From assembly GCA_020348065.1 (NCBI GenBank), contig CP070742.1, positions 527,893 through 569,465 of the forward strand: a stretch of DNA of 41,573 nt, in the 5' to 3' direction. A program made the translations under genes and the position numbers. Below are positions 1-41,573 of this stretch, piece by piece; position 1 is the stretch's first letter; the number at the start of each line of letters is the position of its first letter. The notes beneath the pieces were generated by a model. The model had not been told where the DNA came from. It saw only the letters and a program-made list of their open reading frames with translations, and made no database searches. Source of the stretch: Candidatus Zixiibacteriota bacterium (GTDB lineage Bacteria > Zixibacteria > MSB-5A5 > UBA10806).

Positions 1-785
1 ATTAGCCACTGCCAAGTCATTGTCGTCGTCGCCATCGAGGTCAACCGCGAAAACCCCAGCAGGAAAAATCCCGGCCCCGTAATTAACCGCCGCCGGAAAG
101 GTCCCGTCACCGTTATTCAGAAGGACTGAGACATTGAAGGATTCACCATTGGTCACGGCCAGGTCATTGTCGCCATCGCCATCGAGGTCGACCGCGAAAA
201 TCCCAGCAGGATGAGTTCCCGCCCCGTAATTAACCGCCGCCTGGAATGTCCCGTCACCGTTATTCAGAAGCACTGAGACATTGTCTGATTCAGCATTAGC
301 CACGGCCAAGTCATTGTCGCCATCGCCATCGAGGTCAATCGTGAAAACTGAAAGAGGGCCATCCCCGGCCCCGTAATTAACCGCTCCCTGAAATGTCCCG
401 TTACCGTTATTGAGAAGGACTGAGACATTGTTGGAACCATAATTAGCGGCGGCTAAGTCATTGTCGCCATCGCCATCGAGGTCAACCGCGAAAACTGATC
501 GAGGATAATCCCCGGCCCGGTAATTAACCGCTCCCTGAAATGTCCCGTTACCGTTATTCAAAAGGACTGAGACATTGAAGGACAAGGCATTAGCCACGGC
601 CAGGTCATTGTCCCCATCGCCATCGAGGTCAACCGCGAAAACTGAAAGAGGGCCATCCCCGGCCCCGTAATTAACCGCTCCCTGAAATGTCCCGTCACCG
701 TTATTCAGAAGGATTGAGACATCGCCGGAGCCACCATTAGCCACGGCCAGGTCGTTGTCGCCATCGCCATCGAGGTCAGCCGCGA
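1..785 (-). repeat. Tandem 147-bp coding repeats (49-residue VCBS units)
   Basis: The motif complementary to DLDGDGDND recurs about every 147 bases, near positions 33, 180, 326, 472, 618 and 765. Units are close to identical at the DNA level, including the segment for VSVLLNNGDGTFQ. The period is an exact multiple of three, so copy-number change would keep the frame. Confidence 0.85.
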
Positions 786-912
786 AAACTGACTCGGGAC
801 CATGCCCGGTCCCGTAGTCGATCCTGGCATTGAAAAGAGGATCAAAAGCAAAAGCGTTTATCGTCGCTAAAAAGAGTAATATTATGGTCATACCTAAAAT
901 TGAATTTTTCAT
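1..912 (-). CDS. Secreted VCBS/FG-GAP repeat protein, 3' end outside the window
   Basis: The reading frame is open from an ATG at 910-912 to the window edge (304 codons, no stop). The first about 22 residues form a Sec-type signal peptide (MKNS, then a hydrophobic run ending near AFAFD). The rest is a tandem series of 49-residue units, each with the calcium-loop motif DLDGDGDNDLAVAN followed by VSVLLNNGDGTF. This is the VCBS/FG-GAP repeat found in beta-propeller surface proteins. Six full units and the start of a seventh are visible. Such repeats usually serve in adhesion or as a scaffold, and no catalytic domain is seen in this part. The neighbours carry a type IX-like tail, so this protein may too, but its C-terminus is off the window. 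A strong promoter lies at 1003-1031. A GGGAG run about 10 bases before the ATG is a usable ribosome binding site. Confidence 0.88.
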   Translation of the reverse strand, partial: MKNSILGMTIILLFLATINAFAFDPLFNARIDYGTGHGPESVFAADLDGDGDNDLAVANGGSGDVSILLNNGDGTFQGAVNYGAGDGPLSVFAVDLDGDGDNDLAVANALSFNVSVLLNNGNGTFQGAVNYRAGDYPRSVFAVDLDGDGDNDLAAANYGSNNVSVLLNNGNGTFQGAVNYGAGDGPLSVFTIDLDGDGDNDLAVANAESDNVSVLLNNGDGTFQAAVNYGAGTHPAGIFAVDLDGDGDNDLAVTNGESFNVSVLLNNGDGTFPAAVNYGAGIFPAGVFAVDLDGDDDNDLAVAN

Positions 913-1002
913 GATCAAACTCCCATTTTTAAAACGCAACTAAGAAATATGCTTTTCCAAAATACTTCCCCCCGGATATAATTTTCAAATTTATATCAAA
1001 TA

Positions 1003-1031
1003 ATTATAACTAATAATATCTACGTTGTCAA
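1003..1031 (-). promoter_or_regulatory. Consensus sigma-70-type promoter of the VCBS protein gene
   Basis: On the minus strand TTGACA (1026-1031) is followed after exactly 17 bases by TATAAT (1003-1008). Both hexamers match the bacterial housekeeping consensus. A start near 996 would leave a leader of about 84 bases before the ATG at 912. Confidence 0.75.
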
Positions 1032-1088
1032 GTAAAAACGACTTCCTCGATGTAAAAAGGGGCGAATATCAATTCGCCTTAACCGTGG

Positions 1089-1148
1089 CGCCGGGTCACC
1101 CGACCCGGCGCTATTTTCGGGGTAGCTGTCGGGTCGGTGACCCGACAG
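1089..1148. repeat. Pair of perfect GC-rich hairpins
   Basis: Two perfect inverted repeats lie between the promoter of the VCBS gene and the stop codon of the M6 protease gene. One spans 1089-1110 (9-bp arms, 4-base loop), the other 1126-1148 (10-bp arms, 3-base loop). Neither is followed by a T-run, so they are not classical terminators. They may protect the 3' end of the M6 transcript or be REP-like elements. The word GCTGTCGGGT (1125-1134) recurs at 4051-4060. Confidence 0.6.
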
Positions 1149-1160
1149 CACAGATATTTC

Positions 1161-3785
1161 TTATTTCAACAGCGTCATCCGCCGGGTATAAGAACCTTCC
1201 GCCGTCTCCAGACGGTAGAAGTAGATGCCGCTGGTGAATTTATCGCCGTCCCAGCTTATGGTATGCCCTCCGGCTTCTTTGAATTCATTAAGCGGAATAT
1301 CCACGACACGTCCGAGAAGATCGTAGATAACGATTTTTAAGTCGCCCGCTTGCGGCAGGCTGAATGATATATTGGTTGAAGCATTGAACGGATTGGGGTA
1401 GTTCTGGGCGAGCGCGAAATCCTCGGGAATTGCTATTTTTACATCATCCGTCCCGGTGGCGCCCCAGAGAAAACTCAACGCGGCATCGATTATATCCTCG
1501 CGGGTGTTGTATCCCGGATAACCGTTATAAATACCCTCGATGCCGAAACCGATAGTGATGGCGGCGTAATTCCCGGAAACTCCTACTCCCGCGGTATTGC
1601 CCGAGCCGTATTCAAGCATCTCCTGGCCGCCGGGAAAAATGGTTAACGCGTCCATGGAATACTGGTTGCCCGCGCCGCCGTTCCCGGCTGTTAGTACCTG
1701 TAAACCATCAAACGGTGTTCCCGCAACTCCCAACGTCATATGATAACTCTCCGGGCCCTGGTAATCTACCTTAAGATAATCATTCAGCAGAATTATATCA
1801 TTTGCCTCGCCTCGTTCCGATAACCTCTGGACAAAATCCTGGCTGGTAATAAGAAGTCGCGCGCCGAAATTCAGATAATTGATCAAACCGCTGACATCCT
1901 GCGCGGACATCGGCTCCAATCGAGTGTCTCCGGTAAACCAGATGGTGATTAAATACTGATTGAGTATCGATCTTGGGGAACCCTGGGCCGATATATCCCA
2001 GATATGATACGGCAATTCCAGAGTCTCCATAGCATCGGTATAATAAGTATGTTCGTCGAGCCCACCGTCATCGTCCACGAGAAGGATATCGGGATGACCC
2101 ACGAGCACGCTATGCTGGAACTGTTGCTGGTAATCTCCTCCCACTGCGGCAAACGTCAGAGTTAATTCGATGAAACTTACGGGGAAATTCGAATCCACTG
2201 TGAAGACAAATGGATCCGCATCGTTGCCGAAGGGAGTATGGAGAGGCTGCGAACCCATATTGATAATTGAATCGATAAAGGTAATTCCATTTTCCGAACA
2301 GCTTGCGGTAACCACCAGGTCATCCACCTGCGCCCGAACATTCCGCGCCGAAAAAACCAAATCGACCGTTTCCCCGGGATCGGGATATCCGTTATTGTTC
2401 CCCACATTGTCATTAAATAGAACGTCAAGAAGCTCGTAAAGCGGGAGATTATACTCTATTGTCAGATCGGCAAACATGCTGGAATCGGAATCGGAGATAT
2501 TGGCGACAGAGACCTCCGACGGCCCCAGAAAATAATACCAGGCGTCGGGAACCGAGAAATCGTCAAACGTACGGTTGTCGGACGTACCCGGCCAGGGATC
2601 ACCGGCATCGGAACCGCTGTTGTTTTCAAGATGGAACTCGCCGTCAGCCTGTTCCACGGCAACCTTATAATGGTTTTGGTTACTATTGTTGGGAACGGTT
2701 TCGTCAACATGATATATCAGGAGGCCTTCACCCGGCAGGCTCATATCGAAACCTATCCATCTCCGATTTTCAACCAGGAAATATTCATATGTGGGAATAC
2801 CGAGAGCGAATAGCTGGTATATATCGGGATCATGTTCGACAGCGTCTATTTGCTCCTGATCCATTCTTGCCTGCACAACATATGGGGTTACCCAGCCCAG
2901 AGCCGTTTTGCTCCAGGCGTCAAAATGCACGGGACGCGCGCCGCCACCACCCCATGAACCTCGGGACATCATCGACCACATACCGCAACCATCGGAATCG
3001 TAGTCATAATCATATAAATCCGGCAGGCCCAGTACATGACCCAATTCATGACAGAAGACACCAATGGTTACGAGCTGGTTTAAACCGGCCTCCTCCGGCT
3101 CCATCGAATAGTGGTAAACGGTAACCCCATCCACCGGTACGGGGTAACTGGTAAAATAGGCGTGGGAATGAACATGATTAAAATTCCCTGTGGATTCGTA
3201 TCCCGGACCGGCATGTATAACAAACAGAGCGTCAACCTGAAGATCGCCGTCATTGTCATACATCGAGAAATCCACATCCGGATCGGCTGTCAGGACGGCA
3301 TCCTCGGTCAATCTTTGTGCGTTTCGCGGGTAATCCCCGAAACCGCGTTGACCATCAACATAATAGGCATACAGTTCCGGCATTCTATACCATTGCGTAA
3401 CCTGGCCCGTAAGATATACCTGTCCATAGGATGTTTCGAAATAGTAGTCCGTCATACTCCCGAAAGGAGTATAATCCCACGAGAAAAGCAACGTATCGAA
3501 ATCCTCGGGAACAGTATTAAGCCCGTTTTCATGCGGCATATCGTCGAAATCAACCAGAATTATCAAACAGTTCAAGGTGTCTACATCATCCGTCACGCCA
3601 AAACGATACGGATCTGGATTAGCTTCCCATACTCCCCTCTCGCGGGCGATTTTGTCCTGAAGTACAATCTCGCCCAGCTGGCCGTTAGCCTTCAAGAGCC
3701 TTACTATTTCCGGCGAAATGCTTACCCCCAGAGCTGAATTGATAATCAGAATGGCTAAAAATACCGCGAAGAGTTTAGTTTTCAT
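1161..3785 (-). CDS. Secreted M6-family metalloprotease with type IX-like sorting tail
   Basis: This is an 874-residue exported zinc protease of the immune inhibitor A (M6) family. Residues 1-20 form a signal peptide. The zinc site is HELGH at 246-250, continuing as VLGLPD. A Met-containing segment GMWSMMSRG lies near 268-276, as expected for metzincin-like M6 enzymes. A segment near residues 595-700 starts ILLVDDDGG and contains IWFTGDTRLEP; this is an accessory alpha/beta domain common in secreted proteases of this group. The end carries the sorting tail: QNYPNPFNASTNISFSLP, then SGIYFYRL, finishing TRRMTLLK. By homology it would degrade extracellular protein. A promoter lies at 3821-3848 and GGGGAGG is a strong ribosome binding site. 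No intrinsic terminator follows, only the hairpin at 1126-1148. Confidence 0.92.
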   Translation of the reverse strand: MKTKLFAVFLAILIINSALGVSISPEIVRLLKANGQLGEIVLQDKIARERGVWEANPDPYRFGVTDDVDTLNCLIILVDFDDMPHENGLNTVPEDFDTLLFSWDYTPFGSMTDYYFETSYGQVYLTGQVTQWYRMPELYAYYVDGQRGFGDYPRNAQRLTEDAVLTADPDVDFSMYDNDGDLQVDALFVIHAGPGYESTGNFNHVHSHAYFTSYPVPVDGVTVYHYSMEPEEAGLNQLVTIGVFCHELGHVLGLPDLYDYDYDSDGCGMWSMMSRGSWGGGGARPVHFDAWSKTALGWVTPYVVQARMDQEQIDAVEHDPDIYQLFALGIPTYEYFLVENRRWIGFDMSLPGEGLLIYHVDETVPNNSNQNHYKVAVEQADGEFHLENNSGSDAGDPWPGTSDNRTFDDFSVPDAWYYFLGPSEVSVANISDSDSSMFADLTIEYNLPLYELLDVLFNDNVGNNNGYPDPGETVDLVFSARNVRAQVDDLVVTASCSENGITFIDSIINMGSQPLHTPFGNDADPFVFTVDSNFPVSFIELTLTFAAVGGDYQQQFQHSVLVGHPDILLVDDDGGLDEHTYYTDAMETLELPYHIWDISAQGSPRSILNQYLITIWFTGDTRLEPMSAQDVSGLINYLNFGARLLITSQDFVQRLSERGEANDIILLNDYLKVDYQGPESYHMTLGVAGTPFDGLQVLTAGNGGAGNQYSMDALTIFPGGQEMLEYGSGNTAGVGVSGNYAAITIGFGIEGIYNGYPGYNTREDIIDAALSFLWGATGTDDVKIAIPEDFALAQNYPNPFNASTNISFSLPQAGDLKIVIYDLLGRVVDIPLNEFKEAGGHTISWDGDKFTSGIYFYRLETAEGSYTRRMTLLK

Positions 3786-3820
3786 TTATCCTCCCCGTGT
3801 AATCGCGCTTTCTTTTTTTC

Positions 3821-3848
3821 ATAATACATTAATAATAATAAATGTCAA
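3821..3848 (-). promoter_or_regulatory. Sigma-70-type promoter of the M6 protease gene
   Basis: On the minus strand TTGACA (3843-3848) is followed after 16 bases by TATTAT (3821-3826). The predicted start lies about 30 bases before the ATG and just ahead of the GGGGAGG ribosome binding site. Confidence 0.6.
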
Positions 3849-3891
3849 GCAGGATTTTCATTTATTCTATTGAATCGCAACATGTTATAAA

Positions 3892-4050
3892 TCAATCCCT
3901 TACATTGTGCCCGAGCCGAAACATAGTGTCGGATTCATCCTTATTCCTCGCTTGATTTATTAGTTGAAGCATCTTATCGGATTCTGCAATCGGAAGACTA
4001 CAGGCGAAATTCCGACAAACGTATGCCGTCGCTATGCCGTTTATGCCGGC
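3892..4050 (-). pseudogene. C-terminal remnant of a YyaL/SPATA20-type thioredoxin-domain protein
   Basis: A short minus-strand reading frame ends here with about 50 codons containing ATAYVCRNFACSLP and then SDKMLQLI. This closely resembles the very C-terminus of the large thioredoxin-domain (DUF255, YyaL/SPATA20) proteins, which typically end with a motif like TAYVCxxFxCxxP. The rest of the about 650-700-residue protein is missing. Similarity stops at about 4044, where a GC-rich repeat-like word (4051-4060) begins. I read this as a gene fragment left after deletion. The identification rests on memory of the family and was not checked by a search. Confidence 0.5.
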
Positions 4051-4420
4051 GCTGTCGGGTGATCCGGCGCTACGGCTTGTCCGGCCCTTACAACTGTTAC
4101 GGCGAAGGCTTTTCTTTCTCTCCCTCATCTTCCGGCGGCTCCAGAAGATGGGGGTATTATGCCTGGTTACCAAGCGCCAGCCTTTTTATTGCCTGTTTTA
4201 AGTTAAATTGGGTTATAAAAAGAGTTTTAGAAGGTATCCTGCGATTAATATTCAACATTTACCGAATCATGCCATTCCTACCTAAAAACTGCGCCGCTTG
4301 AAGTTAATTAATCTTAAAACCGGGTTTTTCAACAAACCCGCCGCTTGGTAACCAGCAGGAAAACCATAGAGGTCGATCTAAGATCTACTCGAATGGGGAC
4401 GAATGATGTCTGTCCGTACA
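4051..4420. other. Non-coding gap with repeat-like words
   Basis: No convincing gene is seen. The stretch starts with a GC-rich hairpin-like segment (about 4046-4070) that shares a 10-base word with 1125-1134. The 14-mer CTGGTTACCAAGCG lies at 4163-4176 and its exact reverse complement at 4342-4355, so the two copies face each other across about 165 bp. The arrangement resembles a small degenerate mobile element, but no transposase-like frame is present. Confidence 0.4.
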
Positions 4421-4452
4421 AAATTAAAAGCCCCCTGCTTCCGCATGGGGGC
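4421..4452 (-). terminator. Intrinsic terminator of the S8 protease gene
   Basis: On the minus strand a GCCCCC/GGGGGC stem, extended by three pairs past a bulge (4430-4452), is followed by TTTTAATTT (4421-4429). It lies about 30 bases after the stop codon at 4481. Confidence 0.8.
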
Positions 4453-4480
4453 CCGGCACAAAGAAGGACGCATATATCGT

Positions 4481-7345
4481 TTATTTCAAATATAACATCT
4501 TTCTTACAGCTTTATTATTCCCAGTAACCCTGGCGAAATATATCCCGGCGGAAACATCGTTGCTCGATCGATCCGAACCATCCCACACCACGCTGTTGCC
4601 GCCGTTCAACGAGATACTCTTTACCAACCGGCCGGCGATATCGTAAATCTCCACCGATTGATTGATATCCGCATGACCGGAAAGCTCTATTACGGTGCTG
4701 CCGTTGAAAGGATTGGGGTAATTGGTCAATAATTCATACGATTCTGGGACTAGTTGTTCCGACATCACCCCGGTAAAATTCGGATACATCAAAAATGACA
4801 TGCTCGCGTTGTTAATAAGTTCATTCAGATTGTTCCCGGCCACAAACGAAAACGCCGCCACCTCCGACTGACCGTCCGGTATCTGATAAGGCCCCATAGT
4901 CAGAAGATGCGAATAATTACCCGGCGCGCCGTAGGAGACGTTCTGGAACCCGGACGTCATCAGACCGAATTTCTCGGCGTTGGTAAAACCGTCTATCAGA
5001 TCAATATAATTATCGATGGCGGCGTATGATGATGCGGGCGAGGTAATCGCTTTGATTCCCACAGAAACTCCCGAAAATAAATCGCTCACATACCCCAGCG
5101 ATTCGTAATCGATATAACCGACTATATCGTCACTTCCCGATGATAACGGCAGATCCCAGTCGCAGAACAAACCGATATATAATGACGGGATATCATCGCC
5201 GGAATTATTCATAATGGTGAACTCGGTAATCACGAACGGATAAGCATTCGAGCCTGTAAAACAGAAGTTCCTCTGGGTAACAGAGAGCCCTATGGGAAAC
5301 TCTGCGGCATTGTCGGAATAGGCCGCGAAACCGTCCTGGTCGGAATAGAAACCCGGCTCTATTATCCGCGGATATCCAGCCGGAAGAGGCTCGAAATCGT
5401 TATCGGTAATATATAGACTTGACGAATAGGCCCCATCGGATACCCTGTATGAATCGGTCGCCAAAAGCAGCGAACCATTTCTGAGAAAGTCGGGGCCCGC
5501 AGTTGGAAAACGAAATCCGGCCGCTCCCATAGGATTCGCCGAATCATCGCCCAGGCCGAATTGCCCGATATTTGAAAATCCGAACGATAACGAACCGTTG
5601 TCATGATTTGCCGTACCGGGATAAATGTCTCCGCCGACGGTTATATGAAAATCTATCGTTTTGGTTTGACCGCTATAAGCAAACGATATTCTGAATGGTA
5701 TCCGGTCACCCTCGACAAAATCCTGTCCAACAGATATGTCCCAGGATCCGACCGTCATGGTGTCGATATGATCGAAGAATCCGACATCGATACTGCCGCT
5801 TAGAACCCAGGCATAAGGATGGAGAGACGTAAGGCTCACGTTTATATTGCTTGCCGGGCGTCCAAGATTTTCCAGAACCAGATCGAGCCCAAAAGACTCG
5901 CCCGGATCGACGATTCCATTACCCGATATATCAACCGAAACTATGGTCGGGAATAAACCGGCGGGAGGCGGCATGAAATAAAGGGCTTTTCTTATATCGA
6001 TGACTCCCCAACCATAATTATTATCCTCACCCTGCGTCCCCAGGTCTCTGGCCGAAAACATCAAGGCCTCTTTGATCTGCGCCGGACTGGCGCTGGGATT
6101 GAATTGCCTTAGTATCGCCACTGCTCCAGAAACGTGCGGAGTTGCCATTGACGTGCCCGACATGGAAACGTATCCCCCGGTCCGGCTGGCGGATCTTATG
6201 CTTACGCCCGGCGCGGTAACTTCCGGTTTGACGGTAACACCGTCGCAACCTGACGGGCCCCGGCTGGAAAATGAGGCGACGCTTAAGAGCGGGTCGCCGG
6301 GATTTATTGCCCCCACGGAAAAACAGTTGTAATCTGTGGCTATCCTGTCGGCGGGTGTCCGTATCGTGCCCTGATAGGGCCCCTCATTTCCGGCGGCAAA
6401 AAGGCAAACGATTCCCGCGGCCTCGAGATTATCCACCGCGTCCCAGAAAGTCCTGTCACAGGCGGAATAATAACCAAGCGGAATGCCCCAGGAGTTGTTG
6501 ACAACGTCCGGTACATCATCGGTCGTCGAGGGATCGCCGTCGGGATCGGCGGCCCACTCGAACGCCAGCAGAATATCAGCTATGGTTCTCACGATTCCGC
6601 CGCCTCTATCCACCACGCCCGCCGCGATCCATTGAGCCCCGGGTGCGACGCCGATTGTATCTCCTCCGCTGGACCCCACCATTGTACCCATGGTATGCGT
6701 TCCATGACCATTATTATCTATGGGGTATGTGGTACTGGTGTAAGGATCGAACCAGCATTCCGATGCCGACCCGCCGTTGTTACCCCTGTATTTCGACATT
6801 AATGCGGGATGATTTCCGAATACCCCGGTGTCGAAATTGCAGACCAGGCTGCCCGTTCCGTCAAGCCCGATTTCCCAGACCTCCGGCGTCTTAACGATTC
6901 TTATACCGGATTCAATACCGGCCGTTGATGTGGTCGCCTCTTCCACCGCGACCGGCTCAATCAAAACGATAGGCGTATTTTCAAATGTAGTCTCGACATC
7001 GAGCCTGGAACTTAATTCATTCAACGCCGCGGGACTGCCGGAGACATAAACCACGTTGGCGATCCAGAACCTTCTATAGGAATCAATTAAACCTTTTGAT
7101 TTCAGCAGTTCGAGCCGGGCGATAAAACCGGACTGCGACCCCGTGGCCCGCGCTCTCAGATTCTCGATAACATCTTTATGCCCGGAAATTTTATCTCCGA
7201 CTTTCGCGTACGCCGAAAGGGAAGGGCCGGTCGTCCTCAATCGAAAGAAAGCCGAATCGGCCAAGGCTATATTGGATAGGACTAAAATGCCCGCAATCAA
7301 ATAAGGTATATTAAAATAATTTTTAATTTTCAATAATCCTCTCAT
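4481..7345 (-). CDS. Secreted subtilisin-like S8 protease with type IX-like sorting tail
   Basis: This is a 954-residue subtilase. The N-terminus is hydrophobic (residues 12-30). Residues about 70-135 look like an I9-type inhibitory propeptide. The catalytic triad is visible: D172 in NFDTGV, H214 in NGHGTHTMGT and S399 in GTSMATPHVSGA. The oxyanion Asn is in AAGNEGP near 320. After the protease domain (to about residue 455) come Ig-like regions, including the segment VDISGNGIVDPGESF. The protein ends with TNYPNPFNGSTVIELSG and finally VRKMLYLK. By family it is an extracellular serine endopeptidase exported by Sec and probably anchored or secreted by a type IX-like route. A terminator follows. 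A TTGACA lies 85-90 bases upstream, but no convincing -10 was found. Confidence 0.93.
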   Translation of the reverse strand: MRGLLKIKNYFNIPYLIAGILVLSNIALADSAFFRLRTTGPSLSAYAKVGDKISGHKDVIENLRARATGSQSGFIARLELLKSKGLIDSYRRFWIANVVYVSGSPAALNELSSRLDVETTFENTPIVLIEPVAVEEATTSTAGIESGIRIVKTPEVWEIGLDGTGSLVCNFDTGVFGNHPALMSKYRGNNGGSASECWFDPYTSTTYPIDNNGHGTHTMGTMVGSSGGDTIGVAPGAQWIAAGVVDRGGGIVRTIADILLAFEWAADPDGDPSTTDDVPDVVNNSWGIPLGYYSACDRTFWDAVDNLEAAGIVCLFAAGNEGPYQGTIRTPADRIATDYNCFSVGAINPGDPLLSVASFSSRGPSGCDGVTVKPEVTAPGVSIRSASRTGGYVSMSGTSMATPHVSGAVAILRQFNPSASPAQIKEALMFSARDLGTQGEDNNYGWGVIDIRKALYFMPPPAGLFPTIVSVDISGNGIVDPGESFGLDLVLENLGRPASNINVSLTSLHPYAWVLSGSIDVGFFDHIDTMTVGSWDISVGQDFVEGDRIPFRISFAYSGQTKTIDFHITVGGDIYPGTANHDNGSLSFGFSNIGQFGLGDDSANPMGAAGFRFPTAGPDFLRNGSLLLATDSYRVSDGAYSSSLYITDNDFEPLPAGYPRIIEPGFYSDQDGFAAYSDNAAEFPIGLSVTQRNFCFTGSNAYPFVITEFTIMNNSGDDIPSLYIGLFCDWDLPLSSGSDDIVGYIDYESLGYVSDLFSGVSVGIKAITSPASSYAAIDNYIDLIDGFTNAEKFGLMTSGFQNVSYGAPGNYSHLLTMGPYQIPDGQSEVAAFSFVAGNNLNELINNASMSFLMYPNFTGVMSEQLVPESYELLTNYPNPFNGSTVIELSGHADINQSVEIYDIAGRLVKSISLNGGNSVVWDGSDRSSNDVSAGIYFARVTGNNKAVRKMLYLK

Positions 7346-7559
7346 TCTCCGATATAGATGATCAAAAAAAATGCCGTTTGAAAATGCCTTTCCCGGGTAA
7401 AATTGGCCAAAGCCAACTTATTGAAATACTGTCAATTACGAAAAAAGACTCGCAACCTATAACGGGAAAGAAGGGAAATTCAATATTTTATTATGCACGA
7501 TTTTGCATATAATTGCTGTATAGAATATAATTAAATTTCAGAATAATCTGGGAGAATTA

Positions 7560-9242
7560 TTACTTTAAAAGGACCATTTTCTCAACCTGAGAGCAATTTC
7601 CTGCTCTCAGCCTGCAAAAATAGATTCCCGATGATACTCGATTTCCATAATCGTCAGAACCATCCCAGGAAACCACATTTTCCCCGGCGCTAATTTTGCC
7701 GTTGATGACGGTTCTTACTTTACGGCCGCCCAAATCGAAAATTTCTATTTCGACGTTTCCCGAAGCCGGCGCCAGGAATCGGATCTCGGTTGACGAATTA
7801 AACGGATTGGGAAAATTGCTCAGAAGTTCGAAATCCGACCAGTTTTTTTTCGCATCGGGATCATCGGAGAATATCGATGTCATACTTACGCCGAAAGCTC
7901 TCATGATAAAATCGGCGCTGTTAACAGGGATCCAGCCGGTGGTATCGGTATAGCGTTTGGAGCGGTAATCTGGCGAGAAGGTGTCTACTCCAACTCCCGG
8001 CGAACCCGGATTGTTTATTCTCCAGTGAAAAACCATCCAGAAATCGCCCTGCTCAATCTGCGGTTGTTGCGCTTCAGGAATAAAAAGAATCGCCCAATCT
8101 TCTGCGTTTCTGAATATCTCATAGGGTCCGGTAATAGGCGTCCCCGGTATCCCGGAATTATCCTCGTTTATGGTTATATTAAAAGACATGGTGTCATCCA
8201 CCATAACCCGCGCCCCGGTTATTCTGATAGGATATTCATCGGGAGTTATTCTCAGGCCGAATTTATTGTTGTCCCAGACGCTTCCCACTATCCAGAACGA
8301 TTCCGGGGTGCCGTCGTCATAAGATATTTCATGGCCGTCGACGATCCGGAGCGTGAATGGATTTTCCGGACCGCCTTCAGGAAACATTCCCGTATTTTGA
8401 TTCTGGGAATTATCGGTAGCGGAAACATAATAATAAACGGTCAACCCTATGGGCTGTGACGGAATTTCGGCGGACCAGGTATCGCCCGAAACATTGTTCA
8501 TTACGATTTCAACATAATTCAGGCTGTCCGGAGAATAAAAAACTGAGGCTGACAGCACGCCGCTTGCATCCGAAATTTCCGCGTTTATCTCATACGATTG
8601 TTCCACCGAAAATCCTAAAACTCGCGGCAGGCATTCAATTGTCGGAGGATCGTTATCACTGGTATAATAATTCACATAGGCTCTTATATTTAGATCATGA
8701 GCCCCGATAACGGTCCACTCCCCTCCCGGGACCTTATAGCTTGATCTTCCCGTGCCCCCGTTGTTATCGAGCGCCGTGTACGGCGGAGGGGCCTGAGCGT
8801 ATTCCAACGCAACGTGGAAATTAGAATTGTTCACATCAATCGGCGACGGGAGATTTATTCTCTGTCGAGTGAGATTTCCCCATAATGTCTCGATCATGGG
8901 GGTTATTAAATCGCCTCCCGGCGTCCCGGCGCTGTCGCCAAATATATGTATAATTCCGTTTCCAGAGCCCAGGTAAGTAACCGCCTCGATCGCAACCAGA
9001 GAACAGGCTTCAAGCGGCGTAAACCTTACATCAAATAGCGTCCCGGGCTCAGTCAAATTCTGGAGGTAGACCGACGGATTGCTGTCATAGGCGATTATAT
9101 CCTCCGTTATCTCACAGGGAGTCCCGATAATACCGGATAAATATGACATATTATAAGATGTCCCGGAGATTTCGCCGTAAAAAATTAAAAGGAGGATAAA
9201 GGCATTTAGCGCTATGATTGTTCCCGCATTTCTCATCGACAA
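7560..9242 (-). CDS. Secreted protein of unknown function with type IX-like sorting tail
   Basis: This 560-residue protein has a hydrophobic N-terminus (about residues 7-27). No catalytic motif is recognised. Residues about 45-200 form a beta-rich domain with a phrase pattern (FGDSAGTPGGDLI, then FHVALEYAQ) typical of uncharacterised extracellular domains in this group. An Ig-like segment follows near 205-305 (DNDPPTIECLP, VYYYVSATDNSQNQ), then a second copy of the first kind of domain (about 310-455; GIPGTPITGPYEI, DFWMVFHWR). The tail is SNFPNPFNSSTEIRFLAP, then SSGIYFCRL, ending VEKMVLLK. Here the usual NYPNPFN is NFPNPFN. It probably acts outside the cell, in binding or as structural material. 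No terminator is seen after it. Confidence 0.85.
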   Translation of the reverse strand: MSMRNAGTIIALNAFILLLIFYGEISGTSYNMSYLSGIIGTPCEITEDIIAYDSNPSVYLQNLTEPGTLFDVRFTPLEACSLVAIEAVTYLGSGNGIIHIFGDSAGTPGGDLITPMIETLWGNLTRQRINLPSPIDVNNSNFHVALEYAQAPPPYTALDNNGGTGRSSYKVPGGEWTVIGAHDLNIRAYVNYYTSDNDPPTIECLPRVLGFSVEQSYEINAEISDASGVLSASVFYSPDSLNYVEIVMNNVSGDTWSAEIPSQPIGLTVYYYVSATDNSQNQNTGMFPEGGPENPFTLRIVDGHEISYDDGTPESFWIVGSVWDNNKFGLRITPDEYPIRITGARVMVDDTMSFNITINEDNSGIPGTPITGPYEIFRNAEDWAILFIPEAQQPQIEQGDFWMVFHWRINNPGSPGVGVDTFSPDYRSKRYTDTTGWIPVNSADFIMRAFGVSMTSIFSDDPDAKKNWSDFELLSNFPNPFNSSTEIRFLAPASGNVEIEIFDLGGRKVRTVINGKISAGENVVSWDGSDDYGNRVSSGIYFCRLRAGNCSQVEKMVLLK

Positions 9243-9440
9243 CCCGATAAATTGAAGACGCTTGTTTTCAATAACATCAAGAATATAATATTAAATTATT
9301 ATTATGCAAATACAATTCTACTATCCCGTCACGACGGTAACATCAAAAAAATATGGGGTGGCCATTAAAAAGCTGTTTTGAAAAGAGGCTAACCACATTG
9401 TGTTATAATGACTTATAAGCCGAATCAGACCTTTCTCCAT

Positions 9441-9470
9441 AAAAAACCCCCGTCTTTAAAACGGGGGTTT
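9441..9470 (-). terminator. Intrinsic terminator of the 614-residue protein gene
   Basis: On the minus strand AACCCCCGT pairs with ACGGGGGTT (arms 9461-9469 and 9445-9453, 7-base loop). The stem runs into TTTTTT ending at 9441. It starts about 23 bases after the stop codon at 9493. Confidence 0.85.
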
Positions 9471-9492
9471 CGCAATGTCGGTGCTTTTGCTT

Positions 9493-11337
9493 TTACTTCA
9501 AAAGAACCATCTTCCTGGTCTGCGACTTGTCATCTACGCTGAGTCTGTAGAAATAAACTCCGGAAGCCGCATCCGAGGCATCCCAGCTGACAACGTTCTC
9601 TCCGGCATCAAAATGACCGGAAAGATCGGCCACTTTCTGGCCGGTAAGATTGTAGATGCCAATAGCGACATCGGATTCATTTTCGATAGTGAAGGCGATA
9701 TTGGTTTTCGCGTTAAACGGATTGGGATAATTCTGCGAAAGCGAGAATTCTGTCGGGGCCATGTTTTCATCGTCGATACCGGTCTGAGCTTCAGCGTCAA
9801 ACTTGATCATGACATCCGATAATGACCGATCGCGATCGGGAGCGAGACCGCCGGTATATTCCCAGCCCCTGTTGGAAAGCGGAAACGTCTGATCCATACC
9901 GAAAGCGAAGGTGCCCTGGAATGCGTGAAGCACCACAATCCAGAATTTATCATTGGCGGCGATATTTATATTGTCCGCTGAAAAATCTACGCTCTTCCAA
10001 CCATCGGACGTAATCGTTATTGTATCTCCGGCAAGGGGATTGCCCTCATCCGGGTGACCATTACCGTCGTCCGGAAGTACCCAGATATAGGCCGGACCGG
10101 GAGCATTAGATGCGAATACATTGAAGTATGCGTTGGTCATATGAACCGGTTCCGGTATCTGAAATTCCTGGGCGAAACCTGAAAAATCGCCGTTCCAGCT
10201 GCGCCCGTCCTCGCCGATATCGTCACAGAACGCTATCTGCTGAGGCAACTGGTAAGCGTCGATTTCGCAGGTCAGGGAGTTGTTAAACGAATTCTGGTCA
10301 CCGGATAATATAGCCGAAAAGGTCGCGCGATAAACAGTATCTTGAGTCGGCGTAAACGGGTCCGGATAGGTAATCCATTGCTCTTCTCCGGGATCGAGAT
10401 GAGAAATCCAGTAATCATGAGTATAAACAGTCTCGTAATTCTTGCGAATCTGGCATAGAACTCTCAACGAATCCTCGGGCTGGTTGCCGAAATTCTTGGC
10501 GTTGACCTGTACCGTAAATGGTTCGTTTAATCGTATAAACTGACCGGCGGAACCGTCAACCAACCCATCAACTATACCGAAATCATGGACCACAAAATTG
10601 GGATCGGGGTCCGGATGGAACACAATGGCAAGGTTTTCATGCCACATTCTCTGAACCGGATTATTGTCATGAAGATACTCGAGGCCGACCTGACCATTTA
10701 CGTTCTCGATCCCGATAACGGTGCGGTTCTCGCCGTTGGAATCCAGGAACGTACCCTGGTTGGGACCATACTGGAACTTTATCGTCGAATCGCCCGCCGA
10801 GAAAATGCACTGGAAGGTATGGCTGCTGTTGGCAGTGCCGAATTCCCTTACGTGAAGATACGAAATAATGAACGTGTCAGCGCTGTTGGTGTAATACCAG
10901 CACTCGCCGTCACCCTGGGTAAAATCAAGGTCTCCGGTAAGAATGGCCACGAGATCATTCGGGAGAACATAGTACGGTATGCCTGAAAACGGATGCGCAT
11001 AGTTGGCGTTGGACGAGAACGAAATATAACCGTTGGAACCTATCCACATGCGATTAACCTCGTACCAGTAATAGGGAAAATTAAATCCCATGCCAACGGG
11101 ACCGACGTTGTTATCGTCAGCGAGACCCGTCACCCGGGTACCGATGGATGTAATATCAATCCACGAATAAACCGGCGCACCGCCGCCATCGTTGTCTTCC
11201 CAGGAATAACCGAAGGCATCCGGGCCGCCGATATCAAACGTTATGGGAAGCGGTTCCGATGTCCCGCTGTTTGTGGCCGCAGTAGCAATGCCCGCTAAGA
11301 ACAAAAATACTACTGACAAAGTCGTAATTCTTTTCAT
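9493..11337 (-). CDS. Secreted protein with nidogen-like N-terminal domain and type IX-like sorting tail
   Basis: This 614-residue protein has a clear signal peptide (residues 1-21, ending ATAA). Residues about 30-245 hold a domain with GFNFPYYWYEVNRMWIGSNG, GYISFSS, and HTFQCIFSAGDSTIKFQYG. This is the pattern of a choice-of-anchor or nidogen-like beta-sandwich domain in many secreted bacterial proteins. Residues about 250-360 look like a CARDB-type Ig-like domain (VNAKNFGNQPEDS). A further beta domain runs to about 510. The tail is QNYPNPFNAKTNIAFTIE, then SGVYFYRLS, ending TRKMVLLK. No enzyme motif is seen, so a function cannot be named. AGGAGG precedes the ATG by 5 bases. The upstream gene ends 97 bases away without a terminator, so the two may be cotranscribed. 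Confidence 0.88.
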   Translation of the reverse strand: MKRITTLSVVFLFLAGIATAATNSGTSEPLPITFDIGGPDAFGYSWEDNDGGGAPVYSWIDITSIGTRVTGLADDNNVGPVGMGFNFPYYWYEVNRMWIGSNGYISFSSNANYAHPFSGIPYYVLPNDLVAILTGDLDFTQGDGECWYYTNSADTFIISYLHVREFGTANSSHTFQCIFSAGDSTIKFQYGPNQGTFLDSNGENRTVIGIENVNGQVGLEYLHDNNPVQRMWHENLAIVFHPDPDPNFVVHDFGIVDGLVDGSAGQFIRLNEPFTVQVNAKNFGNQPEDSLRVLCQIRKNYETVYTHDYWISHLDPGEEQWITYPDPFTPTQDTVYRATFSAILSGDQNSFNNSLTCEIDAYQLPQQIAFCDDIGEDGRSWNGDFSGFAQEFQIPEPVHMTNAYFNVFASNAPGPAYIWVLPDDGNGHPDEGNPLAGDTITITSDGWKSVDFSADNINIAANDKFWIVVLHAFQGTFAFGMDQTFPLSNRGWEYTGGLAPDRDRSLSDVMIKFDAEAQTGIDDENMAPTEFSLSQNYPNPFNAKTNIAFTIENESDVAIGIYNLTGQKVADLSGHFDAGENVVSWDASDAASGVYFYRLSVDDKSQTRKMVLLK

Positions 11338-11434
11338 TAATCCTCCTGAACTAAAAAGCGTTTAACTCAAACAATATTTTTTCTCTCTGAAATTCACCTC
11401 CTTACTCCGTTCTCTTAAATTTTTCGCTGGTTTT

Positions 11435-14400
11435 CTATTTAATTAACGTCATTCTTCTGGTCTGCGACAACCTGCCGAATTCCAATTTATAAAAATAAAT
11501 GCCGGACGCAAGCGATTCGCCGTCACAATTTCGCCCATCCCAGTTTATTTCATGTACGCCGGCGTTTAAGCTATTTAAATCAAAAGACCTTACCCTGCGG
11601 CCAAGCAGATCGAATATATCCAGTCCTGCATCGCCGCCGGAGGGAATTGAAAACCTGATCAACGTGTTCATATTAAACGGGTTGGGATAATTCGAGATTA
11701 AGCGGAATTCGTGGGGAACGGCGCCGCCGATATCATTTTCGATATCGGTTACAAAATCGCCGTAATATCCGCTCCTGTGATTATCGGCGGCAAACATCGG
11801 CCAGGGGAAATTGAGATTGCTTAACGGATCTTTATAATCTATAACCTCCAGGTTGTTTCCGGAAGTCCTTACTCCCACGACGATTTCAGCATCGCCGTCA
11901 GAATCGAGATCGCCCAGGGCGGCGGACGCGGAAATCGGGGCGCCCAGAGGGGTCATAATCGGGAAGTTGTCAAGAGGCTGCCCGTTCGAGGCCAGAGCAT
12001 AGATTACTCCGTCGCCACCTCCGAATATAATATCATTGCCGCCGTCTCCGTCAATATCACCCACAACAGGCGAGCCGCTGATAGAGCTGCCGATATCAAC
12101 CGGATATCCTCCCTGATCGGAGCCGTTCCGGTTCTTGATATACAGCATCCCCCCGCTGCTGCCGAATAGTATTTCCAGATAACCATCGGGTTCAACGTCC
12201 GCAAGGGAGGGACTCGATTTAATAATGCTTCCCGCGTTTATAGGCCATCCGTCCAGATCGGCGCCGTCATGATTAAAGACATGCACGTTGCCCGAAAATG
12301 TGGTTACGACTATATTGAGATATCCATCGCCGTCGATATCGGCGACGGCGGCTGACGTTTGTGATGTCGAGGCCATAGACGCCGGAAACCCGCTTACATA
12401 TGTTTTATCGCTGTTCCAAACATGTAAAAGCGAATCAAATCCGCAGGCGATGATTTCCGGCAAATCATCATTGTCGATATCCGCCGCGGCCGCCGAACCA
12501 TAGAAAGGATGTGTACCGTCATAAGGCCAGTTGCCAAAAACTGTCCCGTCGTGGTTTATAACATAAACCTTGCGGCCGGTGAAACCCGTGGTAATTATCT
12601 CCAGATCCCCGTTGCCGTCAATATCTGCCAATACGGGAGTGCAATAGCTGATCGATGACAGACTATATGGAAATCCCGCGAGCACATTGCCGCCTTCGTC
12701 CCAGACATAAATATCGCCCGACCTGGAAATTCCCACGACCTCATAATCGCCGTTACCGTCCAGGTCTCCGATGGCGGCTCCTCCCGGCGCGGTTGAACCG
12801 ACGTATTGCGGCCAGCCCGGAGAAATACTGCCGTCGGACTCGAACGCATAGTAATTTCCATCTCCTGCCGAAACTATGATCTCGTTATAATCGTCCGAGT
12901 CAAAATCGAAAATTATCGCCGGCGATTCGATATTGCCGGGAATATTACCCGGAAATCCGAACTGCTTAAGACTGACTTCGACAGTTATATGCAAATCTCT
13001 TTGATATCCGTCGGTATCCGTGACATGCAAAGTCAGTTCATGCATTCCGATCATGGCGTCCGGGCTTACATGAACGCTATACGGATCAGAAAGATTGTTG
13101 GCAGTTCCGCCCTGCCCCGGAGTATTCCCGAAGGTCGAGACCGAATCTTCAATAATAAACAGGTTGCCGGACCTCAGAACGCCGGTTACGCCGACGGCAT
13201 CGGCCCACGTATTTATCAGCGTTAATGATAAGTCAAAGGATTCGGAGGGATTTAAAATCCCGTCGCCGTCGTCAAGCGTTAATGTAATATCAAAATCATC
13301 GATGTCCAGTCTCGGCATAAGTTCTATACCTACCGCCGCGGCAGCGTTGACCCTTCCCGATCCCAGCATCCCCACGTAATTCGGATTAAGGTGATCGATG
13401 TTATCGGCAGTGTTCATAACTCTGTTCATGGCCTGGTCGGGACCCCACAATGGATTGGCGGCTCTTACCAGCGCGACCACGCCCGCTACAATCGGAGAAG
13501 ACATGGAGGTACCCTGACGAGATGCGAAGGAGTTCCTGTCCCATGTAGAAAATATATTCTCCCCCGGGGCGCAGATATCTATCGTCGACCCGTAATTAGA
13601 AAATGATGATTTTATGTCATTTACGCCGGTTGATGCAACCGAGAGCACATGCTCATAGGCGGAGGGATAATGAGGCGACTGCACATTTTCGTTCCCGGCA
13701 GACGCCACAACGGCCGCGCCCTGCTGCCAGGCGGCATTAATTACATTCTGTTCTCCCTGCGAAGGATTTCCACCTCTTCCCCAACTGCAGTTAACAACAC
13801 GACATCCGTTTTCAACGGCGTAGATAATTCCGGCGTAACCGTGTGACATACTGCCCGGATTATAGTCAGTTGACGCTTTTACGGCCATAATCCTGGCCGC
13901 CCAGCCCACGGCGGCGCCCCCGTAATTGTTGTCGGTGACCATGGTCGCGCACCCGGCGACATGGGTGCCGTGTTCCGCGTACGGTTCGGCGGGATCGGGA
14001 TCGTTCATGGCGATATCGTACCCGACCACGTCGTCCACCCTGCCGTTGCCGTCATCATCGAGTCCGTTCAGATCGGCCGCCGTAAACCTGCCGTCGCCGT
14101 TTATGTCCTCCGGCCCGTTAATCCACATGTTGTCTTCCAGATCCGGATGATCATAAAAAACGCCGGAATCGACTATGCCGATAATAGAACGGTCCGTGGA
14201 GTCTCCCCTGATTATATCCCAGGCCAGATAGGCCTCAATATTGGTGAGGTGATACCAGGATGAGATCATGGGATCGTTGGGTACATAATCGATATAATTC
14301 AGATAATACGGCTCGGCGAACTCGATATTTATATCGCTGTCAAGCGATTCCATGGCCGAATCAAAATTCGAGTAATCGCCAATCGTGGCAATGTACATTC

Positions 14401-14686
14401 TTCCGACTATATCCCGCATCGGCCCGGTCTTCAAAGGATAAGGGTAAAAACGCTCGATCTTCGTTATATTTTCGCGCCCGACAATTATGTCTATATTATC
14501 ATTGCCGGTCGATCCAAACCGGTTTTCCGCAAGATCAAGTAATGAAAGCTCGATCCCCGGTTTCACCGAAAATACCATCTTATTCTCAACAAAATCAATC
14601 CCGGGAACACCGTCAACTGCATGGCTCAAACCAAATAACAGTAAAAAAAGAAGGTTCACAATAAATAATCGGTAAAAGGCATTCAT
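11435..14686 (-). CDS. Secreted S8 protease with FG-GAP repeat block and type IX-like sorting tail
   Basis: This 1083-residue protein has a signal peptide (residues 1-23). The S8 domain spans about 140-460 with D173 (IVDSGV), H239 (HGTHVAGCATM) and S394 (GTSMSSPIVAGVVAL). Between Asp and His lies a calcium-loop insert (194-223) with two EF-like motifs, DINGDGRFTAADLNG and DDDGNGRVDDV. An Ig-like segment follows (about 465-575). A block of FG-GAP/VCBS repeats (about 580-985) has motifs such as DLDGNGDYEVV and DIDGDGGNDIIFGGGDG, forming a likely beta-propeller. The tail is SNYPNPFNMNTLIRFSIP, ending TRRMTLIK. It is a paralogue of the neighbour at 15087-18326. The propeller could direct the protease to a surface or polymer (inference). 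No terminator is seen before the next gene. Confidence 0.93.
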   Translation of the reverse strand: MNAFYRLFIVNLLFLLLFGLSHAVDGVPGIDFVENKMVFSVKPGIELSLLDLAENRFGSTGNDNIDIIVGRENITKIERFYPYPLKTGPMRDIVGRMYIATIGDYSNFDSAMESLDSDINIEFAEPYYLNYIDYVPNDPMISSWYHLTNIEAYLAWDIIRGDSTDRSIIGIVDSGVFYDHPDLEDNMWINGPEDINGDGRFTAADLNGLDDDGNGRVDDVVGYDIAMNDPDPAEPYAEHGTHVAGCATMVTDNNYGGAAVGWAARIMAVKASTDYNPGSMSHGYAGIIYAVENGCRVVNCSWGRGGNPSQGEQNVINAAWQQGAAVVASAGNENVQSPHYPSAYEHVLSVASTGVNDIKSSFSNYGSTIDICAPGENIFSTWDRNSFASRQGTSMSSPIVAGVVALVRAANPLWGPDQAMNRVMNTADNIDHLNPNYVGMLGSGRVNAAAAVGIELMPRLDIDDFDITLTLDDGDGILNPSESFDLSLTLINTWADAVGVTGVLRSGNLFIIEDSVSTFGNTPGQGGTANNLSDPYSVHVSPDAMIGMHELTLHVTDTDGYQRDLHITVEVSLKQFGFPGNIPGNIESPAIIFDFDSDDYNEIIVSAGDGNYYAFESDGSISPGWPQYVGSTAPGGAAIGDLDGNGDYEVVGISRSGDIYVWDEGGNVLAGFPYSLSSISYCTPVLADIDGNGDLEIITTGFTGRKVYVINHDGTVFGNWPYDGTHPFYGSAAAADIDNDDLPEIIACGFDSLLHVWNSDKTYVSGFPASMASTSQTSAAVADIDGDGYLNIVVTTFSGNVHVFNHDGADLDGWPINAGSIIKSSPSLADVEPDGYLEILFGSSGGMLYIKNRNGSDQGGYPVDIGSSISGSPVVGDIDGDGGNDIIFGGGDGVIYALASNGQPLDNFPIMTPLGAPISASAALGDLDSDGDAEIVVGVRTSGNNLEVIDYKDPLSNLNFPWPMFAADNHRSGYYGDFVTDIENDIGGAVPHEFRLISNYPNPFNMNTLIRFSIPSGGDAGLDIFDLLGRRVRSFDLNSLNAGVHEINWDGRNCDGESLASGIYFYKLEFGRLSQTRRMTLIK

Positions 14687-15030
14687 ATAAAGCTCCCGAT
14701 ATTTCGATCAGGTGTTTGAATTATTGTCAATCCCCCAAAAGTCTAATCTTTTCCTTAAAAGTTAAGTGATACTACGGCACAAATAAGAGGTAAAAACACC
14801 TCTATGTAATTTAAAAATTACATTCATATTGTCAAGTCAAAACTACAATCAAATATCCATAAACCCGCCTTAACCGCATGAAATTAAAGCAGATTCTGTG
14901 CCACATATTAGCTTATTTATTAATAATAACCCGTCAACTCCGGGTAATTTCATTAAAAAAATTGTATATTAATATATTATATTTTATTGATTCTCATTTT
15001 TTTTCATGAAATTTGGGGGAAATACAATAA
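14687..15030. other. Upstream region of the first FG-GAP protease gene
   Basis: No gene is seen. The minus strand carries TTTTGACTTGACA around 14830-14842. This is a TTGACA-type -35 with only a poor -10 (TAAATT after 16 bases). A 6-bp-arm inverted repeat, AGAGGT/ACCTCT, lies at 14786-14803 and could be an operator or leader hairpin. The remainder is AT-rich. Confidence 0.35.
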
Positions 15031-15062
15031 TAAAAAGCCCCGGAGTTAATCTCGCCGGGGCT
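15031..15062 (-). terminator. Intrinsic terminator of the second FG-GAP protease gene
   Basis: On the minus strand AGCCCCGG pairs with CCGGGGCT (arms 15055-15062 and 15036-15043) and is followed by TTTTTATT. It lies about 25 bases after the stop codon at 15087. Confidence 0.85.
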
Positions 15063-15086
15063 CTAATTGATTGCTATAAAATAGGA

Positions 15087-18000
15087 TTACTTCAAAAGAA
15101 GCATCCTCATTGTCCTGGAACCCTCAAGACTTTCAAGCCGATAGAAATATATACCGGACGCTACCGCCTTGCCGCTGCCGTTGGTGCCGTCCCAGATCAG
15201 GCTGTATCGGCCGGCGTTTAACATACCGGATTTGAGGTTTACAATCTTGCGTCCCAGCAGATCATAGATCGATAAATTGATTTCGCCGGGAACACCCAGG
15301 GCAAACTCTATGGTAGTCTGCGCGTTGAACGGATTGGGATAATTCTGGGATAGACCAAATCTGTAAGGTACGGATGCCGGTTCGTCTGCTGATGTCACTA
15401 CGTCGGTGCTATTATGACTTCTCCAGATATCATAGCCAAAATTAGGCCACTGCAAATCGTTCTCCGATGCTGATTCCTTGTAGTCCAGAACTATGAGATT
15501 CTGCTCGGCGGATTTAACACCAAAGACTATTTCCATGTCGCCGTCACCGTCCAGATCTCCCAGTGCGGCGGTACTGGTAATCTGGCCGCTGGTCGGAACG
15601 TTCATGGGGAAATTCCTGATTTCGGAACCGTCGCCGGCGAATCCAAAAATGGTGCCGCTTCCGGTTCCAACAATTATATCAGGTTGCGAATCTCCCGTAA
15701 TATCGCCCACCACCGCGGCCGCAATCACACTTCCGCCCGTGCTCTGCGGAAATCCTGTTACTTCCGATCCGCTGGCGACGTCAAAAACATGAATCTCGCC
15801 GTCATTACCGCCAAAAATAACATCGAGATCGCCATCTCCATCAATATCGGCCAGTGACGGAGAACTCCTGATTATACCGGAGGACGATACCGGATAGCCG
15901 TTGGCTATACTGCCGTCATGATTTATCACATAAAGGCTGGCTGAACTGGTCACCACGGCTATTTCCATATCGGGATCGCCATCCAGATTACTTACCGCGA
16001 CGGATCCCCAGACAACATCGTCGAGAGATACGGGGAAACCGGTCACTTCATTACCGTCGAAATTATAGGCGTGGAGCGAGGAGTCAAAGCCGGCGTAGAT
16101 AATCTCCATATCTCCATCGCCGTCAAGATCGCCGGATGCGGGAGAGCCGTACCACCTGTTGCTGCCGGCTACCGGCCAGCCGGAGAAGTTCGAACCATCG
16201 TGATTCAGCACATATATATTGTTGTTGGCAAATGAGCCCGCAATAATCTCAAGATCGTAATCGCCGTCGATATCAGCAAGCATCACGCCCGAGTAAAAAA
16301 TTCCGCCCAGATTCACCGGAAAACCGGGAAGGACATTTCCGGCGGTGTTCCAGGCATAGATATTGCCGTTTTTGGAGATCGCTACGACTTCATAGCCTCC
16401 AAGGGCATCCAGGTTGCCCACCGCGGGACCGGTCAAGATATCACCCGATGCCGACTTGGGCCAGCCATTCGAATTCTGGCCATCCGCTTCGATAACATAA
16501 GTATTATCATCGGAAGAACCGACGATTATTTCATTGGAACCGTCCACGTCAACATCGAAGATCAACGGTGACGACTCTATATTGCCGGGGATATCCAGGG
16601 GGAAATTGAGCAGATAGAGCGATGTTTCGATCACCAGATCAACGTCGTCGTTATAACCGCCGTCAGCCTGTATATTCATATTCACGGTTATGGGACCGGG
16701 GATATTATCGGCGCTAACGGTTCCGTCAAAGGGATCGCTGAAGTTATCCGCAGATCCGCCGTGAGAGATATTGCCGAAATTCGCCGACCCGTCCGAGAAA
16801 CTTATATCATCATTGCCGGTTAAGGTGACCACAACATTTTCAGCATCGGCCCAGATATTCTCCAGAGTCAGAACCAGTTCGAAAGATTCGCCGGGATTCA
16901 AAATACCGTCGCCGTCATCATCGGTGATGGTCAGCGATCTGCTTCTTTCGACGATATTTGGAGTGTTTGCCGAGGCCAGGGCGGAGTAAGCGTTAATCCT
17001 GCCGGAACCCAGCCGCCCCGCATACTGCGGATTAATATCATCGATATTATCGGCGGAGGCGATAATAATATCCGATATGTCATCGGGACCTGCCGAGGGA
17101 TCTGCGGCCTTTAAAAGACCTGCCAGGCCCGCGGTTACAGGGGCCGCCATTGACGTACCATCCATAGCAATAAAACCGTTGGTAGCCCAGGTGGCGTAAA
17201 TACCGACGCCGGGAGCGGAGACATCAACATACGAGCCGTATGAACTGAATGAGGCTTTAATATCGGCCTGATTTGTCGCCGCCACGGCTAACACATGGTT
17301 GTAAGCTGCCGGGTAATGGTTTTGTGTATTGTTTACATTACCTGCGGCCGCCACCACCAGTACCCCTCCGGCCCAGAGACCGTTAATTATACTCTGGTAA
17401 TTCGAGCTATAGTAAGATGAACCCCAGGAACAGTTTATGATATGCGCGCCATTATTCGCCGCCCAGATCATCGCAGGATATACGGCCGTTAACTGACCGG
17501 CGTAGTTTGCTCCCTTGTTGGCCATGACTCTCGCCGAAAATCCCAAGCTGGCGCCGTTGAGGCCGTTGTCGGTAACCTCAGAAACGCAACCGGCCACATG
17601 GGTACCATGAATGGGAGAATCCTCTCTGGGATCATTATCGTTATTGCCGTTATCCCAGCCTATAACGTCATCAACATATCCGTTACCGTCGTCATCGAGG
17701 CCGTTGTAATCGCCCGCGTCCATAGTGCCGTTCCCATTGAGATCTTCAGGCTCGTTAATCCACATGTTAGCAGCGAGATCGGGATGCATCCAGTATATCC
17801 CGGTATCGCAGATAGAAATGATGGCCACCCTGGTGGTATCACCCCGGAGAACATCCCAGGCGTTATAGGCTTCGACTTTGTTCAGATGCCACTGCGCATT
17901 AATGGAAGGATCGTTTGGAGTATAATCAAGATGGGGGATATCGTAAAGATCGGAAAATTCTATGTCCGCGCTGCTTTTGAATGCGGTATAGGCGGATAAA

Positions 18001-18326
18001 ACATCAATCCCCTCCTCAACATGAAGGATATACATTCTGGGTACTATATCCTTTAATCCGGTCGCCGTAACCGGTCCGTCGTAAAAAGGCTCTATTTCCA
18101 CCACCCTGTGGGAGGCGCATAGATTATCAATCGAGTTTATGCCTGTAAATACAGTTCCGGAAACAAGGGTCTCGGTATCCAGAGGTGGCGTGCCGGGCAT
18201 CGTCGTTACTATGAATCGATCCACGAGATATTCCGCTCCGTTGGGCAAGAAGGCGGTCTCCAGACCCGCCGCCATCAAAGTGGCAGGAAGTGACAACAAT
18301 ACGGCTAACGCAATTGCAATTCTCAT
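15087..18326 (-). CDS. Secreted S8 protease with FG-GAP repeat block and type IX-like sorting tail, paralogue of the downstream gene
   Basis: This 1079-residue protein has the same domain order as its neighbour at 11435-14686. The signal peptide is residues 1-20. The S8 domain has D174 (ICDTGI), H240 (HGTHVAGCVSE) and S392 (GTSMAAPVTAGLAGL). The calcium-loop insert is at 195-224 (DLNGNGTMDAGDYNG, DDDGNGYVDDV). Then come an Ig-like domain with DDDGDGILNPGESFEL, an FG-GAP block from about 585 to 985 (DIDGDYDLEIIAGS, DIDGDGDLDVIFGGNDG), and the tail QNYPNPFNAQTTIEFALG, ending TMRMLLLK. A GGGAGAA ribosome binding site precedes the ATG. TTTTGACTTGATT near 18405-18417 may supply the -35. The paralogues probably arose by tandem duplication and have diverged considerably. 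Confidence 0.93.
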   Translation of the reverse strand: MRIAIALAVLLSLPATLMAAGLETAFLPNGAEYLVDRFIVTTMPGTPPLDTETLVSGTVFTGINSIDNLCASHRVVEIEPFYDGPVTATGLKDIVPRMYILHVEEGIDVLSAYTAFKSSADIEFSDLYDIPHLDYTPNDPSINAQWHLNKVEAYNAWDVLRGDTTRVAIISICDTGIYWMHPDLAANMWINEPEDLNGNGTMDAGDYNGLDDDGNGYVDDVIGWDNGNNDNDPREDSPIHGTHVAGCVSEVTDNGLNGASLGFSARVMANKGANYAGQLTAVYPAMIWAANNGAHIINCSWGSSYYSSNYQSIINGLWAGGVLVVAAAGNVNNTQNHYPAAYNHVLAVAATNQADIKASFSSYGSYVDVSAPGVGIYATWATNGFIAMDGTSMAAPVTAGLAGLLKAADPSAGPDDISDIIIASADNIDDINPQYAGRLGSGRINAYSALASANTPNIVERSRSLTITDDDGDGILNPGESFELVLTLENIWADAENVVVTLTGNDDISFSDGSANFGNISHGGSADNFSDPFDGTVSADNIPGPITVNMNIQADGGYNDDVDLVIETSLYLLNFPLDIPGNIESSPLIFDVDVDGSNEIIVGSSDDNTYVIEADGQNSNGWPKSASGDILTGPAVGNLDALGGYEVVAISKNGNIYAWNTAGNVLPGFPVNLGGIFYSGVMLADIDGDYDLEIIAGSFANNNIYVLNHDGSNFSGWPVAGSNRWYGSPASGDLDGDGDMEIIYAGFDSSLHAYNFDGNEVTGFPVSLDDVVWGSVAVSNLDGDPDMEIAVVTSSASLYVINHDGSIANGYPVSSSGIIRSSPSLADIDGDGDLDVIFGGNDGEIHVFDVASGSEVTGFPQSTGGSVIAAAVVGDITGDSQPDIIVGTGSGTIFGFAGDGSEIRNFPMNVPTSGQITSTAALGDLDGDGDMEIVFGVKSAEQNLIVLDYKESASENDLQWPNFGYDIWRSHNSTDVVTSADEPASVPYRFGLSQNYPNPFNAQTTIEFALGVPGEINLSIYDLLGRKIVNLKSGMLNAGRYSLIWDGTNGSGKAVASGIYFYRLESLEGSRTMRMLLLK

Positions 18327-18572
18327 CTGATTCTCCCTTTTTCTTTTATTTAATCTCTCTTAGAATTCACATTGACTAATTAAATTAAATAAATTACCAG
18401 AATAAATCAAGTCAAAATCTATGCCGTCTATTCCTGTCGATATTAACATTTATAGGTCATCGGCCGTTCCATAAAATTCTCCTAAGCTTATAATTTACAT
18501 TGCGGTTGCCAGATCAAACTATTATGGGCAGATAATCATATCGATCAATCGGAATATTATCAATGAAGCGAT

Positions 18573-20966
18573 ATGCGGCTTATTGGCAATTATTTTCACT
18601 TTATTCACGAGTGGTCCATAATTATCTTGCCGAGAAATCAAGGTGATAATATCATTGATTTTATGCGCAAATTAGATTCAAAATATGTTTGGGCGATCGC
18701 TATTTTTGCGACAGCGCTGGCGCTGCGCATAATATATTTTTTGCAGGTCAGATCAAATTACCCCGGTTGGGATACGCCCACCATCGATCCATTATATCAT
18801 GATCTCTGGGCCAAACAGATAGCGTCAGGGAATATTCTCGGTACGGGGCCCTTTTTCAGGGCTCCCCTCTATGCGTATTTTCTCGGCGCAATTTACGCTA
18901 TATTCGGACCTTCGCTGACGGCCGCAAAAATAGTCCAGCATATCATAGGGGCGTTTTCCTGCTCCCTTATTTTTCTTTTCAGCGACCGATATTTCAATAG
19001 AAAAACTGCTATCATATCGGGGCTGATTTCCGCTTTTTACTGGGTTTTCATCTATTTTGAGGACGAACTTTTACTTGATTCCCTCCTAATTCTACTTGCC
19101 GTTATTCTGATCTGGTTATTAGTCAGGGCATTTGAAAAACCGGACTTAAAACGTTTCCTGTTATCCGGAATTATACTCGGACTGGCCGCTATCACCAGGC
19201 CCAACTTTCTGGTAATGTTGCCGGTGGCTGCCATCTGGGTCTTCTACGCATTCAAACTCGATATAAAAGAAAAAATCGTGAGACTCCTGGTTTTAACCGC
19301 CGGATGCGCGGTAATAATTTCCCCTGTGACCATCCGAAACATCCTGGTCGGCGATGACATGGTATTGATAGCGTCGCAGGGCGGTATAAACTTCTATATC
19401 GGCAACAACGAATACGCCACGGGCTCCACGGCGGTGATGCCGGAGTTCGGCCCTACCTGGCAGTACGCCGATTGCGAATACCTTGCAAAGCTCGAAACCG
19501 GAAAGATCGGAAAGGAGATGAAACAATCCGAGGTTTCGGCATTTTACTATAAAAAAGCTCTGGAATTTATATTGAATAAACCGGCGGAATGGATCTATTT
19601 GATGACAAAAAAACTATCATACTTCTGGAATTCATACGAGATTTCAAATAACCAGAACCTTTATTTTTTCAGAAAATTCGCTTCGGTCACCGTTATCCTT
19701 CCGCCCCTTCTATTCATAATTGCGCCCCTGTCCCTGATCGGTCTATGGTATATTTTTTCAAAAGACGCCAAATATCATATTATAGGATTATTCATAATAG
19801 CCTACATGCTCACGGTAATTGGATTTTTCGTCAACGGCAGGTTTCGGTTACCAGTCTTGCCCTTTTTAATAATCCTATCGGTATATACCGTTTTTCGAAC
19901 CGTTGATTATTTTAGGGCTAAAAAAATTAAAAAACTGATCTATACGATTATCGCGCTGGCGATATTGATGCCTCTATGCAATATCGATCTCTTCAATATA
20001 ACGCATTCCAGTTTCGCCATGTCTCATTTCTCACTGGGCAATGTTTACCTTAAAAAAGGTCTAAAACAGAAAGCCCTGGACGAGTATGCCCGCGCTCTGG
20101 AACTGGAAAAATGCGTGCCCTCCGCACACCTGAATAGTGGCATAATATATTTCGGCGAAAATGATTTCGCGGAAGCCAGGAGGGAATTCGTCCTGGAGCT
20201 TTCTTCCTGTTACCGGTCCGCTCAGGCGCATAATAATCTCTCGGTTTTGGATAGACTCTCGGGAGAATTTCAATCCGCCCTGGCGCATGCCGAAGAGGCG
20301 ATATCTCAGTCTCCTCAATATCTGGAGGCCTACATTAATAAGATCCTCGCCCTGCGCAGGCTCGGAGAAAATCAAGAGGCGTTTAACACCGCCAAAAATC
20401 TCACTGTCAATTTCCCCGATTATCTGCCCGGGCATTACTTCCTGGGCAAGTTTCTGAATGAACAGGGTAATATCATAGAAGCATCAAATGAATTCAGATT
20501 CATTATCGGACGGGGGGAACAGAACATCATTGAACGATACGACCTGTCGACCATTTATTCATCCCAGACAGAATACGGATATAAACCGCACAGAATGCCG
20601 GGAATGGCCTATTATGAGTTGGGCAATATCTTTGTAAGCAGGGGCGAAATCGATTCCGCCTTAACATACTTTCGCCGCGCTACCGAGATACTCGCGGAAT
20701 ATCCCGACGCCTGGACTAATCTGGCTCTGGCATATGACCATAAGAAGATGTACGGGGACGCCTTGAGCGCCTTTAAGAGATCGCTGGATCTGAATCCCGA
20801 AAATCCCTTTACGCTATACAATCTGGGATTGACTCTCGGCAAATTGGGGCTCTTCCAGGAAGCGGTCGAGGTTTTTCGAATAGCAATCGATATAAAACCG
20901 GATTTCCCGGAGGCGATCGAAAAACTCCGAATTACGGAATCGATCCTGGAATCCTCAGGCAATTAG
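18573..20966 (+). CDS. GT39-like membrane glycosyltransferase fused to TPR repeats
   Basis: This 797-residue protein is one of only three clear plus-strand genes. Residues about 37-465 hold about ten hydrophobic segments, with a first-loop acidic motif (YPGWDTPTIDPLYHD) and FFRAPLYAYFLGAIYAIFG. This is the layout of PMT/ArnT-type (GT39/GT83) polyprenyl-phosphate sugar transferases. Residues about 475-795 are TPRs, for example AHLNSGIIYFGENDFAEARR and LGLTLGKLGLFQEAVEVF. The enzyme half would transfer a lipid-linked sugar to a protein or glycan outside the membrane, and the TPR half could recruit substrate (inference). The start at 18573 follows a GAAG. An internal ATG at 18663 lies just before the first membrane segment and is a good alternative. 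The 3' end overlaps the convergent GT9 gene by 12 bases. Confidence 0.88.
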   Translation: MRLIGNYFHFIHEWSIIILPRNQGDNIIDFMRKLDSKYVWAIAIFATALALRIIYFLQVRSNYPGWDTPTIDPLYHDLWAKQIASGNILGTGPFFRAPLYAYFLGAIYAIFGPSLTAAKIVQHIIGAFSCSLIFLFSDRYFNRKTAIISGLISAFYWVFIYFEDELLLDSLLILLAVILIWLLVRAFEKPDLKRFLLSGIILGLAAITRPNFLVMLPVAAIWVFYAFKLDIKEKIVRLLVLTAGCAVIISPVTIRNILVGDDMVLIASQGGINFYIGNNEYATGSTAVMPEFGPTWQYADCEYLAKLETGKIGKEMKQSEVSAFYYKKALEFILNKPAEWIYLMTKKLSYFWNSYEISNNQNLYFFRKFASVTVILPPLLFIIAPLSLIGLWYIFSKDAKYHIIGLFIIAYMLTVIGFFVNGRFRLPVLPFLIILSVYTVFRTVDYFRAKKIKKLIYTIIALAILMPLCNIDLFNITHSSFAMSHFSLGNVYLKKGLKQKALDEYARALELEKCVPSAHLNSGIIYFGENDFAEARREFVLELSSCYRSAQAHNNLSVLDRLSGEFQSALAHAEEAISQSPQYLEAYINKILALRRLGENQEAFNTAKNLTVNFPDYLPGHYFLGKFLNEQGNIIEASNEFRFIIGRGEQNIIERYDLSTIYSSQTEYGYKPHRMPGMAYYELGNIFVSRGEIDSALTYFRRATEILAEYPDAWTNLALAYDHKKMYGDALSAFKRSLDLNPENPFTLYNLGLTLGKLGLFQEAVEVFRIAIDIKPDFPEAIEKLRITESILESSGN

Positions 20967-21953
20967 AGGTCTGGCCGCCTTAATGACTTTTTCCGGCAAT
21001 AAATCCATCATGCACCTGAAATGCCTCTGCGGGCACTTTTTTGAACCATGCCTGGAACAGGGACGGCAATATAATTTGCCGTTATCCACGACTCTTGTTT
21101 TCTCGGAATAAGGCGAGAATCCGAATTCCGGAATGGTGGGCCCAAAAATGGCGACTACCGGCGTCTCCACCGCCGCCGCCATATGCGCCGGGGCGGAATC
21201 GTTAGTAAATGTGATTCGGGATCTTGAAATAATACCGGCTGAAACAAGCAGGTCGGTTTTCCCGGTTAAATCGAATGGTTTATGTCGGGAGTTATTTACA
21301 ACAGATTTCGAGACTTCGATGTCATCGGCGCCGCCTAACAGGATTACCTCCAGACCGAATTCCTCTTTAACCAGATCGATTAGCTCGGCGAAATGCGGAT
21401 AACGTTTCGTGGCCCATACCGACCCCGGCGCTACCACCGCGAAACTGTTGCGTATGCCGCTATCTGAAAGCAGCTTATCTGTTTTTTTTCGGGCCTTATC
21501 CATAATGAAAATGCGAGGACGATATTTCCCCGCCTCAGCCACACCCGTCAGATCAAGGCATCTTAAAACCTCATGTCTGTTTTCATGATAAGGTTTTTTC
21601 TCGGTATACAGGAATCTGAAGCCGCTCGATCCGAAACCTGTCCTCCTCTTTATCCCCGCCAGATAGGCGATCAAAGCGGATCTCAGATATCGCTGAATTA
21701 TAACCGCCCAATCGTAATCCCTTATAAGCCTGGAAATCCTGATTATCCCTTTTAGCCCTCTTTCGTTTCCGTACTTATTATATATAAGTATATCATCTAT
21801 ATGAGGATTATCTTTCAATAACGGATAGGATTCGGGCCGGATAACCGCCGCCAGGAAACATCCCGGCGCCATATCTTTCAGAGCTTCAAAAACCGGCGTC
21901 GCAAGAATCACGTCTCCGGGGAATGCCGTCTGGATCACAATTATCTTTTTCAT
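20955..21953 (-). CDS. Glycosyltransferase family 9 (heptosyltransferase-like) protein
   Basis: This 332-residue protein has both halves of a GT9 GT-B fold. The N-terminal loop is FPGDVILATP (11-20). The nucleotide-sugar part contains APGSVWATKRYP (175-186), VILLGGADD (203-211) and NDSAPAHMAA (251-260). This matches ADP-heptose:LPS heptosyltransferases (WaaF/RfaF-like), which build the LPS inner core on the cytoplasmic side of the inner membrane. A cysteine cluster near the C-terminus (CRPC, then two more Cys) is also common in the family. The exact sugar cannot be told from sequence. The ATG directly follows the TAG of murJ (TAGATG), so the two genes are almost certainly cotranscribed and probably coupled. 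Confidence 0.9.
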   Translation of the reverse strand: MKKIIVIQTAFPGDVILATPVFEALKDMAPGCFLAAVIRPESYPLLKDNPHIDDILIYNKYGNERGLKGIIRISRLIRDYDWAVIIQRYLRSALIAYLAGIKRRTGFGSSGFRFLYTEKKPYHENRHEVLRCLDLTGVAEAGKYRPRIFIMDKARKKTDKLLSDSGIRNSFAVVAPGSVWATKRYPHFAELIDLVKEEFGLEVILLGGADDIEVSKSVVNNSRHKPFDLTGKTDLLVSAGIISRSRITFTNDSAPAHMAAAVETPVVAIFGPTIPEFGFSPYSEKTRVVDNGKLYCRPCSRHGSKKCPQRHFRCMMDLLPEKVIKAARPLIA

Positions 21954-23510
21954 CTATTTGAACAGATTTTTCAGTTGCTCCAGTTCGTCGATTTTTAAAA
22001 GCGCGCAGATAATAAGATATATTGATCCCGCGATCAAGCCGGCGATAACCGTCGCCAAAACGGCCTGACTGAACGCGATTTCAGTCCCCTCACCCAGAAT
22101 AAACCTGGAAACCATAAGCGCTATGAGCCCGGCTATGAATGACACCATCAGAATCTTCAGGAAATACCTTAGAAGCCCGAAACTGTCCGGCGGCGGCGCT
22201 TTTCTATGAGAGTGAAAACTCAAAAAAGAAAAATTTACAATAGCGGATATCGAGGTCGCCAGCGCCAGCCCGGCAAATCCAAAAGGCCTGATAAAAATCA
22301 GACTTAAGACAATATTAACGGCAACGGCGAGAATTGATATTTTTACCGGAGTTCTGGTGTCTTTGAAGGCGTAAAAAACCTGCGCCGTGACCCTGACCAA
22401 TCCGAAAAAGACTAAACCGATCGCGTAAGCTCGAAGCGCCAGGGCTACATTTACGGTATCGTCCCAGGTGAAATTCCCTCGCTGATAAACAGTCGAGACA
22501 ATGGCCTCCGCCGCGCCGATTAAAAATGCAGCCGAAGGCAGCAGCAAAAATATCACCATCCTTGATGAGAACCTTTGCGCGGAGGCCGCTCCCTTGATAT
22601 CTCCCGAAGCGACCAATCCCGAAATTTCCGGAAGAGATACCGCGGCCAACGCCACACCGAATATGCCGAGCGGAAGATGCATGAGCCGCAAGGCATAATA
22701 CAGGCTCGATATGCTCCCGACATCCAGATAAGAAGCTATTATCGTTGCCACCACAACGTTTATTTGCCAGGCCGCCACACCGAGAGCGGCCGGTAACATA
22801 AGCTTGAATATTTTCCGGACCGCTTCGTTCCTAAAATCCAACCTGAATTCATACCGATATCCGTTTCTCAGAAGCTGGGGAATCTGTATGATGAATTGCC
22901 CCCCTCCCCCAATTACCGCACCAAATCCCAGACCCAGAATCGGAGGATTAAAATACCTGGTCAGATACAGCGCGGACAGGATCATTACGACGTTGAACAG
23001 CGCCGGGGCAAGAGCCGGTATCCCGAACCGCCCGATGGAATTCAGCGTTCCCATACTTACCGCCGCGAAGGCGATAAGCAGTATAAAAGGAAACATTATC
23101 TGCGTGAGTCTCACCGTTAACGCCATTTGCGCGGCGTCATCCCCGAATCCCGAAACGTAATATTTAACATAATACGGCGCCAGCAATATCGCCAGGACTA
23201 CTAATAGACCCAGCACAACCAAAATAATCGAAAAAACCGAGGATGTAACAAGAAAGGCTTTCTGCACCCCTTCCTTTTTCAGCTTTTCGGTAAAAACAGG
23301 CACATAGGCGGCAGATAGAGCCCCTTCGGCAAAGAGATCCCGAAGCAGGTTGGGAATCCGGAAGGCGGCGACAAAAGCGTCCATGTTGCCGGCGGCTCCG
23401 AACACCGCCGCAAAAGAAACCTCCCGCAGAAGCCCCAGTATTCTCGAGACAATGGTGGCCAGCGAAAAGCGGCCGGTGCTTTTCAAGAATGTTTTTTTTT
23501 CAGTTGACAA
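21954..23510 (-). CDS. murJ: MurJ/MviN lipid II flippase
   Basis: This 518-residue polytopic membrane protein has the length and pattern of about 14 helices expected of MurJ, which flips lipid II across the inner membrane for peptidoglycan synthesis. The signature near the N-terminus is visible: SRILGLLREVSFAAVFGA, then MDAFVAAFRIPNLLRDLFAE and GALSAAYVPVF. The chosen start is TTG (23508-23510), because the protein then begins a few residues before the conserved first helix and no nearby ATG fits. No clear ribosome binding site is seen. The start codon lies within the -35 region of the divergent rpsT promoter, so expression of the two genes may interfere. Confidence 0.93.
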   Translation of the reverse strand: MSTEKKTFLKSTGRFSLATIVSRILGLLREVSFAAVFGAAGNMDAFVAAFRIPNLLRDLFAEGALSAAYVPVFTEKLKKEGVQKAFLVTSSVFSIILVVLGLLVVLAILLAPYYVKYYVSGFGDDAAQMALTVRLTQIMFPFILLIAFAAVSMGTLNSIGRFGIPALAPALFNVVMILSALYLTRYFNPPILGLGFGAVIGGGGQFIIQIPQLLRNGYRYEFRLDFRNEAVRKIFKLMLPAALGVAAWQINVVVATIIASYLDVGSISSLYYALRLMHLPLGIFGVALAAVSLPEISGLVASGDIKGAASAQRFSSRMVIFLLLPSAAFLIGAAEAIVSTVYQRGNFTWDDTVNVALALRAYAIGLVFFGLVRVTAQVFYAFKDTRTPVKISILAVAVNIVLSLIFIRPFGFAGLALATSISAIVNFSFLSFHSHRKAPPPDSFGLLRYFLKILMVSFIAGLIALMVSRFILGEGTEIAFSQAVLATVIAGLIAGSIYLIICALLKIDELEQLKNLFK

Positions 23511-23531
23511 TATGTTTTCGTTTCTTATATT
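23504..23531 (+). promoter_or_regulatory. Sigma-70-type promoter of rpsT
   Basis: TTGACA (23504-23509) is followed after 16 bases by TATATT (23526-23531). The predicted start is near 23538, about 30 bases before the TTG start of rpsT. It overlaps the start codon of the divergent murJ. Confidence 0.65.
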
Positions 23532-23568
23532 CTGCTTTCGATTTTAATTTAAAGTTAAGGAGATCTAA

Positions 23569-23817
23569 TTGCCTACGCACAGATCGGCGGAAAAAAGGAT
23601 GAAAACTGCGGAAAAAGCCAGGCAGAGAAACCGCAGGACTAAATCTCTCATTCGAGGCGCCGCAAAGGAACTCAGCGTCGAAAAAGATGCCGCCAAAAAA
23701 TCTGAAAAACTTAAAAAAGTTTCTTCTATACTGGACAAAGCGGCGGGTAAAAATGTTATTCATAAAAATAAGGCCGCCAGAACCAAATCCAGACTTTCCA
23801 AGACCATAAAAAAATAG
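23569..23817 (+). CDS. rpsT: 30S ribosomal protein S20
   Basis: This 82-residue basic protein matches S20 in length and pattern: PTHRSAEKRMKTAEKARQRN at the start, KSLIRGAAKEL in the middle, and a C-terminal NKAARTKSRLSK. S20 binds 16S rRNA and helps early assembly of the 30S subunit. The start codon is TTG (23569-23571), preceded by AAGGAGA at ideal spacing. A non-AUG start is well known for rpsT in other bacteria and supports autoregulation at translation (family knowledge, not shown here). It is monocistronic, with its own promoter and a terminator about 20 bases after the stop. Confidence 0.95.
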   Translation: MPTHRSAEKRMKTAEKARQRNRRTKSLIRGAAKELSVEKDAAKKSEKLKKVSSILDKAAGKNVIHKNKAARTKSRLSKTIKK

Positions 23818-23836
23818 ACACATCCTATGTTTTTAC

Positions 23837-23864
23837 GGCGCCCTAAAGGGCGCCATTGTTTTTT
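23837..23864 (+). terminator. Intrinsic terminator of rpsT
   Basis: GGCGCCCT pairs with AGGGCGCC (23837-23854) and is followed by ATTGTTTTTT. The gap from here to 24062 holds no supported gene. Confidence 0.85.
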
Positions 23865-24062
23865 AAGACGTCTACAATATCCCCGGGCATTAATCCGGAT
23901 GCATAATTCCGCGCTCTGCGCAGAGATCAGTTCCGGCGGTTTCGAATATTTCAAAAGGTACTGAACATTTTCCATACGGATCGAATTTTATAGTCTATGC
24001 AGCTTTGATTCAAGCGAATATTTCGGCTATATGAGGTACATTGGCTGCGCAATTTAACACAT

Positions 24063-24095
24063 TAAAAAAATCTCCCCCGGCCTTTGCCGAGGGAG
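24063..24095 (-). terminator. Intrinsic terminator of the KamA-family gene
   Basis: On the minus strand CTCCCTCGGC pairs with GCCGGGGGAG with one mismatch and a short loop, followed by ATTTTTTT. It lies about 30 bases after the stop codon at 24124. Confidence 0.8.
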
Positions 24096-24123
24096 TCGAT
24101 CCCTGCTTCTCTTTGTCGGGAAT

Positions 24124-25260
24124 TTATAATTCAGCCCGATGCTGACGCAGTATGGTATGATCCTTAACGGGATGGCCTATTTTGCGAAGGTCATCCAGCC
24201 AGTAGGCACTGTCATCCCTGGCAAAAGCCATAAAGCGCGATTCGTCGCGCGGATCCCGGGCGCGGTGATATTTCAGGTAAATCCGCTTATCTGTCAGGCC
24301 GACAATCTCAATTTTTCCGGTGGCGTGAGACATTACATATTTGGCCCTTTTAGCCAAACCGCTCACGGTCCTTTTGGCTTTTTCCAGCTTAATGTAAGCC
24401 TCGACCACAGGCACTGCGAATATCCTGTTGCCCGCTGTCGGACGACACTGGAAGAAATAATAAGGCGGAATCCCGATATGGGAGAGCTTGCTCATCAATT
24501 CCGCTAAGACCTCAGGATCATCATTTATTCCGCGCAATATGGGGGTTTGATTGGCTACCTGCGCGCCGGCCTTCAACAAAATATCGACAGCCTGAGCGGC
24601 TTCGTCGGTCAGCTCCCTGGGATGATTGAACTGGACCATAAAATAAATTCGTCTCTTTGTGGTACTGTATTGCGAAATAATATCCCGCAGGTGTCGATCT
24701 TCGATAATTTTCACGGGGTTAAACGCCGGAATTTTCGTGCCGATCCTGATAATCTTCACGTGCTCGATTTTACGAATCGCTCCGATAATCTTTCCGATTT
24801 TTCTGGATGATAAAACAAGAGGATCGCCGCCGGTTAAAAGCACATTGCTGATCTGCGGATTTTCTCTTACATAATCCAGCGCTCCGGAAATATCCCTTGA
24901 AAACTCGTCATTATCCTCATGGAATATCCTCTTGCGGAAACAGAAACGGCAATATCCTCCGCATACTTCATTCACGAGGATTACCACGGTACGCGGGTAT
25001 TTATGCTGACATCCCGGAGCCACATAATTGGCCGCCTCATTGCTGGCATCCAATTCTCCCCAGTCCTGCAATTCCCGGATATCCGGAATAATAATTTTCC
25101 TGATAGGATCGTCGGGATCGTTCCAATTAATTAAGGAAAGATAATAGTCATTGGCACGAAAAGAAAAGTGCTTTAGCACCTCTTCCAGTCTTTTTCTCTC
25201 TTGCTCCGGGATCTCCGAAATCTTACCGATTTTGGTAATATACTTTGCTCCCATAGGCAC
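24124..25260 (-). CDS. KamA-family radical SAM enzyme (lysine 2,3-aminomutase-like)
   Basis: This 378-residue protein carries the radical SAM cysteines C100, C104 and C107 in VNEVCGGYCRFCFRKR. The downstream LLTGGDPLVLSSRKI is the GGDP motif that contacts SAM in lysine aminomutases. HATGKIEIVG near the C-terminus sits where the family has its PLP-binding Lys (PGGGGK in classical enzymes). KamA enzymes interconvert alpha- and beta-lysine, and EpmB relatives act on elongation factor P lysine. It is shorter than clostridial KamA (about 416) and no EpmA or efp is nearby, so the substrate is open. The start is GTG (25258-25260) preceded by GGAAGG; an in-frame ATG two codons later is possible. Confidence 0.87.
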   Translation of the reverse strand: MPMGAKYITKIGKISEIPEQERKRLEEVLKHFSFRANDYYLSLINWNDPDDPIRKIIIPDIRELQDWGELDASNEAANYVAPGCQHKYPRTVVILVNEVCGGYCRFCFRKRIFHEDNDEFSRDISGALDYVRENPQISNVLLTGGDPLVLSSRKIGKIIGAIRKIEHVKIIRIGTKIPAFNPVKIIEDRHLRDIISQYSTTKRRIYFMVQFNHPRELTDEAAQAVDILLKAGAQVANQTPILRGINDDPEVLAELMSKLSHIGIPPYYFFQCRPTAGNRIFAVPVVEAYIKLEKAKRTVSGLAKRAKYVMSHATGKIEIVGLTDKRIYLKYHRARDPRDESRFMAFARDDSAYWLDDLRKIGHPVKDHTILRQHRAEL

Positions 25261-25417
25261 CTACCTTCCCAATAATTACTCTTAAATATACAAAATTAAA
25301 TTCTTAGGTCAAGCCCTCTGTAATAATTTCTTTTTTAAATACCGGCTATCCGGATGAAAACAAGCAAATTACGGTCATATTTTTTTTAATTTTTTTTGCA
25401 AAAAGCGATTATTTTTG

Positions 25418-25447
25418 TTGAATTTTTACGGTTTAATCTCCTACAAT
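25418..25447 (+). promoter_or_regulatory. Probable promoter of the SWIB-domain gene
   Basis: TTGAAT (25418-25423) is followed after 18 bases by TACAAT (25442-25447). A start near 25454 gives a leader of about 100 bases. Confidence 0.45.
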
Positions 25448-25553
25448 CTATCCTTGATGACATCAAATTACGAATCAAAGGAGAGCCCGAAAATAACAAA
25501 TCAATCTAACAGCAATAAAAAAAAGGCTGAAACCACATTTAAAGGAGGGCAGT

Positions 25554-26030
25554 ATGCCTGCAAAAAAGAAGGCGGCCAAGAGAAAAACCAAGAAGAAAAC
25601 AGCCAAGAAAAAAACCGCCAAGAGGAAAGTAGCTAAGAAGAAAACCGCCAGGAAGAAAACCGCTAAGAGGAAAGTAGCTAAGAAGAAGGCCAAGAAAAAA
25701 ACCGCCAAGAAAAAAGTAGCCAAGAAAAAAACCGCTAAGAAAAAAGTAGCCAAGAAGAAGGCCAAGAAAAAAGCGAAGCGCAAACCAAATCCGGCGTTTA
25801 TGAGGCCGATGACAGCCAGCCCGGCATTACAGGCCGTGGTGGGCAGCCGACCGCTTCCCAGAACTCAGGTCACCAAGAAACTCTGGGATTACATCAAAAA
25901 GAACAGGCTGCAGGATAACATAAACAGAAGGATGATAAACGCCGACGCATTGCTCAGACCGGTCTTCGGCGGCAAGGGCAAAGTCAGTATGTTCGAGATG
26001 ACCAAGCTTGTTTCCAAACATCTTTCCTGA
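25554..26030 (+). CDS. SWIB/MDM2-domain protein with histone-H1-like lysine-rich N-terminus
   Basis: This is a 158-residue, very basic protein. Residues 1-78 are degenerate Lys/Ala repeats (KKTAKKK, KRKVAKKK), as in eukaryotic histone H1 tails and bacterial Hc1/AlgP-like proteins. They should bind DNA without sequence preference. Residues about 83-158 form a SWIB domain (TASPALQAVVG, TKKLWDYIKKNRLQD, LRPVFGGKGKVSMFEMTKLV). In bacteria such as chlamydiae SWIB occurs alone or fused to topoisomerase. The combination suggests a nucleoid-associated protein (inference). AAAGGAGGG precedes the ATG. A bidirectional terminator follows. The start MPAKKK is shared with the 49-residue protein at 35491-35640. 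Confidence 0.9.
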   Translation: MPAKKKAAKRKTKKKTAKKKTAKRKVAKKKTARKKTAKRKVAKKKAKKKTAKKKVAKKKTAKKKVAKKKAKKKAKRKPNPAFMRPMTASPALQAVVGSRPLPRTQVTKKLWDYIKKNRLQDNINRRMINADALLRPVFGGKGKVSMFEMTKLVSKHLS

Positions 26031-26050
26031 TAGTCCTGCTGGACTCTCTT

Positions 26051-26088
26051 AAAAAAAAGCCCCTTCATATGAGAAGGGGCTTTTTTTT
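26051..26088. terminator. Bidirectional intrinsic terminator between convergent genes
   Basis: AAAAAAAGCCCCTTC pairs with GAAGGGGCTTTTTTT around a 6-base loop. A-run and T-run on either side let it stop transcription from the SWIB gene (plus) and the DUF362 gene (minus). Confidence 0.9.
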
Positions 26089-26104
26089 ATCAACGAGCTT
26101 TCAA

Positions 26105-27226
26105 TCAGCCTATAATTTTCGCCAATCGGCTTTTATTGAGAAAAACCGCGTTTTCAGGACAAAGCTCATGGCAACACATGCATTTAATGCACTTTTCGTA
26201 GTCGATTCTCATGTTTTCGCCCCTTATGAAAATCGCCTCCTGAGGGCAATTATCCTTGCATATCTCGCACATGGTGCAGTCATCGTCATTCATAGCGGGA
26301 CGTACCCAGACATATGGCTCCAGCGTTTTCACTAAAATCGAGGGTACCAAATTAAGGTAAAAATTGCCTGGCATTTTGAAGCTATCGATCGAACCCGTTT
26401 TAAAAGCGGGGCCGGATTTTTCGATGTGAGAGGATTCCGCTATCCCCAATCCGCAGCCCGCGGCGATCTCGGTCGGCCATACCCTGCGCTTTTTCTTGCA
26501 GATAAGCGCCATGACCGAGCTATCCATGGCCACGGCGTCCTCCGATGCGAAAAGAAATCCAAGCCATCTGGGATTGCCCGATGCCGGTCCGTCGCCCTCC
26601 AATGCCAGCCCGCCGTCCATTATGTGAAGCCCCGGTTTCACAATGGAAAAAACGTCCACTATGACTTCGGAAAACGATCTGGCATCCGGATGCTTTTTAT
26701 GATAATCAGATTTTTTTATTCCCGGAACAAAACCATAACTGTTTTTAATAGCCCCCGTAAAATTCGTCAAAACGTGCGTCTTTAATTTTGGCAAGGATAT
26801 GACAAAATCCACGTCGAAAGCGTATCGCGAAATATGATAGGTGCGGTCTCTAATCGTAATCCTCTTTATATCCCCCTGCTCGAATCCCACCAGAACGGCG
26901 CCCGTCAACTCCGCAATCCCGGTCATGCCGGTATTATCCCATACCCTTTTCAGCCCTTTCTCAACTCCGCCGGGAGAATCGCCTATCAAGACCTTTGCCC
27001 CTATATTTTCGCATTCCCGGGCAACAACGCGAACCAGCCCGGGGTGTGTGGTAATTGCCCTGTCGGGAGTTCTGGCCGAAAGAAGATTGGGATTAAGAAG
27101 AACCGTCATCCCCGGTTTGACAAATCGCCTGAACCCCCCCAGCGGTTCCATCAGAGATAAAACCGCCCCCGAAAGCTTTTCGAAATCATATGAATCTATA
27201 AGAACCGAGTTAACTAAACTGCTCAA
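26105..27226 (-). CDS. DUF362 protein with C-terminal double 4Fe-4S ferredoxin domain
   Basis: In this 373-residue protein, residues about 40-290 match the DUF362 pattern: VLLNPNLLSARTPDRAITTHP, GDSPGG, VISLPKLKTHVLTNFTGAIKN, and IMDGGLALEGDGP. Residues about 312-362 hold two CxxCxxC-x3-CP clusters (CTMCEICKDNCP, CIKCMCCHELCP), which bind two 4Fe-4S centres. DUF362 proteins have no well-settled biochemical role. The ferredoxin part suggests electron transfer. The gene follows the CorC-like gene by 49 bases on the same strand and is probably the last gene of the run that starts further upstream. Confidence 0.88.
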   Translation of the reverse strand: MSSLVNSVLIDSYDFEKLSGAVLSLMEPLGGFRRFVKPGMTVLLNPNLLSARTPDRAITTHPGLVRVVARECENIGAKVLIGDSPGGVEKGLKRVWDNTGMTGIAELTGAVLVGFEQGDIKRITIRDRTYHISRYAFDVDFVISLPKLKTHVLTNFTGAIKNSYGFVPGIKKSDYHKKHPDARSFSEVIVDVFSIVKPGLHIMDGGLALEGDGPASGNPRWLGFLFASEDAVAMDSSVMALICKKKRRVWPTEIAAGCGLGIAESSHIEKSGPAFKTGSIDSFKMPGNFYLNLVPSILVKTLEPYVWVRPAMNDDDCTMCEICKDNCPQEAIFIRGENMRIDYEKCIKCMCCHELCPENAVFLNKSRLAKIIG

Positions 27227-27275
27227 TTTCGTTCCCGGCGAATCATTGCTGCCATTGGAATTAAGAGGTTATAAA

Positions 27276-28196
27276 TTACGGCTGATTATTCTGCTGTTCC
27301 GCCTTATTCTCCCCCAGATTTATTTTTACCTTTACAATCCTCTGACCTTCAATCTCATGAACGGTGAATTTGATGCCATCATATTCCAGTATCTGACCCT
27401 TTTCCGGCAAAGATCCCACCAGGTCATACATCAATCCTCCGATCGTCTCGATTTCATCCTCGGGGAGTTTCAATTCAAGTTCCTTGTTTAAATCGGAGAT
27501 GGTCACCGTACCGTCAACGATATAAATTCCCTCCGCCATTTTAATGATAGGAGGGGGCTCCAGATCGTACTCGTCCTCGATCTCGCCCACAATCTCCTCG
27601 ATTATATCCTCCATTGTGACGAGGCCGGACGTGCCCCCGTATTCGTCCACCACAATGGCGATATGCAATTTCTCCTTCCGCATCTGGGCGAGCAAATCGT
27701 CAATTTTTATATTCTCCGGAATAAAATAGGATTTCCGGGCGATCTTCGACAAATCGACATCCTCGCCCTTCAGGGCGTGAGTCAGAAGATCTTTGGCGTA
27801 TATTATTCCTATTATTTCGTCCGGGGAATTCCGGTACAGGGGAATCCTCGAATGTCCCGATTTCCTGATAATCTCGATCACTTCTTCCATAGGGGTATCG
27901 AGTTCGACGCTCACCATATCTACCCGGGGCACCATTATCTCTTTTGCCATTGTCTCACCCAGCTCGACAACGCCGTGAATCATCTCGCGATCGTCTTCTT
28001 CGAGAATATTATCTCCCGATGAAACCTGAGACGCAAACTGCTCTATGGATTCCTCAATGGCTTTTTCTCTTTCCTCGGGGGTAAGATCGTTGGTTTTCGT
28101 TTTACCAAAGAATTTCTTAAACAATTTGCGGACTGAAAAACCGGATACTTCCGATCGCTCCGGCTGTCCGTCCGATTCGCTGTCTACTTTTTCCAT
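27276..28196 (-). CDS. CorC/HlyC-family CBS-domain protein
   Basis: This 306-residue protein has the CorC (YbeX) layout. An acidic N-terminus with [21 protein letters not shown] leads to VPRVDMVSV. Two CBS domains follow (about 85-145 and 150-210; [38 protein letters not shown]). A C-terminal transporter-associated domain (about 220-300) contains [19 protein letters not shown]. It lacks the DUF21 membrane domain of longer relatives. CorC proteins bind nucleotides and have been linked to divalent cation transport and ribosome biology. Its place after ybeY matches the phoH-ybeY-corC order of E. coli. Its start overlaps the ybeY stop by 13 bases. Confidence 0.9.
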
Positions 28197-28603
28197 CTAT
28201 CCAGGTAACTTTCCTGCCGGGTCCACATCTTCCGTCGATTTTCTTTATCCCCGTCGCTATATCCCAGAAGATGAAGAATCCCATGGACAGTTAGCCTTCC
28301 AACCTCCTCTCGATAACTTACGCCGTTTTCCAGGGCCTGTCGCCCTGCCTGCTGTAAATTAACATAAATTTCACCCAAAAAATCCCCATTGTCGGTATCT
28401 TCCAATTCAAAAGCCAGCACATCGGTGATAAGCTTTCTATTTAAGTATCGCGCATTAAGGTCCTTTATCAATTTATCGGCGCAATATATTATGTTGATAA
28501 CCTTATTATTCGCCGATTCTTCTTCCATTACCATCTCCACAAGCGTTTTCAGGCGACGCTTATCGATATTAAACCGTCTGTCCGAAAGCAATATCTTAAC
28601 CAT
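28184..28603 (-). CDS. ybeY: Endoribonuclease YbeY (rRNA maturation), Asp variant of the zinc site
   Basis: From the ATG at 28601-28603 the protein has 139 residues, the usual size. A longer reading frame extends upstream to 28723 but that part overlaps the coding end of the 7TM-HD gene and is not family-like. The metal site reads HGILHLLGYSDGD, so the third ligand position, His in most YbeY (GYDH), is Asp. Bacteroidetes YbeY show the same change (from memory, GYKD), so it is likely a lineage feature. YbeY trims 16S rRNA 3' ends and takes part in ribosome quality control. The start codon shares one base with the upstream stop (TGATG), indicating translational coupling. Confidence 0.92.
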   Translation of the reverse strand: MVKILLSDRRFNIDKRRLKTLVEMVMEEESANNKVINIIYCADKLIKDLNARYLNRKLITDVLAFELEDTDNGDFLGEIYVNLQQAGRQALENGVSYREEVGRLTVHGILHLLGYSDGDKENRRKMWTRQESYLDRWKK

Positions 28604-30837
28604 CAGGAGGGTATCTCCTCGACCTCCTTTTCCGGATATGCGATTCTGCGATGGAATATTCCGGTCAGAACCCTGATGAAACTTTCCTCGATCTGATGCA
28701 GATCTCTGAGTGTCAGATCGCAATCATCCAGCTCGCCCGATTCGAACCGCGAGAATATGATCTTCTTAACCAGACCTCTTATACGAGCAGGCGTCGGGTC
28801 TTCGAGAGTCCTTGACGCCGCTTCAACGGAATCGGCCAGCATAACAATCGCGACTTCCTTGGATATCGGCTTGGGACCCGGATAACGGTAATCCTCTATG
28901 TTCACGTCTTCATTTTCAGTTTTTTTCGCCTTCTCATAAAAATAGCTCATCACACTGTTGCCGTGATGACCCGTTATGAATTCTATCAGACATTGTGGAA
29001 GACCGTTGGCCTCCGCCAGTTCTTTACCCTCCTTAACGTGGGCTTCCAATATCAAGGCGGACATGGAAGGCGCGAGCTTTTCATGCTTGTTTTTGGCGCC
29101 CATTTGATTTTCAACGAAATATTCCGGTTTCAACATCTTACCGATATCATGATAATACGATCCCACCCTGGCCAGCAACGAATTGGCGTTAATCGACTTT
29201 GCCGCTTCCTCCGCCAGCGTACCGATCATGATGGAGTGATGATAGGTCCCGGGGGCCTCCAGAGCCAGCCGTTTTAGCAGGGGCCTGTTCAGGTCCGAGA
29301 ACTCCAGAAGGGTGATATCGGTAGTCAGGCCGAATGTCGACTCGAAAAGAGGAAGAAGACCGATGGTTAAGACCGGCGAGAGAAATCCGTTCAAGACCGC
29401 CAGGCCGCTGTGACGCCAGAGATCCGCAATCGGAGTTAATTTCAAAGACTCGATTATGTAAACAATCCCGAAATATACGATTGATAGATAAATGATCGAA
29501 CGATAAAATTCGTGCCGGTGACGCACTTTCCTTACGGAAAAAGCCGCCACCGTACCGGCCGAAATACCGACAAACGCCACGTCGAGTTTGAAGCCCGAAA
29601 GAACTCCCACCAGAAAGGACGCGGCAATGGTGAGAAACAACCCGGTCTCAATATCGAAAGCTATGGTCACGAGCATCGACGCTATCGTGATAGGAACGAG
29701 ATAGGGGGAAAGAAATTTCTGAGAAACGACCATGTATAAAATTACCACCAGACCCGCCAGGAGAATCCCGAAAAGTATCAGGGCTGAATTCGAGGCGAAT
29801 ATTTTACGCCGGAAATAGTACAGATAAAATCCGAAAAACAATATGGGAAAAGCCACCAGAAACAGCCGGCCCAGAGGCGGAAGAATGAATTGCCAGAAAC
29901 TGCGCCTGCCGAATTCCATCCTTTTGTAATGCGCCAGCGAAAGAAGCCTGTCGCGATGGACTTCCGCTACCCGTTCATTGGCCTTTATTATTTTCTCGCC
30001 CTTATAAATCCAACCTTTATACAACGTTATCGCCTCGATTTCGGCGTTTTTATTCTCGGTCGTAATATCCTTATCGAATTTCAGGTTCGGCTCCAGAAAA
30101 TGGCTCGCTATCATTACGGCCGCTTTCCTGATCCGCGGATCATCTGAAAATACAATGCTTGCCCTGATATTCATATTATTCACCGCTTTTGTTGAATCGA
30201 AAATCTGTTCCCGTGAAACTGTCCTGGAATCCTCCCCCGATACCAACGTTACAAGACCGGATTCCTTGAAAGGCAGATTATCGAAATCGGAGATCATGCC
30301 GGCCGTTAATATGGCATCCGCATTATCGATGCAAAATTCTTCCACCCTCCGGGCGGTGACGGGATCGGCGAGTACGGCAAGCAAAGAATCCGGGAACATA
30401 TTATAATCCGAGCGCAGGGAATCTATAAAATCCCGACCTTCAATATCTGACGAAACCAGCGAATCCACCCTATTAAAAAACCTCCTGACCCTCCCGTTGA
30501 TAGAAACCGTAACGATGGTGTCAAACACGATGGCGGGCCTGAGGTTTCTTAAAACCAGATTACGGTCTCTTTCCATCTCGTCGTCGGTCTTCAATATCGG
30601 GAAATCGAAAGGAGCGACCAGATCCTTCGAAGCTATCTCTCCGGTTTGAGGAATCTCTATGGGCAGATATACTTTATCTATAGGATAAAGAAACGTTATC
30701 CCGAAAATCAGAACCGCAGCAATGGCAACGCGAAATACCAGGTTATGACCGTGGAGTAATTCATCCTTCGGGCCGGCATCCCTGGGTTCGGGCGATTTCC
30801 TTTTTGATGCATTCTTCTTTTTATTGATGGGATTCAT
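28603..30837 (-). CDS. PgpH-type 7TM-HD phosphodiesterase (probable c-di-AMP hydrolase)
   Basis: In this 744-residue membrane protein, one helix at about 35-52 is followed by a large extracytoplasmic 7TMR-HD domain (about 55-310), seven helices (about 315-500), and a cytoplasmic HD domain. The metal-binding motifs are visible: HH at 533-534 in APGTYHHSIMIG, HD at 563-564 in YYHDIGK, and ITGHHG further on. Characterised relatives (Listeria PgpH) hydrolyse c-di-AMP to pApA. No diadenylate cyclase gene is in the window. It lies between phoH and ybeY, an arrangement common outside proteobacteria. Its ATG abuts the phoH stop with a one-base overlap. Confidence 0.92.
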   Translation of the reverse strand: MNPINKKKNASKRKSPEPRDAGPKDELLHGHNLVFRVAIAAVLIFGITFLYPIDKVYLPIEIPQTGEIASKDLVAPFDFPILKTDDEMERDRNLVLRNLRPAIVFDTIVTVSINGRVRRFFNRVDSLVSSDIEGRDFIDSLRSDYNMFPDSLLAVLADPVTARRVEEFCIDNADAILTAGMISDFDNLPFKESGLVTLVSGEDSRTVSREQIFDSTKAVNNMNIRASIVFSDDPRIRKAAVMIASHFLEPNLKFDKDITTENKNAEIEAITLYKGWIYKGEKIIKANERVAEVHRDRLLSLAHYKRMEFGRRSFWQFILPPLGRLFLVAFPILFFGFYLYYFRRKIFASNSALILFGILLAGLVVILYMVVSQKFLSPYLVPITIASMLVTIAFDIETGLFLTIAASFLVGVLSGFKLDVAFVGISAGTVAAFSVRKVRHRHEFYRSIIYLSIVYFGIVYIIESLKLTPIADLWRHSGLAVLNGFLSPVLTIGLLPLFESTFGLTTDITLLEFSDLNRPLLKRLALEAPGTYHHSIMIGTLAEEAAKSINANSLLARVGSYYHDIGKMLKPEYFVENQMGAKNKHEKLAPSMSALILEAHVKEGKELAEANGLPQCLIEFITGHHGNSVMSYFYEKAKKTENEDVNIEDYRYPGPKPISKEVAIVMLADSVEAASRTLEDPTPARIRGLVKKIIFSRFESGELDDCDLTLRDLHQIEESFIRVLTGIFHRRIAYPEKEVEEIPS

Positions 30838-31826
30838 CAGGAATTCCTTTTCCGAGTCCTTCTCGAAGTTGAGGATTTCTCGTATGCTTTTATAATATCC
30901 TGAACCAGCCTGTGCCGAACAACGTCTTTTTCGGTAAGTTCAATAAATCCTATTCCTTTAATATGACCCAGTTTCTTTTCCGCCGGCAAAAGACCCGAGG
31001 CGTTTTTATTCTCCAGATCGATCTGCGTAATGTCCCCCGTAATAACCGCTTTCGACCCCTCCCCCAATCTGGTCAAGAACATGAACATCTGCGGATTAGT
31101 GGTGTTTTGAGCCTCGTCCAATATTACAAAGGCATTATTCAATGTTCTGCCCCTCATAAATGCCAGGGGCGCGATTTCGATGACCCCCATCTCCATGAGC
31201 TTTTTTATTTTCTCGAATTGAAGCATGTCCTGCAGAGCATCATAAAGAGGGCGTAGATACGGGTCGACCTTGGCTCTGATATCACCGGGCAAAAATCCGA
31301 GGCTCTCGCCCGCCTCCACCGCCGGACGGGTCAATATTATCCTGGAAACCCGCCTGGCCTTAAAGGCCTGGACCGCCATAGCGACGGCGAGATAGGTCTT
31401 GCCGGTGCCGGCGGGGCCTATGGAAAAAACAATATCTTTGGACTCGATCAAATCCAGATAATTCTTTTGCCCCACGGTTCTCGGTTTGATAATCTTCTGC
31501 GTGGATAAAGACGTGACTATCCCCGAATTCCTGTCGACCTCTCTGGAAGGCGATATGCCTTCATCCTTGATAACCGCAATGGAATAAAGAATATATCTGT
31601 TGTCGAGTTCGCCGGTGGCTTTAACATGATCGATAATATCGTATATAATTTTTTCCGCCTTTTGAACATTATCCGGATCGCCCTTAATATTAATCCAGTC
31701 GCCGCGCGCCGCTATCTCGACGTCTATCTCTTCTTCTATAATGCCGAGATGAGTATGGTCGGCGCCGAAAAGCAGCCGGGGGTCGATATCCTTCAGTTCA
31801 ACGGTCTTTTGGATCTTGGATGCCAT
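30837..31826 (-). CDS. phoH: PhoH-family ATPase (YbeZ type)
   Basis: This 329-residue protein has a KH-like N-terminal segment (about 20-75) and a PhoH P-loop domain. Walker A is GPAGTGKT at 137-144, Walker B is FVILDEAQN with D237/E238, and LTRPAVEAGESLGFLPGD lies in between. PhoH/YbeZ proteins are ATPases associated with YbeY and RNA metabolism, and the gene neighbourhood supports that link. The ATG follows the aspS stop directly (TAAATG). The C-terminus is short and basic (SRRTRKRNS). Confidence 0.93.
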   Translation of the reverse strand: MASKIQKTVELKDIDPRLLFGADHTHLGIIEEEIDVEIAARGDWINIKGDPDNVQKAEKIIYDIIDHVKATGELDNRYILYSIAVIKDEGISPSREVDRNSGIVTSLSTQKIIKPRTVGQKNYLDLIESKDIVFSIGPAGTGKTYLAVAMAVQAFKARRVSRIILTRPAVEAGESLGFLPGDIRAKVDPYLRPLYDALQDMLQFEKIKKLMEMGVIEIAPLAFMRGRTLNNAFVILDEAQNTTNPQMFMFLTRLGEGSKAVITGDITQIDLENKNASGLLPAEKKLGHIKGIGFIELTEKDVVRHRLVQDIIKAYEKSSTSRRTRKRNS

Positions 31827-33668
31827 TTATTTCTTCTTTTTCTCCCTAATCATCAAACCCAGTTCGTCAAGCTGAGCTTGATCGATCTCCGTCGGAGCGC
31901 CGTCCATAAGCGATTGCGCGGCTGTCGTTTTAGGAAAAGCTATAACGTCCCTTATGGATTCGGAATCAGTCATGAGCGCCACGATCCTGTCAAATCCCGG
32001 AGCTATTCCGCCATGCGGCGGGGCCCCGTATTCCAGAGCCTCCAGAAGAAATCCGAACATCCTGTCCGCCCGCTCCTCGTCTATGCCCAGTATCGATAAA
32101 ACCTTCTCCTGTATCTTTCTATTATGTATCCTGATTCCGCCCGACGCGATCTCAATTCCGTTTAAAACAAGATCATACTGGTTACCCCTGATCCTGGCCC
32201 AGGGATGCTCTGGGTCCGAAGGCGGCAATTCCGATTTGGCCCCGGCATCCAGAAGCTCGTTATCTTCATTATGAGGTGAAGTTACGATGTTATGCATGGC
32301 GTCAAACCTGCTTAGGTCGGGATTATATTCAAAAAGCGGAAACTCACACACCCATAAAAACGCCCATTTCATCGGGGCGGTTTCCGAAAGCTCCTCCCCC
32401 AGTTTTGCCCTCAGCGCTCCCAGCGAATCGCAGGCCGTTTTCCAGGCATCGGCCACGATGAGGAGACCGTCACCGGTTTCCACTGCGGCTTTCTCCAGGG
32501 CGCGACTTATTTCATCCTCGCTCAGGAATTTGGCTATGGGCGATTTAATTTCGCCGTCCCTCTTTAGAAGATATGCCAGTCCCTTCGCCCCCCTGCTCTT
32601 TGCGATCTCCGTAAGATCGTCAATCCGTTTGCGGGAGATATCGGCTCCGCCCTTATACCTGATACCTCTGATTACGCCGCCCTTCGATAGGGCCTCTGAA
32701 AACACCTTGAATTTCGAGTTCGTGAAAATATCCGACAGGTCGGTTATTTGAAGACCGAAGCGAAGATCGGGCTTGTCGATACCATATTTGTCCATAACTT
32801 CTTTATATGTAAACCTGGCAAACGGCGCTTCAATGTCATCATCCAGGACTTTTTTAAAAAGATGTTTCATCATTCCTTCGACCACCTCGAAAACGTCATC
32901 CTGGTTGACATAAGACATCTCGAGATCGATTTGAGTATGTTCCGGCTGGCGGTCTGCCCTTAAATCTTCGTCTCTCAAACAGCGGGCCAGCTGGTAGTAC
33001 CTGTCGAAACCGGAAACCATAAGAATCTGTTTTAAAAGCTGCGGCGATTGCGGAAGGGCATAGAATTTGCCCTTCTGTTCGCGTGAGGGTACGACATAAT
33101 CCCTCGCCCCTTCAGGAGTGGACCTGATTAACAATGGCGTCTCAATCTCCACAAATCCCCGCGAGTCCAGATACTCCCTTACCGCGCGGGTGGCCTGGTG
33201 GCGGATTTCGAGTTTGCGCATCAGCCAGGGTCTTCTCAAATCCAGATACCGATACTTCAACCGCAATTCTTCCGATGCGGCGGTGTCGTCTTCCACCAGG
33301 AATGGCGGCGTTTCCGACCTGTTGAGTATCTCTATGGAATCGGCCCTAATCTCGATCTTTCCGGTAATCATCTGCCTGTTTTCCATGTCTTCCGGACGCA
33401 ATCTCACTTCCCCGGATACCCTGATAGAATACTCATACCTGACCGAACGCGCCAGTTCCATATATTCATCGGAGACTTCTTCGGGATCGAACGCGATCTG
33501 CGTTACTCCCCACCTGTCTCTCAAATCTATAAAGATCAATCCCCCCAGATCCCGGTGCCCGTCCACCCATCCGCAAAGAGTAACCTTCCGCCCGACATCC
33601 GATTCGCCCAACTGCCCGCAGGTGTGAGTTCTTAACGATGTGCCCAGGTCTTTATTATTTACGTCCAA
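31827..33668 (-). CDS. aspS: Aspartyl-tRNA synthetase
   Basis: This 613-residue protein has the full bacterial AspRS layout: an OB-fold anticodon domain (GWVDGHRDLGGLIFIDLRD near 31-50), class II motif 2 (LRDEDLRADRQPEHTQIDLE), a GAD insertion domain (about 280-410), and motif 3 (GIAPGFDRIVAL). It charges tRNA with aspartate. In the anticodon domain the residue after RD is Leu. From memory, that Leu goes with discriminating enzymes, while His at that place goes with the non-discriminating type that also makes Asp-tRNA(Asn). The 5' end overlaps hisS by 14 bases, a sign of coupling. Confidence 0.95.
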   Translation of the reverse strand: MDVNNKDLGTSLRTHTCGQLGESDVGRKVTLCGWVDGHRDLGGLIFIDLRDRWGVTQIAFDPEEVSDEYMELARSVRYEYSIRVSGEVRLRPEDMENRQMITGKIEIRADSIEILNRSETPPFLVEDDTAASEELRLKYRYLDLRRPWLMRKLEIRHQATRAVREYLDSRGFVEIETPLLIRSTPEGARDYVVPSREQKGKFYALPQSPQLLKQILMVSGFDRYYQLARCLRDEDLRADRQPEHTQIDLEMSYVNQDDVFEVVEGMMKHLFKKVLDDDIEAPFARFTYKEVMDKYGIDKPDLRFGLQITDLSDIFTNSKFKVFSEALSKGGVIRGIRYKGGADISRKRIDDLTEIAKSRGAKGLAYLLKRDGEIKSPIAKFLSEDEISRALEKAAVETGDGLLIVADAWKTACDSLGALRAKLGEELSETAPMKWAFLWVCEFPLFEYNPDLSRFDAMHNIVTSPHNEDNELLDAGAKSELPPSDPEHPWARIRGNQYDLVLNGIEIASGGIRIHNRKIQEKVLSILGIDEERADRMFGFLLEALEYGAPPHGGIAPGFDRIVALMTDSESIRDVIAFPKTTAAQSLMDGAPTEIDQAQLDELGLMIREKKKK

Positions 33669-34944
33669 TCATTTCTCCAAGCTGAATCGCGTTCTTGACC
33701 TTTAAAAGGCCATTTAATTCGATTTCGAATTGCCGGGAATCAACCATGTTTCTTAAAACCGCTTTTCCCCTGGCCATCTCGTCTTCCGCCAGAATAATAG
33801 AATAACAGAATCCGCTTTTATCCGCCTGTTTCATCTGCGCCTTCAAAGAACGCCCTAAATAATCCATATCGGCAGGAAGACCGAGTTTCCTGATTTTCAT
33901 CACCAGGCCGAACGCATCTTTTTTATACCTGGAATCCCTGACGACTATAAAGAAGCCGAAATTTTTACGGCTTCCTTCAGGTTCTTTTTCGGGCATCGCC
34001 AGCATTACTCTTTCAATGCCGGCCGCGAATCCGATACCGGGCGTGGGCTTTCCTCCGAGCTGCTCCACCAGGAGATCATAACGACCACCTCCCGAAATCG
34101 CATCCTGAGATCCCAATTTATCACACTTTATCTCCCAGGCGGTTCGAGTATAATAATCGAGCCCTCTTACCATTTTTTTATCAAGCTCATAAGATATCCC
34201 CGCATGATTAAGAAATTCGCATACCGTATCGAAATGTTTCCTGTTCTCTGCTGAAAGATAATCAAACATCACGGGCGCATCTTTTAATAGAGCGATACAC
34301 TCCTCCCGCTTGCAGTCGAACATTCTCAATGGATTGGTCATAAATCTTTTCTTACAGTCGACGCAAAATTCATCGAGGATGGGTTTGATAAAATCAGAAA
34401 ACGCTTTCTTATGCGATTTGCGTTCCTCCGGCATTCCAATAGAATTGACATACAGCTTTTTGTCATCTATGCCGAGCGATTCCATGATATTGTAATTCGC
34501 CGCGATTATCTCTGCGTCTATCGATGGATCCAGCGAACCGATGGCCTCGAAGCCGAATTGGTAGAATTGACGGAATCGCCCCGCCTGAGGCCGCTCCTGA
34601 CGGAACATCGGCCCGGCGTACCAGACCTTCACCAATCCCTGCCTGGACCCCATGGAATGTTCTATATATGATCTCACCACGGACGCCGTTCCCTCCGGCC
34701 TTAAGGTCAGCGATCGATCACCCTGATCTCTAAACGTATACATCTCCTTGGTTACAACGTCGCTGGCCTCGCCGATTCCACGAGAAAATAACTCCGTGGC
34801 TTCAAAAATAGGAGTATGTATAAACCCGTAATTATATTCATCCGCGGTTTTTGATACGGCGGTAACAATCTTCCTCCATATATCCGCTTCTACAGGCAGA
34901 ATATCCCGCGTGCCGTAAATCGCCTTGATTTTTTCACCTGACAT
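33655..34944 (-). CDS. hisS: Histidyl-tRNA synthetase
   Basis: This 429-residue protein has the normal length for HisRS. It opens with KAIYGTRDILPVE. Motif 2 is MFRQERPQAGRFRQFYQFG, the histidine-A motif is RGLDYYTRTAWE, and motif 3 is GIGFAAGIERVMLA. A C-terminal anticodon-binding domain follows (about 325-425). It charges tRNA with histidine in the cytoplasm. The hisS-aspS pair is a common operon in many bacteria. Confidence 0.96.
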   Translation of the reverse strand: MSGEKIKAIYGTRDILPVEADIWRKIVTAVSKTADEYNYGFIHTPIFEATELFSRGIGEASDVVTKEMYTFRDQGDRSLTLRPEGTASVVRSYIEHSMGSRQGLVKVWYAGPMFRQERPQAGRFRQFYQFGFEAIGSLDPSIDAEIIAANYNIMESLGIDDKKLYVNSIGMPEERKSHKKAFSDFIKPILDEFCVDCKKRFMTNPLRMFDCKREECIALLKDAPVMFDYLSAENRKHFDTVCEFLNHAGISYELDKKMVRGLDYYTRTAWEIKCDKLGSQDAISGGGRYDLLVEQLGGKPTPGIGFAAGIERVMLAMPEKEPEGSRKNFGFFIVVRDSRYKKDAFGLVMKIRKLGLPADMDYLGRSLKAQMKQADKSGFCYSIILAEDEMARGKAVLRNMVDSRQFEIELNGLLKVKNAIQLGEMIGRK

Positions 34945-35022
34945 AAATTGCCGCCTTTAATTTACAAGCCATACGTTCAGGAATCAATAATATTTAATAC
35001 TTTATAATGCAACGTAAATTAC

Positions 35023-35394
35023 CTATGAAATACGCTTCCGCAACTTCAAGACATATATCCCGGATGCAGACACAGCCCCTAAAATATCCGCCAGCATATC
35101 GAATCCGTCCGTCTGACGGCCGGGGACAAACAGCTGGTGAAACTCATCCATGACTCCGTATAAACCCGAAACGCAGGCGGAAATCCAGAATACTTTCACC
35201 GGACTGATGTTCCATTTACTGAAAGCGTGAGTTACCAATAATCCGAGAAAGAAAAATTCGCCGAAATGAGCCATTTTATCGGTGAACTTAAATCCCAATG
35301 ACGGAGTCGAGAGATCCGGTATCGAGGACACGATAAATATCATAACGGCCCATAACATAGCCGGTATGAATGGTTTCAATCGTCCGCCTTTCAT
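35023..35394 (-). CDS. VanZ-family membrane protein
   Basis: This is a small four-helix membrane protein of 123 residues from the ATG at 35394, or 130 if a TTG at 35415 is used. No clear ribosome binding site precedes either; the ATG start fits the family better. The VanZ signature is present: FTDKMAHFGEFFFLG and SGLYGVMDEFHQLFVPGR followed by DMLADILGA. VanZ itself lowers teicoplanin sensitivity, but most members have no known role, and no vancomycin-resistance genes are nearby. It starts just after the terminator of the upstream unit and precedes hisS by 78 bases, so it may be the first gene of the hisS-aspS-phoH run. Confidence 0.85.
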   Translation of the reverse strand: MKGGRLKPFIPAMLWAVMIFIVSSIPDLSTPSLGFKFTDKMAHFGEFFFLGLLVTHAFSKWNISPVKVFWISACVSGLYGVMDEFHQLFVPGRQTDGFDMLADILGAVSASGIYVLKLRKRIS

Positions 35395-35430
35395 CAGAAC
35401 GGAAACTATAATCAATTAGAAATAAAATGC

Positions 35431-35460
35431 AAAATAAAAAGTCCGCCCGAAAGCGGACTT
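35431..35460 (-). terminator. Intrinsic terminator of the histone-like gene
   Basis: On the minus strand AAGTCCGC pairs with GCGGACTT (35453-35460 and 35439-35446) and is followed by TTTTATTTT. It lies about 30 bases after the stop codon at 35491. Confidence 0.85.
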
Positions 35461-35490
35461 ATGATATCGAATAAAAAGCGCTAAAAGACG

Positions 35491-35640
35491 TCAGCGTTTG
35501 CGTTTCTTCTTAGCCGTTTTCTTCTTAGCCGTTTTCTTCTTGGCTGTCTTCTTCTTGGCAGTCTTCTTCTTGGCTGTCTTCTTCTTGGCGGTTTTCTTCT
35601 TGGCGGTTTTCTTCTTGGCTGTCTTCTTCTTAGCCGGCAT
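35491..35640 (-). CDS. 49-residue histone-H1-like protein of TAKKK repeats
   Basis: This small gene runs from ATG (35638-35640) to TGA (35491-35493). The protein is MPAKKK, then eight exact TAKKK pentapeptides, then RKR. In the DNA this is a 15-base tandem repeat with only third-position variation (AAG/AAA, GCC/GCT, ACA/ACC/ACG/ACT), so selection keeps the protein sequence. A full ribosome binding site, AGGAGGTGA, lies at ideal distance, and a terminator follows. Such Lys/Ala/Thr repeats resemble histone H1 tails and bacterial Hc1- or AlgP-type proteins, so DNA or RNA binding by charge is likely (inference). It follows the GxxExxY gene by 21 bases and shares its probable sigma-54 promoter. 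The start MPAKKK is shared with the SWIB protein at 25554-26030. Confidence 0.88.
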   Translation of the reverse strand: MPAKKKTAKKKTAKKKTAKKKTAKKKTAKKKTAKKKTAKKKTAKKKRKR

Positions 35641-35661
35641 GAATTCACCTCCTCTCAAAAT

Positions 35662-36057
35662 TCATCGTTTTATGGTTTTTATCTCCAAGATATTCTTGGA
35701 AAAATTGACAATAAGCCCTTTTTTCAACCTTATTGATTTCAATATGCTTCTCAGTTTCGATTCCACGATATCCGTTAGATGATCGTCGGTGGAAATTAAA
35801 ACAACCAGCGATTTATCCACCACGAAATCCAGGTTGTATTCTCCCGCCACCGATCCCTTATAGGATAGCTTTATATTTTTGTGGCTTTCAAATGGAATAT
35901 CGCGAAGCCCGAATTCGTGCGCCAGAGCCCTGCTGTATTCCTTTTTTCCAAATCCCAGTCCCATATTCTTATGCACCTCAAGGGCGGAATTAATCACCTG
36001 AGACTGCAGGTCATTTATTACGGTTTTGGTGTCTATCACTAACTCGCTATCTTTCAT
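35662..36057 (-). CDS. GxxExxY-family protein lacking the signature and catalytic residues
   Basis: This 131-residue protein has the length and layout of the GxxExxY (PD-(D/E)XK-like) family: INSALEVHKNMGLGFGKKEY, ALAHEFGLRDIPFESHKNI, YKGSVAGEYNLDFVVD, and LKKGLIVNFSKNILEIKTIKR. In my alignment the signature Glu is Lys (G35-x-x-K38-x-x-Y41). The catalytic ExK, normally VELK after the Asp strand, reads VVLIS (L87, S89). Only D77 is kept. The protein is therefore probably inactive as a nuclease and may serve in binding. No good ribosome binding site precedes the ATG. A sigma-54-type promoter lies at 36081-36097, and the histone-like gene follows after 21 bases. Confidence 0.8.
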   Translation of the reverse strand: MKDSELVIDTKTVINDLQSQVINSALEVHKNMGLGFGKKEYSRALAHEFGLRDIPFESHKNIKLSYKGSVAGEYNLDFVVDKSLVVLISTDDHLTDIVESKLRSILKSIRLKKGLIVNFSKNILEIKTIKR

Positions 36058-36080
36058 AACGTTTCGTGTAACTTGAATAA

Positions 36081-36097
36081 CGCAAATATCATGCCAA
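36081..36097 (-). promoter_or_regulatory. Probable sigma-54 (-24/-12) promoter
   Basis: The minus strand reads TTGGCATGATATTTGCG. It has GG and GC separated by exactly ten bases, with flanking TTGGCA and TTTGC. The consensus is TTGGCACG-N4-TTGCW. A start would fall near 36070, about 13 bases before the ATG of the GxxExxY gene. The neighbouring upstream gene encodes a sigma-54 activator. Confidence 0.6.
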
Positions 36098-36196
36098 AAA
36101 AATAGCGGATACTCTATTATCTATGTAATTCATTTAATGACATGCAATTAAAAGGATAGAATGGTATCTTGTTGAATAACAATAAATTAAAAATTC

Positions 36197-36271
36197 GCGA
36201 CATGGACGTCGCATTATCTATAAGAAAGTTACGGGAAAAAAATTTCTCCCTATAGCACGCGGTGTGACACC
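36197..36271. promoter_or_regulatory. Possible activator sites upstream of the sigma-54 promoter
   Basis: Two short inverted repeats lie about 110-190 bases upstream of the -24/-12 element: GCGAC/GTCGC at 36197-36212 and GGTGT-G-ACACC at 36261-36271. The distance suits enhancer sites bound by sigma-54 activators. The arms are only 5 bp, so this is a weak call. Confidence 0.25.
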
Positions 36272-36294
36272 AGGGTCGCATGTATATACGACAA

Positions 36295-38076
36295 CTAATC
36301 TTTCGCTCCTTTCTTCGTTTGTAACGGCTCCTTAACATTGGCCCGATTTAAAATCCTCTGGAACTGTTTTCTGTGCATACCCCCCATTCTGGCCGCCGCC
36401 GATATATTACCCCCCGACGACTCCAGCAGGTTTATCGCGAAATTACGCTCTAACGGTACGATTGTCTTTTCCCACAACTCTTTTTTATAATCATTTAATT
36501 CCTTATGCGTATTGGGTATTCTTTCGTATTTCAAACCGTTTCTTATTACGGTATCGGGAAGTTCATTAGGAGTTAAAATATCGCCTTTGCATAAAACAAC
36601 AGCCCGCTCAATTATATTCTCGAGCTCCCTGATATTACCCGGATACCGGTAGCTCTTCAGGTAATTAAGGGCGGTTTCGCTTAACGATGAAATTTGCTTA
36701 TCGTTTTTTTCAGCATATACGCGGAGAAAGTGGTACGCCAGTGTCTCAACATCACCCTTCCTCCTGGATAGAGGCGGCAGGTTTATGGCTATTACATTTA
36801 TTCTATAGTATAGATCATCACGGAATTCGCCGGTTTCGACCATCTTCATTAAATCTTTCTTGGTGGCCGATATTATTCTAACATCCGCTCGTTTCAATGT
36901 TGTCGAGCCCAGAGGTTCGAACTCATGCGATTGCAAAAACCTCAAGAGTTTGACCTGCAATAACGGGGACAACTCTCCGATCTCATCCATGAATATGGTG
37001 CCCTTGTCCGCGATCTCAAATTTCCCCGGCTTGCGGCCGACCGCACCGGTAAAAGCTCCCTTTTCATATCCGAACAATTCGGACTCCAGAAGCGTCTCCG
37101 GAATCGCCGCGCAGTTTATGGCGACAAAGGGATGATCTTTCCTGGCCGAATTATAGTGAAGCGCCCGGGCCAGAAGCTCTTTGCCGGTTCCCGATTCTCC
37201 CTCGATCAAAACGGCGCTCTCCGTTTCCGCCACGTCTGCCACTGTGGCCAGGACTTTCCTTATCTGGGGAGAACTGCCTTTGATCTCCTCGAAATCATAT
37301 TTCTCCCTTAAATCCTCTATTAACGATTCCCCGTAATCCTCCAGAGCCGAAAAAAGTCTCTCCGATTCCACCGAAATAGCTATTTTGCCGGTCATCGTTT
37401 GAAGCAGATCGAGATCGAATTTTGTAAAACCGCTATCGTTACGAACCGAATATAAAATACCGAGAATGTCTTCACCCGTTTTCAGCGGAACGCAAATAAT
37501 ATTTCCCCCTCCGTCATCAGCGTCAATGCTTATGGGGTCTCCCGTGGATAACACCGCGTCCGCTATTGGCTTGGAAAACTTATATTTGTTATTCGAACTG
37601 CTCTTTAACGACGAATCGTATTTAAAAATGATTTCGCCCTCTTCCCCCGTTATCTGCAGCGACGCGTAATCGCAGGCCAGAATCTCGGTGGTGGTCTGCA
37701 CCACCCTTTTCAAAACCGATCGAAGGTCCCTTTCGGATGTTACGTCGATGGAGAACTCATACAGAGTTTTATAAATGTCTCGTTCCTTGGAGAGATACTC
37801 AACGCTTGATTTCAATTTATCGTATTCCCGAATCAGTTTGGCGACACGGGTATTCAGCGAATCCTCGAACCCCGAAAGCTTCTTTTCCACTGAATCGATT
37901 TTTTCGTTCAGTACGGTATATTGTCTGGGCCTTTCCTTCTCTCTTGTCTCGGTTAGATAATCTTTCAACGTGGAAATAGAATCGAACGACCTTTTTATCT
38001 GCGTCGCCGATTCTTTTTTAAGCTGCTTTAAGTTGGCGGCAAATTTCTCGCTGGTCTTTCCGATCGTCGCTTTCAT
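36295..38076 (-). CDS. Sigma-54-dependent transcriptional activator (GAF, AAA+, Fis-type HTH)
   Basis: In this 593-residue protein, residues 1-105 are predicted coiled coil (many K/E, for example LNEKIDSVEKKLSGFEDSL). Residues about 106-242 form a GAF-type sensor domain. The AAA+ core (about 265-495) has Walker A GESGTGKE at 293-300, the sigma-54 contact loop GAFTGA at 340-345, Walker B IFMDEIGEL (D364, E365) and an arginine-finger region (FRDDLYYRINV). The Fis-type HTH is at about 545-585 (NLLESSGGNISAAARMGGMHRKQFQRIL). It would open promoters for sigma-54 RNA polymerase in response to a signal sensed by the GAF domain. No histidine kinase is adjacent and no receiver domain is present. The nearest candidate target is the unit starting at 36057. 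Confidence 0.94.
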   Translation of the reverse strand: MKATIGKTSEKFAANLKQLKKESATQIKRSFDSISTLKDYLTETREKERPRQYTVLNEKIDSVEKKLSGFEDSLNTRVAKLIREYDKLKSSVEYLSKERDIYKTLYEFSIDVTSERDLRSVLKRVVQTTTEILACDYASLQITGEEGEIIFKYDSSLKSSSNNKYKFSKPIADAVLSTGDPISIDADDGGGNIICVPLKTGEDILGILYSVRNDSGFTKFDLDLLQTMTGKIAISVESERLFSALEDYGESLIEDLREKYDFEEIKGSSPQIRKVLATVADVAETESAVLIEGESGTGKELLARALHYNSARKDHPFVAINCAAIPETLLESELFGYEKGAFTGAVGRKPGKFEIADKGTIFMDEIGELSPLLQVKLLRFLQSHEFEPLGSTTLKRADVRIISATKKDLMKMVETGEFRDDLYYRINVIAINLPPLSRRKGDVETLAYHFLRVYAEKNDKQISSLSETALNYLKSYRYPGNIRELENIIERAVVLCKGDILTPNELPDTVIRNGLKYERIPNTHKELNDYKKELWEKTIVPLERNFAINLLESSGGNISAAARMGGMHRKQFQRILNRANVKEPLQTKKGAKD

Positions 38077-38279
38077 AATAGCGAAAAGATTTTATGACGA
38101 TTTTCAACAAACTGTCAAATTAAAAACAAGAATTATTTTTTGTTTTTTCATCAATCAACATAAAAATTTCTATTTATCACCTGTCAATTTTCACAATTAT
38201 AAAAATTATTCAAAATATCTTGCTATGGTAGGGATTTAATTTATTAGACCCTTGGGGCCGTTAACAAACTAAAATATTG
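38077..38279. other. AT-rich upstream region of the sigma-54 activator gene
   Basis: No gene is seen. The minus strand has two TTGACA words (38113-38118 and 38182-38187). Neither is followed by a good -10 at normal distance: the first has CATAAA after 16 bases, which would leave a leader of under 15 bases. Long A/T runs fill the rest. Confidence 0.35.
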
Positions 38280-38322
38280 TCATCGCGAGGAGTCAAGCGA
38301 AGCGAGACGACGAAGCGATCTC
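38280..38322. repeat. REP-like element with GCGA-rich words
   Basis: The segment starts TCATCGCGAGGAGTCAAGCG and ends GACGAAGCGATCTC, with ATCGC/GCGAT at its ends. It resembles an intergenic repeat that is common in many unrelated bacterial genomes (form TCATTGCGAGGAGCGAAGCG). That recognition is from memory. Confidence 0.5.
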
Positions 38323-38353
38323 AAATTTTACCTGAAGTAACCCGGTTATTCCC

Positions 38354-38367
38354 CTGGTAACCAAGCG
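38354..38367 (+). repeat. Third copy of a dispersed 14-mer
   Basis: CTGGTAACCAAGCG differs by one base from the 14-mer at 4163-4176, which also occurs reversed at 4342-4355. All three copies are intergenic. Confidence 0.4.
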
Positions 38368-38394
38368 CCCGCCCGGCAACTTTTGTATTTCGTG

Positions 38395-38746
38395 GTTGGC
38401 GGACGTCCCCGTCCGCCAACATACAGTTGGTGTCGGTAGACGAGCTACCGACCTACAAAAATACCAGGTGTGGTGGCAGTTCTCCGTATCTGCCACCTCC
38501 AGCCGTCAAGTGCGGGGACTTGACGGCACCCGGACCATACAGTTGGTGCACCGGGAGGTACACCAACCACTCAGATACCGGAAAAATGTAGGCGGGGAGT
38601 TTGATGAGCTCAGTCGAATCGAGCTTGTCTCCCTGCAATTGGTGTCGGTAGACGAGCTACCGACCTACAAAAATACCAGGTGTGGTGGCAGGTCTCCGTA
38701 CCTGCCACCTCCAGCCGTCAAGTGCGGGGACTTGACGGCACCCGGA
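38395..38746. repeat. Array of perfect stem-loops containing a 108-bp direct repeat
   Basis: A perfect hairpin at 38395-38420 (10-bp arms, 6-base loop) is followed by direct repeats at 38427-38534 and 38639-38746 (offset 212). Each unit holds three stem-loops: GTCGGTAG/CTACCGAC, GGTGGCAGGT/ACCTGCCACC and CCGTCAAGT/ACTTGACGG. The two units differ at only two of 108 positions, and these face each other in the middle stem (T and T at 38480/38489; G and C at 38692/38701). The spacer (38535-38638) holds further imperfect hairpins. No open reading frame explains the pattern. Confidence 0.85.
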
Positions 38747-38753
38747 AAACTTG

Positions 38754-38784
38754 TTTAAAAAGGGCGGCATTGCGCCGCCCTTTG
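38754..38784 (-). terminator. Intrinsic terminator of the large repeat protein gene
   Basis: On the minus strand AAGGGCGGC pairs with GCCGCCCTT around a 5-base loop, followed by TTTAAAC. It lies about 20 bases after the stop codon at 38804. Confidence 0.8.
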
Positions 38785-38803
38785 CACTGAGCTTCGTTTC
38801 GGC

Positions 38804-41573
38804 TTATTTCAGATACAGCATCTTCTTGGATTCACGGAAATCGCCGGCTTTCAAAACGTAGAAATAAATGCCGCCCGCGATCGGCTTGCCCGCCGCGTTG
38901 GAGCCATCCCAGTTGATGATATGCTCTCCGGCCGGAAGCTCCTCGGATACAAGCGTCGTTATCTGCCTGCCCAGGATATCGAATACTTTCAATTCCGTAA
39001 AGCCCGGTTTCGGCATATTAAAGCAGATATTGGTCCTGCTGTTAAACGGGTTGGGGTAGTTCTGAGAAAGGGTGAAGACATCCGGCAATCCCGTTGTAAG
39101 CTTGGGTGGCTTCCATTCGTATCCAACGGGAGCGCCGACAGAGTACACGTCACTCAAGTAGGTGCCGGTTGTGTCGTCCATGTACATTACGTACGCTGGA
39201 CTGTCATCAATTTCGAACACGCCGGGATCTCTATCAAATATAAAGACATAGGCCAATATTCCCGGACCGTTTACAGCAGAATCCGGAGAATCCGGGAAGT
39301 ATAGAGTAAAAGTTTCAGAATCAATGACCGGTGATTCGGAAAATGCCCAAGTACCTGGTTTTATTGAATCAGGTTTCGGTATACCATATGATGATATATC
39401 CGAGTTGACGTAGCCTAAGTGACATTCATAAACATCAGTTACACTCATGTATACTGCATTGACCTGAAAACTTACCACAGTATCACCGTGATTTACCGGG
39501 TTGCTCACACTTACGCTGAATTGAGGTATAGCCCATATGGCTTCCGAATCATCCATGGACCAGACGCTCATCGTGTCATTTCTAAGAATCTTTTCTTCGT
39601 AGCCGAAAGGAGAAAAGAAATCGTAAAACATACCTGGAGGGGTCCAATCATCCGTATAGAATTTAATTCCAGTGCTCGCGTTATTGACAAAAAGGTCGGT
39701 TGCATCGAACTTTATTTTAAAAAGAGTCTGTTTCTGATCGGGCAATATATATGTCCCGGCATCGGGCGGGTCAGCGGTCTCAAATTGACGGATCGCAATG
39801 TAGCTGGTGTCATTCTCAATGATGATGGTGTCAATCTCTACGAAATCGACGATGTCTACGGACGGAATATGCCCCCCCATGGAATCGACGCCGGTATAAG
39901 TAAGGTAACTGTAATTATATCCGATGTATAAATTGCTGTACTGCCCCCAAAAAGTCGTAGAACATACAACCGGGATTTCCACCTTGCCATAGGGGTCCAC
40001 AGAGTCAGGGACTACCAACGTAAGGTTTACTTCGTATTTGGGCAGGTAAATGCCTTCGGAAACCGCTGTCATGGAATCATAAGGTGTTTTATTAGCTGAA
40101 TCCCATGCAAAAACTTCGGTCATAGCATACGAAGGGAAGTACTTTTTTAAATCCAGGTTCAAAGTGTCGCAGAAATTTTGGTCGCCGTTATATCCGGACT
40201 TGAAATCGCCGACCATGAACTTCAGATCGCATAAATAATAAGTGCTGTCACCCCCGGACCTTGAAGCCGGGGCGCCCTTAACCATGATTGAATCCTGATT
40301 TTTTACGTAAATAACGACTCCGGCGTCAAGCGAATCATATCCCACGTACGTTAGAGAATCAGGTATCTCCACCAATAACTTATATGTACTGCAAGGATAA
40401 TTTGTGAACAATTTTACGGGGATTTTCAAAGGATTATCAAGCTTCGCCTGATCGGAACTGTCCGCACCTTGATATGAATACGCCAGAGCCGAACTAAAAG
40501 TCACTATCACCGTATCATTGGGAATTGTAACCGTGCCCCAGGTCGTGTCGATAACCTCGCAATCGTAAGGCGTGTCTTTTTTGGCCGCCGTGATTATGTG
40601 CCCGAAGTTAATAGTAAAAGAATCACCGAAATGATATTCATTCGAAATTTCAAATTTAAGGTCAATCACTCTTTCGGAAGTATCCGGAAGCAATGTGCCT
40701 CCACGCTCCAGATAGATTTCAACCGTATCTCCGCTCGATGAATCTGCGATAGAGCCGGACCAGGGTGTTCCTTCGGAATCAAGCGAGTCATAAGTAAGGC
40801 CGGCCGGGCAAACTGCCCAAATCTCGAGATATTCAAGAGTGTCGGCGTTGGTAACCAATACCGGCACGCTTACCGTATCCCCCGGCCAGCAGGTATCCAC
40901 GTCGGCGTATTCCAGAGCGACGTTGCTGCAAGTGTCCTCTCGAATTGTAACACTGCCCCAGGTTGTATCGCTGACATCACAATCGAAATGCGCGCCCTTT
41001 CTGGAAGCCGCTATGCTGTGCCCGAACTTAATAGTAAAAGATGTGCCTGAAGAAGAGGTGTCCGGAATTTCAAATTTAAGGTCAATCACTCTTTCAGAAG
41101 TATCCGGAGGCAAGGTGCCTCCCCGCTCCAGATAGATTTCGACCGTGCTCCCGCTCGATGAGTCTCCGATGGAGCCGGACCAGGGCGTGTTATCGGAATT
41201 AGCCCCCGCATAATTAAGGCCGGTCGGGCAAACTGCCCATATCTCGAGATATTCAAGAGTGTCGGCGTTAGTAACCAATACCGGCACGCTTACCGTATCT
41301 CCCTGCAAACAGCTATCCACGTGGGCGTATTCCAGAGCGACATTGTTACAAGGATCACTGCCGATTGTAATCGATCCCCAGGTGGTGTCGGTAACATCGC
41401 AATCATATGAATCGCCTTTTATGGCCGCCGCGATATTGTGCCCGAACTTAATAGTAAAAGAAGTATCGAAAGAAGAGGTATCCGGAATTTCAAATTTAAG
41501 GCCAATCACCCTTTCAGAAGTATCCGGAAGCAATGTGCCTCCGCGCTTCAGATGGATTTCAACCGTGCTCCCG
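38804..41573 (-). CDS. Large secreted repeat protein with cohesin-like units and type IX-like sorting tail, 5' end outside the window
   Basis: The frame is open to the window edge (about 920 codons), so the start and any signal peptide are missing. The visible N-terminal part consists of 140-residue units of cohesin-like or Ig-like type. Each contains VALEYADVDTCWPGDTVSVP, VTNADTLEYLEIWAVCP, GTPWSGSIADSSSG and RGGTLLPDTSERVIDLKFEI. About two and a half units are seen, then three diverged beta domains of similar style (about 350-800 of the visible part). The tail is QNYPNPFNSRTNICFNMP, then GGIYFYVLK, ending SKKMLYLK. No catalytic motif is seen. It is probably a surface or matrix protein. A TTG near 41533 is not the true start, because the repeat pattern continues upstream of it. 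Confidence 0.87.
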   Translation of the reverse strand, partial: GSTVEIHLKRGGTLLPDTSERVIGLKFEIPDTSSFDTSFTIKFGHNIAAAIKGDSYDCDVTDTTWGSITIGSDPCNNVALEYAHVDSCLQGDTVSVPVLVTNADTLEYLEIWAVCPTGLNYAGANSDNTPWSGSIGDSSSGSTVEIYLERGGTLPPDTSERVIDLKFEIPDTSSSGTSFTIKFGHSIAASRKGAHFDCDVSDTTWGSVTIREDTCSNVALEYADVDTCWPGDTVSVPVLVTNADTLEYLEIWAVCPAGLTYDSLDSEGTPWSGSIADSSSGDTVEIYLERGGTLLPDTSERVIDLKFEISNEYHFGDSFTINFGHIITAAKKDTPYDCEVIDTTWGTVTIPNDTVIVTFSSALAYSYQGADSSDQAKLDNPLKIPVKLFTNYPCSTYKLLVEIPDSLTYVGYDSLDAGVVIYVKNQDSIMVKGAPASRSGGDSTYYLCDLKFMVGDFKSGYNGDQNFCDTLNLDLKKYFPSYAMTEVFAWDSANKTPYDSMTAVSEGIYLPKYEVNLTLVVPDSVDPYGKVEIPVVCSTTFWGQYSNLYIGYNYSYLTYTGVDSMGGHIPSVDIVDFVEIDTIIIENDTSYIAIRQFETADPPDAGTYILPDQKQTLFKIKFDATDLFVNNASTGIKFYTDDWTPPGMFYDFFSPFGYEEKILRNDTMSVWSMDDSEAIWAIPQFSVSVSNPVNHGDTVVSFQVNAVYMSVTDVYECHLGYVNSDISSYGIPKPDSIKPGTWAFSESPVIDSETFTLYFPDSPDSAVNGPGILAYVFIFDRDPGVFEIDDSPAYVMYMDDTTGTYLSDVYSVGAPVGYEWKPPKLTTGLPDVFTLSQNYPNPFNSRTNICFNMPKPGFTELKVFDILGRQITTLVSEELPAGEHIINWDGSNAAGKPIAGGIYFYVLKAGDFRESKKMLYLK
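40490..41573 (-). repeat. 420-bp tandem coding repeats
   Basis: Matching words recur at a period of exactly 420 bases, for example AGTATCCGGA near 40678, 41098 and 41518. Stretches encoding TNADTLEYLEIWAVCP are nearly identical at the DNA level. The array continues past the window edge. Confidence 0.85.

Follow-up and report, generated by a model that had tools for sequence, protein, structure and literature searches.

A GxxExxY-family protein without its catalytic residues, paired with an H1-like peptide behind a predicted sigma-54 promoter in Zixibacteria

What does a nuclease-like protein do once its catalytic residues are gone, and why is it kept? The question is raised by a minus-strand open reading frame at 35662..36057 of the window, by which we mean the whole stretch of 41,573 nucleotides of Candidatus Zixiibacteriota DNA that was analysed. 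The frame starts with ATG, has no internal stops and encodes a protein of 131 aa that belongs to the GxxExxY family and lacks the glutamate of the family's name. In the available portions of the literature, passing mentions of this name were found, and no functional study of GxxExxY proteins.

Queried without its first Met, the window protein scores 81.6 bits against PF13366 (PDDEXK_3; cut-off 22) and 88.5 bits against TIGR04256 (GxxExxY; cut-off 35), far above both thresholds, and its frame is the only PF13366 match across the 3.74-Mb genome. Its motif reads G35-F-G-K38-K-E-Y41, i.e., G-x-x-K-x-x-Y instead of G-x-x-E-x-x-Y; E40 is acidic and lies two residues past K38, yet it does not occupy the motif position. 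In an alignment with canonical members, the ExK column of the window protein is L87-I-S89, and D77 alone is left of the four core residues of an active PD-(D/E)XK site (K38, D77, L87 and S89 here). Over positions 38, 77, 87, 89, 101 and 105 the window protein has K-D-L-S-K-I, against E-D-E-K-Q-Y in nine of the ten readable canonical members. The canonical set comprises 11 members, one of which (L122) has a broken frame and was excluded from the tree and from the counts past E38; E38 is present in 11/11, D77, K89, Q101 and Y105 each in 10/10 readable members, and E87 in 9/10, since L017 carries K at that position. The first-pass annotation had named a Lys in place of the eponymous Glu and L-x-S in place of ExK, and these are the residues found (K38 and L87-I-S89). 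Relocation of the catalytic residues elsewhere in the protein was rejected, given that the alignments put the canonical catalytic columns at the substituted positions. No new invariant acidic residue missing from canonical members was seen in the 16-member clade alignment (see below): every clade member has E27, E48 and E57, yet these residues mark no new site because they also occur in 5, 9 and 8 of the 11 canonical members, respectively. The prediction that the window protein, which belongs to the GxxExxY (PD-(D/E)XK) family, is catalytically dead is well supported by these alignments.

Structure prediction, in agreement with the earlier view that the fold pattern is kept, returned a PD-(D/E)XK-like fold. 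From a 16-row alignment, AF2 built five models of which one was good (pLDDT 80.8) and four were poor (40.5-44.4), so a deeper alignment of 21 rows was used, with which five of five improved (pLDDT 71.8-84.3). The best model (pLDDT 84.3, pTM 0.76) comprises the elements H16-32, H38-51, E56-66, E69-80, E84-89, H96-109, E113-119 and E124-130 and contains the core alpha-beta PD-(D/E)XK fold. Its best PDB structure match is SSO0001 (4ic1_G; Z 10.0, rmsd 3.2, 98 residues aligned), which we take to be a Cas4 protein, and Foldseek matched 4ic1 chains with E of 1.5e-4 to 5.0e-4 and TM of 0.47-0.53, at a large rmsd over a gapped alignment. The next structure matches, many of them nucleases, have Z below 8, a level that according to the tool may mean a common arrangement only. 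By sequence, no PDB chain was matched up to E 1.

Orthologues were found in 16 genomes of Zixibacteria, a group of uncultured bacteria, and a tree that also includes ten canonical members gathers all 16 in a single clade (100/100). When the 16-orthologue alignment was run against 132 genomes of the class, matches fell in 17 genomes; the best match exceeded 195 bits in 16, and every other GxxExxY match in the class stayed below 88 bits. The named relatives are Candidatus Zixiibacteriota or candidate division Zixibacteria at 10/10 loci; eight named-record copies that duplicate genome copies were counted once, and 7/8 plasmid records were taken in (H8 left out). G35 and Y41 are present in 16/16 orthologues, E38 in 8/16, K89 in 11/16 and Y105 in 1/16, and position 77 is D in 5, E in 10 and Q in 1. 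E87 and Q101 are each found in 0/16 (position 101 is K in 15 and R in 1), so that the whole clade has lost the Glu of ExK and the Gln of QxxxY; E38 and K89 are additionally gone in part of the clade, the window's family included. The eight orthologues with E38 all retain K89, with E (seven) or Q (one) at position 77. Fixation of the substitutions among orthologues thus applies to the ExK Glu and the QxxxY Gln and not to E38. Describing the protein as having lost GxxExxY, as the first-pass annotation did in its title, is apt for the window protein and, because E38 survives in half of the clade, overstates the loss of the eponymous Glu. Its proposal of a role without catalysis is likewise well supported for the window protein and is less sure for the eight orthologues that combine E38 with K89.

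The frames are intact in 16/16 orthologues, and their alignment contains 24 invariant columns and clade-specific conserved residues, e.g., N31, L34 and A71. Of the 91 possible pairs, 11 were computed, and dN/dS was 0.011-0.055 in the eight with finite dS; L007-L025 (dS 2.84) is near saturation, and the three saturated pairs gave pN/pS of 0.23-0.35. Because such dN/dS values denote strong purifying selection, this is a preserved protein and not a pseudogene, and the earlier claim that the substitutions are not simple decay is borne out by them as well as by the kept AF2 fold and the conserved locus. The charge of the protein is not conserved (pI 5.8-9.4 across the clade), for which reason DNA binding by it is unproven. 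The groups of the GxxExxY tree follow genome families, and a tree of the activator described below, into which G014, G036 and G046 were entered as their longest open piece only, returns the same f1, f4 and f14 groups. A recent mobile origin of this copy was considered and rejected, as the tree follows genome families and neither PHROGs nor PADLOC gave a match up to E 1. A scan of viral contigs with one canonical member found no relatives, and no match to one canonical member was found in phage records. In genome G050, which carries a clade member, a canonical GxxExxY gene (L020/L021) is split over two frames.

The GxxExxY-like gene is followed on the same strand, 21 nt past its stop codon, by an open reading frame (35491..35640, minus strand) for a Lys-rich, H1-like peptide of 49 aa with AKKKT pentamers (MPAKKKTAKKKT...KRKR). 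By inspection, the peptide has a strong Shine-Dalgarno sequence, AGGAGGTGA (35645..35653, minus strand), whereas the GxxExxY-like gene has no clear one, with TTCAAGTTACACGAAACGTT ahead of its ATG; the peptide should hence be made in excess. A consensus scan placed an intrinsic-terminator-like hairpin of 9 pairs with a T-rich tail 3' of the peptide (35439..35460, minus strand). All 16 clade loci have a GGAGG-type strong ribosome-binding site and a polybasic frame downstream on the same strand, the start codon lying 21-67 nt past the stop of the GxxExxY-like gene, and 15/16 encode a Lys-rich peptide with a start (15-146 aa). The remaining locus, L025/L051 of genome G131, has a Lys frame without a start after its ribosome-binding site, and the frame that can be started is Arg-rich. 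The peptide is just 15 aa long in the three f14 genomes and 27 aa in the sister species, against 49 aa in the window. No polybasic frame was found within 350 bp of the canonical GxxExxY genes in 11 loci, two of which have short downstream flanks (107 and 427 bp). The suggested association with a histone-like peptide is therefore strongly supported as a genetic coupling.

A pattern of ribosome-binding site and MxAKKK-like start occurs in 14/132 class genomes, whereas the reversed pattern, run as a control, has no match in them. Of its 18 matches, 13 fall on this peptide, in 12 clade genomes and in G007 (see below), the pattern missing the peptide in the clade genomes G010, G014, G019 and G131; the other five are proteins with a Lys-rich start and then a Cys-rich stretch. 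In sister genomes, L103, L104, L105, L108 and L119 have MPAKKK... starts ahead of short Cys-rich modules (CxxC ... CC), possibly desulforedoxin-like, with no sigma-54 site. The window peptide reaches 15.2 bits against Pfam HC2 (PF07382), below the cut-off of 40, and its likeness to HC2, as judged from sequence, is one of composition and pentamers.

Candidate sigma-54 promoters were scored against the sigma-54 promoter consensus with weights set for this analysis. The consensus agrees with a passage of PMC4641369. A predicted -24/-12 site, TGGCATG-N4-TTGC, was identified by pattern and conservation at 36082..36096 (minus strand), 24 nt ahead of the GxxExxY ATG, and TGGCAYRN4TTGC has one match in the window against 0.08 expected. 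The site is conserved upstream of the orthologues: [TC]GGCA[CT][AG]-N4-TTGC begins 39-100 nt ahead of the start codon in 16/16 loci, and all 16 occurrences in 567,792 strand-bases, both strands included, are at this promoter, with none elsewhere in the loci. By contrast, none of 11 canonical GxxExxY loci has a sigma-54 site within 250 bp of the gene. The genome has only two other TGGCAYG-N4-TTGC sites in its 3.74 Mb, L127 (10461-10475) and L129 (1844446-1844460). A sigma-54 gene is present (PF04552, once in G000), together with a GAFTGA-bearing activator.

Farther upstream lie two dyads, both likely enhancer sites: TGCGAC-N6-GTCGCG (36196..36213, minus strand), whose first base is 117 bp upstream of the -24 element, and TGCGAC-N6-GTCACA (36263..36280, minus strand), 184 bp upstream of it. 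TGCGAC-N6-GTCGCA or close relatives were found in 16/17 loci (the 16 of the clade and G007; L025 has none), paired in 9/17, at 91-184 bp ahead of the -24 element, a placement in which they look like the activator's enhancers. The same criterion gave no dyad elsewhere in about 283,000 bp of those loci, a zero background that is post hoc because the criterion was written after the first dyads had been seen. In its strict form, TGCGAC-N6-GTCGC, the dyad is found at a single place in the whole 3.74-Mb genome.

The likely operon regulator, recognised by profiles and orthologues, is a sigma-54 activator at 36295..38076 (minus strand) with a GAF domain, an AAA+ domain with GAFTGA and a weak Fis-type HTH (21 bits, just below the Pfam cut-off of 22). 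It shares GAF, AAA+ and GAFTGA with NifA-type sigma-54 activators, and its best NCBIfam match is TIGR01817 nifA, but at 363.6 bits it falls below the cut-off of 528.85, and the spacing of the dyads is unlike that of the NifA site, TGT-N10-ACA. Among 58 relatives, a set without the clade genomes G130 and G131, an orthologue is present in 14/14 clade genomes and in 2/44 others, G007 and G036 (Fisher p 1.2e-11, kinship ignored); matches exceed 370 bits in 16/58, the next best reaching 334. The contig of G036 ends inside the activator. In the gap upstream of the window's activator gene there is a 111-nt direct repeat (38424-38534 and 38636-38746; 97% identical, 212 nt spacing).

An activator-family gene adjoins the GxxExxY-like gene in 13/16 loci, and a VanZ-like ORF lies downstream in 13/16, with hisS and aspS farther on in part of them. 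The f14 loci and one f10 locus have a 5'-nucleotidase-type gene in between, and in the three f16 loci the pair and promoter are set among other genes. At L086 (G046) the activator orthologue is on another contig than the operon, with its C-terminal part in a different frame (frameshift or assembly error). At L084/L037 (G014) a stop interrupts the activator frame, and Lys-rich ORFs lie on both sides of the GxxExxY-like gene, one after it and a second between it and the activator. The sister genome G007 has kept the activator, the dyads, the sigma-54 site, a 21-aa peptide and VanZ, and the GxxExxY-like gene is absent; tblastn in the gap gave a best E of 0.10, which is not significant, and the whole genome holds no match. 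Since G007 has lost this gene and retained promoter and peptide, the gene is dispensable; of the two outputs the peptide is the more constant, and the dead nuclease is an optional accessory. For the same reason, an essential antidote to the peptide, a role that was also considered for the GxxExxY-like protein, is argued against.

In the reading that we favour, the GxxExxY-like ORF and, after it, the peptide gene would together form a sigma-54 operon of two genes. A signal would reach the activator encoded upstream, which would bind the paired dyads and open the sigma-54 promoter, and one short transcript would run across both genes. This transcript would yield some GxxExxY-like protein and, from a far stronger ribosome-binding site, the H1-like peptide. 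The most probable task of the peptide is to coat or condense nucleic acid, if not some other polyanion, and that of the dead nuclease fold is to tune the action of the peptide by binding nucleic acid, or the peptide itself, without cutting. To the whole, a sigma-54-switched operon for a polybasic nucleic-acid-binding peptide and a catalytically dead accessory, we assign a probability of about 0.45. The anatomy and regulation within it are very probably right, and the biochemical role is put forward tentatively. Several observations speak against the whole: the unconserved charge, the presence of E38 and K89 in eight orthologues, the gene loss in G007, the 15-aa peptides of f14 and the startless Lys frame of L025. 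The locus could also be an inducible bacterial nucleic-acid condensation module, in which a dedicated, single-target activator switches on a minimal H1-like peptide and a nuclease fold turned into a nucleic-acid adaptor that does not cut, with activator, promoter and peptide as the core and the dead nuclease as a retained accessory; this is possible, though less likely than not.

The same observations can be read otherwise. The GxxExxY-like protein may bind protein instead, either by holding the polybasic peptide, in the manner of a chaperone or an inhibitor, or by regulating the activator through feedback, and its fixed pairing with the peptide in 16/16 loci, its near-neutral charge across much of the clade and clade-specific residues such as N31, L34 and A71 would suit such a partner; G007, which has activator, promoter and peptide and lacks the gene, counts against it, and we regard this as unlikely while granting it a real chance. 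The target of the peptide, for its part, could be polyphosphate or another granule and not the nucleoid, making the operon one of storage under starvation. A Lys-rich peptide is a generic polycation, and the H1-like AlgP sits on polyphosphate granules and spaces them according to a passage of PMC9239181; but AlgP is longer and has a different repeat, and no polyphosphate gene is seen in the operon, which leaves a granule target improbable.

If the clade had stayed nucleolytic by remodelling its active site, with the window protein as an extreme member, this would explain the eight orthologues in which E38 and K89 stand beside E or Q at position 77. Yet the loss of E87 and Q101 is complete in the clade, the window protein has D77 alone of the four core residues, and no newly invariant acidic residue absent from canonical members was seen; on this balance we consider retained nuclease activity of this kind quite improbable. 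That the gene is what remains of a mobile GxxExxY gene in decay is scarcely credible: the stepwise loss of catalytic residues and the disappearance of the gene from G007, where promoter and peptide persist, are what decay might leave, but the low dN/dS, the 24 invariant columns and the 16 intact frames contradict it, as does the pattern of substitutions, and simple decay was ruled out.

The window protein is alike to the GxxExxY family in sequence and predicted fold and differs from it by the replacement of E38, E87, K89 and Q101, and its clade is tied to a Lys-rich peptide and a sigma-54 promoter, a tie seen in 0/11 canonical loci. The H1-like proteins Hc2 of Chlamydia and BpH1 of Bordetella have Lys-rich pentamers in variable number, as a part of PMC2848022 describes, and the peptide resembles them in pentamer repeats that vary in number; it is much shorter in most loci, falls below the HC2 cut-off and sits in a sigma-54 operon with a nuclease-fold gene. 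The AlgP tail, too, is H1-like and is linked to polyphosphate granules (PMC9239181, in part). In Chlamydia trachomatis, an sRNA controls both the H1-like HctA and DdbA, which binds DNA, is reported to have nuclease activity and in which its authors found no conserved domain (PMC8343073, in the portion available). Likened by these descriptions, both systems join an H1-like protein to a second small protein under shared control, DdbA being DNA-acting; an sRNA and reported nuclease activity there stand against a sigma-54 switch and a predicted dead nuclease here. In the available portions of PMC2848022, PMC9239181 and PMC8343073 no such gene pair or switch was found, and no description of this operon was found among the literature matches listed.

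The GxxExxY-like gene, the peptide and the switch together point to a nucleic-acid-handling system. For the GxxExxY family, a clade that has shed catalytic residues and is nevertheless constantly accompanied by an H1-like peptide and a sigma-54 switch supplies a first partner, and a first condition, that can be put to the test. Should the operon turn out to condense nucleic acid in response to a signal, bacteria outside Chlamydia would have a compact and dedicated means of packing the nucleoid that needs only two small output genes.

Follow-up and report, generated by a model that had tools for sequence, protein, structure and literature searches.

Why should two near-identical copies of a hairpin-rich repeat differ only at two bases that face each other across a stem? 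The question is raised by an intergenic region of Candidatus Zixiibacteriota, located in the 41,573-nucleotide stretch of DNA analysed here (the window). A preliminary description, made from the sequence alone, reported two 108-bp copies, 212 bp apart, with two facing stem positions as their only differences (T/T in one copy, G-C in the other). Selection on the folded form or correction of one arm from the other was proposed as the cause, with a structured RNA, a REP-like mobile element or a recombination site as possible identities, and a search of the genome and its relatives for the units, as well as a covariation test on an alignment, was suggested as a check. Self-comparison of the window bears out the starting observation: the unit occurs at 38427-38534 and 38639-38746, spaced by 212 bp, and the copies differ at exactly two sites, 38480 (T in copy 1, G in copy 2) and 38489 (T and C, respectively). 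Both sites fall in the hairpin GGTGGCAG-x-TCTCCGTA-y-CTGCCACC, where they lie opposite each other, as T-T in copy 1 and as G-C in copy 2. The probability that two random differences within 108 bp face each other in a stem is ~0.5% (28-31 pairs out of 5778 site pairs), which is unusual, if not extreme, for a single hand-picked example. Folding of the array region yields -179.7 kcal/mol compared with -125.8 kcal/mol for shuffled sequences (z = -10), and a z of about -10 is reached with RNA and DNA folding alike.

A search of the genome (3.74 Mb, one contig) and of its relatives found the pieces of the array in many places and in differing combinations. Each piece is a REP (repetitive extragenic palindrome), in which a hairpin with a conserved loop comes after a short foot, and the REPs belong to three families, A, B and C, that occur throughout this genome and its relatives. 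In all three families, REPs form inverted pairs (REPINs) with the feet pointing outward. The array is very probably a nested cluster of REPINs from three families. The hairpin arms, previously described as unrelated to each other, are inverted copies of common REP designs, with feet and loops shared within the three inverted-pair families. The features of the array and its immediate surroundings are as follows.

38279..38322, plus strand: further dispersed palindromic repeat left of the array, GTCATCGCGAGGAG...GACGAAGCGATCTC; same type, with other stems, at L012, L017, L020 and L021.
38392..38432, plus strand: GTGG foot, 11-bp hairpin GTTGGCGGACG-TCCC-CGTCCGCCAAC (38395-38420), spacer and start of the right REP, together the left part of a family-A REPIN.
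38420..38535, plus strand: first copy of a putative tandem duplication; the 96 bp that separate the A and C TTGGTG repeats are missing.
38430..38456, minus strand: family-C REP, half a REPIN; minus strand GTAGGTCGGTAGCTCGTCTACCGACAC, GTAG foot; pattern match at 566324-566348 of the window's own genome (G000).
38469..38530, plus strand: first copy of the family-B REPIN, an inverted pair of REP hairpins with 10-bp stem and 6-base loop; 84.1 bits with covariance model R1; bears the T-T mismatch at 38480/38489.
38536..38570, plus strand: right REP of the same family-A REPIN, GTTGGTGcACC-GGGA-GGTaCACCAACCAC; R2 match 38512-38570.
38536..38747, plus strand: second, complete copy of the putative tandem duplication, with A-right, C and B separated by spacers, in this order.
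38588..38668, plus strand: complete family-C REPIN with a GTAG foot at either end; 38588-38637 is the left REP, of the long-loop variant, and 38642-38668 the right REP.
38681..38742, plus strand: family-B REPIN copy 2; G-C at 38692/38701; 88.1 bits with R1.
38759..38783, minus strand: intrinsic-terminator-like hairpin and T run, for the minus-strand gene 38804-41533; minus-strand fold -18.9 kcal/mol.

The order in the window is A-left, C-right, B (copy 1), A-right, complete C and B (copy 2): family A is split by a 116-bp insertion, family C is present once whole and once as a half, and family B is present twice. Covariance model R2 (family A) matches 38392-38452 with 50.3 bits (E=1.3e-10), and the left part (38392-38432) joined to 38549-38570 makes up a canonical 63-bp A REPIN. 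Indeed, deleting 38433-38548 restores the exact 63-bp element. The right A REP carries a recurrent C-A mismatch and starts with CATACAGTTGGTG, a 13-bp duplicate of 38420-38432. Assignment of the complete C REPIN is based on the pattern search and on the occurrence of its long variant at L009 and L011, with a short form at L014. This long left-REP variant has ~24 extra loop bases (TTCGATGAGCTCAGTCGAATC) and is dispersed in at least four places, including L009 (G000:C1:579838 and 580079), L011 and the window itself.

When the 116-bp segment U1 (38420-38535) was aligned with the 212-bp segment U2 (38536-38747), they were found to be a single segment present twice. Judging by this alignment, the 108-bp repeat would simply be the part in which both segment copies are still alike. 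A local origin is proposed, whereby a segment comprising A-right, C and B would have been duplicated in tandem, the first copy subsequently losing 96 bp between two TTGGTG repeats to leave an A/C chimera; the order of these events is our reconstruction. Another possibility considered was that a transposase inserted a 103-bp segment and duplicated 13 bp of target. Target duplications are not known for Y1 enzymes, and tandem duplication with a TTGGTG deletion accounts for both copies; for these two reasons the insertion reading was set aside.

The array is placed between the terminator-like hairpin and a promoter-like site (38089-38118) of the minus-strand gene 36295-38076, which encodes a sigma-54 regulator; the product of the minus-strand gene 38804-41533 has a sorting-domain tail. 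A pattern scan for terminators did not call the hairpin at 38759..38783. We sought an orthologous site free of the array. The sister species (G001) possesses the sigma-54 regulator (85% identity), and no array stands beside this gene either there or in G002, a genome from the family to which the window's belongs; in these genomes, however, the neighbour on the right is also a different one. The gap between the VOC and amidohydrolase genes contains an A REPIN in the window's genome and unrelated hairpins in the sister species. Unfortunately, no clean empty site was obtained between the sister species, because their intergenic regions turn over too fast. Elsewhere in the window, 38341-38380 (CTGGTAACCAAGCGCCCGCCCGGCAAC) resembles a decayed copy of the hairpin CTGGTTACCAAGCGCCTGCTTGGTAACC, which flanks the gene of a RAYT (REP-associated tyrosine transposase) at G000:C1:2040455 (L078). 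A family-B-related REPIN (GTGGCGCCGGGTCACCCGACCCGGCGC ... GCTGTCGGGTCGGTGACCCGACAGCAC; 44 bits with R1) is found at 1084-1152, with a loop type similar to that beside the RAYT at G000:C1:2151645.

The three families were searched for with covariance model R2 (A), covariance model R1 (B) and a pattern (C). Family A reads GTGG-TTGGCGGACG-TCCYCG... followed by inverted GTTGGTGCACC-GGGA-GGTACACCAAC-CAC; family B reads GTG + GTGGCAGGT-CYCCGY-ACCTGCCAC followed by inverted GCGGTCAAGT-RCGGRG-ACTTGACCGC-AC; and family C reads GTAG-GCGGGG-AGCTTGTC-TCCCCGC followed by inverted GTCGGTAGACAAGCTACCGAC-CTAC. In the window's own genome, families A and B each occur in at least about 25 places (lower bounds), while the family-C pattern gave 16 hairpin matches, compared with 1 for a reversed-pattern control. 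The hairpins are 26-32 bp long and present in many copies, in keeping with REPs, which are multicopy extragenic palindromes of 20-40 bp. A GT[AG]G foot is found in C (GTAG) and A (GTGG), and in part in B, where GTG is constant and the fourth base variable. Among 28 A and B elements inspected, 26 are outside any reading frame of more than 163 aa, and the other two are located in frames of 207 and 515 aa. In the fragmented genome G007, B REPINs are found near contig ends (e.g. C187 3261-3321, C222 8-64 and C70 49-106), as if they break assemblies.

Of the three identities first considered, the REP-like mobile element is the one borne out, and cognate transposase genes have now been found for it. 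For the Y1 transposases (Pfam PF01797), the window's own genome yields eight matches, of which seven exceed the curated cut-off, and five related genomes contain several apiece. An A-type RAYT in the window's genome (G000:C1:2836886-2837173) has R2 matches on both sides, at 2836618, 2836731, 2837306 and 2837369. Similarly, a B-type RAYT (G002:C79:53735-54016) is flanked on both sides by R1 matches at 53430, 53593, 54113 and 54231, and a C-type RAYT (G001:C1:2256984-2257235) has family-C hairpins on both sides when the flanks are read, with a pattern match at 2256892 of the same genome. Each family thus flanks a RAYT, in the window's own genome in the case of A only, and in related genomes in the case of B and C. 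The model and pattern searches, run over whole genomes and independent of the reading of the flanks, agree with it in the location of the matches. With about 25 A places in 3.7 Mb, an A match falling within 0.5 kb of a given gene by chance is improbable. The A, B and C proteins score 108, 106 and 88 bits against NCBIfam NF047646 (REP_Tyr_transpos; cut-off 80), and the HuH and Y...NP signatures are both present, H-x-H and Y...NPV being invariant in RAYT alignment A3. Among PDB entries, the A-type protein matches E. coli TnpA-REP best (4er8, E=0.0018). Seven more loci, six of them in Zixiibacteriota and one in an FCB-group genome, encode relatives of the A-type RAYT, and most of these are bordered, on one side or both, by inverted hairpins with a GTG foot and related loops. 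At L086 (G001:C1:2584121-2584577), a B-like subfamily with the loop GCCTG (GTGTCGTCAGGTCGCCTGACCTGACGAC) flanks the RAYT at G001:C1:2584323; in this case, RAYT and hairpin loop seem to diverge together.

The abundance of family B allows the fold to be inspected across many copies. A first covariance model, built from 12 copies, revealed compensated changes in 9 of 20 pairs. Alignment of the R1 matches yielded 84 distinct B hairpins, each with a GTG foot, a 10-bp stem and a 6-base loop CYCCGY, and 794 of their 840 stem cells are paired, whereas shuffling of one side gave a mean of 652 and a maximum of 672; as this control keeps column composition and not relatedness, the pairing numbers are descriptive. 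The outer stem positions 2 and 3 exchange freely between C-G, G-C and T-A, while hardly any variation is seen at 4, 6 and 10 in the stem or at 3 and 4 in the loop. The CYCCGY loop and the GTG foot are kept while the stems covary strongly. We read this as certain bases being recognised as such, others being needed merely as pairs. Selection on the folded form, as proposed at the outset, is thus upheld for family B as a whole.

The same does not hold for the pair that raised the question. This pair corresponds to B stem position 9, the states of which among the 84 hairpins are G-C (67), A-T (6), G-T (5), A-C (2), T-C (2), T-T (1) and C-C (1), and copy 1 in the window is the sole T-T. That the paired difference reflects compensatory selection, or correction of one arm from the other, is very unlikely: the differences do face each other, at chance odds of ~0.5%, and position 9 does alternate between G-C and A-T in family B, but T-T is unpaired and hence not compensatory, and correction of arm from arm predicts a Watson-Crick pair. 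In an outgroup copy, the sister-species composite L087, the focal sites are occupied by G and C; with G-C ancestral by both this copy and the family, both focal bases of copy 1 have been substituted and the pairing is gone. The T-T of copy 1 is a decayed pair, with G-C as the family and outgroup state. An identical stem bearing T-C is present at L088 in the sister species, and unpaired T-C, A-C and C-C states occur in other copies. The L088 state is a possible intermediate towards T-T, and an A-T ancestor another possible route, either of them without compensation or inter-arm copying. The compensatory reading is already contradicted; even descent of copy 1 from an A-T version, followed by one A-to-T substitution, would amount to a loss of pairing.

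A structured non-coding RNA of several hairpins, with its fold under selection, is highly improbable. Both the folding excess (z=-10) and the stem covariation are in its favour, although REPs would show covariation too. An Rfam scan of the window found no family at the gathering cut-off, and the units occur single or paired, in differing orders and orientations, at many places. Furthermore, the array is enclosed by the minus-strand terminator-like hairpin on one side and, on the other, by the promoter-like site that belongs to the next gene on this strand. In REP orientation, G-T mismatches outnumber A-C mismatches (30 vs 13, p=0.014; 23 vs 12, p=0.09 without the foot pair); as both REPs of an element point opposite ways, this bias hints, if weakly, that selection acts on the REP strand and not on a single transcript. 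A site-specific recombination site, i.e. an integron attC array or phage attachment site, is most improbable despite the tandem imperfect palindromes and near-identical copies, as the same elements are solitary and dispersed over the chromosome, the genes seen to be flanked by them are RAYTs and not integron integrases, and the neighbours at 36295-38076 and 38804-41533 (sigma-54 regulator and sorting-domain-tail protein) are not cassettes.

For the REPIN cluster, a mechanism can be proposed that starts from what these genomes contain: dispersed copies, inverted pairs, flanked cognate RAYTs, and compensated stems with a conserved loop. The cognate RAYT, as a single-strand HUH/tyrosine endonuclease, would bind the folded REP strand via foot and loop, cleave beside the foot, and then move or copy the REP pair elsewhere. 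Binding, cutting and movement by these RAYTs are carried over by analogy from the TnpA-REP enzymes of E. coli and Stenotrophomonas; recognition of foot, bulge and loop has been described (PMC8266576). The sister species contains a 140-bp A-left/C-right/B composite (G001:C1:2663919-2664058; L087 1995-2140) with 83% identity to the window, at a site non-orthologous to the window's, as if mixed composites were copied as a block. We suggest, tentatively, that such mixed composites may move or be copied as a block, as this homologous composite hints, and that a Zixiibacteriota-centred RAYT clade may read a distinct REP type (GTG-N foot, perfect 10-11 bp stem with freely covarying outer pairs, YCC-type loop).

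Having many naturally covarying hairpins per transposase helps to separate the bases that a RAYT reads from those needed only as pairs, and the locus illustrates how a striking paired change can mislead if just two copies are compared. A literature search for RAYTs in Zixibacteria returned incidental co-mentions only, with no description of REPs or RAYTs in Zixiibacteriota; the present elements extend the REPIN-RAYT system, with matched element and transposase pairs, to a phylum for which the literature searched holds no such description. REPINs and their RAYT were described in Pseudomonas fluorescens SBW25 by Bertels and Rainey 2011 (PMC3116915), who also report compensatory hairpin changes, REPIN clusters arising via tandem repeats, and insertion of REPINs into REPINs. 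The system described here resembles that of SBW25 in its dispersed, inverted REP pairs, with one family per RAYT and each RAYT flanked by its own family, and differs in having about 25 places per family compared with hundreds of REPs, a GTG-N foot in A and B, and a host from another phylum. REPtrons, with TnpA-Y1 subclasses 2.2 to 2.8 and their foot and subclass features, were set out by Quentin et al. 2018 (PMC6006769). Shared features are the hairpins on both sides of the RAYT gene, the GT[AG]G foot in A and C, and the presence in a genome of several RAYTs, all with REPs of their own. In contrast, SHLH/NHMH/THIH and YIH[NY]NP, the motifs of the A-, B- and L086-type proteins, match none of the listed subclasses exactly, the nearest by motif being 2.6 or 2.2. 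For GTAG-tagged REPs, Di Nocera et al. 2013 (PMC3733652) describe 24 families from 8 phyla, including head-to-head dimers and mixed clusters; family C is similar in its GTAG foot and AGCTTG loop, and differs in coming from the Zixiibacteriota, for whose REPs and RAYTs we found no description. Save for the variable fourth foot base in B, the elements have the defining features examined of the known REPIN-RAYT kind, and the array is a well-made instance of a known element type in a little-studied bacterial phylum.
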